Assembly: GCF_036417355.1 (NCBI RefSeq) | Contig: NZ_CP143889.1 | Coordinates: 1 to 64,000, forward strand | Reading direction: 5' to 3' | DNA: 64,000 bases | Source: Akkermansia sp. RCC_12PD | GTDB lineage: Bacteria > Verrucomicrobiota > Verrucomicrobiia > Verrucomicrobiales > Akkermansiaceae | Shown here: positions 1 through 64,000 of the stretch, one piece after another | How the letters are laid out: each line of letters begins with the position of its first letter | Position numbering within the stretch: position 1 is the stretch's first letter | Program-made: the position numbers and the translations under genes | Notes under the pieces: model-generated | What the model saw: the letters and a program-made list of their open reading frames with translations, nothing else | Database searches by the model: none | Told to the model about the DNA's origin: nothing

Positions 1-1407
1 ATGACCCCTTCATCCGAATTGCCAGCAGCATGGACCAAAATCACAGGAGCCCTTCAAACGATCATGTCCCCGGAGGTTTACGGGCTGTGGTTCCCCAAAT
101 TTTCCCTGCTGGAAGATTCCGGAAAAACCCTGACGCTGGTATGCGATGATCCGATGGCCGCCCTGTGGGTGGAAAACAGCTACACGCCGGAGCTGAAACA
201 GGCGGCCATGCTGGCACTGGGAGGGGAACGCAATGTAAAATTTGTCTGCGCGGACGAGGTGGCTTCCGAACAGGAAACGGACGCGCCGGCACAGAAATCC
301 TCCGCACGCAAAAAAAACGCCCAGCCGGACGAATCCCCGGCCCGCACCGCCAAAAAGACACGCCCCCAGGGAGCCAGAGCCGCGTTGAATGATTTGTACA
401 CGTTTGACTCCTTCGTGATGTATGAAGACAGCAGGTTTGCGTACCAGGCGGCCATTTCCGCCGCCCAGTCGGAACGCCCCCTCTTCAATCCCCTCTTTTT
501 ATACGGAAAATCCGGCGTAGGAAAAACCCATCTTCTGCAAGCGATCGGCCATGAAGTTCTCCGTCAGGAATCCTCCGCAAACGTGGTGTACGTGACGGGT
601 GAACAATTCGCGAATGAATTCATTGACGCTTCCCGCACCCAGAACGGCCAGAGCTTTGCCAAACTGCGCCGCAAATACCGCAAGGCGGACGTTCTGCTGG
701 TGGACGACGTGCAGTTCATTTCCGGCAAGGAAAAGACGGTGGAAGAATTCCTGCACACGTTTGACGCCCTGTTCCATGCCCACAAGACCATCGTGCTTTG
801 CGCCGATGCCGCCGCCTGCGACATTTCCAACCTGGACGTCCGCCTGGCCGCCCGGCTGGAATCCGGCCTGACGGTGGAACTGACCCTGCCCGGAGACGAA
901 GACCGGCTGGAAATCCTGCGGAGCAAGCGCGACCGTGCCGGAATGAACGTATCCGACGAAATTCTGGAATTCCTCGCCAGCCGCATCCAGAAAAGCGTGC
1001 GCCGGCTGGAAGGCGCCCTGCTCCGCGTAGCCACATTTACTTCCCTGTCCGGAGACATGCCGGACATCTCCAAGATCGAACAGCTCCTGCGCGACATCCT
1101 CCGGGAGGAAACCAGCCGTGTCCTCTCCGTGGAAACCATCCAGAAACGCGTGGCGGACTTTTATGAACTGAAGGTGAGCGACCTGACCGGAAAACGCCGG
1201 CCGAACAGCATTGCCTTCCCCCGCCAGATAGCCATGTACCTGAGCCGCCGCCTGACGGAATGCTCCCTGAAGGACATCGGCAACGCGTTCGGCGGCCGTG
1301 ACCACGGCACCGTCATTCATGCCAACAAGCTCGTAGCCTCCCGCATGGAAAACGACGTCCGCGTCCGCGATATTGTGCTCCGGCTGGAAGAAGACCTCCA
1401 GGGCTGA
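1..1407 (+). CDS. dnaA: Chromosomal replication initiator protein DnaA
   Basis: DnaA binds DnaA boxes at the chromosomal origin and opens it for helicase loading. The 468-residue protein has the full family layout: an N-terminal domain I (about 1-90), a charged linker (about 91-130), an AAA+ domain with Walker A GKSGVGKT at about 169-176 and Walker B VLLVDDVQFI at 231-240, and a C-terminal DNA-binding domain with the signature FGGRDHGTVIHA near 435. The ATG is the first base of the window, so its promoter and any upstream origin lie outside. The following 161 bases before the ABC gene show no DnaA-box cluster. Identification is secure. Confidence 0.97.
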   Translation: MTPSSELPAAWTKITGALQTIMSPEVYGLWFPKFSLLEDSGKTLTLVCDDPMAALWVENSYTPELKQAAMLALGGERNVKFVCADEVASEQETDAPAQKSSARKKNAQPDESPARTAKKTRPQGARAALNDLYTFDSFVMYEDSRFAYQAAISAAQSERPLFNPLFLYGKSGVGKTHLLQAIGHEVLRQESSANVVYVTGEQFANEFIDASRTQNGQSFAKLRRKYRKADVLLVDDVQFISGKEKTVEEFLHTFDALFHAHKTIVLCADAAACDISNLDVRLAARLESGLTVELTLPGDEDRLEILRSKRDRAGMNVSDEILEFLASRIQKSVRRLEGALLRVATFTSLSGDMPDISKIEQLLRDILREETSRVLSVETIQKRVADFYELKVSDLTGKRRPNSIAFPRQIAMYLSRRLTECSLKDIGNAFGGRDHGTVIHANKLVASRMENDVRVRDIVLRLEEDLQG

Positions 1408-1568
1408 TTTCCGCCTTTCCTTCTCCGGCGCCTCAGGGAAATTCCAATCCCTTGCGCCGTTCCCCTCCCCTTCCCGCCGGTACCTCATCCGGCTCCGGTG
1501 ATCAAATGGGAGAATTAGCTTGAGGCTGCGGCGGTTTGGATTAGAATCACCCTGTTCCCACTGATTCT

Positions 1569-2504
1569 ATGATTCACGCCGACCAGCTTTCCAAAGAATT
1601 CGGCCGCTTTCAAGCGGTTAAAAATGCGTCTTTCACGATTGAAAAGGGAGAGATTGTAGGTTTTCTCGGACCGAACGGCGCAGGTAAGACAACAACCCTG
1701 CGCATGCTCACCGGCTATCTTCCCCCTACTTCCGGAACGGCCTCCATCGCGGGATTCGACATTGTAAAAGACCCTCTGAACGCCCGCAAGCACCTGGGCT
1801 ACCTGCCGGAGCACGTCCCGCTTTACGACGATCAGCGCGTAACGGAATACCTGAAATTCCGCGCACGCCTTAAAGGCATCTCCTCCAAGCAGATATGGCC
1901 GTCCGTCTCCAAGGTGGTGGAACAGTGCGGGCTGGACCCCGTGCGCCGCAAGATGATCCGCACCCTCTCCAAGGGCTACCGACAGCGCGTGGGCCTCGCG
2001 GACGCCCTGCTGGGCGAGCCGGACCTGCTGATTCTGGACGAACCCACCAATGGACTGGACCCCAACCAGATACGCCAAATACGGGAACTGATCAAGGGGT
2101 TGGCGGAAAACCACACCATCATTCTCTCCACCCACATCCTCAGTGAAGTGGAAATGATCTGCAATAAAGTCATCATCATTGACCAGGGCACGATCAAGGC
2201 GGCGGACACCCCTTCCAACCTGACGGCCAACCTCCGCGCCGCCGGAAAAATCACTCTGGAATTCCGCGGGGACCTCCCCCTGGTCACGGAAAAGCTGGAA
2301 GCCATGGAACACGTCAAGAAAGTGATCCACGAAGGCACGGACGCCGACGGATGGCACACGCTCACCGTGCGCGCGGAAGCCGGAACGGACACCCGTGAAA
2401 AGGCCGCCCGGCTCCTGGCGGAACAGGGCTGCCCCCTGCGCCACATCTACCGCCATACTCCCACTCTGGAAGAAGTATTCGTGGAAATGACCCGCAAAGA
2501 CTAG
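1569..2504 (+). CDS. ABC transporter ATP-binding protein (GldA-like)
   Basis: This is the ATPase of an ABC-2 type exporter. Visible motifs are Walker A GPNGAGKTT (34-42), signature LSKGYRQR (133-140), Walker B LLILDEPT (153-160) and the switch histidine in STH (187-189). A C-terminal extension of about 90 residues is typical of GldA/CcmA-like ATPases. It heads a collinear run with the permease (49-base gap), the GldG-like protein and the DUF4340 protein, an arrangement seen in Bacteroidota gliding-type transporters and in Verrucomicrobiota and Planctomycetota. The substrate is unknown. The ATG follows a pyrimidine-rich leader without a clear ribosome-binding site. Confidence 0.92.
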   Translation: MIHADQLSKEFGRFQAVKNASFTIEKGEIVGFLGPNGAGKTTTLRMLTGYLPPTSGTASIAGFDIVKDPLNARKHLGYLPEHVPLYDDQRVTEYLKFRARLKGISSKQIWPSVSKVVEQCGLDPVRRKMIRTLSKGYRQRVGLADALLGEPDLLILDEPTNGLDPNQIRQIRELIKGLAENHTIILSTHILSEVEMICNKVIIIDQGTIKAADTPSNLTANLRAAGKITLEFRGDLPLVTEKLEAMEHVKKVIHEGTDADGWHTLTVRAEAGTDTREKAARLLAEQGCPLRHIYRHTPTLEEVFVEMTRKD

Positions 2505-2553
2505 CCCGACCGTTTTCCCCTTCTCCCCCTCAACCAGCACCCCTTTTCCTCTC

Positions 2554-3336
2554 ATGTCACCGGTACTCACCATTTTCAGAAAAGAACTCAGAAGCTATCT
2601 GATGACCCCCTACGGCTGGGTCATTCTGGCCTTCATCGTGGCCCTGCAAAGCGTCTCCCTGTCCGGCACGCTCAAGGCGTTCCAACTGGCCCCGCAAAAG
2701 GAAGGCATTCTGTTCTTCATCCTGCATTCCCCCATGTTCTGGTTCTACTTCCTGTTCATCTTCCCGCTGATCACCATGCGTTCCCTGGCGGAAGAGGAAA
2801 AGACGGGCACGCTGGAATCCCTGCTCACCGCTCCCGTCAAAACCTGGCAGGTCGTTCTGGGCAAATACTTTTCCGCCTATGTCTTTTACATCATCCTGTG
2901 GCTGCCCATGCTGCTGTACCCGCTGCTCGCGGACTGGTCCAACCTGATTGTGCAGTGGGCTTACGGATATGACGCCGGCATGGCCCTCCCCTACCGTCTG
3001 GCGGACTGGGCCGGAGCATACGCCATCCTGCTGCTGATAGGTGCATGGTTCACCTCCATCGGCATCTTTGCCTCCTCCCTCACGGGCAGCCAGATCATCT
3101 CCGGCATCATCACCATCGGCCTGCTGGTGCTGATCTTCTTCATGGGGCTCATTCCCGTGGTCTGGGGGGAATTCCCCGCGGCGGGCATCTTTCACTATAT
3201 TTCCTGCTCGGAACACCTGGACCGCTTCTCAGCCGGGCTCGTTGACACGCGCCCCCTTGTCTTTTACCTGACCATGACCGTCCTGACGCTGGCCGTCTCC
3301 ATACGCATCATCGACCACCGCCGCTGGAAGCATTGA
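2554..3336 (+). CDS. ABC-2 type transporter permease (GldF-like)
   Basis: This 260-residue integral membrane protein has about six hydrophobic segments and the ABC-2 permease hallmark of an amphipathic stretch with a conserved Glu-rich motif (RSLAEEEKTGTLESLLTAP, around residues 74-92) after the second membrane segment. It would form the channel energised by the ATPase encoded 49 bases upstream. The GldG-like gene follows after 40 bases, which supports one transcript. The leader before the ATG is almost entirely C and T. The transported molecule cannot be told from sequence. Confidence 0.9.
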   Translation: MSPVLTIFRKELRSYLMTPYGWVILAFIVALQSVSLSGTLKAFQLAPQKEGILFFILHSPMFWFYFLFIFPLITMRSLAEEEKTGTLESLLTAPVKTWQVVLGKYFSAYVFYIILWLPMLLYPLLADWSNLIVQWAYGYDAGMALPYRLADWAGAYAILLLIGAWFTSIGIFASSLTGSQIISGIITIGLLVLIFFMGLIPVVWGEFPAAGIFHYISCSEHLDRFSAGLVDTRPLVFYLTMTVLTLAVSIRIIDHRRWKH

Positions 3337-3376
3337 TCCCCCTCCCTGCCTTTTCACCCCCTTTCCATCTCCATCC

Positions 3377-4954
3377 ATGAGTGAAACACCAGCAACACCC
3401 GCCCCGGCTCCCCAGGAGGAAAACCGGCCTGCCGCCCGCAAGGTCAGACGCCCCTGGATGACGTGGATCAAGCTCTTCCTGCTGTGCATCATCGTCATCT
3501 GCCTGAACTACGTGGGCTGCCATGAATACTACCGCCGGGACCTTACGGAAGACCAGCGCTATGACATTTCCCAGCAGAGCATCAACATGCTCCAGTCCCC
3601 GGAAATCCAGAACCGCAAAACTCCCATTAAAATCACCTTCGCCTTCCTGCGTACCACGCAGAACTATACCCGCATGCGCTCCCTGCTTGAGGAATACGAA
3701 CGTTATTCCAACGGCAAAGTGGTGGTGGACTACGTGGACCCCCTGCGCCAGCCGAATAAGGCCCGTGAGATTTCCATGATTTACGGCGTTGAATTCCGGA
3801 AAAACCAAGTGGTCATTGACGCCCGGGAAGACACGGAAGTGGCCCTCAAGGATTCCGCAGGCAACTACCAGCCGGACGCCGCCCACGTGCGCATCCTCTC
3901 AGGAGACTCTTTCATCGTGTACGCTCCCGGTCCGGACGGCAAGAGCATGAAAGCCGTGGCCCTCCAGATTGAGGACATGATGACGGCGGGCATCTTTGGA
4001 GCCGCCAACGGGGAACCCCGCAAAATGTATATCGCGGCGGACAAGAGCAACTTCAACGAAGCCATGAGCAACAGCAATGAGGAAAGCATCTTCACCACCC
4101 TTTCCCGCCTCTGCCGCTCCGTCAACCTCCAGCTTGTCCCCATCCGCCTGAGCGGCCTGCAGGAAATTCCGGAGGATGCCGCCGGATTCATGATCGTCGG
4201 CTCCAAATACGATCTGACTCCCCAGGAGGCGGAAGTTCTGCAAAGATACTGGGACAGGCCGAACGCCGCCCTGTTCATCATGCTGGAACCCCAGCAGGAC
4301 ACCCCCAAGCAACTGTACAGATTTCTCCGGGAACAGGGGCTGCGCCCCCAGAACGACCGGGTAATGCTCCGCAACAGGAACAAGCGCTCCGTATTTGAAA
4401 TCAACGCCATCTTTGCACCGGGACTGAACTGCACCAGGGAATTCTGGAACTCCAGCACCGGCCTGGAAGGGGAAAGCATCTCCCTAATTCTGGACTCGGA
4501 CAATGCCGCCATGGAGCACAAGCGCATCACGCCGTACCCCCTGCTGGTGACCACGGAAGAATACTACGGGGAAACCAAGTACAACCAGTTCCCCGTCCAG
4601 TTTGACGCCCACGAGGACAATCCCGGCCCTCTGATGATCGGCGCGGCGCTTATCCGCGGCAACTCCGGGGACGTCAATCAAACCAAGACCACCGGACGCC
4701 TGGTTCTGCTGGGCAATACGGATCTGCTCCAGCCCCGGCAGATCAAACCGGAACAGCGGGACTTCGTGCGCACGCTCATCGCATGGATGACGGACCGCGA
4801 AGAACTGCGCGGGCTGGGCTCCCGGCATGACCTGACCGTTAAACTGAACCTGGACCGCAACGCACTCGGCGTCCTGGAACTCCTGACAAACATCGGCCTG
4901 CCCCTGCTGGCGCTTCTCATAGCCCTGATCATCTGGAACACGCGCCGCCATTAA
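3377..4954 (+). CDS. GldG-like ABC transporter auxiliary protein
   Basis: This 525-residue protein has a charged N-terminus, one membrane segment at about 30-48, a large periplasmic region and a second membrane segment close to the C-terminus (about 500-520). That topology matches the GldG/ABC-type uncharacterised transport family, whose soluble part works with GldF-like permeases. An early segment (EDQRYDISQQS, about 56-66) resembles the 'seT...yslS..t' start of the family's periplasmic domain. It lies between permease and DUF4340 genes with gaps of 40 and 27 bases. Gliding is not implied; the same set occurs in non-gliding bacteria. Confidence 0.85.
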   Translation: MSETPATPAPAPQEENRPAARKVRRPWMTWIKLFLLCIIVICLNYVGCHEYYRRDLTEDQRYDISQQSINMLQSPEIQNRKTPIKITFAFLRTTQNYTRMRSLLEEYERYSNGKVVVDYVDPLRQPNKAREISMIYGVEFRKNQVVIDAREDTEVALKDSAGNYQPDAAHVRILSGDSFIVYAPGPDGKSMKAVALQIEDMMTAGIFGAANGEPRKMYIAADKSNFNEAMSNSNEESIFTTLSRLCRSVNLQLVPIRLSGLQEIPEDAAGFMIVGSKYDLTPQEAEVLQRYWDRPNAALFIMLEPQQDTPKQLYRFLREQGLRPQNDRVMLRNRNKRSVFEINAIFAPGLNCTREFWNSSTGLEGESISLILDSDNAAMEHKRITPYPLLVTTEEYYGETKYNQFPVQFDAHEDNPGPLMIGAALIRGNSGDVNQTKTTGRLVLLGNTDLLQPRQIKPEQRDFVRTLIAWMTDREELRGLGSRHDLTVKLNLDRNALGVLELLTNIGLPLLALLIALIIWNTRRH

Positions 4955-4981
4955 CCTGTCACGCCCCATTACCGGAAGCAC

Positions 4982-7048
4982 ATGCGCATACTCCGCTTCA
5001 TCCTTCTCGTCCTCGTCACCCTTGCCGCCATCGGGGCGGCGGTGCTGCTGACCATTGACGGCAACCTGTCCCGCATCATCGGACGCACCGCCTTCAGTTC
5101 GGGAGAACGGCTCTTCCCCTACACCAAGGAGGAAATGAACGAAATCTCCTGGATGCGCATCAACTGCGGCGGGGACATGGCGGAATTCCGCCGCAGGCCC
5201 AACGGCGTGTGGTGGGGCGAGAAACCATGGGACGACCGCATGGACCCGCGCGCCGCGGCGGCCATCCTCCAGTACACGTACTCCACCAGCATCGTGGATG
5301 CGCTCCCCCTGCACAAGATTGATTCCGCTTCCCTGAAGGAATTCGGCGTCAAGACCACGCCCATTACCATCACTCTGAAAGAAATGAGTGCCGACGGCAA
5401 GCGTTCCTCCACCGTGGCGCGCTACACCCTGGGGTCCACAGCCCCCTGGCTGGTGGACGATCCGGAAAACCAGACGACGGACGACACTACCTACATGCAG
5501 ACGGACTTTTACGGCCGCGACTCCCGCATTCTGGTGGGCACCGGCAACATCCTGCCACTCTTCAAGTCCGGCATCCGCCAGCTTCGTGACCATCGCCCCC
5601 TGCTGATCCATCCGGCAATGCCCGCCTCCATTGAAATCAACAACAAGGGACAGCGCATTGCCCTGGAACGCCCCTCTCCCGATCCCCGGACTCCCTGGAA
5701 AATCACTTATCCCCTCCCGCTGGATACGGACCCGCAGATGATGAACGTCCTGCTGGGCACCCTCCAGAAATTGACGGCCGTGCGCGTATATGACCCGGAG
5801 GAAACCAGCGTTCCGGACATGACGGACGACCAGGTCACCTCCGTTTCCATCAGGAACTTCACGGGCCGCCTTGCCGGAGACGGCAAATCCCTGGCCGTGG
5901 AGGAAAAGCCCGTCACTCTCCGCATTTATCCCCCTTCCGACAACAGCAACCTTGCAGAACTGGTGAAAGCCACCGTCTCCGACCGCAAGGCCGTCTTTGA
6001 ACTGGCCCAGACGACGGGAAGCAACAAGGAAGTTCCCGGCGTCCGGAACATTCCCCTGGATCTCAACCTGCTCCGTTCCAAGCAGCTCACAGACATCGGG
6101 GACTACAAGATCACGGGGCTTTCCATCCGCCGCAGCCTCCAGGATTACCCGACCATCGTCCGTTTTGTCCAGGGAGACGAAAAGACCGGCCAGCAGCCCA
6201 CATGGATGTACACGGCGGAAGGCTCCCGCTACCAGGAAGTCAACCCGGACCACCTCGTTTCCCTGCTGAAAACCGTGAAAACGGGCAACGTGGCCGGATT
6301 CGCCTCTGACAAGGCCACGGACCTTTCCGTGTACGGCCTGGACAACCCGCTCCTGACGCTCACGATGTCCCTGCTGCCCAAGCCCAATGAAAAGCCTCGC
6401 CCTCCGGTCATCGTCTTCTTTTCGAAGGGAACGGACGGCTCCTGGTACGCCCGCCAGTCCGGAAAACCCACGGTCGTCATGCTGGACAACGAATACATGA
6501 AAAACTTTACGGCGAACGCACTCGCCTGGAAAAAGAAAATCCTCTTGTCCTTCAACAGGTACAACCTCAAGGAAATGCACCTGGAACGCATTGGTTCCGG
6601 AGGTCCGCTGGTCCTGAAATTCGACCGCCTGGACGATTCCTGGACGGCCAGCAAGGACGGCAGGGACGAAACGCTGAACATCAACCCGAACCGCGCCAAC
6701 CGCTATCTGGATGAACTGGAAAAAATGGAGGTGGCCTCATGGCTCCCCTACACGAACCCCGAAGCGCGCGAAGCCCTGAAAAAGCCGGTCTTCCGCCTGA
6801 AACTAGTCATTCAGGTGTACAAGGACGTCTCCCGGCAGGAGCGCCAGGAAGTCACTGGAAAAGACGGAGTCACTTTCTCCGCCGAGCCGGAAATGGAAGA
6901 GAAAACCATCTCCATGGAAATAGCCCCTGCGGGAGAAGCCGGCTTCAGCCGGTTCTATTACGGAAAAATCAACACGACGCCCTATTACTTCATCCTGAAC
7001 ATGGACTCCGTCCGCCTGCTGGGCGCCTCCCTGGCGGAAGACAATTAA
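4982..7048 (+). CDS. DUF4340 domain-containing protein
   Basis: The protein has 688 residues with one N-terminal membrane segment (about 4-24) and a long extracytoplasmic region of repeated beta-rich modules, as in DUF4340 proteins found next to GldG-like genes. No enzyme motif is visible. It is the last member of the putative transporter operon (27 bases after the GldG-like gene), and the Nif3-like gene starts only 16 bases after its stop, so co-transcription may continue. I infer an accessory envelope role in the same transport system; the family has no firm biochemical function. Confidence 0.8.
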   Translation: MRILRFILLVLVTLAAIGAAVLLTIDGNLSRIIGRTAFSSGERLFPYTKEEMNEISWMRINCGGDMAEFRRRPNGVWWGEKPWDDRMDPRAAAAILQYTYSTSIVDALPLHKIDSASLKEFGVKTTPITITLKEMSADGKRSSTVARYTLGSTAPWLVDDPENQTTDDTTYMQTDFYGRDSRILVGTGNILPLFKSGIRQLRDHRPLLIHPAMPASIEINNKGQRIALERPSPDPRTPWKITYPLPLDTDPQMMNVLLGTLQKLTAVRVYDPEETSVPDMTDDQVTSVSIRNFTGRLAGDGKSLAVEEKPVTLRIYPPSDNSNLAELVKATVSDRKAVFELAQTTGSNKEVPGVRNIPLDLNLLRSKQLTDIGDYKITGLSIRRSLQDYPTIVRFVQGDEKTGQQPTWMYTAEGSRYQEVNPDHLVSLLKTVKTGNVAGFASDKATDLSVYGLDNPLLTLTMSLLPKPNEKPRPPVIVFFSKGTDGSWYARQSGKPTVVMLDNEYMKNFTANALAWKKKILLSFNRYNLKEMHLERIGSGGPLVLKFDRLDDSWTASKDGRDETLNINPNRANRYLDELEKMEVASWLPYTNPEAREALKKPVFRLKLVIQVYKDVSRQERQEVTGKDGVTFSAEPEMEEKTISMEIAPAGEAGFSRFYYGKINTTPYYFILNMDSVRLLGASLAEDN

Positions 7049-7064
7049 CATCCTCGTTCTCCAC

Positions 7065-7838
7065 ATGAGTATCAATCTGAGCGCAATCACCGCCTTTCTG
7101 GACAAAACCCTGTCCGTGGACTCCCTCCCGGACGCCTCCCGCGCACTGAACGGACTTCAACTGGAAAACGAAGGTGCCGTCTCAAAAATAGCCGTTGCCG
7201 TGGACGGCTCGGAAAGAACCATCCATGAGGCCCTGGTTCTGGGCGCAGACCTGCTTATTCTGCATCACGGCATCTTCTGGCAGGACATGCAGCCCATAAC
7301 GGGTATCTCCTACCGCAAGCTGAAGGCGGCCATGGACGGCAACCTCGCCATTTACTCGGCCCACATTCCGCTGGACGTTCATCCGGTCTACGGAAACAAT
7401 GCCCTGCTGGCAAAGGCATGCGGCATCCGTCCCGCCGGGGAGGGACTGGACTATCACGGCGTTTCCCTGGGGGCCTGCGGAGAATTCGCGGGCACCTGCC
7501 GGGAGCTGGCGGAACGGCTGGAATCCGCCCTCGGCGCGCCCGTTCAAACCTTCTGGGCGCAATCGGAGGAAGCTCCGGCCGGAAACGTCTTCATCTGCTC
7601 CGGCGGCGCGGGAAACGAACTCGTCCAGGCCGCCAGGCTCGGCTGCCGCACCTACGTGACTGGGGAAGGCTCCCACTGGAACATCCCCATGGCTGACGAA
7701 CTGGGCATCAACCTGGTCTTCGGCGGCCACTACTTCACGGAAACCTTCGGCGTGAAGGCTCTGGGACAACTGCTCAAAGACGTGTACGGGCTGGACTATA
7801 CCTTCATTGACATGCCGCCCTCCGCCTACAGCCATTGA
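7065..7838 (+). CDS. Nif3-like dinuclear metal centre protein
   Basis: The 257-residue protein belongs to the Nif3/YbgI family, hexameric proteins with a dinuclear metal site, sometimes annotated as GTP cyclohydrolase 1 type 2-like. Family features are the metal-binding LLILHHGIFW (about 63-72), the following YSAHIPLDV segment (about 98-106), and the C-terminal GGHYFTETFGV segment (about 225-235) carrying the last His and Glu ligands. The length is that of the short form without the inserted PII-like domain. The cellular role of the family is unsettled. It sits 16 bases after the DUF4340 gene and 13 bases before the RluA start. Confidence 0.9.
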   Translation: MSINLSAITAFLDKTLSVDSLPDASRALNGLQLENEGAVSKIAVAVDGSERTIHEALVLGADLLILHHGIFWQDMQPITGISYRKLKAAMDGNLAIYSAHIPLDVHPVYGNNALLAKACGIRPAGEGLDYHGVSLGACGEFAGTCRELAERLESALGAPVQTFWAQSEEAPAGNVFICSGGAGNELVQAARLGCRTYVTGEGSHWNIPMADELGINLVFGGHYFTETFGVKALGQLLKDVYGLDYTFIDMPPSAYSH

Positions 7839-7851
7839 TCAAACGCCACGG

Positions 7852-8826
7852 ATGATGAACCTGACCACGGACGACGCCGACGGAAAAATTCGCCTGGACC
7901 AGTACCTGGCCGCCCACCTGCCGGAACTCTCCCGCTCCAGAATCCAGGCCCTGATCAAAAGCGGGGACGTACAGATCAACGGTTCCGCCGCCAAACCCAA
8001 AACTCCCGTCAGCCGCGGAGACTCCATCTCCGTCAACATCCCTGAGCCGGAACCGGCGGAGGCCAGGCCCCAGGACATTCCGCTGGACATCCTGTATGAG
8101 GATGAAGACGTGGTCGTCATCAACAAGGAAAGCGGCATGGTGGTGCATCCCGCCGCCGGCAACCCGGACGGCACCATCGTGAATGCCCTGCTCCACCACT
8201 GCGGGGACCTCTCCGGCATCGGCGGAGTGGAGCGCCCCGGCATCGTTCACCGTTTGGACAAGGACACTTCGGGATGCCTCGTCATTGCCAAAAACGACGG
8301 TGCGCACCAATCCCTGACCGGGCAATTCGCGGCACGCAGCACGGAAAAGCGCTATCTGGCCGTCGTCCAGGGAATTCCCCGCCAGAGTTCCGGTACCGTC
8401 TTCACGCATATCGGCCGCCATCCCGTCAACCGCCTGAAAATGGCCGTGGTCAATCCCGGTTCAGGCAAGGCCGCCATCACGGACTACGACCTGCTTTGTG
8501 CAGACCCCGCCACGGACTCGTCCCTCGTCCTGTGCACCCTGCACACGGGCAGAACGCACCAGATCCGGGTGCATATGCTTCATCTGGGCCATCCCCTGAT
8601 CGGAGACCCCATTTACGCCAAGCCCTCCAGGCAGAAGGCACAGCCCGGCAGGCTCATGCTCCACGCCTGGCGGCTGGGCTTCGACCACCCGCGCACGGGA
8701 AAACGCATGGAATTTGAAGCCCCCATTCCACCGGAATACACGCCGTGGCTTCAGCTTTTCCCCAACGGCCTTTACGGAGCCGTTCCCGCCCCGCGTCCTA
8801 TGAAGGAAGACCAGGGACTCGATTGA
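7852..8826 (+). CDS. RluA family pseudouridine synthase
   Basis: This enzyme isomerises specific uridines in rRNA or tRNA to pseudouridine. An N-terminal S4 domain (LDQYLAAHLPELSRSRIQAL, roughly residues 15-34) is followed by the catalytic domain with the RluA signature HRLDKDTSGCLV, which contains the catalytic Asp, and later GRTHQIRVHMLHLGHPLIGD. The composition fits the RluD-like subgroup. The reading frame stays open upstream to a TTG at 7807 inside the Nif3-like gene; I chose the ATG at 7852, or the one at 7855, because the S4 domain begins there. The target uridine cannot be assigned. Confidence 0.92.
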   Translation: MMNLTTDDADGKIRLDQYLAAHLPELSRSRIQALIKSGDVQINGSAAKPKTPVSRGDSISVNIPEPEPAEARPQDIPLDILYEDEDVVVINKESGMVVHPAAGNPDGTIVNALLHHCGDLSGIGGVERPGIVHRLDKDTSGCLVIAKNDGAHQSLTGQFAARSTEKRYLAVVQGIPRQSSGTVFTHIGRHPVNRLKMAVVNPGSGKAAITDYDLLCADPATDSSLVLCTLHTGRTHQIRVHMLHLGHPLIGDPIYAKPSRQKAQPGRLMLHAWRLGFDHPRTGKRMEFEAPIPPEYTPWLQLFPNGLYGAVPAPRPMKEDQGLD

Positions 8827-8869
8827 AACCGGCCTCCTTCGGAAAAGCGATTGTTCGGTGAGGAGCCGC

Positions 8870-9412
8870 TTATTTTCCTTCCTCCGCCTTGCAGTACTTG
8901 CGCCAGTCTTTCAACAGCTTGGCCGGATGTCCCATGACGACGATCTTTCCCGCGTGATCCACAATGCCCAAACACGGAATCGTTCCTCCGGGGGCATAAC
9001 CGGGAATGCCGTTGCCCTTCTTGGGCTTGATGATAGGGAATTTCATCCGCTCCTCTTTGGCCCATGCCTTGGCGGCCTCTTCCGTTTTATCGCTGGAAAA
9101 CAGCACCAGTTCCACATCGTCCGACTGCCGGATCTTCCGGTAGGTCCGCACCACATGCGGCATCTCCCTGCGGCAGGGGCCGCATCAGCTTGCCGAATAA
9201 AGAAAAAGATAATACCTGGCCTTCGTATTCGGCCTGTCCTTGGTCAGATAATCGGCTTTTTCCAGTGCTTTTCCCACCGGAGAAGAGGAGGCGTCCTCCG
9301 CCTTGGCGGCCGGCTCATCGGCACACACGGAAAAAGTTCCGGCAGCACCGCAGCCGGCCAGAACCAGAGCAAGTGAACATATCTTGATAGATTTTTTCAT
9401 CATATTATTCAT
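8870..9412 (-). pseudogene. Thioredoxin-like lipoprotein interrupted by in-frame TGA
   Basis: Read from 9412, the frame encodes a lipoprotein signal (LVLAGC lipobox), a short linker and then YYLFLYSAS. A TGA at 9187-9185 follows, and the same frame resumes at once with CGPCRREMPHVVRTYRKI and a complete thioredoxin-like C-terminus with the cis-proline region GGTIPCLGI. The TGA stands exactly where thioredoxins have the Trp of WCGPC, so one G-to-A change (TGG to TGA) explains it. No base is gained or lost. It is convergent with the RluA gene. Either a nonsense mutation, a sequence error or recoding is possible; inactivation is simplest. Confidence 0.75.
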
Positions 9413-9855
9413 TATTAATTATCCACTAAAACGTCAACAAGGAATTCAGGAACACGCCCCCCTGGAAAAACCTGCATACTGCGTAGATCGGCATATGCGT
9501 CCTCCTTCCCTGCCACAGGCGAACCACTCTGTCCTCCACTTTTTCAGAGCCATTCAATCGCACGAGCAACACTGCGGCTCCCACGGCAGAGTGCCAAAAG
9601 CCTTTTACCGCGGCTGTTTATTTCAAGACACTGCGACCTTTTCTTCAACGCCTCAAAGAAACGTCAGGAAAACATCATGGCCGCGGCAGTTATTAACAAT
9701 GGTATTTTCATCATGTTGAATTGTCCTCAACTTACTAGAAACGTCCCATCCGGGCAGGATCAATCCGTAGCGGAGCTCCGGGCCTTTGAACTTGATTTGC
9801 AGACGGGGAACCGCTACCCTGAACCGACTTTCAACGCATACCCCCGCACAGAAAC
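9413..9855. other. Intergenic region with pheA leader hairpin
   Basis: This 443-base gap between two divergent genes carries no convincing coding sequence. The notable feature is an extended stem at 9768-9816, ending 39 bases before pheA: TAGCGG (9768-9773) pairs with CCGCTA (9811-9816). After an AG/AA internal loop, CTCCG (9776-9780) pairs with CGGGG (9804-9808). It could be a cis-acting RNA element for pheA, but I recognise no known riboswitch class and no T-tract follows it. Confidence 0.4.
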
Positions 9856-11013
9856 ATGGAGAACACGCACCACGGAGAATCCCCCTCTCCGGACACCCCC
9901 GCCCCGCAGCAGAAAAACGGAAAAACGGACGAACAGACCATCGCCCTGACCAAGGCGAGGCTGGCCATTGACGAGGTGGACGCCCAAATCGTGGAACTGC
10001 TTAAAACCCGTGCCCAATGGGTTCATGAAGTCGGCCGCATCAAGAAAGCGGACAACTCCCCCATCTTCGTTCCGGAACGGGAAACGGCTCTGCTGGGCAA
10101 GCTGAACCGCCTGAATGCGGGCGTTCTCCCGGAATCCTCCCTGCAAGCCATTTACCGGGAAATCATCTCCTGCTCCTTCTTCCTGGAAGGAGGGCTGACC
10201 ATCGCCTACCTGGGCCCCAAGGGAACCTGGAGCCACCAGGCGGCGCTCAAGCAATTCGGAAAAAGCTGCGAGCTTATTCCCTGCCAGAGCTTCAAGGACG
10301 TGTTTGACATGGTGGACCGCGGGAAAGCCCAATACGGCGTGGTGCCCATAGAAAACTCCTCGGAAGGCTCCGTGACCGCCGTCATGGACCTCTTTGTCAC
10401 CTCCAGTCTGAAAATCTGCGCCCAGATCAATCTGAACATCCGCAACAGCCTGATGGCCGCCATTCCGCGCGAACACATCCGCATCCTTTATTCCCATCCC
10501 CAGGTTCTCGGACAGACGCGGGACTGGATTCTCCGGCGTTACCCGAATGCGGAGCTCGTGGAAACCTCCTCCACCACCAAGGCCAGCATCCTGGCCAAGG
10601 AAAACGCCGCCATGGGCGCGGCCTCCCTGGGCTGTCCCCTCGCAGCGGAACTGTTCGGCCTGAACATTCTGGAGGAAGACGTGCAGGACCAGGCATGCAA
10701 CACCACGCGCTTTGCCGTCATCGGCCGCCAGGACACCCGGCCCAGCGGCCGGGACCGCACCTCCCTGCTGATCCGCATCCAGCACAAGCCGGGAACCCTG
10801 GCGGAAGTGATCGACTGCTTCCAGCGGCACGGCATCAACCTGATACGCATTGAATCCCGCCCTTCCAAAGCCATCAACTGGGAATACGTCTTCCATATAG
10901 ACGCCGTGGGACACGCCCTGGAATCCCCGCTCCGGGAAACCCTGGAGGAACTGGAACAGCACTGTTCCATGCTGAAAATCCTGGGCAGTTACGCGGACAC
11001 GGACGTTGTCTGA
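9856..11013 (+). CDS. pheA: Chorismate mutase / prephenate dehydratase (P-protein)
   Basis: This bifunctional enzyme converts chorismate to prephenate and then phenylpyruvate, the committed route to phenylalanine. The 385 residues comprise a chorismate mutase type II domain (about 28-110, with the Arg/Lys-rich KTRAQWVHEVGRIK), a prephenate dehydratase domain (about 115-290, starting IAYLGPKGTWSHQAA and ending with the catalytic TTRFAVIG motif) and a C-terminal ACT domain (about 300-385) with the phenylalanine-binding ESRPS motif. The ACT domain implies feedback inhibition by phenylalanine. The ATG lacks a clear Shine-Dalgarno sequence. The first 25 residues are low-complexity and Pro-rich. 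Confidence 0.95.
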   Translation: MENTHHGESPSPDTPAPQQKNGKTDEQTIALTKARLAIDEVDAQIVELLKTRAQWVHEVGRIKKADNSPIFVPERETALLGKLNRLNAGVLPESSLQAIYREIISCSFFLEGGLTIAYLGPKGTWSHQAALKQFGKSCELIPCQSFKDVFDMVDRGKAQYGVVPIENSSEGSVTAVMDLFVTSSLKICAQINLNIRNSLMAAIPREHIRILYSHPQVLGQTRDWILRRYPNAELVETSSTTKASILAKENAAMGAASLGCPLAAELFGLNILEEDVQDQACNTTRFAVIGRQDTRPSGRDRTSLLIRIQHKPGTLAEVIDCFQRHGINLIRIESRPSKAINWEYVFHIDAVGHALESPLRETLEELEQHCSMLKILGSYADTDVV

Positions 11014-11068
11014 TCTGCGCAGCCTTCCTTTTCCCTTTACAGAACCAGCACCTATTTTCCGCAAAACC

Positions 11069-12721
11069 ATGAACATTTCCACAATCGCCGCACTGGCTCT
11101 TTCCCTAGGACTTCCGGCCTGGTCCCAGCAGCCCGTCACCAAAATCGTCCGGGAAAACGGCCAGCCGACGCTGGCACTGGACGAAGGATTTGTGCGGGGA
11201 CTAAAACAGGAAAGTTCTATCCACAAAGCAGACGGAGCCCCCCCCCCTGCCCCCGCCGGGCCCCATGCGGAACCATGGAGCCATGTATTCTCCCCTTCAG
11301 TTCCGGAGCTGCCTATGGCCGCCGACTCCAACCATGCCGCCGTCAGGGAAACCGCGGCGGAACGCAACCGGCGCATGAAATGGTGGAGGGACGCCAAATT
11401 CGGCATGTTCATTCACTACGGCCTGTACTCCGGACTGGCCGGAGAATGGAAGGGCAAGCCCGGCGGTTCCGAATGGATTCAAAAAAACGTGGAAGTGGAT
11501 ACGGACACGTACGCCTCCGAAGCGCTCCCCCTCTTCAAGCCGCGGGAAGGCGTCACGGAAGAATGGGCACAGCTGGCCCGGGATGCGGGCTGCCGGTACG
11601 TGGTGCTCACCAGCAAGCACCATGAAGGCTTCGGCCTCTTCGACAGTGCGCAGACGGACTATGACGCCAAAAGCCAGATCGACCGGGACATCGTCCGGGA
11701 ATACGCGGAATCCTGCCGCAAGCGCGGCCTGAAGGTAGGCCTGTACCACTCCGTGATCGACTGGCACCACCCGTCCTACGACAACACGATCTGCCCGGAC
11801 CTCTGCTACCCGGCCGGACAGGCGGAAATGCTCAAAAAAAAGAACATTCCGCGCGACCACTCCGCCTACCAGAAATACCTGCACGCCCAGGTGAGGGAAC
11901 TGATGGCCAGCTACGCCCCCATAGACATCATGTGGTGGGACTACTCCCAGGGGGCCATGGAAGGGGAAAAGGGCTGGAAGGCCCCGGAACTCATGGAAAT
12001 GGCACGCTCCATCAATCCCGGAGTCATCATGAACAACCGCCTGTACGCCTACTCCGGACTGAACCAGAACCAGGCGGGCACCCTGGACCTGCGCTGCGGG
12101 GACTACATCACGCCGGAACGCTTCATTCCGCGGCACGGCTATCCCGGCGTGGACTGGGAAACCTGCATGACGGTGAGCGACAAATGGGGCTATAACCGCT
12201 ATGACACCAATGTCAAATCCCCGGAGGTCATCATCGAAAAACTCGTGGAATGCGTCACGAAAGGCGGCAACCTGCTGCTGAACGTCAACCCGAAGGCGGA
12301 CGGCACCGTTCCGGAAAAAGTGGCCGCCGCGATGCGCGGCGTTGGACAGTGGCTCAGACTCAATGCGGAAGCCGTGTACGGCACGCGCGCCTGGACGGAA
12401 CTGGACCAGCCCGCTTCCATCAATGAACAGGGAGACATCTTCGTTTTCCTGATCCCCCCGCCGGACAAGGGCCCCGCGGAACCTCCCAGCGAAGGAACCA
12501 TGAAGGAACTGACGGAAGGCACGGAATACGCCCGCATGCAGCCCCTGGACGCCACCGGATATGAGGACGATGAAGGAGTCTCCGTCACCCTGCCGGCAGG
12601 CTATACCAAAGCGGTCCTGCTGGGCGACAATGCCGCCCTGCCCGTTGCGGATGGAAAAATCCTGTTCAAGGCCCACGAACACTCCAAATCTCCCTGTTCC
12701 GTCATCAAACTGAGCAAATAG
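11069..12721 (+). CDS. Exported GH29 alpha-L-fucosidase
   Basis: GH29 enzymes release alpha-linked L-fucose with retention of configuration. After an N-terminal Sec signal (ATG at 11069; cleavage likely near SWSQ/Q, residues 15-20) and a Pro-rich stretch, the catalytic barrel starts at RMKWWRDAKFGMFIHYG. HEGFGLFDS and the nucleophile-bearing IDIMWWDYSQ motif follow, then GGNLLLNVNPKADG. The frame is open upstream to a TTG inside pheA, but only the 11069 start gives a signal peptide. Export fits removal of terminal fucose from mucin O-glycans. It stands alone between pheA and ligA, with ligA starting 24 bases after its stop. Confidence 0.93.
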   Translation: MNISTIAALALSLGLPAWSQQPVTKIVRENGQPTLALDEGFVRGLKQESSIHKADGAPPPAPAGPHAEPWSHVFSPSVPELPMAADSNHAAVRETAAERNRRMKWWRDAKFGMFIHYGLYSGLAGEWKGKPGGSEWIQKNVEVDTDTYASEALPLFKPREGVTEEWAQLARDAGCRYVVLTSKHHEGFGLFDSAQTDYDAKSQIDRDIVREYAESCRKRGLKVGLYHSVIDWHHPSYDNTICPDLCYPAGQAEMLKKKNIPRDHSAYQKYLHAQVRELMASYAPIDIMWWDYSQGAMEGEKGWKAPELMEMARSINPGVIMNNRLYAYSGLNQNQAGTLDLRCGDYITPERFIPRHGYPGVDWETCMTVSDKWGYNRYDTNVKSPEVIIEKLVECVTKGGNLLLNVNPKADGTVPEKVAAAMRGVGQWLRLNAEAVYGTRAWTELDQPASINEQGDIFVFLIPPPDKGPAEPPSEGTMKELTEGTEYARMQPLDATGYEDDEGVSVTLPAGYTKAVLLGDNAALPVADGKILFKAHEHSKSPCSVIKLSK

Positions 12722-15058
<2,337 letters not shown>

Positions 15059-15474
15059 CAAGAGACCGTACAATACTCCTTACCGGATAAACGGTTCTTC
15101 CCAAAACGGGGAAACCGGAACCAGCATTTCCTGTATCCCGGTTTCCATCCGGTCCGGAAAGCCGCCCCTTCTCCGGAGCTATTGGAACAAAAAAAAGCAC
15201 GGAACCGGGCATTTCAGAAAGCCCGGATTACCGGCCTTCCAGCCGCTTCTCCGCGAGGAGGCGCCATCCTGCCATCCCTTTTCTTCCGCTCCGCACGAAG
15301 AAAAAGCGGCCCTCCCGCCGGAAATCTCCGGAATACGGAAAAACGCGGCTTTCCATGAGCTTCTTCCCCTTTTCACTCCTGCCTTTTTCCTCCCCATCCT
15401 TCAGACAAAATTAATTCCCGGAGTATGCAAAAAACGCTTGCTACGAAACTCCATCTGCGCCCTAATGTCCGCAT
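15059..15474. other. Intergenic region, no gene seen
   Basis: This gap between ligA and pgsA has no convincing coding frame. It contains a perfect hairpin CCGGGC/GCCCGG at 15205-15210 and 15221-15226. On the minus strand the hairpin is followed after eight bases by a run of eight T, but no minus-strand gene ends here. No promoter was assigned with confidence. Confidence 0.5.
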
Positions 15475-16083
15475 ATGCTGAATCTGCCGAATACCATTAC
15501 CCTGACGAGAATCGCGTTGGTGGTCGTCTTCACGGCAGTCATCAGCCTGGCGGCCCAACATCCCTGGGGATATCCGGCCGCGCTGATCGTCTTTGTGCTG
15601 GCCGCGTGCACGGACTGGCTGGACGGCTATCTGGCACGCCGCCTAAACCAGGTCACCACCTTCGGCAAGCTCATTGACCCCCTGGCGGATAAAATAGCCG
15701 TCTCCGCGGCTTTCATCTACCTGACGGCCGCCGGGCTGTGCCCGTTCTGGGTCACCATCATTATCATCAGCCGGGAATTCCTGGTCACCGGCCTGCGCCA
15801 GATCGCCCAGGACCACGGAGTCATCATTCCCGCAGGAACCTCCGGAAAATGGAAAACGGCCTTCCAGCTGGCCTTCTGCATCGGCTGCCTGCTGGCGCTG
15901 ACCTGGGTGCACACGCCGGAATACATTCCGTCCATCCTGTCCCCGGTGGCCTCCCTCTGCCACTGGCAGGGCGACGGAATCACCAATTTCCTGTATCAAT
16001 TCACACTCTGGGGCGCCGTCATCCTGACCGTGTACTCGGGAGCCGTCTACTGCGTGGGCGCACGCAAATTTTTACAGCGCTGA
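15475..16083 (+). CDS. pgsA: CDP-diacylglycerol-glycerol-3-phosphate 3-phosphatidyltransferase
   Basis: PgsA makes phosphatidylglycerol phosphate from CDP-diacylglycerol and glycerol 3-phosphate at the inner membrane, the first step towards phosphatidylglycerol and cardiolipin. The 202-residue protein carries the complete CDP-alcohol phosphotransferase signature DG-x2-AR-x8-G-x3-D-x3-D, read as DGYLARR...GKLIDPLADK (about 46-69), and about five membrane segments. The start MLNLPNTITLTRIAL is the usual PgsA N-terminus, which fixes the ATG at 15475. It is convergent with the SHD1 gene. Confidence 0.93.
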   Translation: MLNLPNTITLTRIALVVVFTAVISLAAQHPWGYPAALIVFVLAACTDWLDGYLARRLNQVTTFGKLIDPLADKIAVSAAFIYLTAAGLCPFWVTIIIISREFLVTGLRQIAQDHGVIIPAGTSGKWKTAFQLAFCIGCLLALTWVHTPEYIPSILSPVASLCHWQGDGITNFLYQFTLWGAVILTVYSGAVYCVGARKFLQR

Positions 16084-16325
16084 AATACAGTAGCTTAACG
16101 ATCCCCTCACGTATTTGTCAGGTTTCCTTAAAGGAATATATTTCATTTTCCAATGGATTTTTTTTTGCTTAGAAAAGGTTATCTTCTTTCACTCATTCCC
16201 TGTGTGAGAAAACATGCGATATTCCTCTCCTCTCGCTCTTTGAATTCAGGATTACAACCTTGAATCCTTCAAGTTGTACTATCCGTTTTTCTGAAAGTGA
16301 ATACTTTCATTGCTTTTAAACAATT

Positions 16326-17576
16326 TCACTTATCCTTGATATTGCGTTCTGCAAAAACATTAAGAGGATCGTCATGTTTAGCAGTAGGTTTGGAACCAAT
16401 AGCCGCTTTCGATTTTCGTTTGGCAGCCTCTCCCCATAATTTTTCCAGAGAAATCGGATTTCCTCTTAAATCATATCGCCCAAGAGCAAAATTTTTACTG
16501 TCCAGGTCAAAATAGTAATTCCTATGATCATTCCTTGGATAACAAAGAGTTTTTTTACCCGGTGCAGAAGCAAAAAATTGCAATGAGCCTTCTTCGGAAT
16601 TACGAAGTGAAATCTTTCCGTCTTGATCTAGCAAAATGAACAAGGAATAAAAAATACCCTTTCTTGCATCGTAGGTGTGCCATCGCGTCCACTCACCATC
16701 CCTTGTCCCACCTCTCATTCCGCCCAAACGGAGAACTCCGTCATCTCCCTGCTCAAAAAAAGTTTGCACAACATATAAATAATTTTTGCTGTCTTCCCTG
16801 TACCAGGCGACATATTTTACGTTATCCCCTTGATTTTCTCCTTTTCTATTTACACAAATACCAAATACAACTATTTTTTCATCATTCCCTGAGTATAAAG
16901 TATCCCATTGTTCAAGATATACATATCTTTCATCCAACGTATAGCGTGATTCCTGCATCACACTTTTCCACTCAGGTTCGTTGGCATATACGGGGGTAGG
17001 CAGGTATTCTCCGGTAAAAAGGTTTTTACGTTGGGAAATAGTTTTTTTCTTTTCTAAAATTTTATTCAGATACTTCAAATTAAATGAATTGTCTTCTTTC
17101 AAAAAATCCTTTGGATATTTGAAATGATATTCACTCACGTGTTTAAAAAGTGCATCAATAACATATTGATAGTATTTTACTCCCTCCTCAGGCGCGAGGC
17201 GTTTTTGCTTCGCTTCAGCAAGAAATTCGACAAAAGGATGGTTTCTTCCGTTCTTGCCAGAATCTGAAAGGTCAACTTTTCCTTCTCTGCTTTCCTTCTG
17301 CAGCTGATCATCCAGTAGCTGTTGATCGGTCTTCGAAAGTTTTTCCCACAAAATGGTTTTCACTTTTCCATCATTCACGAGCAAGCGAATTTTATTTCCT
17401 TCTCTTCCCTCATACGTTGCCTTCAATTGATGCCCCGTAACCGCCGTCCAAATTCGGGGTTTGCTTAAATCAACAAACTCTCCGCCTTGAGCAAAAGCAA
17501 CCCAACAGCCACCGCAACACAAGGTCAACATCATCCAAAAAGGAAAAAATGCCTTTTTTATCGTCTTATAGTTCAT
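16326..17576 (-). CDS. Exported SHD1-domain protein
   Basis: The 416-residue protein has a Sec-type signal (hydrophobic core AFFPFWMMLTLCCGGCWVAFA, cleavage near residue 30). A module at about 36-95 matches the SLA1 homology domain 1 pattern: RIWTAVTGHQLKATYEGREG, a KIRLLVNDGK strand, then LWEKLSKTDQQLL. SHD1 modules are common in exported proteins of Planctomycetota and Verrucomicrobiota, where their ligand is unknown. The remaining 300 residues show no motif I recognise. The gene is clearly AT-richer than its neighbours and stands alone, convergent with pgsA, so horizontal or rapidly evolving origin is plausible. Confidence 0.7.
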   Translation of the reverse strand: MNYKTIKKAFFPFWMMLTLCCGGCWVAFAQGGEFVDLSKPRIWTAVTGHQLKATYEGREGNKIRLLVNDGKVKTILWEKLSKTDQQLLDDQLQKESREGKVDLSDSGKNGRNHPFVEFLAEAKQKRLAPEEGVKYYQYVIDALFKHVSEYHFKYPKDFLKEDNSFNLKYLNKILEKKKTISQRKNLFTGEYLPTPVYANEPEWKSVMQESRYTLDERYVYLEQWDTLYSGNDEKIVVFGICVNRKGENQGDNVKYVAWYREDSKNYLYVVQTFFEQGDDGVLRLGGMRGGTRDGEWTRWHTYDARKGIFYSLFILLDQDGKISLRNSEEGSLQFFASAPGKKTLCYPRNDHRNYYFDLDSKNFALGRYDLRGNPISLEKLWGEAAKRKSKAAIGSKPTAKHDDPLNVFAERNIKDK

Positions 17577-17597
17577 AACTGTGGAAAAGAATTTAGA

Positions 17598-17821
17598 TAA
17601 ATGGAAATTAGACGGATTGAGAATCCGCTATCATATTTATCTGCCACCACAAAAAATACGATATACACAATACTCGAAGTACTATCCATAAAAGATATAC
17701 ACAAAATCTATCAACCACTAATATTTTTTCTTTCCCAACTACACCAAGCGAATAGACAACAAAGTAACATACAAAGAACAATTTATGCTTGACGCGGATT
17801 CTCAACCCGCATTTTCATTTA
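17598..17821. repeat. Inverted-repeat-bounded AT-rich element (about 224 bp)
   Basis: Two arms about 30 bases long face each other: 17598-17628 and the reverse complement of 17794-17821. They share TAAATGRAAAT and, innermost, TTGAGAATCCGC, with a two-base gap and a few mismatches. Each inner arm can also fold alone (CGGATT-gag-AATCCG at 17613-17627). The enclosed 165 bases are AT-rich and hold no convincing gene. The layout is that of a small non-autonomous mobile element or paired-arm repeat, but no target duplication was established. Confidence 0.4.
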
Positions 17822-18169
17822 ACCACACTTAAAATCAAGTGGGTGGAAGAAACTTCCGTAACCGCACAACATGGCTCCGGATGACAGCGGCAGCCGACTT
17901 ATCAGAGTTTTCGGCAGTACCGGGAAATGGAGCCATAACGCCTAAAATGTTTTTATTTCTCTTGACGGCTCCCTTCCACCGTGCTTTTATGGATTTGTTC
18001 CCGCCGAATGGAAGCTTGGTTGTTCATTTGATGGTCATTGCGGTTGGCGGGATACGGGCGTCTCCGTATTGATTCTTTCAGTATCGCTTCCGGCGGATTT
18101 TTTCCCTGCCATTTTGTGATTCCGTCAGTTCACTGCAGCCGGGACGCATTCACAGACAAAGAAATCAAT
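17822..18169 (+). other. Long leader region upstream of DEAD-box gene
   Basis: These 348 bases hold no convincing gene. The helicase frame is open back to 18038, but the conserved Q motif starts only after the ATG at 18170, so this looks like non-coding leader. Hairpin-forming bases CCACACTT/AAGTG-GGTGG lie at its beginning (about 17822-17845). DEAD-box helicase genes often have long regulated leaders; whether this one does is inference. Confidence 0.4.
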
Positions 18170-19435
18170 ATGGTATCCACCACATTCAGGGAGCTTGGCT
18201 TGTCGGCTCCCATTCTCCGCCAACTGGAGAAACTGGAGTACAAGACCCCCACCCCCATTCAGGCCGCCTGCATCCCCATGCTGCTGCAGAAAAAGGACCT
18301 GATGGGACTGGCGCAGACCGGTACGGGAAAAACCGCCGCCTTCGCCCTGCCCCTCATTCAACACTTTTCCGAACATCCCGCCAAACCCCGGCCACGAAAG
18401 GTCAGGGCGCTCATCCTGAGCCCCACCCGGGAGCTGGCTTCACAGATTCACGACAACATCACGGCGTATGCCAAGGGACAGAACCTGTCCACGGCCGTCA
18501 TCTTCGGCGGCGTGGGGTATGCCCCCCAGTTCCGCAAACTGGCGGCGGGCCTGGACATTCTGGTTGCTACGCCGGGCAGGCTGATCGACCATCTGGAACG
18601 CCAGACCGTCAATCTGGACCAGGTGGAAACCCTGATTCTGGATGAAGCCGACCACATGCTGGACATGGGCTTCGCCCCGGCCCTGAAAAAAATCGTGTCC
18701 AAAATTCCCCGGCAGCGCCACACCCAGATGTTCTCCGCCACCATGCCGGACAACATCCGGCAACTGGCCCAGGCCTTCCTCCAGGAACCGGAAACGGTCA
18801 TGGTCACGCCTCCCTCCGCCACGGCGGACCGGGTGGAACAATCCCTCTGCATGGTCCGCTCCCAGGCGGACAAAAGGCCCTGCACGCTGGACCTGCTGGA
18901 ACAGCGCCAACATCCGGGACGCACCCTCATCTTCACCCGCACCAAGCACGGAGCCAACCGGCTGGCCTCCTTCCTCACCGGCAGGGACTATCCGGCCTCC
19001 GCCATCCACGGGGATAAAAGCCAGGGTACGCGGGAGCGCATGCTCCGCGAATTCCGCTCCGGGGAAACGCCCATTCTCGTCGCTACGGACATCGCGGCCC
19101 GCGGCATCGACGTCAAGGACGTCCAGCTCGTCATCAACTATGACCTGCCGGCGGAATCGGAAGTTTACGTACACCGCATAGGCCGTACTGCCCGCGCCGG
19201 AGCCGACGGACAGGCGATTGCCCTGTGCGCTCCGGATGAAGTCGGAAAGGCCCGGGATATCCACAAAATGCTCGGACGCGTCCTTCCCGTGCATGCCTCC
19301 AGCACGGAACTCCCGGCAGAACTGCTGACCGTTCCCGGTGCTGACAGGAGGCAGAAAAATTCCGCCCGGGAAAACGGTGCCCCCTCCCGCAGGCAATCAC
19401 GTAACGGATACAGCCGCAGCCGTTCACGCAGATAG
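18170..19435 (+). CDS. DEAD-box ATP-dependent RNA helicase (RhlE-like)
   Basis: This enzyme unwinds short RNA duplexes using ATP. In the 421-residue protein the full motif series is visible: Q motif with TPTPIQ, motif I AQTGTGKT, PTRELA, DEAD in LDEADHML, SAT in MFSATMP, then ARGIDV and HRIGRTARAG. The short basic, Arg/Ser-rich C-terminal tail resembles RhlE-type helicases of ribosome assembly and cold adaptation. I chose the ATG at 18170 because upstream residues of the open frame (to 18038) have no family similarity. An exported small protein is encoded 137 bases downstream. Confidence 0.93.
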   Translation: MVSTTFRELGLSAPILRQLEKLEYKTPTPIQAACIPMLLQKKDLMGLAQTGTGKTAAFALPLIQHFSEHPAKPRPRKVRALILSPTRELASQIHDNITAYAKGQNLSTAVIFGGVGYAPQFRKLAAGLDILVATPGRLIDHLERQTVNLDQVETLILDEADHMLDMGFAPALKKIVSKIPRQRHTQMFSATMPDNIRQLAQAFLQEPETVMVTPPSATADRVEQSLCMVRSQADKRPCTLDLLEQRQHPGRTLIFTRTKHGANRLASFLTGRDYPASAIHGDKSQGTRERMLREFRSGETPILVATDIAARGIDVKDVQLVINYDLPAESEVYVHRIGRTARAGADGQAIALCAPDEVGKARDIHKMLGRVLPVHASSTELPAELLTVPGADRRQKNSARENGAPSRRQSRNGYSRSRSRR

Positions 19436-19572
19436 TGAAAGGACGCCGAAAGAACCCGGATTTTAACCATTCAAAAAAATGTTTGAACGCAATCCGGGGG
19501 AAAACGGTCTCACTTGCTACAGACGGTCCGCCGGGCCGTTGCAGCCGGGAAACCCAAACCAAGGTTTCACTC

Positions 19573-20178
19573 ATGAAAATCCTGTCGTTAATCACTAAAA
19601 CGCTGTGCGCGGGCACCATCAGTTCCCTCGCCTGCCAGGCCGCCGTTCTGGCTTACGCGGATGAAGTGCCCTCCACCTTCGTGGAAGGCAAGCATTCCCC
19701 GGAAGTAGCCAGTTACGTGCAGAGCATCGCAGGCGTGGCGCTGGCATCAGGAATTCATGATTATGACGAGAACGCAACCAACAGCTATCAAGTGCTTGCC
19801 CAGGTGCTCAACAGCGGCAATGTCACCAACCTGCCGGACGACCTGAAGCGGGCCATTGAGATGCTGACCAGCTACGTTCCCGACCCGAATGCAACCATCC
19901 AGCCTATCCTGACCAAACAGCAGATAGAGCGCATGGAACACATGGCGGACCGGATCGAAAACCTTATTGAGGAAAAATACGGGGTGGACCTGGAAGACTG
20001 CATGAAAATCATGCAGCATGCGCTGGCTCCTTCCATCCCCGCCATCCTCCGCTCCTGTGACATGGAAGGCGCCAAACTGCCGACCACCACGGTTTTCCGC
20101 CCCAAGCTGGGCAAGGCGCTGAGTGAAGCCTACGCCAAACTCGCCGCGCCAGCACTTCCCGCCGCCAAGGCGGATTGA
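19573..20178 (+). CDS. Small exported hypothetical protein
   Basis: This is a 201-residue protein of unknown function. It starts with a Sec-type signal (MKILSLITKTLCAGTISSLACQAAVLAYA, cleavage near ADE at about 29-31) and is otherwise predicted mostly helical, with acidic and Met-containing segments (MEHMADRIENLIEEKYGV near 118-135). No catalytic motif or cysteine pair is evident. The reading frame extends upstream to 19435, but the ATG at 19573 gives the signal peptide. A strong terminator appears only about 270 bases downstream, so its transcript may carry a long structured 3' part. Confidence 0.7.
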   Translation: MKILSLITKTLCAGTISSLACQAAVLAYADEVPSTFVEGKHSPEVASYVQSIAGVALASGIHDYDENATNSYQVLAQVLNSGNVTNLPDDLKRAIEMLTSYVPDPNATIQPILTKQQIERMEHMADRIENLIEEKYGVDLEDCMKIMQHALAPSIPAILRSCDMEGAKLPTTTVFRPKLGKALSEAYAKLAAPALPAAKAD

Positions 20179-20446
20179 CCGAACCATCAAAGACGACCGG
20201 GAAGATAATCCCGATTCTACGGCATGCGGAACCCGCGACAGGTTCCCTTACTGAATAAGCCGAAAGAAACGGGATGATCTCTCCGGCCGCCTGGAACGGC
20301 CCCGCCGCCGCACCGGCGACCACGCAACACTTTCCGGATGTCTCCGATCCAGAGCCGATCCTTCGGAACGCGGTGCCCATGATGCACCCATTTCATTCCC
20401 AAGCAACGGCCTGCAACATCGGAACAACCGGGTGATGCACCCCCAA
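20179..20446 (+). ncRNA. Candidate structured RNA or long 3' UTR
   Basis: These 268 GC-rich bases have no convincing coding frame and run directly into a strong intrinsic terminator. They contain several short perfect hairpins: CGGGA/TCCCG at 20198-20213, GGTGC/GCACC at 20372-20388 and GGGTG/CACCC at 20430-20442. The motif GATGCACCC occurs twice. I could not match it to RNase P, SRP, tmRNA or 6S RNA by eye. It may be a free small RNA or the untranslated end of the preceding gene. Confidence 0.3.
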
Positions 20447-20490
20447 AGGCCCTGTCCACGCACCGCGGAAGGACGGGGCCTCTTTTATTT
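20447..20490 (+). terminator. Intrinsic terminator
   Basis: AGGCCCTGTCC (20447-20457) pairs with GGACGGGGCCT (20471-20481), with one G-T pair in 11. CTTTTATTT follows. It lies far beyond the last stop codon (20178) and 206 bases before the GH109 start. Confidence 0.75.
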
Positions 20491-20695
20491 CCTGAAGTGC
20501 CTCCTTTCACCCGTATTCGTCCCCGGCTTGCGCCTCTTCCCGCTCCCGTGGAAAACAGCGGTGAAACTCCTCTGCCCTCCCCACTGTTATTTAAAAAGCC
20601 GTGGACTTTTTGCATCATTCGTGAAAGAAAGATTTTCAAAACCCGGTATCTATGGCAACCTGAGGATTCCATCCTCCCTCACATACTATTCATTC

Positions 20696-22141
20696 ATGGA
20701 TACTTCATCATCACGTCGTCGTTTCCTCCAGACCCTGGGTCTGGCTACAGGAGCTCTGGCTGCCGGTTCCCTTGCCAACGCGCAGGAAGTAGAAGCCCTG
20801 GCTCCCAAAAAAATCATCATCCCCGATCCGAACAACATCGGTCCCATGACCACGTGGCCCGCACGCAAGCCGGGCGCCCAATACATGGGCGGATTCCGTG
20901 CCCCCAAACTGGACAAAGTCCGCGTGGCCTTTGTCGGCGTGGGCGAACGCGGCTCCATGCACGTCGCGCAAATGGCTGTCATTGAAGGCGCGGAAGTCGT
21001 CGGCATCTGTGACTTGTACGAAGACTGGGCCAAGCGCAACGCGGACCTCGTGGAAAAGAAGACGGGCAAGCGTCCCCCCATTTTCACGAAGGGACCGGAA
21101 GACTACAAGCGCATGATGAAGGAAGTCAAGCCGGACGCCGTCATCGTCTGCCCCAGCTGGGAATGGCACTGCCGCGTCACCTGCGACGTGATGAAAATGG
21201 GCGCCCACGCCTTCGTGGAAGTGCCGATGGCCGTCTCCATCAAGGAACTCTGGGAAATCGTGGATACTTCCGAACAGACCCGGAAGCATTGCATGATGAT
21301 GGAAAACGTCAACTACGGCCGTGAAGAACTCATGTACCTGAACATGGTGCGCCAGGGCGTCATCGGAGACCTCCTGTACGGAGAAGCCGCCTACATTCAC
21401 GAACTGCGCGGCCAGATGAAGCAGGTGGAGCGCGGAACCGGTTCCTGGAGAACCTACCACTACGCCAAGCGCAACGGCAACGTGTACCCCACGCACGGCC
21501 TCGGCCCCGTGGCTCAGTACATGAACCTGGCCCGCAAGGACGACTGCTTCGGCAGGCTCGTTTCCTTCTCCAGCCCGGCCCTCGGCCGCGCCGCATATGC
21601 CAGGAAAAACTTCCCGGCGGACCACAAGTGGAACAAGCTGGACTTCGCCTGCGGAGACATGAACACCTCCATCATTAAAACCACCATGGGCCGCACCGTT
21701 CTGGTGGAATGGGACGAAACCAGCCCCCGCCCCTACTCCCGCCTCAACCTCATCCAGGGCACCCTGGGCACGCTGGCCGGCTTCCCGACCCGCGTGGCCG
21801 GTGAAAAACTGGGCAACGGCAACTATCACGAATGGATTGAAGGCAATGAAAAGCTGGCGCCCATCTTTGAAAAATACGAGCACCCGCTCTGGAAGCGCGT
21901 CGGCCCGCTGGCCCTGAAAATGGGTGGCCACGGCGGCATGGACTTCGTGATGCTTTTCCGCATCATTGAATGTCTCCGCAACGGCGAACCCATGGACCAG
22001 AACGTCTATGAAGGGGCCTTCTGGTCCTCCGTTTCCGAGCTTTCCGAATACTCCGTGGCCCAGGGCGGCATGCCCCAGGTATTCCCGGACTTCACCCGCG
22101 GCGACTGGAAGACGACCGCCCCGCTCGGCATCGTGCAATAA
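20696..22141 (+). CDS. GH109 alpha-N-acetylgalactosaminidase, Tat-exported
   Basis: GH109 enzymes cleave alpha-linked GalNAc, for example from blood group A type termini, by an NAD+-dependent oxidation/elimination mechanism. This 481-residue protein begins with a twin-arginine signal (SSSRRRFLQTLGLATGALAAG). A Gfo/Idh/MocA Rossmann fold follows with the dinucleotide loop GVGERG (81-86), and later the conserved CPSWEWH and PTHGLGPVAQYM segments. Tat export suits a protein that must fold around NAD+ before translocation. I chose the ATG at 20696 for the Tat signal although the frame is open to 20432. A strong terminator follows. Other Gfo/Idh/MocA oxidoreductases are the main alternative. Confidence 0.88.
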   Translation: MDTSSSRRRFLQTLGLATGALAAGSLANAQEVEALAPKKIIIPDPNNIGPMTTWPARKPGAQYMGGFRAPKLDKVRVAFVGVGERGSMHVAQMAVIEGAEVVGICDLYEDWAKRNADLVEKKTGKRPPIFTKGPEDYKRMMKEVKPDAVIVCPSWEWHCRVTCDVMKMGAHAFVEVPMAVSIKELWEIVDTSEQTRKHCMMMENVNYGREELMYLNMVRQGVIGDLLYGEAAYIHELRGQMKQVERGTGSWRTYHYAKRNGNVYPTHGLGPVAQYMNLARKDDCFGRLVSFSSPALGRAAYARKNFPADHKWNKLDFACGDMNTSIIKTTMGRTVLVEWDETSPRPYSRLNLIQGTLGTLAGFPTRVAGEKLGNGNYHEWIEGNEKLAPIFEKYEHPLWKRVGPLALKMGGHGGMDFVMLFRIIECLRNGEPMDQNVYEGAFWSSVSELSEYSVAQGGMPQVFPDFTRGDWKTTAPLGIVQ

Positions 22142-22167
22142 TTAAGCATTACCTGTCTTTTTACAAC

Positions 22168-22202
22168 AAGGCTGTTCCGTTTACGGCGGAACAGCCTTTT
22201 TT
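22168..22202 (+). terminator. Intrinsic terminator after GH109
   Basis: AAGGCTGTTCCG (22168-22179) pairs perfectly with CGGAACAGCCTT (22187-22198) and is followed by TTTT. It lies 27 bases after the GH109 stop. Confidence 0.9.
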
Positions 22203-22500
22203 GCAGGTCCCGGCCGCAAATCGGTTTAATGCCTTCCCTTCTCAAACAGGTTCGTCCGTTGTTCTTCCTCCCTGCTGCCTGTCTTCTCCCGGACAACCGT
22301 TCCAGTTTTGACAGACACACCCTCGCGACCACCTTTTTTCATCCAGACGGTCCCCTGTTCTCCGGCAGCATAACTCCGTCCGGAATCCGGCGCCGTTCAC
22401 GGTATCTTCTCCAGCCCCGGTTCAAAGCATCCTGCAATATTTGAACCCGGCACTTGAAAAAGCCGCTCCCTCCCGTCCGAAAGCCGTCGAACCACCGCCC
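22203..22500. other. Intergenic region, no gene seen
   Basis: The 298 bases between the GH109 terminator and the end of the convergent GH95 gene show no convincing gene, tRNA or repeat. Confidence 0.5.
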
Positions 22501-24885
22501 CTACTTCTCTTTAACGGCAACTCCCGGCGTCAACGCATAAGTCTTTTCCTCCCCATTGAAGAACACCTTGACGGACTGGGCGGCGGGAGAGGACAGGCTG
22601 AACTGTGTCACCCTGCCGCCTTTCCAGGCCATGTCCACGGAAATATTGCCGCGGGCTTTCAGCCCCCGGACGCTGCCGTCCTTCCACGCTCCGGGAAGTG
22701 CCGGCAGCAAATGCAGCCGCCCCGTATGGGATTGGAGCAGCATCTCGGCAAAACCCGCCACGATGCCCATGGTACCATCCACCTGCATGGGCGGATGCGT
22801 GGTGAACAGGCTGTCCATCATGCTGTAGCGGATCATGCCCTGAATCATCTCGTACGCCTTCCGTCCGTCCAGAAAGCGCGCCCACAGATTGGTGCGCCAT
22901 GCCCAGGTCCAGGAACGGCGGGAATCACCCGTCGTTCCGCGCGCCAGCAGGGACTTGCGCGCGGCTTCCGCCCATTCCGGCGTCTTTGCCGGACTGATCT
23001 GGCTGCCGGGATAGACGGCAAACAGGTGGGAGGTGTGCCGGTGGTGCGGGTCCCAGGAACCGCTGCCCGGCTTTCGGTCGATCATCCATTCAAGCAGCAT
23101 ACCTTCCTCCCCCACCCTGGGCCCTACCAGCAGGTCCCTCTTGGCGGCCAGTTCCTTTCTCCACGCCCGGTCCACATCCAGCACCTCGGCAGCCTGCACG
23201 GTGTCATGGAACAACTCCCACACGATCTGCTGGTCATGGGCACAGCCGTCTTCCTTCGGCCCGTGTTCCGGAGACCACCCCATGGGAGCCGCCAGCATGC
23301 CTGCCCTGATATCCTTCAAATCACGGGAAACCACCTCCGGAGTCACTTTTTTGTCCTCCGTCCTGAAATTGCTTCCTCCCTCATTCATCACCTTCAACTG
23401 GCTTTCCCAGAACTGGCAGATCTCCTTCATCATCGGATAGGCCGTCGTCTTCAGGTAATCCCGGTCCAGCGTAAAAAGGTAATGTTCCCACAGATGCAGG
23501 GCATACCAGGCGGAAGCGGGCTTGTTCCACTTGAACCCCTGGCCGCCGAAAATATTCTGGGCGGTTCTGCTCGTCCACCCCGGAGCGGGAGTTCCGGACG
23601 CCGCCTTGAATTCCGCCGTCTCCCGGGTAATCCTGCGCGCCGCGGGCGCCATCTCCCTGATATAACGCACCAGTGGCTCATAGCATTCCGGCAGGTTGGC
23701 GGGCTCCACGCCCCAATAACACATCTGGATATTGATATTGTTGTGGTAATCGGAATCCCACGGCGGAATCAGGCTGTAATTCCAGAGCCCCTGCAGGTTG
23801 GCGGGCAAATTGCCCGGCTGGGAGGAGGAAATGATGACGTAGCGGCCAAAGTTGAAAATCAATTCCTCCAAATCAGGGTCCGGAGATTCCGTTCCCTCGT
23901 TCACAGCCTTTTTATACTTCTTCAGGCGTTCGTCGATGGGAAGTCCGGCCGTGGCGTCCTCCGTTTCTCCTAAATCTAGGGAAACCCGGTTGTAAAACTT
24001 TCCATAGGCCAGCAGGTGATCCCGCTTCATTTTCCCGGAAGGCACCTTGAGCGCCCGCGCCAGAACGGCGTCGTTCCTTTTCCGCGGAGATTCGCCCTTC
24101 CAATTCCGGGCGGCATCCAGGACATAATCCGTGGCCAGGGAGACCAGCACACGGCAGGAATCCGCCTTTTCCACAACGACAGCACCGTCGGAAGCCTTAA
24201 CGGTTCCCCCCTTGGGAAGAATGGCGATGCGGCCTTCATACGCCAGCCCGTTCTTCAACTTGCCCTGGATCAGAATCATGCCCCGTCCTCCTCCGGCGGT
24301 GGACGTAATCCGGTCCTGCGGATGGAGAGTTGTCAGCCGGAAGACAGCATCCACGGAACGGGGTTTGTCCCCTTCCACCGTCATGGAAATCACCTGATGG
24401 GGAATGCTGGCAAAATATTCCCTCCTGTAACGGACATCCCCCGTGGAATAGGACACGGAGGCCAGCGCCCTGCCCACGTCAAGCTCCCTCCTGTAATCCT
24501 TCATTCCATCCGCAGCCGGATAAGTGATTTCCAGCGTTCCAAACGGCTGATAAGACCCGAATTTCAGGGAATCCGGCCCCTTGTCCTTGGCTTCCGAACT
24601 GCAAAAGCCGCCCGACCACATGCTGATCTCCGTCAGTTCCAGATGGTCCTTCCCCAGGCCGCCATAAATAAGCGCGCCTATTCTTCCATTGCCGATGGGG
24701 GTGGCATCCTTCGCCCACGACGTATCCCCCGTCCCTTTCTGGGGCCGCGTCTCTTTCCATTCGGCCGGACGGCTGAACCAGAATCGGGAGGATTTCCACC
24801 CTCCACCGCCGTCCTCGGCATGCAGAACAGACGCGTGCAGGAAAACTCCGGAAGCCAGAAAAAAAAGCGGGCGAAAGTTGAACAT
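22501..24885 (-). CDS. Exported GH95 alpha-L-fucosidase
   Basis: GH95 enzymes are inverting fucosidases that mainly remove alpha-1,2-linked fucose. The 794-residue protein has a Sec signal (MFNFRPLFFLASGVFLHASVLHA). The N-terminal beta domain begins near ATPIGNGRIGALIYGG, and the (alpha/alpha)6 barrel contains NINIQMCYWG (the Asn-x-Asn pair of the active site), the RHTSHLFAVYPG segment and DGTMGIVAGFAEMLLQSH, which includes the Asp region of the general base. Together with the GH29 enzyme it would defucosylate host mucin or milk-type glycans outside the cytoplasm. It is transcribed against GH109 and stands as a single gene. Confidence 0.93.
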   Translation of the reverse strand: MFNFRPLFFLASGVFLHASVLHAEDGGGGWKSSRFWFSRPAEWKETRPQKGTGDTSWAKDATPIGNGRIGALIYGGLGKDHLELTEISMWSGGFCSSEAKDKGPDSLKFGSYQPFGTLEITYPAADGMKDYRRELDVGRALASVSYSTGDVRYRREYFASIPHQVISMTVEGDKPRSVDAVFRLTTLHPQDRITSTAGGGRGMILIQGKLKNGLAYEGRIAILPKGGTVKASDGAVVVEKADSCRVLVSLATDYVLDAARNWKGESPRKRNDAVLARALKVPSGKMKRDHLLAYGKFYNRVSLDLGETEDATAGLPIDERLKKYKKAVNEGTESPDPDLEELIFNFGRYVIISSSQPGNLPANLQGLWNYSLIPPWDSDYHNNINIQMCYWGVEPANLPECYEPLVRYIREMAPAARRITRETAEFKAASGTPAPGWTSRTAQNIFGGQGFKWNKPASAWYALHLWEHYLFTLDRDYLKTTAYPMMKEICQFWESQLKVMNEGGSNFRTEDKKVTPEVVSRDLKDIRAGMLAAPMGWSPEHGPKEDGCAHDQQIVWELFHDTVQAAEVLDVDRAWRKELAAKRDLLVGPRVGEEGMLLEWMIDRKPGSGSWDPHHRHTSHLFAVYPGSQISPAKTPEWAEAARKSLLARGTTGDSRRSWTWAWRTNLWARFLDGRKAYEMIQGMIRYSMMDSLFTTHPPMQVDGTMGIVAGFAEMLLQSHTGRLHLLPALPGAWKDGSVRGLKARGNISVDMAWKGGRVTQFSLSSPAAQSVKVFFNGEEKTYALTPGVAVKEK

Positions 24886-25105
24886 GGAAGTTGTCCTTTA
24901 CCATAGGGGACAGTATTTCAGCAAGCCTATTCGTCCCACTGCGCGAAATGCATTTCCCATGACGGCCAAAGACGCAATTCCGTGAAATTTCTCCCGTCCC
25001 GCCGTTCGTAAGTATGTCTGAGGAACGCATCCCAGGCACAGCCATCTTCCGACATCTCGCCCCGAAGCGGAAGGCCGTTCCCCTACAACACCCATCCGCC
25101 CCGCC

Positions 25106-26248
25106 ATGCTTTCCTACTGCACCAATATCCACCCCGCCGAATCCTGGGCGGAAACCATGGAAGCGCTCCGACTCCATGTGCCGCGCATCGCCAGTGAACT
25201 CTCCTCTCCCCTCCGCAACCAGCCTTTGGGTATCGGCCTGCGCCTGTCGGCGCGGGCGGCGAGGGAACTGCTGGAATCACCTGAGGCTGTTGATTCCCTG
25301 AAAATCTGGCTGAATGACAACCACGCACGGGTGGAGACCCTCAACGGGTTCCCCTACGGCAACTTTCATGGAGAACGGGTGAAGGAGCGCGTCTTCCAGC
25401 CGGACTGGACCACTCCGGAACGCTTTGAATATACCTGCAACCTCTTCCGCATCCTGGCCCTCATCGGCGATGAACGGGCCGACACGCTGACCGTCAGCAC
25501 GCTTCCCGCATCCCACAGCTGGTTCCACGCGGATGAAGAGCGGATTTTCGCGCGGCTGGAAGCCATGAGCGGATTCCTGGACGCGCTGAGCAGACAGACG
25601 GGACGCCTCATGCAGCTCGGCCTGGAGCCGGAACCCTTCGGCCATTTTCACGACACATTCGGGGCCATTCGCTTCTTTGACAACCTGCGCAACCGTTCCC
25701 GCCGCCCGGAACTCATCGAACGCCACATAGGGCTGACCTACGATACCTGCCACTTCGCCATTCTTCGGGAAGAACCGGATTTCACCCTCTCCGCCTGGGA
25801 GGAAAACAACATCGCCCTGTGCAAGGTCCAGCTCTCCAACGCCCTGGAATTTCACATGAACGAACTGGAAAGCCTGGACCTTCTCCAGGAATTTGACGAC
25901 GGAGTCTATTTCCACCAGACCAGCATCCGGCACGGAAACCACACCATGCTTTTCCCGGACATGCCGAATGCCCTGGCCTACGCGCGGGATTATGCGGAGG
26001 AAACACGGAACTCCGTCTGGCGCATTCATTACCACATTCCCCTGTACGCGTCTCCGGAACCGCCTCTGAAAGACACGGGGTCTTTCATCGCCAAAACACT
26101 GGACTACCTGCACTCCCATCCCTCCCTCCGCCCCCATCTGGAAGTGGAAACCTACACATGGAGCGTCCTTCCGGATCACATGAAAATTCCCCTGGCCTCC
26201 CAAATCGCACGGGAAATGAACTACATTGCCGCGCTTCAGCATTCATGA
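25106..26248 (+). CDS. EboE-like TIM-barrel protein
   Basis: The 380-residue protein resembles EboE ('metabolite traffic protein'), a xylose-isomerase-like TIM barrel. Family-like features are the N-terminal SYCTNIHPAESW, the LGIGLRLSARAARELL stretch, and barrel motifs with likely metal or substrate ligands (LEPEPFGHF near 172-180 and LTYDTCHFAIL near 210-220). EboE is normally part of a multi-gene ebo cluster for trafficking precursors to the periplasm. No eboA-D or F is present here. Its stop codon overlaps the start of the M28-like lipoprotein gene (ATGA at 26245), so the two are translationally linked. Substrate unknown. Confidence 0.7.
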   Translation: MLSYCTNIHPAESWAETMEALRLHVPRIASELSSPLRNQPLGIGLRLSARAARELLESPEAVDSLKIWLNDNHARVETLNGFPYGNFHGERVKERVFQPDWTTPERFEYTCNLFRILALIGDERADTLTVSTLPASHSWFHADEERIFARLEAMSGFLDALSRQTGRLMQLGLEPEPFGHFHDTFGAIRFFDNLRNRSRRPELIERHIGLTYDTCHFAILREEPDFTLSAWEENNIALCKVQLSNALEFHMNELESLDLLQEFDDGVYFHQTSIRHGNHTMLFPDMPNALAYARDYAEETRNSVWRIHYHIPLYASPEPPLKDTGSFIAKTLDYLHSHPSLRPHLEVETYTWSVLPDHMKIPLASQIAREMNYIAALQHS

Positions 26249-27204
26249 CATCCCCATACACATACGCCGTAAAACTTTCCGGAGGCCTGTTGCTGGCCGC
26301 CGTCCTGTCGTCCTGCACCCTGTTTCCGTCCTCCCCCGGCGGCCCGGACACCCCCCGTTCCCTGGCGGAACGCATGGAACGCCATACGCAAGTCCTGCAA
26401 AAAACCATAGGCCCCAGAAACTCCCGCCAGCCCAAATCCATGGAGGCGGCCGCCAAATACATTGAAAACAACTTCTCGGACATGGGGTATGCCGTGACGC
26501 TCCAGCCCATCACGGGCGGCAATTCCAAAAAGGAAGCCGCCATCTACAACATTGTGGTGTACAAGCCCGGCCTCTTCTCCGACAACCAGAGCATTGTGGT
26601 AGGGGCCAATTACGACTCCGACGAGCGCTTCAACAACGGCAGCGGAGCGGCCGTGCTGATGGAAACGGCCAGGGACCTCAGGGACATTGCGACCAACCAC
26701 AACATCTACTTTGTAGCCTACGCCAACGGGGCGCAGTCCGCGGGGCAATCCGGTCCCTCCGGAGCCGGCGTGCATGCCAAAATGCTGAGCGGCCTCATCG
26801 GAGCCTCCAACATCCTGGGAATGATCAACCTGGAACCCCAGAAAACCGCCGTTCCCGGAGAAGGGGAGCAAACGAAAGAAGTCGAACCCCAGACACCGGT
26901 CCTGTTCCTGACCACTCCACGCGGACAGGAATTTGCCGCGCAATGCGCAGCCCCCTTTGCAAAAAGCTGGGAACAGCCGCCCTCCACCCTTCACCGGAAA
27001 ACAGCGGCCATCAACAGCAATGACCGCCATTATGCGGCCCTGGACATCCCCACCCTCTCCTGCAAATGCGAATACAGCGTCACGGACTCCCGGACAAAGA
27101 ACTATGTGCAGGCGCTGACGGACATGATCCACCAGGTGGCGGACAACGACGTATCCAAAACGGACAAGCAGCCGGACGCCGCCCAAAAGCCGAAACAGCC
27201 CTGA
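26245..27204 (+). CDS. M28-peptidase-like lipoprotein, probably a pseudoenzyme
   Basis: The 319-residue protein has a lipoprotein signal (lipobox LSSC, about 20-23) and an M28 zinc-aminopeptidase-like fold. The family's ligand motifs are degraded: GAHYDS reads GANYDS, DNGSG reads NNGSG, the EE pair is absent from YANGAQSAGQSG, and the last SDH reads NDRH. At least three of five metal or base positions are therefore lost, so peptidase activity is unlikely. The ATG at 26245 overlaps the EboE-like stop codon (ATGA); the upstream-open frame lies inside that gene. The C-terminal 20 residues are Lys/Asp/Gln-rich. Confidence 0.75.
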   Translation: MTSPYTYAVKLSGGLLLAAVLSSCTLFPSSPGGPDTPRSLAERMERHTQVLQKTIGPRNSRQPKSMEAAAKYIENNFSDMGYAVTLQPITGGNSKKEAAIYNIVVYKPGLFSDNQSIVVGANYDSDERFNNGSGAAVLMETARDLRDIATNHNIYFVAYANGAQSAGQSGPSGAGVHAKMLSGLIGASNILGMINLEPQKTAVPGEGEQTKEVEPQTPVLFLTTPRGQEFAAQCAAPFAKSWEQPPSTLHRKTAAINSNDRHYAALDIPTLSCKCEYSVTDSRTKNYVQALTDMIHQVADNDVSKTDKQPDAAQKPKQP

Positions 27205-27297
27205 CCGGGAAGGAACGCTTCTGAAAGCCACCCTCTTTCATGAATTATCCCCCTGCGGGAAAACATGTTTCCGCCCTGCTCCGGCGGGGTACTACTC

Positions 27298-28449
27298 CTA
27301 CCGGGACGCCCTGCCCGCCCGGTGTCCCCCTACGATCAGCACGGGCATGTACAGCAGGGCCACCAGGGCAATGACCAGCGGCATCCAGTTGTCCGAATAA
27401 CGCTGCATCAGGAACGACGTCAGGGAAGGACCGGCCAGCGTCCCCACGGAATAGCTCAGCAGCAGGAGCTGGTTCATCGTCACCAGCTCGTCGCGGGAGG
27501 CTTCTTCGCATCCCCAGGCCATGGCGATGGGATACAGGGAAAAACCCGCCAGGCCGAGGGCGACCAGGGAGGGGGCCATCAGTCCGCCCCTGGCCATCAG
27601 GCCGGCGCAGGCGGCTATCACCAGCAGGGACTGGCACTTCATCACGAAGGCGCGCCCGTACCTGTCAGACAGCCGCCCCATGGGCCATTGCCCTAGAATG
27701 GCCGCGGCAATCAGCAGGGCCATCCAATACCCCACGGAGGAATGGCTCATGCCCTGGTGTTTCAGGAACAGGGGCATCAGGCAGTAAATCGTTCCCAGAA
27801 CCACGCCGGAAATCATGCAGCCCGCCACGCCCAGCACCACGCTGCGGCGTCTCAGCAGGGGCCGGATTTCCACGCGGGGGGAAAGCTCCCCGCTGCCGGC
27901 ATCCGACTTCAAGCGGACGAACAACAGCGGAATCATGCCGGCGACGGACAATCCGCACACTTCGGAGACCACCACAACCATGTCGCTGGGGAACCAGCCG
28001 ATCAGCAACTGGCCCAGCACGGTGCCCAGATAATAAACCACCATGTAGGAAGCCAGAAGAACGCCGCGGGTCTTCAGCGTTCCCGCCCTCAGCAGGGCGC
28101 TCTCCACCACCACCCAAACCAGGGCGCAGCTTGCTCCCGTCAAAAACCTGAGACCGCTCCAGGCAGCAACTCCGGAAACGGCCACCAGCAGGAGCGTGGA
28201 CACGGCGCACAACACGCACGCGCAGCGGTAGCTGCCGTTGAACCCCGTCCTGCGTATCAGCCATCCGGCCATGAGCGTGCCGGCCAGGTTCCCCAGAAAA
28301 AAGAAAGACCCCACCATGCCCGTCTCCCACACGGCCGCATCCGCCTGCTCCATCCACAGCGGAACCACCGTATTCAGTACGGCGAACGCCACGGTCTGAA
28401 ACAGCAAACCGAGCAGCAACAATGCAATAGGCCATGTAAATGTACGCAT
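27298..28449 (-). CDS. MFS transporter
   Basis: The 383-residue integral membrane protein has about twelve hydrophobic segments in two halves. It carries MFS loop motifs such as GWLIRRTG after the second helix and the better conserved GRLSDRYGRAFVM in the second half (about 253-265). The overall pattern resembles small YcaD-like MFS carriers. No substrate can be assigned. It lies downstream of rpoN on the same strand, 160 bases away. The frame has two fairly open antisense frames, which I treat as shadows. Confidence 0.85.
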   Translation of the reverse strand: MRTFTWPIALLLLGLLFQTVAFAVLNTVVPLWMEQADAAVWETGMVGSFFFLGNLAGTLMAGWLIRRTGFNGSYRCACVLCAVSTLLLVAVSGVAAWSGLRFLTGASCALVWVVVESALLRAGTLKTRGVLLASYMVVYYLGTVLGQLLIGWFPSDMVVVVSEVCGLSVAGMIPLLFVRLKSDAGSGELSPRVEIRPLLRRRSVVLGVAGCMISGVVLGTIYCLMPLFLKHQGMSHSSVGYWMALLIAAAILGQWPMGRLSDRYGRAFVMKCQSLLVIAACAGLMARGGLMAPSLVALGLAGFSLYPIAMAWGCEEASRDELVTMNQLLLLSYSVGTLAGPSLTSFLMQRYSDNWMPLVIALVALLYMPVLIVGGHRAGRASR

Positions 28450-28609
28450 AACGATAAAGCAATAAAGGGAGGCGACTATATCACTAAAGCCGCGTCAGTC
28501 AACCGTTGCCTCCGCCAGAAACGGCAGTATCCGGCATGCCTTTTTCAATCCTCACAAAAACAACCTGCAATCAACGTGTTGAATCATCTGAAAACGCTCT
28601 TTAAAAACG

Positions 28610-30004
28610 TCATATCCCCTTGCGCAGGGAGGCGGGCAGAATCTTCATCTGTTCGCGGTACTTCGCTACCGTTCTGCGGGCGATATTCACCCCCTTCTCC
28701 TGGAGGGCGGCAGCCAGCCTGGCATCGCTGAGGGGCTTGGCCGGATTCTCCGCCGCGATCAACGCCCGCATCAACTCCTGGACAGCTCCGGAAGCGACCG
28801 AATTCTCCCCGGCGCCGGATGCGGCCTCACCGCCCGCGGAGAATCCGGAGCTGAAAAAGGACCTCAACTCCCTCATCCCCCACTTGCACAACAGGTATTT
28901 GTCACGGCAGGCGCGGGAAACGGTGGAAACATGCACGCCCAGCTCGACCGCAATCTCCTCCATGCCCATGGCCTTCAAATGGGACGGCCCGGCCCTGAAA
29001 AAGGCTTCCTGTTTCCGGACAATGGCCCGGGCCAGCTTGAGAATGGTCTCCTGCCTCATGTCCAGCGCGCGTATCAGTTCCTGGCCCTCCCGGAACGCCT
29101 TGCGGAGGTACTGGCGCAAATCCCGGCTTCCGGAACCTTCCGCCATCATCTCCATGTACTGTTCATTCATGGACAATTTCGGAAGGTATTCCGAAGTCAG
29201 CGTCACTTCCAGTTCACCGGAAGCCGACTCTTCCACGACCACATCCGGCAGAATATGCGGATTGCCACCCGGCGCATAGGCACAGCCGGGATCGGGGGTC
29301 AGGCTCCTGACAATTTCCAGGGCCGCCGCCACTTCCTCCGGTTCCGCACCCAACAGGAGAGCGGCCTCTCCATACTTGTGCGCCGCCAGCTCCCGCCAGC
29401 ACCGTTTGACCAGACGGAACGCCAGCGACCGCTTCAGCCCGCGCTGTTCCAGCTGAATCAGAAGGGAATCCCTCAAATCCCGGGCCCCCACTCCGGGCGG
29501 GTCCATTCCTCTCAGCACCGCGAGAGCCTCTCCCATATCCTTCATGCTGAAACATTCCCTCTCTTCCAGTTCTTCCGGGGACTCCGTCAGAAATCCCCGG
29601 TCATCCAGGGAATCAATCAGCAGCAGCAGGGCTTCCCTGGACCGCCCGGTCAGTGCGGAATGAACCGCCTGGTCCATCAAATGGGACTTGAGAGACTCCG
29701 GAGCCACGACGGATTCATACATGAAATCCCGCCGGGCCGCGGCCTCCGCAGAAGGGTGTCCTTCAACCGTAAACTCGTTCCAGCCGTCATCCTTCATGTC
29801 GTCAAGGTCTCCGGACGGCTCATCGTCAAGGGCCTCCGGAGAAGCGTCCGGGACATCCTCCAGCAGAGGGTTCGTCTCCAGGGCCTGACGGATCAACTGC
29901 TTCAGCTCCAGAGAGGAAGCCTGGAGAATCTGCATACCCGTCTGCATGGACTGTCCCGCCACCATCTGGCGCGTCATTCCGTGCTGCAGGGACACCTCGC
30001 TCAT
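28610..30004 (-). CDS. rpoN: RNA polymerase sigma-54 factor RpoN
   Basis: Sigma-54 directs RNA polymerase to -24/-12 promoters and needs an AAA+ activator. Visible are region I (Gln/Leu-rich MQTGMQILQASSLELKQLI), an acidic region II, the core-binding domain, the HTH-like segment (VHVSTVSRACRDKYL) and the C-terminal RpoN box ARRTVAKYREQMKILPAS. The length of 464 residues is normal. The frame is open to 30073, but the ATG at 30004 (MSEVSLQHG) precedes region I at the usual distance. No sigma-54 activator gene was seen in the window. Confidence 0.94.
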   Translation of the reverse strand: MSEVSLQHGMTRQMVAGQSMQTGMQILQASSLELKQLIRQALETNPLLEDVPDASPEALDDEPSGDLDDMKDDGWNEFTVEGHPSAEAAARRDFMYESVVAPESLKSHLMDQAVHSALTGRSREALLLLIDSLDDRGFLTESPEELEERECFSMKDMGEALAVLRGMDPPGVGARDLRDSLLIQLEQRGLKRSLAFRLVKRCWRELAAHKYGEAALLLGAEPEEVAAALEIVRSLTPDPGCAYAPGGNPHILPDVVVEESASGELEVTLTSEYLPKLSMNEQYMEMMAEGSGSRDLRQYLRKAFREGQELIRALDMRQETILKLARAIVRKQEAFFRAGPSHLKAMGMEEIAVELGVHVSTVSRACRDKYLLCKWGMRELRSFFSSGFSAGGEAASGAGENSVASGAVQELMRALIAAENPAKPLSDARLAAALQEKGVNIARRTVAKYREQMKILPASLRKGI

Positions 30005-30140
30005 ACCGGGACAAACTACACCAGCCGCCGAATTCTGGCAAGGGGGAAGGGACCCGCACACAATGTGCCTCATCCATGGAAATCAAAAAAAACCACCTGT
30101 TTGGCGCAACATTTTTCCCGGATTTCCGTATCATTAGCAT

Positions 30141-30866
30141 ATGAGGAATTTACATGCACTTGTCCTGGCCTGCCTGGCGCCCTGTCTCGCCCTGTCCGCC
30201 CTGGCGGACGCCCCGTCCCCTCTGTCCCCCATTTCCCGGGAAGGGACGAAAAGCTGGAAAGACCGCTACGATCAACAGGTGGAGCAGCTCAGGAACAATC
30301 CCTGCGGCGTCCTGTTCCTGGGGGATTCCATTACGGACTACTGGGACCGGGACGGAAAACAGGCATGGGATAAGATGTTCAAACCCTACCATCCCTGCAA
30401 CTTCGGCATTTCCGGGGACCAGACTACCAACCTGATCTACCGCATCACTCATTCCGGCATGCCGGCACAGACGGATCCCAAACTGTGCATCGTCATGATC
30501 GGCACCAACAACACCGGACATTTCAAGGGAGGGGAAGACCCGGAAAAAACGGCCATCGGCATCCTGGGGGCGGCGCAGCACCTGCTGGTGCGCTTCCCGG
30601 ACACGCACGTACTGCTTCTGGGAATTTTCCCCCGCGGCAGCGGCCCGCAAGACAAGCTGCGCCAGCACAATGATAAAATCAACGCCATTGTGGCGCAATG
30701 CAAACTGCCCCGCACCACTTACGTCAACATCAACAAGCGTTTTCTGGACTCCTCCGGCAGGCTTCTGCCCGGCATCAGCAGGGACAACCTGCACTTCACG
30801 GAAAAAGGCTACGCCATCTGGGCAGACGCCGTACTCCCCTACATCAAGAAATACTGCAGGCCGTAA
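30141..30866 (+). CDS. Exported SGNH/GDSL-family hydrolase
   Basis: The 241-residue protein has a Sec signal (MRNLHALVLACLAPCLALSALA) and all four SGNH blocks: LFLGDSITDYW with the nucleophile Ser, GISGDQTTN with Gly, IMIGTNNTG with Asn, and DNLHFTEKGY with the catalytic Asp and His. The pattern is closest to the platelet-activating factor acetylhydrolase beta/gamma-like subgroup, which includes carbohydrate O-deacetylases. In a mucin degrader an extracytoplasmic sugar O-acetylesterase is plausible but not proven. It is divergent from rpoN and stands alone. Confidence 0.88.
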   Translation: MRNLHALVLACLAPCLALSALADAPSPLSPISREGTKSWKDRYDQQVEQLRNNPCGVLFLGDSITDYWDRDGKQAWDKMFKPYHPCNFGISGDQTTNLIYRITHSGMPAQTDPKLCIVMIGTNNTGHFKGGEDPEKTAIGILGAAQHLLVRFPDTHVLLLGIFPRGSGPQDKLRQHNDKINAIVAQCKLPRTTYVNINKRFLDSSGRLLPGISRDNLHFTEKGYAIWADAVLPYIKKYCRP

Positions 30867-31200
30867 GGGAAGCTTCCAAGGCAGTGCCGCCTGCTGCTGC
30901 CAGCGCGGCCTTGCCTCCTTCCTTTTCCCATCCTGCCTAAAGCATCAGCGGCAGATGGAATCACCCCTTTTGCGGATGACAGGAAAACCATGAAGGCCGG
31001 GTGCCCGAATGCCGGGAGCTGCCGGGTCCGGAGGGATGGAAACCTCCACGGAAACGGCCCTGGAGAATCCTTTGAAAAAACTCTCCATCCATGGGGGAAA
31101 ACCTGGCGGAGGCGCCCGCAAGGCAGGCCGCATCTCCAGGCCGGAAAATCGGAAAAACATTGATTTTTTCTCCATCTGCCCCTAAATTCCCCCTCCCTTC
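30867..31200. other. Intergenic region upstream of mntP
   Basis: These 334 bases contain no convincing gene. Short hairpins such as GGAGG/CCTCC (about 31030-31050) occur. I looked for the yybP-ykoY manganese riboswitch, which often precedes mntP, and did not find its conserved elements. Confidence 0.45.
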
Positions 31201-31791
31201 ATGAATCCGGCTGATTTACTCTTTCTGGCATTTGCGCTATCCGTGGACGCCTTTGTAGTAGCCTTCTCCTTCGGCCTGATCATCAAGAAAAACCGGTTCC
31301 GCAACGGCATGGAAATATCCCTGGCCACCGGGGGCGGCCAATTCCTGATGCCCGTGCTGGGCTTCTTCCTCACGGGAACCGTACACGGCTACATAGCGGA
31401 ATGGGACCACTGGCTGGGATTTGCCGTCTTCACCATACTGGGGATCAACGTCATCCGGGAGGGCAGGAACCACAGGACGAACAAGGAACTGCCCGACGTC
31501 TCTTCCCTGACGGCCTTCACCCTGCTGGGCGTCGGCATAGCCACCAGCATAGACGCCCTCGTAGCGGGCATCAGCATTTACCTTTCCTCTGTCCAATGCG
31601 GGGCCTCCCCGCCGTTCCACGCGGTATTCCTACCCGCGGCAGTCATTGGAACCACCACCTTCCTCTGCACGGCTGCCGGCTTTTTCCTGGCCCGCAAACT
31701 GCACCGGTTCCCCTCTTTCCATCTGGAAGCTGGTGCGGGAATCATCCTCATCGGCCTGGGAGTGAAAATGCTCTGCGACCATATGTGCTGA
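31201..31791 (+). CDS. mntP: Manganese efflux pump MntP
   Basis: MntP exports Mn2+ from the cytoplasm. The 196-residue protein shows six hydrophobic segments in two repeated halves, and both halves carry the family's membrane-embedded Asp motifs: ALSVDAFVVAFSFG (about 12-25) and TSIDALVAGIS (about 116-126). GGGQFLMPVLGF is a further family segment. The leader before the ATG is pyrimidine-rich (CCCCCTCCCTTC). Regulation by a metal riboswitch could not be supported. Confidence 0.92.
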   Translation: MNPADLLFLAFALSVDAFVVAFSFGLIIKKNRFRNGMEISLATGGGQFLMPVLGFFLTGTVHGYIAEWDHWLGFAVFTILGINVIREGRNHRTNKELPDVSSLTAFTLLGVGIATSIDALVAGISIYLSSVQCGASPPFHAVFLPAAVIGTTTFLCTAAGFFLARKLHRFPSFHLEAGAGIILIGLGVKMLCDHMC

Positions 31792-31916
31792 CCCCCGGAA
31801 TGGCGGAGGTTTTTCATTCCATCACTGAAAAAAACGCTCTTATCCAACCGTAATAAGCCGGAAAAGGAACTGGTACCGCGCACCCTTTTCTGCTATTCTT
31901 GTAAAAGCTTTTCCAC

Positions 31917-34145
31917 ATGAATATTTCACATCTCATTCTCTGTACCTCCCTGCTTGCCGCGCCCATCTGCGCGGCTCAGGACTTTACGGAACCGGAAGCG
32001 GCAGCTCCGGTCGTTGCCAGTCCCCTGCCTTCCTCCATGGCTCAAAAAATTTCCTCCGGCGACTTTGCCGGCCTGCAAACGGAAATCAGGGAAGCCCTGC
32101 AAGCCGCCGGCGAACAAACCAAAGCCACACAGAAACTGCTTCAGGATAACAAATACCGGCACCTGCTGGACATTCACGAGCTGCTGCGCGTTACGGGACC
32201 GGACAACATGAAAGCCATCTTCTCCAAAAGCCCCCAGGATGCGGCCTTCGTCAAGGCATTTCTGCAAGACCCGGGGTGGATGGAACTCTACCTGGGCGCG
32301 GGCCTCATTCCGGAAAACTCCCCGACCGGCATCCAAATTCTTTCCGATATCTGGAAAGCCGACGGCAAAAGCCCGGACTTCCGCACCTACCAGTCCCTAG
32401 CTACGGGAATCGCCTCCGTCTTCTCCACGGGTCCCTTCGCCGGAAAACTGAAGGCCAACTCCGCCAACTGCAACCCCGTGCGCCGCTACCAGATCTTTAA
32501 AAAACTGCATCAGGAAAACAAGCTGCACCCCGGCTTCATCAAGCTGCGCCCGTGGGAAATCCGCTTCGTCACCGGCATCCATTGGGACGACAAATCCTAT
32601 GAATGGCTCAACGAGCACATCAACCTGCCCTGGCGGCGCTACACGGACGCCTGCTGGGCCGCTCCCTATACGGGCAACAACTTCTTTGGAGACACCATCC
32701 AGGGCCCCCTCTTCTACGTCCCGTGGCGTGACTCCAGCGGCGAGGCGGAAAACACCCGGACCATCGGCGGCGTCTGCGGCGGCCTCTCCCACTTCGGGAC
32801 CATGGCGGCGCAGGCGCACGGCATTCCGGCCTATCCCGTGGGCCAGCCCGGCCACTGCGCCTATGCGGTGCGCGTGAAGCGCGGACAATGGAAAGGCGGT
32901 TTCGGCGGTCCGGACGGCGGCATGCACAACCACATCTTCGGCAGCGAGGCGCCTACCTCCTACCTGCTGATGGAAGCCGTTTTTGCGGACAATGAAAAAA
33001 TAGACCTGGCGTACCAGTGGGCGTACCAGGCCCGGCTTGACGAAATCCTAGGCAACAAGGACAAGGCCATCCAATCCTGGCAGGAAGCGCTCAAACAAAC
33101 GCCCCTCCATCCTTTCTTCCGCACGGAGCTTCAGCGGCTTCTTCTGGAAAAACAGGGCATGCAGCCCATCGACTGGTACGTGTACGCCAAGGACGCCCTC
33201 TCCCACTACAAGGGCAACGGATTCGCCGCCTTTGGCATCCTCAAGGACGTACAGAACAAATTCCTGATGGACATTCCCCCTGCGGACCGCATTGCATGGT
33301 TCCGGGACCTGCATGAAACAATCGCCGCCACTCCCACCTCATGGGCGGTAAAATTCCAGCCTGTGCTGGACTCCCAGTCCGCCTTCCTGACCACGCCGCA
33401 GGAAAAGGCGGCCTATCTGGAAACGGTTCTCTCCACCCACCTGAAAACGGGAGACGGCACCAACTTCGGCCAGGCGCTGGAATGGGCCGTCAAAACCTTT
33501 GTGGAAAACGGGCAGGCGGACACCTTCTCCAGCGCGTTCGCCAAGGTGGCCCAGCAGGCGGGCGGCAATGGAGCCTCCGGCTCCGCTCCCGATCCCAAAA
33601 AGTTGAAGGAAGCGTATGGAAAGGCCATTTACGCCACGGAAGTGGCACGCTCCATTCCGGCCTTCCAGACTCTGAGCAAAGCCGCGGCTTCCTTCTCGGA
33701 CGCCAATACTTCCTCCAACACCGTTAATACACCTGTGCCCCAGGACTGGAAGCTCGTCCCCGCCGACGGCATGGTCAGGTGTTCCACCACCTGCCAGTGG
33801 GACAGCCCGTGGGACCACATCAACCTGCTGCGCCCGTGCGGCGGCTCCCACCACACGGACAAGGAAGCCAATCCGAACGTTATTGTGGAACTGAAAAACG
33901 GCGTGAATCTGGCGGGACTCATCATCACCAAGCGCAACGGCAATGAAGACCGCATGAAAAAGATGGAAGTCTCCACCTCCACGGACGGCGCCACCTGGTT
34001 CCCCCTGGCTTCCACGGACAACATGTCCAAGGAATGGGTAGTCACCGCTCCGGAAGGCACCAGGGCAAAATGGATCAAGGTGGAAGCCAAAAACGCCCAG
34101 CCCGAATTCATGCACCTGCGCCACATCCTCGTTTACGAAAAGTAA
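31917..34145 (+). CDS. Exported transglutaminase-like protein with F5/8 type C domain
   Basis: The 742-residue protein has a Sec signal (ILCTSLLAAPICA). A central region contains GGVCGGLSHFGTMAAQAHG with Cys at about 287 and QPGHCAYAV with His at about 313, the Cys/His spacing of transglutaminase-core or papain-like folds. A helical TPR-like stretch follows (about 365-430). The last 145 residues (from about 600) resemble a discoidin/F5-8 type C carbohydrate-binding domain (LIITKRNG, STDGATWFPLASTD). The catalytic assignment is inference from motif spacing. The next gene starts 27 bases downstream and is probably co-transcribed. Confidence 0.6.
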   Translation: MNISHLILCTSLLAAPICAAQDFTEPEAAAPVVASPLPSSMAQKISSGDFAGLQTEIREALQAAGEQTKATQKLLQDNKYRHLLDIHELLRVTGPDNMKAIFSKSPQDAAFVKAFLQDPGWMELYLGAGLIPENSPTGIQILSDIWKADGKSPDFRTYQSLATGIASVFSTGPFAGKLKANSANCNPVRRYQIFKKLHQENKLHPGFIKLRPWEIRFVTGIHWDDKSYEWLNEHINLPWRRYTDACWAAPYTGNNFFGDTIQGPLFYVPWRDSSGEAENTRTIGGVCGGLSHFGTMAAQAHGIPAYPVGQPGHCAYAVRVKRGQWKGGFGGPDGGMHNHIFGSEAPTSYLLMEAVFADNEKIDLAYQWAYQARLDEILGNKDKAIQSWQEALKQTPLHPFFRTELQRLLLEKQGMQPIDWYVYAKDALSHYKGNGFAAFGILKDVQNKFLMDIPPADRIAWFRDLHETIAATPTSWAVKFQPVLDSQSAFLTTPQEKAAYLETVLSTHLKTGDGTNFGQALEWAVKTFVENGQADTFSSAFAKVAQQAGGNGASGSAPDPKKLKEAYGKAIYATEVARSIPAFQTLSKAAASFSDANTSSNTVNTPVPQDWKLVPADGMVRCSTTCQWDSPWDHINLLRPCGGSHHTDKEANPNVIVELKNGVNLAGLIITKRNGNEDRMKKMEVSTSTDGATWFPLASTDNMSKEWVVTAPEGTRAKWIKVEAKNAQPEFMHLRHILVYEK

Positions 34146-34172
34146 CATCAACCACTCTCCGCCACTCACTCC

Positions 34173-35390
34173 ATGTTTTACAGCATCACTACACTCCCCC
34201 GCCTTCTGGCGGCGGCCGTCATCCTTGCGGCGCCTCTTCAGGCCGCCCTGCCCGCCTACCATGCCGTCAAGGATGAGGCAAAAACCGTCAACAAATACAT
34301 GATCGTCGTCTGGGCCGGCACGGACTGGTCTCCCAAGTCACGGGAAGTCACGCGCGCCGCGGAACACCTTTCCAAAAGCTCCGCGGAACCTGTTCTCTGG
34401 TGCGTCCAGGACGAGCGGGAGGAAATGACGGAAGAAGAAAAGAAACTGCCCAAGCCGCCCGGTGCCGTCTGGAACATTCCCGCCATCCAGGTAGTCTCCC
34501 CGGACGGCCACACGGTATTCCTTTCGGAAGGCGTTTCCAGAGACACACTGCCCGCCGTCGTGAAACAGGCGGTGGAAGCCGTCAAGCAGCAGAACAAGGC
34601 CAATGCGCTGTGGGAAAAAGCCGCTGCCGCCTCCGGAGCTAACGCGGCCGCCCTGTACGGGGAAGGCCTTCAGCAGCTCCCGCCCTATGCGGCACGGGAA
34701 AGAAAAGACATTCTGGAAAAAATCAGAAAGGCGGATCCGGAAGATACCCGGGGCATGCACTTCAAATACACTTTCAACCACTTGCCCTACATTGAAAAAA
34801 TCCAGAGGATGGTGAACGACTCCGCCAAGGACGGCGGCCAGAAGGACTACAAGGCCGCCCACGCCTATGTGGACAAGCAGCTTAAAATACCGGGCATGAC
34901 TCCCCTGCAGAAACAACAGGTCATGGCCGCCAGATTCTGGCTCTACCGCAATGAGGGGAAAAAGGATCTCGCCCTGAAAACCCTGACAGACATCGCCCGC
35001 ATCTCCCCCAAGACACTGATGGGCGTGGGAGCGCAGAGCTACTACCGTTACCTGACGGAACCCGTCACTCTCAAGGAACCGCGCATCACGGGCTACTATC
35101 TCCGCCCGGAAATGACGCCTACCCGCGTCAACATTGCCGGCATGCTCAACGGCCCGGGCAATTACAAAATAACCTTCAAGATGAACAGCGGCGGATGCAG
35201 CATCCGCAATCCCCGTTTCATGAGGGGTACGCGCGTTGTCAGTGAACTGCCCCGTGACCAGCAGGACAAAAATGGCAGGGAATTCATCCTGCGCCTCTCC
35301 GGCTCGGAAAAACCGGACCTGGTCTTCGACTGCCAGGGCCACGGCTGGTTTGACGTGGACTGCGACATCATCGTTACCAAGGAATCCTGA
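34173..35390 (+). CDS. Exported protein with thioredoxin-like N-terminus lacking CxxC
   Basis: The 405-residue protein has a Sec signal (LLAAAVILAAPLQA). An N-terminal region (about 40-130) runs YMIVVWAGTDWSPKSREVT and later IPAIQVVSPDGHTVF, the layout of a thioredoxin fold with the cis-proline strand, but the CxxC position reads GTDWS and has no cysteines. A helical middle follows, then a beta-rich C-terminal domain (about 300-405) ending CQGHGWFDVDCDIIVTK. No redox role is therefore likely. It is probably co-transcribed with the transglutaminase-like gene and followed by a strong terminator. Function unknown. Confidence 0.65.
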   Translation: MFYSITTLPRLLAAAVILAAPLQAALPAYHAVKDEAKTVNKYMIVVWAGTDWSPKSREVTRAAEHLSKSSAEPVLWCVQDEREEMTEEEKKLPKPPGAVWNIPAIQVVSPDGHTVFLSEGVSRDTLPAVVKQAVEAVKQQNKANALWEKAAAASGANAAALYGEGLQQLPPYAARERKDILEKIRKADPEDTRGMHFKYTFNHLPYIEKIQRMVNDSAKDGGQKDYKAAHAYVDKQLKIPGMTPLQKQQVMAARFWLYRNEGKKDLALKTLTDIARISPKTLMGVGAQSYYRYLTEPVTLKEPRITGYYLRPEMTPTRVNIAGMLNGPGNYKITFKMNSGGCSIRNPRFMRGTRVVSELPRDQQDKNGREFILRLSGSEKPDLVFDCQGHGWFDVDCDIIVTKES

Positions 35391-35406
35391 TACCCTGGCA
35401 TCCGAG

Positions 35407-35455
35407 TCAATTAAAAGAGCTGTTCACATTACTTGTGGACGGCTCTTTTAATTGA
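35407..35455. terminator. Strong, probably bidirectional terminator
   Basis: TCAATTAAAAGAGC (35407-35420) pairs perfectly with 35442-35455. The stem continues for seven further pairs, two of them G-T, around the loop ATTACTT. A- and T-runs flank the GC part, so it can stop transcripts from both sides. It lies 16 bases after the stop at 35390. Confidence 0.85.
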
Positions 35456-35555
35456 TACCTTAATCTATTTTTGATCTACTTAACACTTACCATGTAAGTA
35501 ACATCTCTGAGCATCACATCTTCTCGGAGTATTATTTACTGCTACTCATAATGTT

Positions 35556-35910
35556 TCAAATGTGCATCTTTATTGCAACAGATATAGACAATATGAACTG
35601 GTAAAAAACCTCATTCATTTTTCGTACGTTAGTACCAATGTTAAATCCATCATCATCTTTCACACTAAGAGTATCTCACTCCGATTTTGCTTGAACATCA
35701 TCTTCTTCCATCAATTCGTGTCGTTCATTATCATCGTTCTTGATATGAAATGCAAATGCAACATCGCTATCGGCATATCTTCTCCATTAAACATATCCAA
35801 TACATCTTCAATGCCACCATCACCCATTGCAAGTTGATCAAGATGATCGCATCGGCTTCTACTTTTACCTCACTCCGTATGAAATAGCCCAAGAAGCTAT
35901 CGTAGTCGGT
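35556..35910 (-). pseudogene. Decayed AT-rich gene, unknown family
   Basis: On the minus strand coherent protein-like sequence continues across three frames: YDSFLGYFIRSEVKVEAD near 35905-35850, then GDGGIEDVLDMFNGEDMPIA near 35830-35770, then DVAFAFHIKNDDNERHELM and EEDDVQAKSE. An in-frame TGA is followed without a frame change by DTLSVKDDDGFNIGTNVRKM and about 20 more residues to a TGA at 35558-35556. Two frameshifts and one stop thus interrupt a single former gene. I do not recognise the family. It lies just downstream of the propeller protein gene. Confidence 0.55.
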
Positions 35911-35911
35911 A

Positions 35912-38437
35912 TTATTTTATTTCATTTTTTTGCATCTTATATTGCTTATATAACTCAAATCTATTTTTAGACTTGGTAATTTCATACGACTTTTTCTTCA
36001 TTTCATCAACTGACATTGGTGGCTCGGAAGAAGAACCGGGCAAATATGATTTCCATTCTATACCCAATAATTTCATATCAAAAATTTCTAAAGGAGTAAA
36101 CGGAATTACACGCGGACTTTTCGGAAAAACTAAAGAAGAACAATAAATACCGCTTAGACGTTCCTGTTTATTAAACCAAGACTTTGCCATCAGCTCTTCC
36201 ATGGCATTTCTTTCTTCTTGATTCCATAAATTCAAATGCCATCGCATAAATTTAATAGTATCTAATTTTTCTCCATTTTTAACAGCAGTCCGGTAAATAT
36301 ATGTTTTCAATGCCTCACTTCTTGAGGCATCGTTAGCATTTGCAGGAATTTTAGCAACGTTATCAAAAATATTAATTATTCCTTTTGTAGTTTCTTCTCC
36401 ATTGATGGAGGGAGGTTTCGGATAGATATTACAATATTGACGGGAGGGATGTTCTCGGACATGTTTGTTTCCTTTTCCATCCAAGAGTTTTGTCACAAAA
36501 ATACCGTTTAAAATAGTATTAAAAGAATTATTCTTACAAATTCTGATCGCATAAAGACATCCACCTTTGGCAAGGAAAGATTTATAAACACCTGAGCGTG
36601 TGAAGAAATTAACTCGGCTTCTTGCAAGAACAGGATATTTAGTCAACTTGGAAATATCACCTTTTTCAAGAGTATCTTTTAACTCATAATTATTATTAGG
36701 TGATTCCATAAGGGGAAATTTCCTGACCTCTATCAGATAATCGCGCAAAGCCGGATTTTTCTCATGTCCATTCGGGTTATAAAAATAAAGAGCGAAATGA
36801 TACCATCCCTGAGGCAATGAGAGAAAGGCCCATACATCTGGACCATCAAATGATCTTGCATAATTTTCACCATGATCATCCCATTCAGCCTCTGTCCGAA
36901 TACCAGACATAATATTCCTTAATACATTTTCATTATTATTGGCACATCCCCAATGAATCCAATGTCGAAGCCCTTCTCCTTTTTTCTGATTCGCTCCTGT
37001 TTTCCCTACCACAGAAATTTTTTGATTAGGAAAACTGTAAAAATAGTCATCTCGTGGAGCATTGGTAGCACATAAAAGAGCATAATCACGACCATAGCGT
37101 TCGCACCAATCCCCTTTTGTGTTCCAATCCTCTTTCCAGAAAAAAACATCTCTTTTATCACTATGGAGTTTATTTTCCCCTAAGGCTGTCAAATTCTCCA
37201 CAGAAAGCACTGATGGCTCCTTAGGAAAAGGAGGACACTGGTCTATTTCATGTTTATCAAAAGTCCATTCTTTTTTCCCCCGTTCAAGCATGACTAGCCC
37301 TTTTCCATAAGTTCCAGCTAATACCGTACCATTTGGATAAGCTACAATGGTTGTAACGAATTGAGATGAAAGTGAATTTCTTTTATCTTTACCGTAATCC
37401 TTAATAACTGAATGAGTTTTGTGATCTAGCAAGATTGCTCCGTAACTTCTAAACCCTACAAAAATCCCTTTCTCCGTAGATTGTAAGGCAGATACATAAT
37501 CCTCTTTCAGAAAATAATCATTTTTTACAACTCTTTTTTTATTTCTAGAGATTTTTGCTCCAAACACACCTTCATTTTTGAAATTATAATCTGTTCCTCT
37601 CATATATTGCCAATTACCTGTTTTAGAAGTCCAAGCTAAACCGCCGCAGGTAGCAAGAAGAATACTGCCATTATGCCCTTCCATAATAACATTGCAAAGA
37701 TTGGAAGGTAGCCCTTCCCCTGAGGGAGTTTCCGGCTGGCGGATATTTTGTTTTTCATCCCAATACCATTTAGACTGTATTGTCTTCCATTTCAAATATC
37801 TATTTTGAGAAGAGGAATAGGAAACTCCCCCACAATGATAAGCTACCCATAACATTCCCTTTTTATCAAAGCATAACGAAGAAACTTGATCTGATACCAA
37901 ACCATCGGCACGTGTTAGATCCTTCCAACTTTCATCCTTGGGATTATAAATGCTTACTCCACCGGAAGAAGCTATGGCTATTTCCCCACTTAATGGAGAC
38001 ACGGCCAGAGCGTACACTCTGTCCCCTAAAAGAACAGTTTCCTGAGTGTAAGTTTTCCATTCCTCCCCATTGAAGACGGCAACCCCACTATGGTCTGTTC
38101 CTACCCATATACGCCCCTGTTTATCCTGTACTATGCAACGAAAATCAGAAGTATTCGGAAAATTTTTAAAATAACGAAGATCCAACCACGAATCGTTTTC
38201 TCTTGATCCAGCATCCAATCGGTAAATGGACGCGTTTTCACCAATCACCCATAACGAGCCATCAGTAGCCAACATTGTACCTGTAACATAGGAAATGGGG
38301 CATACGGGAAATATATCTGGAACAGATACTGTCGTTGGAACTCCAAGAAGAGACGATGGTGAAATCATTCCTAAAAATGGAAAAAATATCCCACATAAAA
38401 AACGTTTAACAACGGATAATTTCATGAATCGGATCAT
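35912..38437 (-). CDS. Exported beta-propeller protein (two-component-regulator-propeller type)
   Basis: The 841-residue protein starts with a signal-like hydrophobic stretch (VKRFLCGIFFPFLGMIS; an alternative ATG is at 38425). About 40-400 hold repeated propeller blades with the pattern of two-component-regulator propellers, for example GRIWVGTDHSGVAVFNG, GEIAIASSGGVSIYNPKD and GMLWVAYHCGGVSY. No histidine kinase follows. The C-terminal half includes a segment (KGDWCERYGRDYALLCAT ... AEWDDHGENY ... YHFALYFYNPNGH) reminiscent of exported proteins of Planctomycetota and Verrucomicrobiota. The gene is strongly AT-rich relative to the core genes on either side, suggesting acquisition. Function unknown. 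Confidence 0.65.
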   Translation of the reverse strand: MIRFMKLSVVKRFLCGIFFPFLGMISPSSLLGVPTTVSVPDIFPVCPISYVTGTMLATDGSLWVIGENASIYRLDAGSRENDSWLDLRYFKNFPNTSDFRCIVQDKQGRIWVGTDHSGVAVFNGEEWKTYTQETVLLGDRVYALAVSPLSGEIAIASSGGVSIYNPKDESWKDLTRADGLVSDQVSSLCFDKKGMLWVAYHCGGVSYSSSQNRYLKWKTIQSKWYWDEKQNIRQPETPSGEGLPSNLCNVIMEGHNGSILLATCGGLAWTSKTGNWQYMRGTDYNFKNEGVFGAKISRNKKRVVKNDYFLKEDYVSALQSTEKGIFVGFRSYGAILLDHKTHSVIKDYGKDKRNSLSSQFVTTIVAYPNGTVLAGTYGKGLVMLERGKKEWTFDKHEIDQCPPFPKEPSVLSVENLTALGENKLHSDKRDVFFWKEDWNTKGDWCERYGRDYALLCATNAPRDDYFYSFPNQKISVVGKTGANQKKGEGLRHWIHWGCANNNENVLRNIMSGIRTEAEWDDHGENYARSFDGPDVWAFLSLPQGWYHFALYFYNPNGHEKNPALRDYLIEVRKFPLMESPNNNYELKDTLEKGDISKLTKYPVLARSRVNFFTRSGVYKSFLAKGGCLYAIRICKNNSFNTILNGIFVTKLLDGKGNKHVREHPSRQYCNIYPKPPSINGEETTKGIINIFDNVAKIPANANDASRSEALKTYIYRTAVKNGEKLDTIKFMRWHLNLWNQEERNAMEELMAKSWFNKQERLSGIYCSSLVFPKSPRVIPFTPLEIFDMKLLGIEWKSYLPGSSSEPPMSVDEMKKKSYEITKSKNRFELYKQYKMQKNEIK

Positions 38438-38646
38438 CTTATGATATTTATGATCCTCATATAAAAAAAACAGGAGTCAATCTATTTCATTCAATAATGG
38501 TAAAAATATACTATTTAGCAAATATCATTCTATATATGAGATTGGAGATTAAAAATACTAATCTATTAAAATAAAAAAGGAAAATTCAATATTCCAAAAA
38601 ATAAAGATGTGAAATAAAGAAGAATGATATACATATAATCAAAAAG
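38438..38646. other. AT-rich intergenic region
   Basis: The 209 bases between the propeller gene and rarA are very AT-rich and contain no recognisable gene or terminator. Confidence 0.5.
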
Positions 38647-40035
38647 CTATAACTCTATTTCATTCTTTCCAATTTCTTCCGCCATTTTGCGGCGGTATTC
38701 CATCCGTTCGCTGATGCGTAATTCCAGGCCGTTCCGGGTGGGCGTGTAGTACACGCGCCCTTCCGGCAAGTAGGCCTGCGGAACGTAATGCTCCGGATAA
38801 TCGTGGGAATACAGGTATTCCAGACGGGCGGCGTCCGCCCCTCCGGCCGCGGCCAGTTTTTTGCGCGTGGGCGTCCGGAGATGCTCCGGCACGGCAAGTG
38901 TCTTGCCATTCCTCACGTCGTTCATGGCGGCGTTGATCCCCATGTAGGCGGAATTGCTCTTGGGAGCGGTCGCCAGATATACCGTAGCGTGAGCCAGGGG
39001 AATGCGGGCTTCCGGCATCCCGACCATTTCCGCCGCCCGGGCCGCATCCAGGGCCACGCGCAAGGCATTGGAATCCGCCAGACCGACGTCCTCCGAAGCG
39101 GCGATCACCAGCCGCCGCCCAATAAAACGGATATCCTCCCCCGCCTCCAGCATCATCCCCAGCCAGTACAGGGCGGCGTCCGGGTCGGAACCCCGCATGG
39201 ACTTGATAAAGGCGGAAATCGTATCGTAATGGGAATCGCCCAGGCGGTCATACTTGATCGCCTTGCGCTGGATGGACTCCTCCGCCACAGACAGATCCAC
39301 GTGGACGATTCCGTCATCCCCCGCAGGCGTGGAAAGCACGGCCACTTCCAGGGCCGTGAGAGCCTTTCTGGCGTCTCCGTCCGCCTTGGCGGCCAGATGG
39401 TTCAGGGCTTCCTCCCCCATGTCCACGCGGGATGCCCCCAAGCCGCGCTCCGCATCCGCCAGAGCGCGTTTCAACAGGGAAACCAGTTCCTCTTCCGGAA
39501 CAGGCTCCAGCGGAAACACCTGGGAACGGGAAAGCAGAGGGGAATTGATCGCAAAATAGGGATTCTCAGTCGTAGCGCCGATAAATCTGACGGTTCCTTT
39601 CTCCAGATGGGGAAGCAGCACGTCCTGCTGGGCCTTGTTAAAGCGGTGCAGTTCATCCACGAACAGCACGGTCTTGCGGCCATGCATGCTCATGCGCATC
39701 TGCGCCTGGGCGATGCGCTCCCGGATCTCGGCCACGTTGGACTCCACCCCGTTGAGCATCATGAAATGGGCGTTTGTCGTGCGGGCGATGACGGAAGCCA
39801 GCGTGGTCTTGCCGCAGCCGGGAGGACCGTAAAAAATCAGGGAAGTGAACCTGTCCGTTTCAATAGCGCGCCTCAGCAGCTTGCCGGGAGCCAGCAAATG
39901 CCTCTGTCCGGCCACTTCATCCAGGGAACGCGGCCGCATGCGCGCAGCCAGCGGCATGACGGACGTATCCGCACCTGGCTCAAAGCCCTCCCGGGATTCG
40001 GCCTCCTGTAAACTGAACAAATCCATCACCGACAT
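38647..40035 (-). CDS. rarA: Replication-associated recombination protein A (RarA/MgsA)
   Basis: RarA is a clamp-loader-like AAA+ ATPase acting at stalled forks and single-stranded gaps. Visible are the conserved start MPLAARMRPRSLDEVAGQ, Walker A GPPGCGKTT, Walker B LFVDELHRF, sensor GATTENPYF and the C-terminal tetramerisation domain with HYDTISAFIKSMRGSDPDAALYW split over two segments. The ATG at 40035 (MSVMDLFS) or at 40026 is likely; the frame is open to 40125 without family similarity. A PEY-like segment PEHYVPQAYLP lies near the C-terminus as expected. Confidence 0.93.
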   Translation of the reverse strand: MSVMDLFSLQEAESREGFEPGADTSVMPLAARMRPRSLDEVAGQRHLLAPGKLLRRAIETDRFTSLIFYGPPGCGKTTLASVIARTTNAHFMMLNGVESNVAEIRERIAQAQMRMSMHGRKTVLFVDELHRFNKAQQDVLLPHLEKGTVRFIGATTENPYFAINSPLLSRSQVFPLEPVPEEELVSLLKRALADAERGLGASRVDMGEEALNHLAAKADGDARKALTALEVAVLSTPAGDDGIVHVDLSVAEESIQRKAIKYDRLGDSHYDTISAFIKSMRGSDPDAALYWLGMMLEAGEDIRFIGRRLVIAASEDVGLADSNALRVALDAARAAEMVGMPEARIPLAHATVYLATAPKSNSAYMGINAAMNDVRNGKTLAVPEHLRTPTRKKLAAAGGADAARLEYLYSHDYPEHYVPQAYLPEGRVYYTPTRNGLELRISERMEYRRKMAEEIGKNEIEL

Positions 40036-40218
40036 GCTAGCAACAAACCCTACGCCGTGAAATGGGAAAGTCTGACTTGTCCGGCAAAAGGCACGAAAAG
40101 CCGCGCAGGCAATCGCAAAAAACACGGTGACCCCATTCCCGCACCCATGGCATAACGCCCCCGGCCATCTTCAAACGGAAATCCCCGCGTTCCCTATCCT
40201 CCCCGCTTTCCCCTTTCT

Positions 40219-40605
40219 TCAGAGAACGGACCAAGCCGCCAGCATGCAAACCATGCACGCCGGAGCAAGCAAACTGAACAGGAAAGCAGCTACGGCAACG
40301 GCCCGTTGCCTCACTTCCCAATACCGCAGGGAAGCTATCAGCATCCAGATGGGAAGAATGATCAAATGTACGAGGGCCAGAAAGCCCCATCCCAGCAAAA
40401 TAAACATGCAGGTCCACGCACCTTCCGGGTCGCCCTCAGGAAGGCAGAGGCCGAACAGCCAGTCAATGAACAAAAAGGCGATGAATGCCGCAAAAGGAAT
40501 CCAGCCCCAACTGGCTTCTTCCTTCCGACGGGCAAAGACCAGCTCCAGATAAGGGTTCTCCGCCACCAGGGCAGAATCAAATGTGGAATGACCTGAACCA
40601 AACAT
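40219..40605 (-). CDS. Small membrane protein, unknown function
   Basis: Starting at the ATG at 40605, the product has 128 residues and three hydrophobic segments: about WGWIPFAAFIAFLFIDWLFG, CMFILLGWGFLALVHLIILP and AVAAFLFSLLAPACMVCML. The N-terminus (about 30 residues) and the loops are short. The frame is also open to 40644, but those residues are polar and unlikely. It lies upstream of rarA on the same strand (183 bases). No family was recognised. Confidence 0.6.
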   Translation of the reverse strand: MFGSGHSTFDSALVAENPYLELVFARRKEEASWGWIPFAAFIAFLFIDWLFGLCLPEGDPEGAWTCMFILLGWGFLALVHLIILPIWMLIASLRYWEVRQRAVAVAAFLFSLLAPACMVCMLAAWSVL

Positions 40606-40897
40606 ATTGTCAGGTTCTCTATTCGTTTGCCCCTTTCCTGTCAACGCTATTCAACGGCAAAAACGGGCCGTTTATTTCAACTATCCTTTTATCTAACAAA
40701 TATTAAATATCAGGCATACTTACACTTCCATCCGCAGTAAAAACACATCGTCACATTTGCTGACCGCTCATTTTAAATACGTGAATATTCCTTTTTGGAA
40801 AACCTCTCTAATCATACCCACCACAGTAACAAATACGACTGAAGGACATAAATTGCGGCACACGGAAAATTTGTCATACAGGACCTAGCCTAAACGG
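40606..40897. other. Intergenic region, no gene seen
   Basis: These 292 bases, mostly AT-rich, show no convincing gene. They separate the small membrane protein gene from the terminator of the hexosamine salvage operon. Confidence 0.5.
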
Positions 40898-40942
40898 AAA
40901 AACAACGGGGACCACCCCGCCGGATGCAGCGGAATGGTCCCC
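40898..40942 (-). terminator. Intrinsic terminator of the epimerase operon
   Basis: On the minus strand GGGGACCA (40942-40935) pairs with TGGTCCCC (40914-40907) around a GC-rich loop, then GTTGTTTTT follows. It lies 30 bases after the epimerase stop codon. Confidence 0.85.
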
Positions 40943-40971
40943 GGAAAATCAGAAATCAAAACCCCGGAAGC

Positions 40972-41898
40972 TTACTTGCCCAGAATGCCCTTGAAGTAGT
41001 CAAGGGTGGTGGCAAGACCCTCCGGCAGCGTATATCCGGGCTGCCAGCCGGCATTGCGGAGCTTGTCGGCACAGGCGCGGGAATGCTTCACATCCCCGGC
41101 GCGTTCAGGAGCGTGGAGCACCTTGGAGGAGGAACCGGCTGCCTTGATGATATTGTCCGCCAGCTCTTCAATGGTGATCTGTCCGCCGTACCCGGCATTA
41201 AACACGCCGGTCACTCCCGGATGCTCCGCCACGAAGGTGAGGGCCCCCACAATGTCCTTCACGTAAATGAAGTCGCGCGTCTGGGTTCCGTCTCCGTAAA
41301 CGGTGATATCCTCCCCTTTCACGGCCTTCTCAATGAAGATGGGCACTGCGGCAGCATAAGCGCCCTTGGGATCCTGCCTGGGGCCAAACACGTTGAAAAA
41401 GCGGACGGCTGCGGTGTTGACTTTCCCTTCAGAACGGAACATGTTGAGGTAATATTCCCCGTCCAGCTTGGTGATGGCATAGGGGCTCTTGGGTTCCGGG
41501 TACATGGTCTCCAGCTTGGGAACCGTGGGATTGTCCCCGTAGATGGCGGCGGAAGACGCCAGCACGATCTTCTTGACTCCGGCGGCGGACGCCTCTTCCA
41601 GCACATTCAGCAGGCCGTTGACATTGATATCGATGCATTCGCTGATCTTACTCATGGACTCGGGCACGGAAACGAGCGCGGCCATGTGGAAAATGTAATC
41701 CACGCCCTGCACGGCCTGGCGCACCAGTTCGCGGTCGCAAATGGAGCCTTCGATAAAAGTGTGCTTGAGGCCGTCCAGGTTCTTGAGGTACCCGGTGCGG
41801 AGATTGTCCAGCACGCGGATTTCCTCCGCCTTGTCCTGATAATGTTCCACGATGTGGGAACCGATGAATCCGGCGCCGCCGGTTACGAGAATCTTCAT
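40972..41898 (-). CDS. UDP-hexose/UDP-HexNAc 4-epimerase-like SDR protein
   Basis: The 308-residue extended short-chain dehydrogenase has the NAD-binding GGAGFIGSHI at 7-16, the Ser in LASSAAIYG (about 115-123) and the catalytic SPYAITK Tyr-Lys pair (about 140-146). The similarity is to UDP-glucose/UDP-GlcNAc 4-epimerases. It is the last gene of a three-gene operon (29 bases after the kinase stop), where a UDP-GalNAc/UDP-GlcNAc or UDP-Gal/UDP-Glc epimerase would complete sugar salvage, comparable to LnpD of the bifidobacterial galacto-N-biose pathway. Exact substrate is inferred from context. Confidence 0.85.
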   Translation of the reverse strand: MKILVTGGAGFIGSHIVEHYQDKAEEIRVLDNLRTGYLKNLDGLKHTFIEGSICDRELVRQAVQGVDYIFHMAALVSVPESMSKISECIDINVNGLLNVLEEASAAGVKKIVLASSAAIYGDNPTVPKLETMYPEPKSPYAITKLDGEYYLNMFRSEGKVNTAAVRFFNVFGPRQDPKGAYAAAVPIFIEKAVKGEDITVYGDGTQTRDFIYVKDIVGALTFVAEHPGVTGVFNAGYGGQITIEELADNIIKAAGSSSKVLHAPERAGDVKHSRACADKLRNAGWQPGYTLPEGLATTLDYFKGILGK

Positions 41899-41927
41899 GA
41901 TTATCCGATATAGGTTGAATGGTTTGC

Positions 41928-43022
41928 TTAATAACGGTCCACGACCGCCTTCATCTCGTCCATCTGCGCTTCAATGGACTCCACCAGGGCCATCTGCGTG
42001 CGGCAGCGGTCCAGGTTGTGTTCCGGGCGGTGGATCTTGAAATACACGTCCCCGGAAAGGTAGTCCGTCAGGAAGCGGATGCCGCACTCCATCGTCAGCA
42101 GCTTGCCGGAGAACGGAAGAAGGCTCTTTTCCAGAGGGGTCAGGAAGCTCTTGGCGGAGCTTACATAACCCTGAACGAGAGCTTCAAACATGAACATGCG
42201 CATGGTGACCTTGGAAATATCCTTTTCATCTTCCGCTGCGGGAGACGTAGCGGTGCGGATCATGTCCCCGAAGTCGTAAATGGCGGAACCGGGCATCGTG
42301 GTATCCAGGTCGATCACGCAGATGCCTTCCCCGGTCACGTCATCCAGCATCACGTTGTTCAGCTTGGTATCATTGTGCGTGCAGCGCAGGGGCAGTTCTC
42401 CGGACTTCAGGTAATCCACCACCAGGTGGCAGTCCGCCTCACGGGAAAGGTACCAGTCGATTTCCTTCTGCACCTCCTTCACACGGCCGAGCGGATCAGC
42501 CTGGATGGCATCCTTCAGGGCGGCCAGCCTGGAAGTCGTGTTATGGAAATCCGGAATGGTCTCAAACAGGGGTTCGCCGGGAAGGTCGGCCGTCAGCTTC
42601 TGGAAGTCGCCGAAGGCGCGGGCCGCTTCCACGCACTGCTTGGTAGTTTCAATCTGGTCGTAGGTCCGGGCGCGTTCGATGAACGGATACACGCGCCAGC
42701 AATTGCCGTCCGCATCCAGGGCGTAGGGCTTGCCGTCCACGGCGGGCACCAGCGTGAGGGTCCGGCGGTAGGCTTCCGGACAGTTTTCCTCCTTCAAACG
42801 CTTCAGGGCGTGGTCTGTCACGCGCTTTACGTTCTCCATCAGCGGAATGGGCTGTCTGAACACGTTATGGTTCACGCGCTGGAGAATATAGCGGATGCGC
42901 AGGCCGGCCTGGTCCACCCAGACGCAGTAGGTATCGTTGATGTGGCCGCTGCCGTAGGAATAGCCCTGGACGAAATCGCCCCGGAGGTCAAACAGGGAAG
43001 AAACAGCCTTGAGATCGTGCAT
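41928..43022 (-). CDS. N-acetylhexosamine 1-kinase-like phosphotransferase
   Basis: The 364-residue protein belongs to the aminoglycoside phosphotransferase-like fold. The catalytic loop CTHNDTKLNNVMLDD (about 248-262) carries the Asp and Asn, and CVIDLDTTMPG (about 269-279) is the metal-binding DFG equivalent. N-terminal SYGSGHINDTYCV and the WRVYPFIERARTYD segment match NahK/LnpB, which phosphorylates GalNAc or GlcNAc at C1 with ATP. The nucleotidyltransferase lies 9 bases upstream and the epimerase 29 bases downstream, which strongly supports this assignment. Activity has to be inferred; other hexose kinases share the fold. Confidence 0.85.
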   Translation of the reverse strand: MHDLKAVSSLFDLRGDFVQGYSYGSGHINDTYCVWVDQAGLRIRYILQRVNHNVFRQPIPLMENVKRVTDHALKRLKEENCPEAYRRTLTLVPAVDGKPYALDADGNCWRVYPFIERARTYDQIETTKQCVEAARAFGDFQKLTADLPGEPLFETIPDFHNTTSRLAALKDAIQADPLGRVKEVQKEIDWYLSREADCHLVVDYLKSGELPLRCTHNDTKLNNVMLDDVTGEGICVIDLDTTMPGSAIYDFGDMIRTATSPAAEDEKDISKVTMRMFMFEALVQGYVSSAKSFLTPLEKSLLPFSGKLLTMECGIRFLTDYLSGDVYFKIHRPEHNLDRCRTQMALVESIEAQMDEMKAVVDRY

Positions 43023-43031
43023 TGCGGGAAC

Positions 43032-43940
43032 TTAGTTGAGCTTTTCAGGGTACACGCCCTGCTTGATCAATTTGTTGATGCCTTCCACAACCATGGGCTT
43101 GTCATCCGGATAGGTGACGCCGAACCAGGTGGAGGTAGTAGGCAGAACCTTGCAGTCCGCCCGGTCCGCATGAATCAGGGCGTCCACCACGGTGGGAATG
43201 AAGCATTCGCTCTTGGGCTCCTGTCCGTATTCTTTCAGGAAGTCAATGAAACGGTCTTCCGTCAATTCGACAAAGGAGGGGGAGAAGAGCCAGAAATTCA
43301 TGGACACCAGTTCTTCCGGATTCACGGGCAGGCGTTCGCCCTTCAGGTTATTCCCGCGCACCACTCCGTCTTCATCGGCCTGAATCTTCACGAACTCTTC
43401 CACACCGTCCAGCAATCCCTCCTTGATGGAGCAGATGCCGCGGTTCACGTCCCCGTTGTCGGACAGGGTATTCTTCAGCGGATACCCGATCATGCCGTAA
43501 TGGGCCTTGTTCGGTTCATCCGTGGTGGAAGTCAGGAACTTGGCAGCCTGGACAAAAGCGTCCGCGCCGTAAAAATCGTCAGCGTTCACGACGGCGAAAG
43601 GCTCCTTCACCACATTGCGGGCGGCGCGCAGGGCGTGGGCGGTGCCCCAGGGCTTTTCACGGCCTTCCGGCACGGAAAAGCCTTCCGGCAGGTCGTCCAG
43701 GGACTGGAACGCATAATCCACTTCAATCTTGTCGGCAAATCGGCTGCCGACCTTTTCCTTGAACACATCTTCAAAATCGCGGCGGATGATGAATACCACC
43801 TTGCCGAATCCGGCGCGGATGGCGTCATAAACCGAATAATCAAGAACGACTTCACCATTGGGGCCCATCGGGTCAAGTTGCTTGAGGCCGCCGTAACGGC
43901 TGCCCATGCCAGCTGCTAAAACAAGAAGTGTAGGCTTCAT
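43032..43940 (-). CDS. Sugar-1-phosphate nucleotidyltransferase (UDP-HexNAc pyrophosphorylase-like)
   Basis: The 302-residue protein starts with the nucleotidyltransferase signature LAAGMGSRYGGLKQLDPMG (8-26) and contains the metal-binding VVNADDFYG (about 106-114). It would join a hexose or HexNAc 1-phosphate to UTP. As first gene of the operon with a NahK-like kinase and a 4-epimerase, it corresponds to LnpC of the bifidobacterial lacto-N-biose/galacto-N-biose pathway. The short leader TAATGGCCCGCGTATT precedes the ATG without a Shine-Dalgarno sequence. UTP-glucose-1-phosphate uridylyltransferase is the main alternative. Confidence 0.85.
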   Translation of the reverse strand: MKPTLLVLAAGMGSRYGGLKQLDPMGPNGEVVLDYSVYDAIRAGFGKVVFIIRRDFEDVFKEKVGSRFADKIEVDYAFQSLDDLPEGFSVPEGREKPWGTAHALRAARNVVKEPFAVVNADDFYGADAFVQAAKFLTSTTDEPNKAHYGMIGYPLKNTLSDNGDVNRGICSIKEGLLDGVEEFVKIQADEDGVVRGNNLKGERLPVNPEELVSMNFWLFSPSFVELTEDRFIDFLKEYGQEPKSECFIPTVVDALIHADRADCKVLPTTSTWFGVTYPDDKPMVVEGINKLIKQGVYPEKLN

Positions 43941-44015
43941 AATACGCGGGCCATTATGACCAAGCCTCCCGGTTTGGCAACTGGAAAATGCCGGGAGAAG
44001 GGAGAAAATGCCCGG

Positions 44016-44744
44016 TCAGAAAGAGTAAGAGCACCAAAGCCCCAGCACCACTTTTTTAAAATCGTCGCGCCCGTAGCCGCAATACAATCCGATGAAAGGC
44101 TCCACCCGCAGCCCGGTGGATGCGCCCCACAGGAATCCTGTGCGCACCATCACCTCCTTCAGGCCGGTTCTGCCCATATAATCCTGAGAAAAGCCCAGGG
44201 ACACCGTATTCACCATGGCCACGGACTCACACAGCAGTGGCTGCCAGGTAGCCGCCCACTCCGAATAAAATCCATCCTGCCCGGCATCGTAAAGCAGGGA
44301 ACCGCGGAACGACCAGTCCCTCTTGGGATTCCACCTCAGCACCAGCCCCGGCTCAGCACCGCTCTTCAGGGGACAGGAATCATACCACTGCCCGTTGAGG
44401 AAGAAGCCGGCCGTACACTCGTCCGCCAGGTAATACTGGACCTCCCCGTGCAGGGAAGTCTGGTTGAAATTCCGACTCTGCCAGTTGCGGACGGAAAAAA
44501 GCTCCCCACTCATGGCCCAGGAATCAGACAGGGAAAAACCGCCGGAAATCTGCCCTTCCACAGAATTGTTCCCCATCTTCTCCCCCCGGTAAACGTAATG
44601 GGAACGGTAGCCGCCCAGCAACTCGCCGCCCATGCGTATGGGGGAACGCCCGTCCATCTCCGTCAGTGGCGGCGGCCCCTCGTAGCCCAGCGCCGCCAGC
44701 GCGGCACAGCACAGGATCATGGCAAAAAGCCTCATTCCATTCAT
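44016..44744 (-). CDS. Predicted outer-membrane beta-barrel protein
   Basis: The 242-residue protein has a signal peptide (MRLFAMILCCAALAALG; ATG at 44744 or 44735). The mature part alternates polar and hydrophobic residues in about ten to twelve predicted strands rich in Tyr, Trp and Gly (GELLGGYRSHYVYRG, GLYCGYGRDDFKKVV). It ends with Phe (WCSYSF), the usual C-terminal aromatic of barrel proteins recognised by the BAM complex. No specific family was recognised. It is transcribed towards the operon of 40.9-43.9 kb and divergently from the site-2 protease gene. Confidence 0.6.
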   Translation of the reverse strand: MNGMRLFAMILCCAALAALGYEGPPPLTEMDGRSPIRMGGELLGGYRSHYVYRGEKMGNNSVEGQISGGFSLSDSWAMSGELFSVRNWQSRNFNQTSLHGEVQYYLADECTAGFFLNGQWYDSCPLKSGAEPGLVLRWNPKRDWSFRGSLLYDAGQDGFYSEWAATWQPLLCESVAMVNTVSLGFSQDYMGRTGLKEVMVRTGFLWGASTGLRVEPFIGLYCGYGRDDFKKVVLGLWCSYSF

Positions 44745-44838
44745 TTAACACATTCGGGAGAGCCTTTCCAACGCCAAAACGGTGCATGCACATTCTCCGG
44801 GCTTGGCAAAAAGGGATTATGCCCTTACCCTCTCGCGC

Positions 44839-45531
44839 ATGATCCACTTCACGCTGTTCGGGATACCTATCTATATCCGCCCCACATTCTGGATAGTGCT
44901 GGCCATCTTCGGCGGCATACTCGGCGTAAGCAGTGTGGAATCCCTCATTTACCCGGCCCTGTTCGTCATTGCCGGATTCATCGCCATCCTTTCCCATGAA
45001 CTGGGGCATGCACTGGTGGGCCGCAAACTGGGAGGAGGCCAGCAAACCATTATCCTGGAACTCTTCGGCGGCGTGACCAGCAGCCACGGCATGCAGCTCA
45101 CCCGCGCCGGACGTGTCCTGATGATTCTGGCGGGTCCCATGATGACGCTGATTCTGGGCGTCATCAGCATCCTGATTGCGTGGAATATCGTTGGTCCCGT
45201 CCTGACCGCCAACGGAAAGGACTTCTGGGATCTGGTGCTCTATCCCTACTTGGCAACGGCCGTCTCCCCCAAACTGTACATCCTCTCCTGCCTCATCATG
45301 ATCGGCGAATGGTGGACTGTCCTCAATCTGCTGCCCATCTATCCCCTGGACGGCGGCCAGTTGGTCGCCCAATTCGTCCGCTCTCCCAAAAAAGTATTCA
45401 TGACCGGGTTCATCACCTCCATCGTTATCGGCCTGGTCAGCTTCCAGCTCTTCCACGGCTACTTTATCCCCATATTCATGGCCCTCTTTGCCTTCAGCAA
45501 CTACCGGGAATATAAAAACGCCCCCTTTTAA
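44839..45531 (+). CDS. Site-2 protease family protein (M50)
   Basis: Starting at the ATG at 44839 (MIHFTLFGIPIYIRP), the product has 230 residues with about six membrane segments. The zinc motif HELGH is at about 53-57 and the second active-site motif LLPIYPLDGGQ at about 170-180, both typical of intramembrane M50 metalloproteases. It has no PDZ or CBS domain, so it belongs to the short rhomboid-sized subgroup. The substrate is unknown. The proS gene begins 42 bases downstream and may be co-transcribed. The frame extends upstream to 44782 without family similarity. Confidence 0.88.
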   Translation: MIHFTLFGIPIYIRPTFWIVLAIFGGILGVSSVESLIYPALFVIAGFIAILSHELGHALVGRKLGGGQQTIILELFGGVTSSHGMQLTRAGRVLMILAGPMMTLILGVISILIAWNIVGPVLTANGKDFWDLVLYPYLATAVSPKLYILSCLIMIGEWWTVLNLLPIYPLDGGQLVAQFVRSPKKVFMTGFITSIVIGLVSFQLFHGYFIPIFMALFAFSNYREYKNAPF

Positions 45532-45573
45532 TGCATTCGCGGGCTCTCCCCTTCCCTTCAACACACCATCCAT

Positions 45574-47094
45574 ATGTCTCAACAAACCGCAATCACCCCC
45601 ACCCGCGCCCAGGACTTCCCCGAGTGGTACCAGCAAGTCATCAAGGGAGCCGACATGGCGGAAAACTCCGAAGTGCGCGGCTGCATGGTCATCAAGCCGT
45701 GGGGCTACGCTATCTGGGAGCTCATCCAGAAGGACCTGGACCAGCGCTTCAAGGACACCGGCCACACCAATGCCTACTTCCCCCTGCTCATCCCCATCTC
45801 CTACCTGGAAAAGGAAGCCGAGCATGCTGAAGGCTTTGCAACGGAATGCGCCGTAGTTACCCACCACAGGCTGGAAGCCCAAAAGGATGAAGCCACCGGA
45901 AAAACACACATGATCCCTACCGGGGAGCTCACGGAACCCTTCGTCATCCGCCCCACGTCGGAAACCGTTATCGGCGCAGCCTTCGCGCGCTGGACGTCCA
46001 GCTACCGCGACCTTCCCCTCAAGATCAACCAGTGGTGCAACGTCATGCGCTGGGAAATGAGGCCCCGCATCTTCCTGCGTACCGCGGAATTCCTGTGGCA
46101 GGAAGGCCACACCGCCCATGAAACGCGGGAGGAGGCCATTGAAGAAACCCTCACCATGCACAAGGTGTATGAGGAATTCCAGCGCGACGTGCTAGCCATC
46201 CCCACCATTCCCGGAGAAAAAACGGAAGCGGAACGCTTCCCCGGAGCGGAACGGACCTACACCGTGGAAGCCATGGTGCAGGACCGCAAGGCCATCCAGG
46301 CGGGCACCTCCCACTTCCTGGGCCAGAACTTCTCCAAATCGCAGAACATCTGCTTTGCCGGACGGGACAACACCCAGCAATTCGCGTGGACAAGTTCCTG
46401 GGGCGTCTCCACCCGCATGATCGGCGCCCTGATCATGATGCACTCCGACGACGACGGCCTGGTATGCCCGCCCCGCGTGGCCCCCCAGCAGGTAGTCATC
46501 ATTCCCGTTACCCCCAAGGAAGACACGCGCCAGGCAATTCTGGACCACTGCGAGGAACTGGCCCGCACCCTCCGCGCCAAAACCTTCCACGGCCAGCCCC
46601 TCCGCGTGCTGGTGGACAGGCGCGACCTGGGCGGCGGCGCCAAAAAATGGGAATGGGTCAAGAAAGGCGTGCCCGTTCGCTTGGAAATAGGCCCCCGCGA
46701 CCTGGAAAAAGGCTCCGTCTGCTTCCAGCGGCGCGACCAGGCCCCCAACGAAAAAACCTTCCTCCCTGAAACGGAATTGGCGGACACCATCACGGATATT
46801 CTCCAGAACATTCAGGACACCCTGCTCAACAAGGCTGTTGCCTTCCGGGACGCTCACATCCGCCCCGCCTCCACACTCCGGGAACTGGAAGAAAACTTCT
46901 CCGGAGAAGGAGACGCCGACTGGCTGCAAGTGCCGTGGGACGGCTCTCCGGAAGAGGAGGAAGAACTCGCCAAACGCCTGCGCATCTCCATCCGCTGCAT
47001 TCCTCTGGGAGAACTGGGCCACGGAGACCCCGCCCCGTGCATCCTCACGGGCCGCCTGACAGAACGCCGCGTCCTCTGGGCCAGAAGCTACTGA
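45574..47094 (+). CDS. proS: Prolyl-tRNA synthetase, archaeal/eukaryotic-like type
   Basis: ProS charges tRNA-Pro with proline. The 506-residue protein is the short class II form without the bacterial INS editing domain. Conserved segments include VRGCMVIKPWGYAIWE, the motif 2 region MRWEMRPRIFLRTAEFLWQEGHTAH, motif 3 with FAWTSSWGVSTRMIG, and the anticodon-binding domain followed by a C-terminal extension ending in Tyr (LWARSY), as expected for this type. It is followed by a textbook terminator. A long antisense frame (46192-47472) is a shadow. Confidence 0.95.
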   Translation: MSQQTAITPTRAQDFPEWYQQVIKGADMAENSEVRGCMVIKPWGYAIWELIQKDLDQRFKDTGHTNAYFPLLIPISYLEKEAEHAEGFATECAVVTHHRLEAQKDEATGKTHMIPTGELTEPFVIRPTSETVIGAAFARWTSSYRDLPLKINQWCNVMRWEMRPRIFLRTAEFLWQEGHTAHETREEAIEETLTMHKVYEEFQRDVLAIPTIPGEKTEAERFPGAERTYTVEAMVQDRKAIQAGTSHFLGQNFSKSQNICFAGRDNTQQFAWTSSWGVSTRMIGALIMMHSDDDGLVCPPRVAPQQVVIIPVTPKEDTRQAILDHCEELARTLRAKTFHGQPLRVLVDRRDLGGGAKKWEWVKKGVPVRLEIGPRDLEKGSVCFQRRDQAPNEKTFLPETELADTITDILQNIQDTLLNKAVAFRDAHIRPASTLRELEENFSGEGDADWLQVPWDGSPEEEEELAKRLRISIRCIPLGELGHGDPAPCILTGRLTERRVLWARSY

Positions 47095-47121
47095 CCCTCT
47101 CATAAAAACCATCCGCTTTCC

Positions 47122-47174
47122 CGGGACTGTTCCGCGGCCAGGTAAACAAGCCTTCCCGGAACAGTCCCGTTTTT
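47122..47174 (+). terminator. Intrinsic terminator after proS
   Basis: CGGGACTGTTCCG (47122-47134) pairs perfectly with CGGAACAGTCCCG (47157-47169), followed by TTTTT. Confidence 0.92.
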
Positions 47175-47594
47175 CATGCTGCGGAGATTCTTCCAAGCCC
47201 TCCGACACTTTGTTCAGAAAAACACTTCTATCGGATATCGGGCACCAGACCTCTCTATCTTTTAATCCCTTATAAAGGATAAAACCATGGACCTCTGGTT
47301 TACCTTCCTGAATGCCAATCTCCACCATTCTTGGAATGAGTGCATTGCGTGATAACAGCCAGGCGGAATCACCTATTCGTTCATGTCCACCTGAAAACCG
47401 GGGACGATCTGAACGCGACAGACACTTTGCTGACAGGGTTCCCCGTGAAATAGGAATAGTCTGGACAAGCAAACTCCCCTCCCTCTTCCTTCAAGATGCC
47501 TCTGATAAATATGGAGACTTCCATCCGCCACACGGCAAACGGTAATTTTCAGACAGCTTCCTGGGAAAAAGACGGACTTTTCTCTAAAAAAATC
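47175..47594. other. Intergenic region, no gene supported
   Basis: About 420 bases between the proS terminator and the tRNA promoter. Reading frames present are antisense shadows or run through the tRNA, and none shows family similarity. Part of a minus-strand frame (about 47400-47190) looks weakly protein-like but runs straight into the antisense of proS. Confidence 0.4.
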
Positions 47595-47622
47595 TTGCCA
47601 AATTCGAATCCCCATATATATT
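47595..47622 (+). promoter_or_regulatory. Putative sigma-70-type promoter of tRNA-Gly
   Basis: TTGCCA (47595-47600) and TATATT (47617-47622) are separated by 16 bases, each matching five of six or better positions of the -35/-10 consensus. Transcription would start about 35 bases before the tRNA. Confidence 0.5.
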
Positions 47623-47662
47623 TTCTGCCACACGGACGCCGCAAGGCAGTCGGTCATCCAAA

Positions 47663-47737
47663 GCGGATGTAGCTCAGGGGTAGAGCGCAACCTTGCCAAG
47701 GTTGATGTCGTGGGTTCGAATCCCATCATCCGCTCCA
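47663..47737 (+). tRNA. tRNA-Gly (anticodon GCC), CCA encoded
   Basis: A complete cloverleaf is visible. Acceptor GCGGATG pairs with CATCCGC, the D arm is GCTC/GAGC, and the anticodon stem CAACC/GGTTG encloses TTGCCAA with anticodon GCC. The T arm is TGGG-TTCGAAT-CCCA. The discriminator T is followed by an encoded CCA (47735-47737) and a T-run. It marks the left edge of an accessory-looking region. Confidence 0.97.
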
Positions 47738-47971
47738 TTTTTTCTTTTCCAACTTGTTCCTTCCGGGCAGTTTTTTTGTGTGTTCATCTGCTGATTTTGA
47801 TGCAGAGCTGAATCTCCGGGTTCTGCTGTGATTGGTGACGCATTCCGTAATGCCAATAGATCGCGCTATGCTCATCATTCACTGAATCAGCAATGATCAC
47901 ATATAAAACGTGTTGATTACTACTCCACATTGATATAGTAAAGATGATCTGGTTATTAGCGTTACTTCACC
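47738..47971. other. Short AT-rich intergenic region after tRNA-Gly
   Basis: A T-run (ATTTTTTCTTTTCC) directly after the tRNA may terminate it. The remaining bases show no gene or integrase remnant. Confidence 0.45.
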
Positions 47972-48511
47972 ATGAATATATTATTGCCAATAAGCGCATG
48001 TGCTTTTCTGCTCTCCGCTCATCCTTCCATGTCGGCGGAAGAAAAAAGCATTTCTCATCCTAGCGACCAGACCATTACGATTCCCGATTCCCTCGACGGC
48101 TACACGCTGACCATGACGAGCAAAAAGATAAAATACGTCCATATCAGCTTTTATACTCAAGCTCTTGACGATGGTGCAATCGTCAGAAATGGAGGAATTG
48201 GAGACTACTACGAAAAATATAAAGAACGTGTATCATATACTTCCGATTCCTCCTACAATGCCACGATCGTATTTTCCAAAGACCAATGGACAAAGGGGCA
48301 AGATTCAGAAAGTTATATTTGTGAAAAAATAGGAAAGGACAGATTGGTTATCAAATCCGTAAAGATAGAAAATGGTATTCCTAGAGCGATTGAACCCTAT
48401 TTATTCCTTTATTTTAAGACATCTGATGGAGGCAATGCTTATGTTTTAGAGGAAGAAAGTATAGGAGGAAACATCTCATTCATGCTGAAAAAATCTTCAG
48501 AAAAACAATAA
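47972..48511 (+). CDS. Exported hypothetical protein
   Basis: The 179-residue protein has a Sec signal (MNILLPISACAFLLSAHPSMSA, cleavage near SAE). The mature part is predicted beta-rich: repeated short strands with Tyr/Ser/Lys (YTLTMTSKKIKYVHISFYT, YVLEEESIGGNISFML) give the look of a small beta-sandwich or lipocalin-like domain. No known family was recognised. It lies within the AT-rich accessory stretch following the tRNA and is followed by a stem-loop. Intact reading frame and signal peptide argue for a real gene. Confidence 0.6.
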   Translation: MNILLPISACAFLLSAHPSMSAEEKSISHPSDQTITIPDSLDGYTLTMTSKKIKYVHISFYTQALDDGAIVRNGGIGDYYEKYKERVSYTSDSSYNATIVFSKDQWTKGQDSESYICEKIGKDRLVIKSVKIENGIPRAIEPYLFLYFKTSDGGNAYVLEEESIGGNISFMLKKSSEKQ

Positions 48512-48512
48512 A

Positions 48513-48549
48513 CGGAAAAGGGCTGCCTGAGACTGGAGCAGCCCTTCCG
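48513..48549 (+). terminator. Stem-loop after exported hypothetical gene
   Basis: AAGGGCTGC (48518-48526) pairs with GCAGCCCTT (48538-48546), and CGG (48513-48515) can pair with CCG (48547-48549). There is no T-tract, so termination is less certain. Confidence 0.5.
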
Positions 48550-48731
48550 ATTGCTAAATCGGGAGGAAGCCCCCGCAGGACGATTTCCCATGCTTCAAGA
48601 AGGGAAACATGGGAAATCGTGTTATTGGGTTACGGTGTTTTACCCCGAAGGAATCTCCTGCACCCTTTCCTTGACCAGGAGGAAGAAAGACGCAATGCTG
48701 GAAAATAGTGGCACACTATTTTATCAGATAA

Positions 48732-49130
48732 TTACCCGATAAATGCTCTCACGCCCGATTTGTTCAATGAATCGCCCTCCATCCAGATACGTCTTACACA
48801 CCTTGCCATCGTATAATCCTCATCCAGCGCTTCCCTACATTTGAAAAACCACCGGATTATATAACCTGTTCGGGCTACATTTCCATCCTTGGAGGACCCC
48901 AGCAGCAACAACCATGCCATCGTACGGGCCGTTCTCTTGGTTTCTGCTTCTTTTTGGCTGTAACCAGACCTCCTTTCGCCGACTTGGGTACAAACGCATT
49001 CGCGGACAGAGCTTTCGCCCCATAAAACAGCGTTATCGCCAGCCTCTTACAACAATTACCATCCACATTCACAACAATGGAGACAAATGAGCCGGCTAAA
49101 AAAGGACGTGTTAATATACAATGTACCATG
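48732..49130 (-). pseudogene. Possible decayed gene fragments
   Basis: The minus strand reads open for about 107 codons from near 49055 to a TAA at 48732 without a suitable start codon. It encodes a protein-like sequence such as TMAWLLLLGSSKDGNVARTG and MARCVRRIWMEGDSLNKSG. A second frame upstream (49129 to about 49050, beginning MVHCILTRPFLAGSFV) may be its displaced beginning. The break suggests a frameshifted gene. I do not recognise the family, and chance open frames cannot be excluded. Confidence 0.3.
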
Positions 49131-49249
49131 TGATTTATCCTCCGGGAGTATCAGCATGCCAGGGAGAAAATTTGAGCCAGCTACATCAGACCCCACCCAA
49201 ATAAATTACTCCTTCTAAACATCTTGTTTTATTTTATAACATTCATTAT

Positions 49250-50319
49250 ATGTATCTCTTAAAATTGTTGGTATTGACATGCATTCTATGGATGAGCGGG
49301 GCCCAAGGTTCCTTCACCCGGGAGGCTGCGGAATCTGGGCAGAAAAAATCACCCGCTCCTCGGCAAAATGATCTTGGAACGGACCTTTCTTCATTCAAAT
49401 ACGGCGTTTTGCCGGTCCATAATATCTTGCAAGATTGTAAATAATTAAAAGACGTTCTCGATTCCATTACAACGCCGGAAACCGGACAAAACAAGGAAGA
49501 GACAATTTCCTTTCTTTGGGAACGTGCTGTACTGAACAATGTTATTCTCGCGGACAGCATTCGGAGCAACCCCGCAAAGTACGAGGCAACGGAAGATGAA
49601 GCAAAAGAATTGTATGCCGTCCTGGTAGCAGTTAACCAGCAGCTCAAGGATACATTAAACCTGTTGCGTGACCTGCAAAAAAGAAACCTGTTGGAAATTG
49701 AATTTGAACTTATGCTGGAAACAAAATGCTCCATCCTTGAAGGCTATCTGGACAAGCATCAATCCTCTCTTTCCGATTCGGACTGCATCAATGCTTTTGA
49801 GAAGAATAAGGGATATCCCTATTTGCTCCAGGCTTTTTTTGCGATGTACCGTGAAAAAGACATGAATGCAGCGAAGCTACTCTTCCGGGAAGGTGCACAG
49901 AAAGGGAGCAAAAAGGCACAACTCATGGAAGAGCTCTGTGCGCATTCCAACCCCGCAAAATCATGGATGGCATTCTGGAAATTCTTCCCCGTTTAAATGC
50001 AGTCGCCGCCAGGATCACGGATCGGAACATGGCGGAAGCGAATGAGGAGAGCCTTGTCTCATTATTTAATTCCCTTCGTTTTCAAATTTCCCTGCTCAAC
50101 AGGAGTCCCCAGTCTGAAAAAGACTCCGAATATATGCTTCAGACCTGGAATCCCGTTTATCAAAATGCAATGCAGCAATTTCATCAGGAATGGGCCAGAA
50201 TAAAATCCTCTCAATATTTTGAAAATAAAAATCTGAAAAAATCCATCTCAGACAAATCAATATCCCTGAATGTGTCCATCAATTTAAAAAACCTTCTTAA
50301 ATTGCAACCGAAATCATAG
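49250..50319 (+). pseudogene. Exported protein gene broken by stop and frameshift
   Basis: From the ATG at 49250 the frame encodes a signal peptide (MYLLKLLVLTCILWMSGAQG) and about 64 residues, then meets an in-frame TAA at 49442-49444. The same frame continues coherently (SITTPETGQNKEETISFLWE, ILADSIRSNPAKYEATEDE, LLQAFFAMYREKDMNAAKLL) to 49996. Near 49960-49990 the protein-like sequence moves to another frame (NAVAARITDRNMAEANEESL) and ends at 50319. One stop and one frameshift therefore split a former gene of about 356 codons. The helical AAKLLFREGAQKGSKKAQLM part resembles a single Sel1-like repeat, linking it loosely to the nearby Sel1 gene. Confidence 0.6.
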
Positions 50320-50339
50320 GAACATAAAAAGGGATGCAG

Positions 50340-51110
50340 TCTCGTTTCCATATCTTAAACAGTTCCTCATTGATATTTATTCCAGCCTTTGGCTGGCCTG
50401 CGCCCCAATAGCTCTCGACAAGCTACTCTTTGCCAAAACTTTCATGCAGGATCGCCATACCCTCAACGACAGCACCCTGTGCATGACCATCACAACGCGG
50501 CAGGCGTTCAGCATGATGTACCTGGAAAAATCGTAAATCGTAAAATAACGACTATGACTTCCAGGTCCTTCAGGTCAGCTTCATTGGCCTGCAGTCCGGC
50601 ATCTGCTTCCTGATCACCGATTCCCTGTCTTTAATCAACATCGGCACTCCAACACCAAGAAGTATGCATGCGTCTGTCCGATGCGGCGTTCCAAAGACCA
50701 AGTGTACAGCATGTGGGAAAACGCCAAATTCCACAAGCTCCGGCCGCATGATTAAATCGACATTCTGTTGGAGGGAGCGGACTTCGGCATGGACGCCGTC
50801 CACATCGGGAAGGAAACCGTGATTTCCATTCACTTCGAGGAAAAATTCTCTGTAGTTCAATTCGGCCATATTGATACGGTTCACATTCAAAGGAAGGGCT
50901 CCGGGTGGCCGTTTTTTTTGAGATACGGGTGTTGGAGAAGAGTTACAGATTAATGTAACTATCTGATGATAACTTATCACAAATCCATCATCCACTCCGT
51001 CATCTCCCTTTTCGAAGCCTTGCAAAGCTTCTGCGTGGTAAGGATTCCTTCTTTTCTGCCTTTCCATAATTTCCGGGCAGAGAAAATCCTCTCATACTGA
51101 AACTCATAAC
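50340..51110 (+). pseudogene. Heavily decayed gene(s)
   Basis: Coherent protein-like fragments follow each other on the plus strand in changing frames: ALDKLLFAKTFMQDRHTLND (from about 50400), YDFQVLQVSFIGLQSGICFL (about 50550-50640), YACVCPMRRSKDQVYSMWEN (about 50660-50720), DILLEGADFGMDAVHIGKET (about 50760-50820) and HKSIIHSVISLFEALQSFCV (about 50985-51045). At least four frameshifts or stops separate them. This suggests one or two long-dead genes. The family is unknown. The 165-residue minus-strand frame at 50570-51067 is considered a shadow. Confidence 0.45.
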
Positions 51111-51184
51111 ATAAAAGAGACGTGAAATTTTAATTCAAATCTCTTTCTATTGTTATAAAAATAAATACCGATATAGATCGGTCC

Positions 51185-51820
51185 CTAATTTAATCTGAAA
51201 TAGTAGGATTCATCTATTTTTTTTGCTGGTGTTTTATTATCAATGTATTCGTAATGAAATGTAGTCGTTTGTATTGTTATTGCTCCCTGAACATTAATAC
51301 TGATGCTTCTTAATTTTTTCACAATATGAATTTTGGTCCAATCATCAATAATATTCAAATCTTCCACGCATAAGCCATGAATAATATTTTCAAGAATATC
51401 AAAATTATTTTCCCTTATTTCTATTGTTTCTCTAAAAATGAGTACATTGGAAAAACAATTCATAAGATAATTAAATTGATCCGAATTGCTGTACCTCCTC
51501 TGACGAAATGCTAGTTCAACATTATCCTCTTGATTGCCTGGTAATTGCATATCATATACGTCAAAAACGCTTTTCTCAAGATTACTATCTGATTTTCTTT
51601 CGAAGAGAACAATATTCTCTTGGGGAATAATGATGAGGAAGGTGTTTTTTCTATATTCAAACGGTCTCAAAAAAGCCATCTCCATATTTTCCTGATCCTT
51701 CCAATTTAAATATGATGATAAATTATCATAATTTTTTGCGAAATTATATTCTTTTTTAGAAGAAGGTGAGCAAGATGTTTGTACAATGATTACAATAAAT
51801 GCGATGATGATCTTCTTCAT
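51185..51820 (-). CDS. Hypothetical lipoprotein
   Basis: The 211-residue protein has a lipoprotein signal (MKKIIIAFIVIIVQTSC with lipobox VQTSC). The rest is mixed alpha/beta with many Asn, Ile and Glu residues and no recognised motif. It is very AT-rich compared with the core genome. It lies between gene remnants and the Sel1/RHS genes, where small AT-rich lipoproteins can be immunity proteins, but no direct evidence supports that here. An intact frame, ATG start and lipobox support a real gene. Confidence 0.6.
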   Translation of the reverse strand: MKKIIIAFIVIIVQTSCSPSSKKEYNFAKNYDNLSSYLNWKDQENMEMAFLRPFEYRKNTFLIIIPQENIVLFERKSDSNLEKSVFDVYDMQLPGNQEDNVELAFRQRRYSNSDQFNYLMNCFSNVLIFRETIEIRENNFDILENIIHGLCVEDLNIIDDWTKIHIVKKLRSISINVQGAITIQTTTFHYEYIDNKTPAKKIDESYYFRLN

Positions 51821-51870
51821 GGTTCTATATAATATTGTTAAGGATAATTAATTTCTTAAATTATTAGAAT

Positions 51871-52335
51871 TTAACCTTGCAGGGGTCTTGCTACATTTCC
51901 TGTGGGACTGGAACACGAAAAAGCGCAGAGAGGTTCCACTTTCCGGGGATCGTTGGGTGAATGGTCCTTGTGATGGAAGAGGCGCAGGACATGCGTTTCC
52001 GGATGAACTCTTCGTTCCTTTTCCAAGGCGTCGCGCAGAGTAGTAGCTTCCACCAGCGGCACGGCGTCACTTGCTCCAAAGATGAGGAAATCTTCCCTCT
52101 GCCAGCGGGAATCGGCCAGCATCCGGACCAGAGAGGCACGGGGCAGGTCTCCATGGCGCCAGCCGGGGGCATAGGCATGCAGCGGAAGTTCTTCCGGTTC
52201 CGCATCATCCAGGCCGGAGGCGTCCTGCATGGAAGGAAAGGCTTCCACGGCATACCCCAGCCGGAGGAAGTCTTTTTCACCTTCCAGAAATTCTCCCGGC
52301 GTCTGGAGCAGCAGGCAATGAAGAGGCGTATTCAT
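51871..52335 (-). CDS. Hypothetical protein, possibly truncated
   Basis: Starting at the ATG at 52335 (MNTPLHCLLLQTPGEFLEGE), the product has 154 residues. It is acidic, with Pro/His-rich stretches (LPLHAYAPGWRHGDLPRASL and RRVHPETHVLRLFHHKDHSP). The segment REDFLIFGASDAVPLVEATT looks like a strand followed by an acidic loop, as in glycosyltransferase-type folds, but that is weak. GC content is like the core genome and unlike both neighbours. It lies downstream of the Sel1/RHS genes on the same strand, beyond a terminator. Function unknown. Confidence 0.5.
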   Translation of the reverse strand: MNTPLHCLLLQTPGEFLEGEKDFLRLGYAVEAFPSMQDASGLDDAEPEELPLHAYAPGWRHGDLPRASLVRMLADSRWQREDFLIFGASDAVPLVEATTLRDALEKERRVHPETHVLRLFHHKDHSPNDPRKVEPLCAFSCSSPTGNVARPLQG

Positions 52336-52399
52336 GGAGAGACAGGGAAACAATTCCCAACCTACTGCTTCTTTCCCGAAAAATCCACCAGGAAAATGG

Positions 52400-52434
52400 A
52401 AAAACAAAGAGACTCCCGGAATATCCGGGAGCCT
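52400..52434 (-). terminator. Intrinsic terminator of the RHS-Sel1 unit
   Basis: On the minus strand AGGCTCCCGGA (52434-52424) pairs with TCCGGGAGTCT (52420-52410), with one G-T pair, and is followed by CTTTGTTTTTCC. It lies 22 bases after the Sel1 stop codon. Confidence 0.85.
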
Positions 52435-52455
52435 CGTGTAATAAGATATAGATTC

Positions 52456-54678
52456 TTAATGAGGGCTTTGTGCGCTTTTGGAAAAATCATCCAGAAAAGC
52501 TTGAGCTTCCTGATCTCCTTGTTCAGCGGCACGCTTCATCCAAATAAGAGCTTCCTGCATATTCTGTTGGACACCTTTTCCTTTTGCATACATGGTTCCC
52601 ACATTGTATTGGGCCTCCGGATTATTTTGTTTTGCAGCCAAGGAAAACCATTGGAAAGCTTCCTGGTCATCCCGGGGAACCCCTATCCCATCCCGATACA
52701 TCCTTCCAAGGTTATATTGGGCATTTGCACAACCTAATTTTGCAGCCAGGAAAAACCATTTGAAAGCTTCTTTCAAATCTTTTTCAACACCAATTCCCCG
52801 ATAATACAAAGTTCCCAGATTATTTTGAGCTGGAGTACATCCCTGCTGAGCAGCAGCGGAATACCATTTAAAAGCTTCCTTCCAATTCTGGTCAACTCCT
52901 TGACCTCGTTCATACAAAACTCCCAGATTATTTTGAGCTGGAGTATATCCCTGCTGGGCAGCAGCGGAATACAACTTAAAAGCCTCTTTCCAATCCTGTG
53001 GAACTCCGTGGCCCTGCGCATACATGACACCAAGCTCACATTGAGCCGGAGCATATTGCTGTTGAACAGCAGAGGAATACAATTCAAAAACTTTTTTCAA
53101 ATCTTCTTTAACACCAATACCTTGCGAGTACATAATTCCAAGAGCATATTGAGCCGGGGCATATTGGTGTTCTACGGCCTTTGAATACCACTTGAATGCC
53201 TCCTTAAAATCTTTCTCGACTCCCTGCCCATTTACATACATAGCTCCAAGATTGTATTGGGCTTCAGCATTCCCTTGCTGCGCAGCCAGGAAAAACCATT
53301 TGAAAGCTTCTTTCAAATCCTGTGGAACTCCTTTTCCATTTATATACATGATTCCAAGGCTGCATTGGGCATCCGGATCATTTTGTTTTGCTGCCAGAGA
53401 GAACCACTTGAAAGCTTCCTGATCATTCTGGGGAACCCCCATCCCATCCAGATACATCCTTCCAAGGTTATACTGGGCATTGGGGTAATCTTGTTTTGCA
53501 GCCAGGAAAAACCATTTGAAAGCCTCCTTTAAATCTTTTTCAACACCAGTTCCCCGGTAATATAACACTCCAAGATCATTTTGGGCTGGGGCGTATTGTT
53601 GCCGGGCTGAGGCACAATATAGCTTAAATGCTTCCTGATCGTTTTGGGGAACGCCCGTTCCATTCTGATACATGATTCCAAGGTTGTACTGACCCTCCCG
53701 ATCATTTTGTTTTGCTGCCAGGGAAAACCATTTGAAGGCTTCTTTCCAATCCTGTGGAACCCCTTGACCTTGTGCATACATGACTCCAAGATAAACTTGC
53801 GCAAAGGCATTTCCCTGCATGGCAGCACGCTCCAACCAAATGAAAGCCTCTTTCCAATCCTGTTGAATCCCCTGACCTTGTGCATACATAACGCCAAGAT
53901 TGCATTGTGCCGGGGCATACTGTTGCCGGGCAGCAGCGGAATACCATTGGAAAGCTTCTTTCCAATCCTGTGGAACCTCTTGACCCTCTGCATACATGAC
54001 TCCAAGATTATATTGTGCCGCAGCATGTTGTTGCCGGGCAGCCTTTGAAAACCACTTGAAGGCTTCTTTCAAATCTTTCTTAACTCCTAGTCCATGTACA
54101 TACATGATCCCAATATTGTGCTGAGCGACAACATTTTCTTTCTCAGCAGCCAGGAAAAACCATTTCATGGCTTCCTTGAAATCCTGCTCAATGCCCATAC
54201 CTTCCTTATACATGGTTCCCAGGTTGTTTTGAGCGTCCGTATATCCCTGTTGAGCGGACTTTGAAAACCATTTAAACGCTTCTTTCAAATCCAGCTTTAC
54301 CCCCTTCCCCTGGTAATAACATGCCGCTACCAGATATTGCCCCTCTGCACTATTTTGCTGGGCAGCTTTCCATGCCCACTGAAAAGCCTTCTGATAATCC
54401 TGCCGGACGCCCGTTCCTTTACCATAACATATGGCAAGTTGACATTGTGCTTGAACATCCCCCTGTTGAGCTGACGTTTCGATTGATTTTATTTGTTCAG
54501 GTGCGACTGGTAAATCAATCACCGGCTCAATATGGGATAGTACTTTTTCCGGAGAAGCATATGTCACTGAAGTCAGAAAAACACATGCACAGATGTTAAA
54601 TACATAAAACTTAAACTCCCTTCGCACCGGTAGCGAAGGGAGTTTAAGGAATGGAATAGTATTATAATATTTCGGCAT
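52456..54678 (-). CDS. Exported protein with 18 tandem Sel1 repeats
   Basis: From the ATG at 54678 (an upstream TTG at 54708 is less likely) the product has 740 residues. A signal-like stretch (FYVFNICACVFLTSVTYA, about 26-43) is followed by 18 consecutive Sel1-like repeats of exactly 36 residues with the consensus AQxNLGxMYxxGxGVxxDxKEAFKWFxxAAxQ, from about 70 to 720. Sel1 arrays form helical solenoids that bind proteins. A short tail ends SKSAQSPH. It begins 46 bases after the RHS stop on the same strand, and a terminator follows it, so both form one unit. A scaffold, adaptor or immunity role for the RHS protein is inference. Confidence 0.88.
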   Translation of the reverse strand: MPKYYNTIPFLKLPSLPVRREFKFYVFNICACVFLTSVTYASPEKVLSHIEPVIDLPVAPEQIKSIETSAQQGDVQAQCQLAICYGKGTGVRQDYQKAFQWAWKAAQQNSAEGQYLVAACYYQGKGVKLDLKEAFKWFSKSAQQGYTDAQNNLGTMYKEGMGIEQDFKEAMKWFFLAAEKENVVAQHNIGIMYVHGLGVKKDLKEAFKWFSKAARQQHAAAQYNLGVMYAEGQEVPQDWKEAFQWYSAAARQQYAPAQCNLGVMYAQGQGIQQDWKEAFIWLERAAMQGNAFAQVYLGVMYAQGQGVPQDWKEAFKWFSLAAKQNDREGQYNLGIMYQNGTGVPQNDQEAFKLYCASARQQYAPAQNDLGVLYYRGTGVEKDLKEAFKWFFLAAKQDYPNAQYNLGRMYLDGMGVPQNDQEAFKWFSLAAKQNDPDAQCSLGIMYINGKGVPQDLKEAFKWFFLAAQQGNAEAQYNLGAMYVNGQGVEKDFKEAFKWYSKAVEHQYAPAQYALGIMYSQGIGVKEDLKKVFELYSSAVQQQYAPAQCELGVMYAQGHGVPQDWKEAFKLYSAAAQQGYTPAQNNLGVLYERGQGVDQNWKEAFKWYSAAAQQGCTPAQNNLGTLYYRGIGVEKDLKEAFKWFFLAAKLGCANAQYNLGRMYRDGIGVPRDDQEAFQWFSLAAKQNNPEAQYNVGTMYAKGKGVQQNMQEALIWMKRAAEQGDQEAQAFLDDFSKSAQSPH

Positions 54679-54724
54679 TACATAAATATATATAAACGAT
54701 AATACCAAAATATCAAATGCTTTT

Positions 54725-57700
54725 TTAGAATGTAAAGGTTACTGTTACATTCCCTCCAACTCCCACACCACCGCTCGCCGGGAAATTAACATTTCCACCC
54801 ATTTTCACTGAACCACCACCGTTGCCAATAGGGAAACTGACACTTACGCCAACGCTAACTCCTGGAACAGGATTTTCGACAGGTTTAGCGTTTCCGCCCG
54901 TCTTAACCCCTCCACTTGACCCTACATTCGCAGTGCCAGTTACTGATGTCCCCCAATTTCCAGCGAAAGCAGGAGTGGTAACTATGGCAGTGGCCCCAAC
55001 TTGGGGACCTCCATCTCCAGAATTATCACTACCACCCTCTCCCTTCCCGGGTTTTCCTGTTGTTGTGGTAGGAGGCTCCGTTCCTTCTATCTTGTGGGCA
55101 GCCATTTTGGCAATTTCTTCCAGTTTTTTTGCTAGCTGTTTGCCGATTTCGGTACAGACCTGATCCGGAGTTCCTTTGGGAGCATACTCTTTACAAAATG
55201 TAATACATCTCTGCTGGGCTTCTGCCCGGGCCTGTTTCTCCAGAAAATCCTTCAATCCGGGCAAGAGACCATCAAAGTTTACCAACCCAAGATAGTCTAT
55301 TGACAAACCATTACCGACAAAGTAGTAGAGATTGAACCCGGCATTTTCCGCCATCGGATCGCGGTTGATCCAGCGTCCATCAACTACGTTGTAGTAGCGG
55401 TAATTGTAGTAAACCAGCCCAAGGTCGTCATCCAGATATTCGCTGGAGAAGCGGAACGGATTGATCTCCGCCGCGTTTCCTTCCATCTTGATAATGTCTC
55501 CATAGGGTCCGTATTCATACAGGGCGCGCCTTCCTCCCTGGATGCCGAACAAGGCCGTCGTGTTCTTGAGCAGGTCGTGCGTGTAGTACAGGTCTTCCTG
55601 GTAAACACCGGCTTCGTCAAAGACACTCATGGCAAGGATGCGAGTCGCTACGGACTCCACCGGGTCCCACAGATAGGTCTTGCGCAGGATGGGGGCGGCC
55701 GTCTCCGTCTCATTGGTGGCGTCCAGTTCCGCTACCTGCAAATAGCCCAGGTAAATGAACCGCTTCCTGGACACCAGCGTGTCCCCGTCGTAGACAGTCT
55801 TTTCCACACGCCGGTTTAGGTAGTCGTACACACATTCAATGCGTTTGCTCCCCTGGGTGAAGGTGGTTGCCTGGTTCAGGGCGTTGTATGAGACCATCCA
55901 TTCTCCAGAAGACGTGAGAATGGCTGTCTGGTTGCCATCCTCGTCATAGAGCATGAAAACCGTCGTGCCGTCATCATCGCAAATGGAGGAATACTGGTTA
56001 AGCATATTACTCGTGTAACTGCGCTGTCCGGACGCTTTCAGCGAATTTGTCCGATTGCCTCCGTTGTCGTAGGCAAAAGTGTATGTTCCGCCCCGGCTTA
56101 GGGCGTCGGCAATTACTTCACTGCGGTCATTGTACGTGTAGGTATGAACAAGATCCGGAGTAGGAGTATTGAAATAATCCTTCTTCGTCGCCGGGCGTCC
56201 CAGAGAATCATACGTGTAATCCACCTTGGCCGGGTAGTTCTGGCTTCCAGGGCGCAGGTAGTCCATCTTGACCACCAGGTCCCGCTTCTCTTCCAGCGTG
56301 TACCATCTCTTCAGCGTATTGGGATAGTTCAGCGTCTCCAGCAATCCGTTGGCGGCATTGTAGCCATAGGTAAACGGAGTCGCCACCGCGTTGAGGGAAA
56401 CCGTGGAAGGCCTTCCTGCGGAATCATACCCCCAGCCCGTTTGTAAAACAGTGCCGCCGCCGTATTGCAGGCTGTAGCCTGAAGCTCGCCCGTAGGCGTC
56501 CTTCACTGCCGCCAGGGAACTTTCTACAAGTCCCAGCGTGCTTTCCCCTTCCACTTCCCCGTACTGGTTGTAGGTGAAGCTGCGCGTCCCGCTGGCATCG
56601 GTAATGCCGGTGAGCTGGCCCAGATGGTTATAAGTCGCCGTGATGGAGGGAGTACCCTCGCCATAGGTCTCGCCTGTCAGCAGCCCGGTCAGGGCGTCAT
56701 AGCTGCGCGTCATGACATTTCCTCTTCCGTTCGTAAAGGTGGAAATGCGGTTGAGCGTATCGTAACTGATGTCCTTATGGGTGTTGTCTGCATAGGTCTT
56801 TCGGGTAGGCAATCCCGTAGCGGCGTTATAATTCCATGCCGTCATGTCTCCATCCGTTCGTTCTCGCGGATCAGTCGTGATAGCTTCCGAGGAACCGCGG
56901 AACGTCGTCAGGCCGGTGATCTGGTCCGCATCGTTGTAAGAGAACACGGCTGGCTGAATCGCCGTTCCCCATTCGGCCTCCTTGCGTCCCCTGGCGTCAT
57001 AGGCATAACAGGCCGTCTTGCCCATGGCGTCGGTGATGCAGGTAGGATGGTCCAGCGGCTGCCCGTAGGCATAGGACGTGCTGTTTTCCGCGGCATCCGT
57101 CACGGAAAGGAGGCGCAGGGCTGTATCGTACACTTCCGTCGTGGTATTGCCGCGGCTGTCCGTATAGGCCATCGTCATGCCTTGAGCCGTATAGGCGCGG
57201 CTCTGGCTGGCGGAGATCCCTGCATAATCGGTCACAGTGGTGGTAAAACCGTCCACGGTATGAATCACGGCTGCATCCGATACTCCGGGCTGGATCACTT
57301 TCCGCACCCTGGCGGCAGGTTCCCCGTATTCCGTCCAATCGGCGCTGTCATGCCCCCTGGCGTCCGTCGTAACCACCTTGCTTTCCAGCACGGGGTTCAA
57401 TGAAGAAACCAGCGTAGCTTCCTTCCGGACAATGGGCGTGCCTTCCGCTGCGTATTCCGTCGTCGTGACAAGTCCGTAGACGCCCTCTTCCCGTTGTTCA
57501 CGGGTGTAGGTATATTCCATAACCCGTGAATTGAGCGTGGTCGGTTCGTCGGAAAGAGCCACGGTTTCCTTCGTCTTGTTGCCAAAGGAATCATATTCAT
57601 ACAGGATGGGAGCCAGTGTTTCAAGCTGGTCGCGGACAAGCTGGCCTTTGGCGTTGTAAGTCAGATGGCGGTAATTGCTGCCATTCCTCGTATGCACCGT

Positions 57701-60583
57701 TGCCACACGGATTTGCTGGCCGAAGCCGTCCGTAATGACGCGTCCCCGGACAACGCGCGCCGTCCCGTTGAGAACGGTCGTTGTCACGCGGAGGCCGTCG
57801 CTTGCCATATCGGTTTCAAACTTGAGGTCCTGCTGGCCCGTCCCGTGCTGGCGCAGGATCGTTCCATCCGCATGGCGCTGGGTGATGAGCGTTCCTCCCA
57901 TGGGAGTCGTGACGGTTTCCGTCAGGCCATTCGCGCTGTAGCTGTGAGTGGTTATCCGTCCCAGAGAGTCTGTCTCGCTGGTGATGCGTCCCAGCAGGTC
58001 GTAGGCCGTTTCCGTGGCGACGCTCATGGCTCCAGTGTCGGTCCGGGTCGCAGTGGCCCGGTCCAGGGCATCCTTCGTGTAACTGACGATGGTTTCCGGA
58101 GTTGTCGCTGTGGCGGAACGGATCGTCTCAACCAGCAGCCTTGCACTGTCGTAACCGTAGTCTGTCCGCACGCCGTCTTCATCCTTTTCCCAAAGGATGC
58201 GTCCGTCGCAGATGGATTCCTGTTCGGAGACGCGCCCGTTGCCACGGGTGCGCTTCGTCCAGCGGTTCATTGTGTCAAATTCATAGTCCGCGCTGTCCGT
58301 AAGCGTCCAGGTATTGTCGGAAAGCAGTACATGGCTTTCTTCCCTCACCGTATTGCCCTGGGGGGTAATGAAGGAGACTTTTCTGACGCTCAATCCCGGA
58401 ACCACTTCTCCGTTGACGCGGGTTTCCTGCGTTTCCGTATAAGCGGCTCCATGCTGCGTCGTGGCGGCATATTCATAATGGGTCTGCACGCCATTGACGG
58501 CCTGGGTCATCTTGATGCGGCCCTGCGCGTAGCTGTTGGGAGCGCTCCCCAGCCACGTTTCCTGCACTTCGAGCTGGACGGTCTCCGTCTCAAGAGCGGT
58601 CGTGCGGATTTCCACGCGCCTGACATGATCGGCTTGACTGTACGTGTAGGTTTTCTTCCACAATTCAATGGGGTTATTGGAACCGTCGCGCATGAGGCGG
58701 CGTTCTTCGGCAACATCGCTGCTTACCTCGCTGTCTCCATCCCCGGTCACATACCGATATGTCGTGTCCTGGGATTTGCCGCCGCACCAGGGCTGCCTTT
58801 CCAGCGTCAGGCGTCCCAGCATGTCGTAGGACCATTCCCATACGCCTCCATCCGGGCGCGTTTCCTTCTTCTTCCTGCCGTAGTAGTCGTATTCATAGGT
58901 GGTCGTCTGTGCAAGATCGCTGCCATAGCCATCCACTTTGGTAAGAAGCAGGTCGCCATAAGCCGTCGTCTGGTACACTTCGCAGACATGGGAGGCGGCA
59001 GCTCCGTCTTCTCCCCTGGAAACCGCCGTAACGAGCTGCCAGGTATCTTTCTCCAGTTCCGTCCGCGTGCGGCGGGTCACGATGGCTTCAGCATCCGTTC
59101 CCTGCGCCATGTTCCAGGCTTTGCCGTTAAGCCACCATTCCGTTTTGAAATCCAGCCTTCCCGGCGTCTGTTCGGTGACGGAGAAACGGCCCGTGGCGGC
59201 ATCTCCGACCATCACGAACTTTTTGAACGGTTCTCCCGTAACAGTGTAAAGCCCCTGTTCATCCTGCCCGGTAATCTGGGAGGGAGTGTAAAGGGCAATC
59301 GTATAGCCGTCAGCCGTGACGGCTTCAATGTTGAGCAGGCCGTCCCAGAGGTTCCATACCTGGAGGAGGTCTCCTGCACTGTCCCTGTTGACGCGCAAAT
59401 AGGCGCCAATCTGCTCGGCTGTGTAAATATTGCCCCACCTGGTCGTGTAGGAAACAAGGGCTCCGGTTCTGGCGTTATACACGGCAACGCTCTTGTCCGT
59501 CTTTATCCACTGGACGCACAAAACACCGTCCACCGTTGTGAAGAAGGCACGGTTCCCGGAGGACGTAAACTCGCCGACGATCGTCAGCGTTTCCCTGTCC
59601 ACTTCACATTGAACGCAAACACGCCCGGCTCCCGTGACAATATCAAACGTGCCTCCAGCCACAATGCCAACTTCCGGAATATCCAGGAAGCTTGCCAGCA
59701 TGGAGTCGTAGCAGAGGGCATGGGGATGGTTCAGCCCATCGGTGGAATCGGTCGCCAGCAACTCAATGGAGCCGGTGGGAATGCCGCCCAGCCCGCGGAA
59801 ATGGCCGAAGTCCGCCCCCCAGTACATCAGGGAAGCGTCGCTGATTGCCTGTGCGTTTTCACCTCCGGAGGAAGTGTTCCCAAAAACGGGGGCCGCGCTT
59901 CTTGATCTTCCTGCCGGGGGCGGAGGGCAGCCCCCTCCTTGACCATCAAAATTGCAACAATCGCAGGTTGGCTTTTTCTTGCCGCCTGCGGTAGCGGGGC
60001 CTTCCTTGTCGATGTGGGCTTCAAATTTGTAATCACATACGGAAATATTGTTTTCCGGAGGATCATAGTCGATATTATTCTGTTCCACATGCAGGGTGTA
60101 TTCACCGGATTTCAAGGTGAACTCACCGCTTTCCTTGGTCCATTTGGCATGCCCTCCCTGCGGGCCTTCTCCTCCCGAAGTCATGTCGATTTCCTGGGCA
60201 ACCGTGCTGGATTGTCCCACGGACATTTTGCCCCAGTCATCTACGGTAAGGGTCATGTTGCACGTCGCTTCCAATGGTTCGGGGGGAGTGGGGGTGGGGT
60301 CTTCTTCTGTCGGTTGTGGAGTGGGAGCCGACGGTACGGTAAAGGATTTTTCGGCTGTCTCCATGTGGTCTCCACTGGTAGAGGGCTTCCCTTTGTAGTA
60401 ACTGTCTGAAAAGCTTTTATTCCAGACAACATGCCAGGGTTCAGGTTCCGATTCAGGTTCCTCATTCAGAACCATGGCTCTTCCACGGGCTGCTTGAACC
60501 ATTTTGGGGCTGGAATACCACCTCTGGTAGACGGGAACGGAGGAAACTCCGTTCTGAATGTTCATGGAATTATTTGTTTTCAT
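54725..60583 (-). CDS. Giant RHS/YD-repeat protein with novel C-terminal tail
   Basis: The 1952-residue protein has no Sec signal at its N-terminus (MKTNNSMNIQNGVSSV). An N-terminal region of about 250 residues includes a Cys-rich patch (TCDCCNFDGQGGGCPPPP, about 205-222). A beta-rich portion is followed by YD repeats (about 560-1700, for example YDYYGRKKKETRPDGG). The RHS core ends with YNYRYYNVVDGRWINRDP and GFNLYYFVGNGLSIDYLG, normally the border of a shell that encloses a toxic tail. The last 180 residues (from about 1773) hold a helical segment with three Cys and then a Gly-rich beta region ending TVTFTF. No toxin family was recognised. The Sel1 gene follows directly. Confidence 0.88.
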   Translation of the reverse strand: MKTNNSMNIQNGVSSVPVYQRWYSSPKMVQAARGRAMVLNEEPESEPEPWHVVWNKSFSDSYYKGKPSTSGDHMETAEKSFTVPSAPTPQPTEEDPTPTPPEPLEATCNMTLTVDDWGKMSVGQSSTVAQEIDMTSGGEGPQGGHAKWTKESGEFTLKSGEYTLHVEQNNIDYDPPENNISVCDYKFEAHIDKEGPATAGGKKKPTCDCCNFDGQGGGCPPPPAGRSRSAAPVFGNTSSGGENAQAISDASLMYWGADFGHFRGLGGIPTGSIELLATDSTDGLNHPHALCYDSMLASFLDIPEVGIVAGGTFDIVTGAGRVCVQCEVDRETLTIVGEFTSSGNRAFFTTVDGVLCVQWIKTDKSVAVYNARTGALVSYTTRWGNIYTAEQIGAYLRVNRDSAGDLLQVWNLWDGLLNIEAVTADGYTIALYTPSQITGQDEQGLYTVTGEPFKKFVMVGDAATGRFSVTEQTPGRLDFKTEWWLNGKAWNMAQGTDAEAIVTRRTRTELEKDTWQLVTAVSRGEDGAAASHVCEVYQTTAYGDLLLTKVDGYGSDLAQTTTYEYDYYGRKKKETRPDGGVWEWSYDMLGRLTLERQPWCGGKSQDTTYRYVTGDGDSEVSSDVAEERRLMRDGSNNPIELWKKTYTYSQADHVRRVEIRTTALETETVQLEVQETWLGSAPNSYAQGRIKMTQAVNGVQTHYEYAATTQHGAAYTETQETRVNGEVVPGLSVRKVSFITPQGNTVREESHVLLSDNTWTLTDSADYEFDTMNRWTKRTRGNGRVSEQESICDGRILWEKDEDGVRTDYGYDSARLLVETIRSATATTPETIVSYTKDALDRATATRTDTGAMSVATETAYDLLGRITSETDSLGRITTHSYSANGLTETVTTPMGGTLITQRHADGTILRQHGTGQQDLKFETDMASDGLRVTTTVLNGTARVVRGRVITDGFGQQIRVATVHTRNGSNYRHLTYNAKGQLVRDQLETLAPILYEYDSFGNKTKETVALSDEPTTLNSRVMEYTYTREQREEGVYGLVTTTEYAAEGTPIVRKEATLVSSLNPVLESKVVTTDARGHDSADWTEYGEPAARVRKVIQPGVSDAAVIHTVDGFTTTVTDYAGISASQSRAYTAQGMTMAYTDSRGNTTTEVYDTALRLLSVTDAAENSTSYAYGQPLDHPTCITDAMGKTACYAYDARGRKEAEWGTAIQPAVFSYNDADQITGLTTFRGSSEAITTDPRERTDGDMTAWNYNAATGLPTRKTYADNTHKDISYDTLNRISTFTNGRGNVMTRSYDALTGLLTGETYGEGTPSITATYNHLGQLTGITDASGTRSFTYNQYGEVEGESTLGLVESSLAAVKDAYGRASGYSLQYGGGTVLQTGWGYDSAGRPSTVSLNAVATPFTYGYNAANGLLETLNYPNTLKRWYTLEEKRDLVVKMDYLRPGSQNYPAKVDYTYDSLGRPATKKDYFNTPTPDLVHTYTYNDRSEVIADALSRGGTYTFAYDNGGNRTNSLKASGQRSYTSNMLNQYSSICDDDGTTVFMLYDEDGNQTAILTSSGEWMVSYNALNQATTFTQGSKRIECVYDYLNRRVEKTVYDGDTLVSRKRFIYLGYLQVAELDATNETETAAPILRKTYLWDPVESVATRILAMSVFDEAGVYQEDLYYTHDLLKNTTALFGIQGGRRALYEYGPYGDIIKMEGNAAEINPFRFSSEYLDDDLGLVYYNYRYYNVVDGRWINRDPMAENAGFNLYYFVGNGLSIDYLGLVNFDGLLPGLKDFLEKQARAEAQQRCITFCKEYAPKGTPDQVCTEIGKQLAKKLEEIAKMAAHKIEGTEPPTTTTGKPGKGEGGSDNSGDGGPQVGATAIVTTPAFAGNWGTSVTGTANVGSSGGVKTGGNAKPVENPVPGVSVGVSVSFPIGNGGGSVKMGGNVNFPASGGVGVGGNVTVTFTF

Positions 60584-60631
60584 GATTTTAATTTAATTTG
60601 TTGATGTTGATATGATGGTGCAGCCGCCCTG
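60584..60631 (-). other. RHS leader, AT-rich, no clear ribosome-binding site
   Basis: The 48 bases before the RHS ATG on the minus strand are AT-rich (ACAAATTAAATTAAAATC just before the start) and contain no AGGAGG-like sequence. They lie downstream of a terminator-like hairpin. Confidence 0.4.
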
Positions 60632-60674
60632 AAAAATGCCCGGAAGGCTGGCGGCTGCCAGGGACCTTTCCGGG
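60632..60674 (-). terminator. Terminator-like hairpin in the RHS leader
   Basis: On the minus strand CCCGGAAAGG pairs with CCTTCCGGG (one bulged base), with an inner stem CTGGC/GCCAG and loop AGCC. C-A-TTTTT follows. It ends 48 bases before the RHS start codon, where it could terminate an upstream transcript or attenuate RHS expression. Confidence 0.6.
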
Positions 60675-61355
60675 AGAAATAAACAGAAAAAGCCTGTGGC
60701 TCTTTCTTATTAAAATATTGATTCATCTAAGAATCGTCATAAATAACTTAAAAATAAAAAAATCCGCTTCTTTTCAAAGGTAGCTATTTCTCTTTCTATA
60801 GGCATCCATCCAAACACGTTATATGTCGGTCGGAGAGAAGCTGCCGTCCGTAAAAGCTTGTTCATTACCCAGTACTTTCCTGCAGAGCAACTTCTGAACT
60901 TCATTTTTCCATGATCAAACCTGTCGCTGGGACTTTCACTCAAAAATCAGGATCAGGAAATCAAGTAGGGCAATCCGTCCTTCCTCTCAAATAGAAGATT
61001 CGCAATCACTGGCAACTTGCATTATCCCCATCCTGAAATCTTAAATTCCATCAAGGAGCAATTACAAATCACCGGAGGCATTTCTTCTCCACAAGAATCC
61101 ACACGCTTAATCCGTTCTCTAAAAACACCTTGTTTTCTCTTGCAGGGACCTTCCCGGCATCTTATAGGTAATCATCATTTTCTTGAATCATGCGTCTTCT
61201 TGGGGACTTCCTGAACAGGTTGTCCATTTTTCAAGGATGCCATTTTCATGGCGGGAGTCCGGGACAACATATTCATTCCTCCGGAAAAGAAAATGAAGGC
61301 AATGCCGGGAATCCAGCCTAAAACAATTCCGGCCATTTCTTATGAAAGCCAACCG
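60675..61355. other. Intergenic region with possible RHS promoter, no gene supported
   Basis: About 680 bases between the divergent RHS and GT8 genes. The part near 60700-60780 is very AT-rich and probably carries the RHS promoter, though I could not choose one -10/-35 pair with confidence. Short open frames on both strands have no family similarity. Confidence 0.4.
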
Positions 61356-62225
61356 ATGAAAAACCATATGAACCTTTACTTCGTCGCCAGCAACCGCCGC
61401 CATATTTTCCAGGCCGCCGTTACTCTCTGGAGCATCGTCTCCTGTGACGATTCCTCCACCCGCTACAACGTGTTCCTGAAAACGGAGCTGGAGGAAAAAA
61501 CCTGGCGAGGCTTTTTCCTGCCAATCCCCCGTGTTTCCGTGTACGGAGTTCCGTTCAACGTTCCCTATGAACAATCCGTCCTCCTGAAAAAAATGAAGGA
61601 CCTGGACGGGAACGATTCCAGAAAATACTTTTATCACAAATTCGATCTGACGTGGACAGAGTCGATCAGCCATCTTCTGACGGATGACAGGCTGCTCCTG
61701 CTGGATACGGACCTGTATGCCCGGAAGCCCCTGCGAGCGCTGTACGAGACTCCGCTTGCCGATCACGAATGCATGGCCATGGTCATTGACACGGGAATCT
61801 GGAAATACCCGGAATGGGTGCTGGAGCACAACCGTTCCCTTGGAATCGACCACCCGTGCTTCTACAACACCGGGGTAGCTCTCATCCACATAAGTTCATT
61901 CGTGGAACACCATATCTGGGAAAAAAGCCTAGAGGCCTACCCCTTCCCCACCATGCCGCCCCAGCACGACCAGGATATCCTCAACAGGCTGATTTTCAAC
62001 AACGCGACCAGGGATATCAAAAGGCCCTGCTGTAAAACCATGCCAAGCGTGTACAACATGAGCACAAAATGGTTCCCCTTCATGAATCTGGAAAAGGATG
62101 ACATCGCTCTCGTTCACGCCTACGGAGACACCAAGCTCCCGCACTCGTCCTGCGATTGGGCCAACAAGGAATACGAACGACTGATGGAGACATACAGGAA
62201 CATGGAAATTCCCTCACCGGAATGA
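61356..62225 (+). CDS. GT8-like glycosyltransferase
   Basis: Starting at the ATG at 61356, the product has 289 residues. It resembles glycosyltransferase family 8: a metal-binding DxD in LLLLDTDLYARKPLRAL (Asp-x-Asp near 107-109), the FYNTGVALIHIS strand, PQHDQDILNRL, and the C-terminal LVHAYGDTKLPH segment that corresponds to the H-x-G-x-K-P/L motif binding the nucleotide. No membrane segment is visible, so it is cytoplasmic. It may add a hexose to a surface glycan. The frame is open to 61248, and another ATG lies at 61368. It is divergent from the RHS gene and its GC content is closer to the core genome. Confidence 0.8.
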   Translation: MKNHMNLYFVASNRRHIFQAAVTLWSIVSCDDSSTRYNVFLKTELEEKTWRGFFLPIPRVSVYGVPFNVPYEQSVLLKKMKDLDGNDSRKYFYHKFDLTWTESISHLLTDDRLLLLDTDLYARKPLRALYETPLADHECMAMVIDTGIWKYPEWVLEHNRSLGIDHPCFYNTGVALIHISSFVEHHIWEKSLEAYPFPTMPPQHDQDILNRLIFNNATRDIKRPCCKTMPSVYNMSTKWFPFMNLEKDDIALVHAYGDTKLPHSSCDWANKEYERLMETYRNMEIPSPE

Positions 62226-62487
62226 TTCCGCGCCATAGGGACCTCATGGCATGTCCCCGCAAATCATGCAGGAATAATAAAACAATTTGGAATCTGCCGC
62301 CGGAGGTTCATCCACGGAAGGTCCCGTACCTGCGATCACAGCTCCAAATGGACTGATGCCGTTCAACGGAAGCCCAAGTTTTCCATGGACCCCTTCCTGT
62401 CCCTCCTGCGGTCAAAACCGGGATAGACGCGCGCAAACCGTTCGTCAATACCTTGCGTCAATCCCATCCATCCGGGTCCGGATGGCA
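62226..62487. other. Intergenic region with tRNA-Gly-end-like sequence
   Basis: No gene is supported here. The bases AATCCCATCCATCCG at 62460-62474 resemble the 3' end of the tRNA-Gly gene (AATCCCATCATCCG at 47719-47732) with one inserted base, which could mark an old attachment site. Confidence 0.25.
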
Positions 62488-62514
62488 GGAAGAGCCCCAT
62501 CACGGAGCTCTTCC
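62488..62514. terminator. Stem-loop downstream of lpd
   Basis: GGAAGAGCCCC (62488-62498) pairs with GGAGCTCTTCC (62504-62514), with one mismatch-type C/A-T adjustment near the loop ATCAC. No T-tract follows on either strand, so it may stabilise the lpd transcript end more than terminate by itself. Confidence 0.45.
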
Positions 62515-62523
62515 GCATGATCC

Positions 62524-63912
62524 TTACATGTGAATGGCGATTCCCTCCGAGGCCAGCATGGACTCATGAATGGCTTCGGACAGGGTCGGATGGGCGAAAA
62601 TGGTGGCGTGAATATCTTCATCCGTCAATTCCGCCTGAAGGCTGACGCCGAGCGTGGCGATCAATTCCGTAGCTTCCGGCCCCACAATGTGGGCTCCCAG
62701 CAATTCACCGTTTTTGGCGCCGTACAGGGTCTTCACGAAGCCGTCCGGTTCTCCGGCGGCCACGGCTTTGCCGATGGCCTGGAAGGGGAATTTCCCGACT
62801 TTGTACTCCACGCCCGCTTCCTTGAGGGCGCGTTCCGTGCTACCGACGGACGCAACCTGCGGATAACAATACGTGCAGCTCGGGAAGAAGCCGACCTGTT
62901 TGGGCTGATAATCCGGATTAAACATGCCTTCCACCGCCTGCACGGCTTCATACGTAGCCGTATGGGCCAGCAAAACGCCGCCGATCACGTCGCCCGCCGC
63001 ATAAACGCCGGGGACGGACGTGGCATAGCGGTCATTGACCTTGATGAATCCCTTTTCCGTCAGTTCCAGGCCGAGAGCGGCGGGAACGACCGGCTTCACG
63101 CCGATCGCCACCAGGCAAATGTCCGCCGTAATTTCCTCTTCCTGTCCCTTGCTGTTTTTTACAAGGGCCTTCACCTTGCCGTCGCAGGTTTCCGTGACGG
63201 ACTCCACGGAAGTGCCCGTCATGGTCTTGATGCCCTGTTTCTTGAAGGCCCGCTCCAACGTCTGGCAGGAATCGTCGTCCTCATTGGGCAGGATGCGCGG
63301 CAGCGCTTCAATAAGCGTCACCTTTGTACCGAAAGAATTATAAATATAGGCAAACTCCGTGCCAATGGCCCCGGAACCAATGATAACCATGCTTTCAGGC
63401 CGCTTTTCCAGCACCATGGCTTCCCTGGAACCGATGATGGTAGTGCCGTTCAGCGGAAGGCTGGAAACGGTGCGGGTCACGCATCCGGTACTGATGAGAA
63501 TGTTCTTTCCTTCCAGTACCTGCGTAGTGCCGTCAGCGGCCTTCACTTCCACCTTGCCGGGAGCCGTGATGGAGGCTTCCCCGGTAACGGATTCCACCTT
63601 GTTTTTCTTGAAAAGGAATCCAACCCCGCCAGCCAGGCGGTCGCTCACCTTGCGTGAACGTCCGATGACCTCGCTCCAGTCCACGCTCACGCCTTCCACC
63701 GTCATGCCAAATTCCTTGGCCCGGCTCGTCACAGTCAGGTAGGCTTCCGCATTCTTCAAGAGTGCCTTGGTGGGAATGCAGCCCCAGTTCAGGCAGGTTC
63801 CCCCCACCCGGTCGCGCTCCACGCACGCCACGGTCTTTCCCATTTGTGCAGCGCGAATGGCTCCCACATATCCGGCGGGGCCGCCACCAATGACGATCAA
63901 ATCATATTGCAT
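62524..63912 (-). CDS. lpd: Dihydrolipoyl dehydrogenase (E3)
   Basis: Lpd reoxidises the lipoyl groups of 2-oxoacid dehydrogenase or glycine cleavage complexes, using FAD and NAD+. The 462-residue protein has the FAD loop GGGPAGYVGAIRAAQMG (9-25), the redox-active disulfide GGTCLNWGCIPTK (about 38-50), the NAD loop GSGAIGTEFA (about 177-186), the second FAD segment VYAAGDV (about 305-311) and the C-terminal active-site His/Glu in HPTLSEAIHE. No other complex subunit gene is present in the window. A mercuric or other flavoprotein reductase is unlikely given the C-terminal motif. Confidence 0.94.
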   Translation of the reverse strand: MQYDLIVIGGGPAGYVGAIRAAQMGKTVACVERDRVGGTCLNWGCIPTKALLKNAEAYLTVTSRAKEFGMTVEGVSVDWSEVIGRSRKVSDRLAGGVGFLFKKNKVESVTGEASITAPGKVEVKAADGTTQVLEGKNILISTGCVTRTVSSLPLNGTTIIGSREAMVLEKRPESMVIIGSGAIGTEFAYIYNSFGTKVTLIEALPRILPNEDDDSCQTLERAFKKQGIKTMTGTSVESVTETCDGKVKALVKNSKGQEEEITADICLVAIGVKPVVPAALGLELTEKGFIKVNDRYATSVPGVYAAGDVIGGVLLAHTATYEAVQAVEGMFNPDYQPKQVGFFPSCTYCYPQVASVGSTERALKEAGVEYKVGKFPFQAIGKAVAAGEPDGFVKTLYGAKNGELLGAHIVGPEATELIATLGVSLQAELTDEDIHATIFAHPTLSEAIHESMLASEGIAIHM

Positions 63913-64000
63913 GAAGGTACTATAAAGGCATCCACCCCGCCGGGTAAAGAATGAATGTGATCATGCGGCTTCCCGGGAGATTCAATAACAAAAGATTAAA

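Follow-up and report, generated by a model that had tools for sequence, protein, structure and literature searches.

An NT-KIN-EPI operon of Akkermansia as a candidate hexosamine activation pathway

The route by which Akkermansia forms UDP-GlcNAc in the absence of GlmS and GlmM is left open in PMC5902328, PMC5814848 and PMC7725333, as far as their available text goes. The accessible part of PMC5814848 describes A. muciniphila as lacking both GlmM and GlmS and deems an alternative pathway possible. In the corresponding part of PMC5902328, GlmS is absent, growth requires GlcNAc or GalNAc and is very slow on glucosamine plus glucose, and an "Akkermansia GlcNAc shortcut" is proposed, its kinase unnamed and its enzymes not identified there; the accompanying metabolic model attributes growth on GalNAc to a GalE, Amuc_1125. 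A three-gene operon in the 64,000-nucleotide stretch of Akkermansia sp. RCC_12PD DNA analysed here (the window) raises the question of whether candidates for these enzymes are encoded side by side. Among the matches listed, no paper assigns the genes of this operon to UDP-GlcNAc supply in its available text.

Organization of the operon and identity of its proteins

The preliminary description of this locus had reported three adjacent genes, and the corresponding open reading frames were recovered on the minus strand in the transcription order NT (43032..43940, 302 aa), KIN (41928..43022, 364 aa) and EPI (40972..41898, 308 aa), with intergenic gaps of 9 bp (NT/KIN) and 29 bp (KIN/EPI). A promoter-like site on the same strand (TTGCCA-16-CATAAT, 10/12 match; 43953..43980) lies directly 5' of NT, with no excess of such sites in the region over shuffled sequences (2 vs 2.1). 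Downstream of EPI, an intrinsic-terminator-like hairpin with 17 pairs (12 G-C) and a T tail (40906..40943, minus strand) starts 28 bases past the stop codon, terminator-like sites numbering 8 in the region vs 4.8 in shuffles. The three genes form an NT-KIN-EPI operon in this Akkermansia-like genome. Among the four flanking genes scanned with Pfam, an M50 peptidase and an MgsA-type ATPase were identified, and the other two (ORFs 40219-40644 and 44016-44744) had zero matches. No ABC transporter or glycosyltransferase model matched the three operon genes or these four neighbors, two of them matchless; the earlier remark that a transporter gene is missing is borne out for the three genes. Kinship of the upstream protein (44016-44744) with a protein encoded beside one KIN paralogue was dismissed as a chance 10-residue match (E 3.3).

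KIN is an N-acetylhexosamine 1-kinase homologue, matching B. longum NahK (4wh1) over residues 6-361 with an E of 9e-92 and B. longum-type NahK structures to 1e-89; at E 0.001, its solved relatives comprise NahK only. Eight of the 15 inspected NahK positions (H206, D208, K210, N213, D228, D230, R306 and Y317) are invariant in 35/35 sequences, and the remaining ones vary, as illustrated by F247, which is T in KIN. D208, D228 and R306, which we take to be catalytic and substrate residues of NahK, are identical in KIN and in both of its two paralogues (35/35 sequences). Close full-length similarity thus places KIN in the NahK family, with putative C1 phosphorylation of GlcNAc and GalNAc. In a kinase tree of 34 loci plus B. 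longum NahK, the NT-adjacent label clusters (5 changes vs a shuffled mean of 11.8), and only this clustering was used, 13/32 inner branches being unresolved and long branches meeting. According to the available text of PMC11992087, the NahK homologue BT4240, likewise a NahK-family anomeric kinase associated with mucin GalNAc, is required by B. theta for growth on GalNAc; in contrast to KIN, it is encoded alongside glycosidases in a polysaccharide utilisation locus, and neither "nucleotidyltransferase" nor "UDP-GalNAc" occurs in the main text available.

NT, a sugar-1-phosphate nucleotidyltransferase, scored 26.2 bits against the Pfam NTP_transferase model (PF00483, cut-off 21.2) and matched PDB 3pnn of P. 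gingivalis (E 4e-99, 52% identity). The same structure came top in a fold comparison of its AlphaFold2 model (pLDDT 93.7) with a Z of 38.2, followed by GlmU, PntC, RmlA and GalU, whose tie at Z about 22-23 led us to drop the fold as a guide to substrate. The best NCBIfam match was the archaeal-type GlmU model, at 29.8 bits far under its cut-off of 292.1, and the MurU model was matched at an E of 0.033 only. NT hence resembles the N-terminal uridylyltransferase domain of GlmU in fold (Z 23.3 for S. aureus GlmU, within the tie), in this weak model match and in its proposed reaction, but it lies far under all GlmU cut-offs and has no acetyltransferase domain. It shares its proposed reaction also with UAP1/AGX1 UDP-HexNAc pyrophosphorylases, which, unlike NT, belong to the UDPGP family (PF01704). 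NT is predicted here to be a UTP:hexosamine-1-phosphate uridylyltransferase.

The third protein, EPI, is an NAD-dependent UDP-sugar 4-epimerase (PF01370, E 3e-61) that matches many sugar-nucleotide epimerases, including WbgU (E 1.3e-52, 182 bits), WbpP (E 1.2e-51, 179 bits) and GalE proteins. Both WbgU and WbpP are outscored by 4zrm, named as a UDP-glucose 4-epimerase (E 3.3e-59, 204 bits); other UDP-glucose 4-epimerases reached 183 (2p5u), 130 (E. coli GalE) and 95 bits (6k0g, B. longum). The gate residue, Tyr299 of E. coli GalE, is replaced by Ser in EPI and two aligned relatives. Judged by this residue, EPI would be HexNAc-permissive, with predicted activity on UDP-GlcNAc and UDP-GalNAc.

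This arrangement had initially been likened to the bifidobacterial lnp (GNB/LNB) operon with its phosphorylase and transporter genes missing. The parallel extends to the clustering of a NahK-type kinase with a UDP-hexose 4-epimerase, but breaks down at the uridylyltransferase: according to the available text of PMC6668579 and PMC8106489, the lnp enzyme of Bifidobacterium is a class II GalT (EC 2.7.7.12), whereas NT matches NTP-transferase models only in Pfam, with no GalT-type match. EPI, too, scores higher with WbpP/WbgU than with B. longum GalE, though higher still with 4zrm, and neither a GH112 phosphorylase nor an ABC transporter is encoded among NT, KIN and EPI. The absence of the phosphorylase is thus correct for the operon and likely for the genome, where PF09508 found no match, as it also found none in the control genomes. 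The expected chemistry would shift from UDP-glucose exchange to a reaction that consumes UTP and yields UDP-HexNAc as net product. Homology supports the original suggestion that free HexNAc is salvaged by an anomeric kinase and then activated to UDP sugars.

Conservation of NT-KIN and distribution of UDP-GlcNAc genes

Among 37 genus genomes searched, NT and KIN are adjacent in all 34 that hold NT; three drafts (G007, G012 and G027) gave no NT match. The two genes are also neighbors in 3/3 genomes of family f6 and in at least 12 of 80 named NT loci, neighbor counts in these loci being lower bounds with many flanks short (the A2 analysis used 33 of the 80). Outside the genus, the pair was found in three Acidobacteriota (one being the isolate Occallatibacter savannae), two Lentisphaeria, one Opitutae and three Bacteroidota. 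Its recurrence in the genus, in f6 and in other phyla indicates that the adjacency is not due to chance, and this distribution speaks against the mucin link as what conserves the pair. Nor are the three genes together the unit conserved in the genus. The region 3' of KIN was viewed in 30 loci of the 34 genus genomes with NT (over about 550 bases only in one, L015), and EPI lies downstream in just 6 of them. The stable unit is NT-KIN, and EPI is not part of the conserved unit in the genus. Two further genomes, G057 (94% complete) and G058 (86%), contain NT and neither KIN nor a full GlmS. In Bacteroidota-type loci, a galM cluster occurs near NT in 10/94 and a galK cluster in 8/94 (one member of each identified by Pfam), and a GalE-like gene follows NT within about 170 bp in at least 11 of the 80 named loci.

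GlmS was over cut-off in 0/37 genus genomes vs 16/22 other members of the order, with 14/14 controls positive; G052, in which glmS is split across two contigs, was counted as not over cut-off. In the source genome, neither GlmU nor GlmM was over cut-off, as they were in 9/14 and 8/14 controls, respectively. Across all 59 genomes, GlmU (TIGR01173) was over cut-off in none, and the Bacteroidota-type alternative GlmU (PF13562) matched none, nor any control genome. With GlmS missing from the genus, and GlmM and GlmU also from the source genome, over cut-off, the NT-KIN route may serve cell-wall synthesis and not catabolism alone; NagA is over cut-off in the source genome, so that catabolism of the same sugars could proceed as well, although the available text of PMC5583593 counts GlcNAc catabolism as missing from the Verrucomicrobia it covers. 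The GlcN-1-P route may still run, since the source genome keeps a GlmU-C-like acetyltransferase (matched in 27/37 genus genomes) and the model that its mutase fits best is archaeal GlmM, though far under cut-off (145.6 vs 439 bits). A MurU/GMPPB-kind nucleotidyltransferase (2774588) was matched in 59/59 genomes, and RmlA was named by eye at 2097988. Elsewhere, GlmR/YvcK is described as an accessory uridyltransferase in the available text on Listeria and Bacillus, and none of the glm terms sought occurs in the available main text of the Verrucomicrobium essential-gene and Akkermansia reduced-genome papers.

In both GlmS-bearing relatives viewed (G044 and G051), glmM, a GlmU-C-like acetyltransferase gene and glmS are neighbors, a unit that would cover all steps except uridylyl transfer. 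For this step, a UAP1-type UDP-GlcNAc pyrophosphorylase was present in 6/6 NT-less relatives among the 22 outside the genus, occupying the same slot as NT, and was not found in 16/16 relatives with NT. UAP1 and UDP-glucose types were distinguished by alignment in the six NT-less relatives and in 5/11 NT-bearing non-genus relatives with a strong UDPGP match, the other 6/11 being typed by high model score (380-404 vs 104-133 bits) and weak second matches in four of the 11 (25-35 bits) being left out. NT and UAP1 states cannot be treated as independent, since 5/6 UAP1 genomes belong to one family; 5/6 also hold a GlmU-N-like protein (66-75 bits). The source genome's own UDPGP protein, of UDP-glucose type, was dropped as a UDP-GlcNAc maker.

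Alternative roles for the operon

By family, genus, place near the contig start and the nearby epimerase gene, NT is probably galY (Amuc_0031). In the available text of their 2017 paper, Ravcheev and Thiele (PMC5583593) predicted galY to replace GalT with Gal-1-P as substrate, from phyletic profiles and galE/galMP clustering, choosing the gene by the presence of galK and absence of galT in a genome; no other paper was found naming Amuc_0029, Amuc_0030 or Amuc_0031. NT is indeed an NTP_transferase member adjoining a galE-like gene, as are some of its counterparts in relatives. That NT is a UTP:galactose-1-phosphate uridylyltransferase of the Leloir pathway, beside the kinase through shared mucin sugar use and with UDP-GlcNAc coming from another enzyme, is a possibility that we regard as doubtful. 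The galM, galK and GalE-like neighbors agree with it, and the universal MurU/GMPPB-like protein could supply UDP-GlcNAc. Nevertheless, NT is partnered in the genus and in f6 not by GalK but by a homologue of HexNAc kinases, which goes unmentioned in the accessible part of that paper, and a Gal-1-P role by itself would leave UAP1 in six NT-less relatives unexplained. Kinase context and UAP1 complementarity point instead to HexNAc-1-P, and the two roles of NT may coexist. Purely catabolic, lnp-like salvage of mucin sugars, with UDP sugars as mere carriers toward glycolysis, appears unlikely. It would accommodate the homology of KIN to NahK, the presence of NagA and the need of B. theta for BT4240 on GalNAc, but NT is not GalT by Pfam, UTP would be spent on each sugar and NT-KIN occurs in other phyla.

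Two other readings carry far less weight. In AmgK/MurU systems, the genes for an anomeric kinase and a sugar nucleotidyltransferase are adjacent, in principle the layout seen here for an APH-fold kinase, and the operon might recycle MurNAc or GlcNAc from the cell's own peptidoglycan; with NahK as the only solved relative of KIN at E 0.001, and another source-genome gene far closer to the MurU model than NT (2.4e-33, below cut-off too, vs 0.033), we consider this very improbable. WbpP and WbgU are known from polysaccharide loci, and the similarity of EPI to both would suit precursor supply for LPS or capsule; with no glycosyltransferase model in the three genes and four scanned neighbors, and with peptidoglycan requiring UDP-GlcNAc anyway, such a role is most improbable.

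For hexosamine activation, supporting observations are the NahK-like KIN, the NT-KIN adjacency, the Glm gaps, the glmM-acetyltransferase-glmS unit of G044 and G051, the NT/UAP1 complementarity, the UDP-glucose type of the source genome's UDPGP protein, the Ser at the Tyr299 position and the published need for GlcNAc or GalNAc. Counting against it are the galK, galM and galE-like neighbors of NT in Bacteroidota-type loci, which favor Gal-1-P, the possible synthesis of UDP-GlcNAc by 2774588, a GlcN-1-P route that may still run (in line with the very slow growth on glucosamine plus glucose), the two KIN paralogues, G057 and G058 with NT but neither KIN nor a full GlmS, the three NT-less drafts and the non-independence of NT and UAP1 states.

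A candidate for the Akkermansia GlcNAc shortcut

Gene order, homology, catalytic residues, the absence of GlmS, GlmM and GlmU over cut-off and NT/UAP1 complementarity in the relatives searched were read directly from sequence, and from these we infer substrates, direction and physiological role. We favor, with some reservation, the reading of the operon as a hexosamine activation pathway from which a GlmS-less genus would draw the UDP-GlcNAc needed for peptidoglycan and lipid A. KIN would phosphorylate imported GlcNAc or GalNAc at C1 with ATP as donor, NT would convert the HexNAc-1-phosphate and UTP to UDP-GlcNAc or UDP-GalNAc, and EPI would interconvert the two, so that scavenged sugar could reach peptidoglycan and lipid A. 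NT-KIN-EPI would then be a candidate enzyme set for the shortcut proposed in PMC5902328. More tentatively, NT-KIN might be the main, perhaps only, UDP-GlcNAc route in Akkermansia, all peptidoglycan and lipid A deriving from C1-activated host hexosamine with the Glm pathway bypassed. The NT (galY) family might likewise have gone unrecognised as the UDP-HexNAc pyrophosphorylase in many Verrucomicrobiota and in some Bacteroidota and spirochaetes, for which the UDP-GlcNAc pathway was called absent.

The operon provides concrete enzyme candidates for UDP-GlcNAc synthesis without GlmS and GlmM, brings the problem within reach of a test with three purified proteins, and may explain how the genus survives without the usual genes. 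If the proposed pathway is true, the metabolic model based on Amuc_1125 acquires a kinase and a uridylyltransferase, the galY assignment must be widened, and the reliance of a candidate probiotic on amino sugars would have an enzymatic basis.

Organization of the operon and its NahK-type kinase

The three adjacent genes of the preliminary description (40972-43940) were recovered on the minus strand in the order nucleotidyltransferase (NT; 43940-43032, 302 aa), NahK-type kinase (KIN; 43022-41928, 364 aa) and 4-epimerase (EPI; 41898-40972, 308 aa), separated by 9 bp (NT/KIN) and 29 bp (KIN/EPI). On the same strand, a terminator-like hairpin of 17 pairs with a T tail (40943-40906) lies 3' of EPI, and a promoter-like site (43980-43953) directly 5' of NT, such sites being no more numerous in the region than in its shuffles. 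The genome containing the window is a single contig of 3,168,262 bases. Also on the minus strand, 75 bp 5' of NT, a gene (44016-44744) encodes an unassigned 242-aa protein with a signal-peptide-like start by eye and no Pfam match; within the 1.5-kb flanks it turned up in 3 of the 30 genus loci, one of them the window's own.

NahK of Bifidobacterium longum aligns with KIN residues 6-361 (E 9e-92). The hexosamine salvage reading is correct in outline. Among 15 NahK positions examined, H206, D208, K210, N213, D228, D230, R306 and Y317 were identical in all 35 aligned kinases; the remaining positions were variable, with F247 of NahK replaced by T in KIN. These kinases include two NahK-type paralogues from the window's genome, at ~1400893 (L031:8867-10024, 47% identical to KIN) and ~2640908 (L032:8873-10021, 51%), neither of which has NT next to it. 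One paralogue sits between obg and a D-Ala-D-Ala-ligase-like gene, and the other adjoins an unassigned protein, judged by eye a possible outer-membrane barrel. A NahK homologue of B. theta, BT4240, is reported as a GalNAc kinase required for growth on GalNAc (PMC11992087). The proposed parallel with the bifidobacterial lnp operon holds for the kinase, through NahK homology, but not for the uridylyltransferase, which is reported there to be a class II GalT (PMC6668579, PMC8106489), whereas NT matches the NTP_transferase Pfam model, weakly but above threshold (26.2 bits; threshold 21.2).

Distribution of the NT-KIN pair

Across the 59 genomes searched (the window's own and its relatives), NT was detected in 50 and KIN in 48. 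By coordinates, the two are neighbours in all 34 NT-bearing genus genomes and in the three genomes of f6, a family outside the genus; no NT match was obtained in the remaining three genus genomes, which are drafts of 84, 71 and 95% completeness. The 22 relatives outside the genus comprise three with the pair, four with both genes apart, nine with NT alone, five with KIN alone and one with neither. Database loci with an NT homologue numbered 550; in 12 of the best 80, KIN is no more than 100 bp from NT (L109, L111, L113, L116, L124, L143, L144, L151, L158, L176, L177 and L188), which include three Acidobacteriota, two Lentisphaeria, one Opitutae and three Bacteroidota loci; in three database loci an EPI-like gene (64-79% identity) completes the trio. 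The pair is therefore not confined to Akkermansia and the mucin niche, and the suggested link to mucin does not account for its conservation. The nearest of these 80 loci, L109 (Akkermansia sp.), has an NT 75% identical to the window's, inside the range of the window's own genus, and on this ground the window is assigned to Akkermansia. Two MAG records titled Akkermansia muciniphila (L112, L113) carry NTs 65 and 63% identical to it, below the genus range of 73-100%, and their titles hence look wrong.

Amino sugar pathway gaps and candidate UDP-GlcNAc enzymes

A. muciniphila is reported to require GlcNAc or GalNAc and to lack GlmS, and a "GlcNAc shortcut" was proposed by van der Ark et al. (PMC5902328), who ascribe growth on GalNAc to Amuc_1125 and in whose main text the word "kinase" does not appear. 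Another study gives GlmM and GlmS as missing in A. muciniphila and considers an alternative pathway possible (PMC5814848), and a third lists the FCB group, Spirochaetes and A. muciniphila as lacking the UDP-GlcNAc pathway (PMC7725333). In our searches, GlmS exceeded the cut-off in none of the 37 genus genomes, against 16 of the 22 relatives outside the genus and all 14 controls, and GlmU in none of the 59 genomes, the window's included. GlmM did not exceed it in the window's genome either, where the mutase at L090 matched archaeal GlmM best (145.6 bits, far under the 439 cut-off).

The GlcN-1-P route may nevertheless still be in use. A stand-alone acetyltransferase (L093:4349-5293; ~1224855 in the window's genome), resembling the C-half of archaeal-type GlmU (200 bits) and with an N-terminal stretch that matches no model, has matches in 27 of 37 genus genomes, and glucosamine plus glucose is reported to permit very slow growth (PMC5902328). 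The window's genome retains this gene, while glmS and glmM were not found there. In the two GlmS-bearing relatives examined (G044, G051) a similar gene lies between glmM and glmS, so that the uridylyl step falls to a gene outside this cluster. Besides NT, the window's genome encodes three PF00483 proteins: RmlA (named by eye), a mannose-1-P guanylyltransferase (its model match falling below cut-off) and a MurU/GMPPB-like protein at 2774588. That the MurU/GMPPB-like protein, matched in all 59 genomes, makes UDP-GlcNAc is possible, but all six NT-less relatives outside the genus (G037, G040, G042, G045, G049, G054) have a UAP1/AGX1-type protein despite it. The G042 protein matches AGX1 (E 1e-80), and the other five match it at 54-57% identity. 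Five of the six genomes belong to one family, and five encode a short GlmU-N/archaeal-GlmU-N-like nucleotidyltransferase (66-75 bits; L095:4415-5137, with like proteins in G037, G040, G045 and G049), so that few independent events are represented and UAP1 may not be the sole candidate. NT is present in two relatives, G057 and G058, that lack both KIN and a full GlmS, a result against the KIN-NT reading, as are the two KIN paralogues and the signs of a GlcN-1-P route.

The window's genome also encodes a UDPGP-family protein of UDP-glucose type (L089:4476-5861, ~3054500; 3gue, E 4.5e-120), a eukaryote-type UDP-glucose pyrophosphorylase with the trypanosomatid enzymes 3gue and 2oef as its top PDB hits. 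The UDPGP match is strong in 11 of the 16 NT-bearing relatives outside the genus and absent from five; the protein aligns with the UDP-glucose type in five of the 11 (G038, G046, G051, G056, G057), the type in the other six being judged from score.

Substrates of NT and EPI and the proposed role

The top NCBIfam match of NT is archaeal-type GlmU (29.8 bits, far under the 292.1 cut-off), and its sole close solved relative is 3pnn of P. gingivalis, labelled merely "conserved domain protein" or "glycosyltransferase". The AlphaFold2 model of NT (pLDDT 93.7) is closest in fold to 3pnn (Z 38.2), followed by GlmU, PntC, RmlA and GalU, which are not separated at Z of about 22-23. NT is taken to be Amuc_0031, named galY and predicted to replace GalT by Ravcheev and Thiele (PMC5583593). 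The neighbours of NT in Bacteroidota-type loci speak against the KIN-NT reading and for galY or a broad enzyme: galM and galK clusters (one member each identified by Pfam) lie near NT in 10 and 8 of 94 loci, and in 11 of the best 80 of 550 database loci NT is followed, at a distance of up to about 170 bp, by a GalE-like gene. Galactokinase and galactose mutarotase genes occur near NT in Muribaculaceae-type loci (L161:255-1391, L169:4939-5991), and in other loci NT precedes a GalE-like gene; this supports a Leloir role for the family outside Akkermansia. One genus genome carries a second, divergent NT copy (G008:C14:14732-15613, L104; 47% identical).

EPI scored 182 bits with WbgU, 179 with WbpP and 95 with the GalE of B. 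longum, yet its score with 4zrm, a protein named UDP-glucose 4-epimerase, was 204, so its substrate is not settled by sequence rank. At the position of E. coli GalE Tyr299 EPI has Ser; B. longum GalE is reported to have Cys299 there, making room for HexNAc (PMC6668579). EPI lies 3' of KIN in 6 of 30 genus loci examined and, beyond these, follows KIN in G041, G044 and the database loci L111, L124 and L143, so that some genus members have probably lost it.

Although the substrate of NT is its weak point, direct activation is the best-supported mechanism and on balance a rather probable one: salvaged GlcNAc and GalNAc would be converted directly to UDP sugars, which would likely supply cell-wall synthesis in a genus that lacks GlmS.
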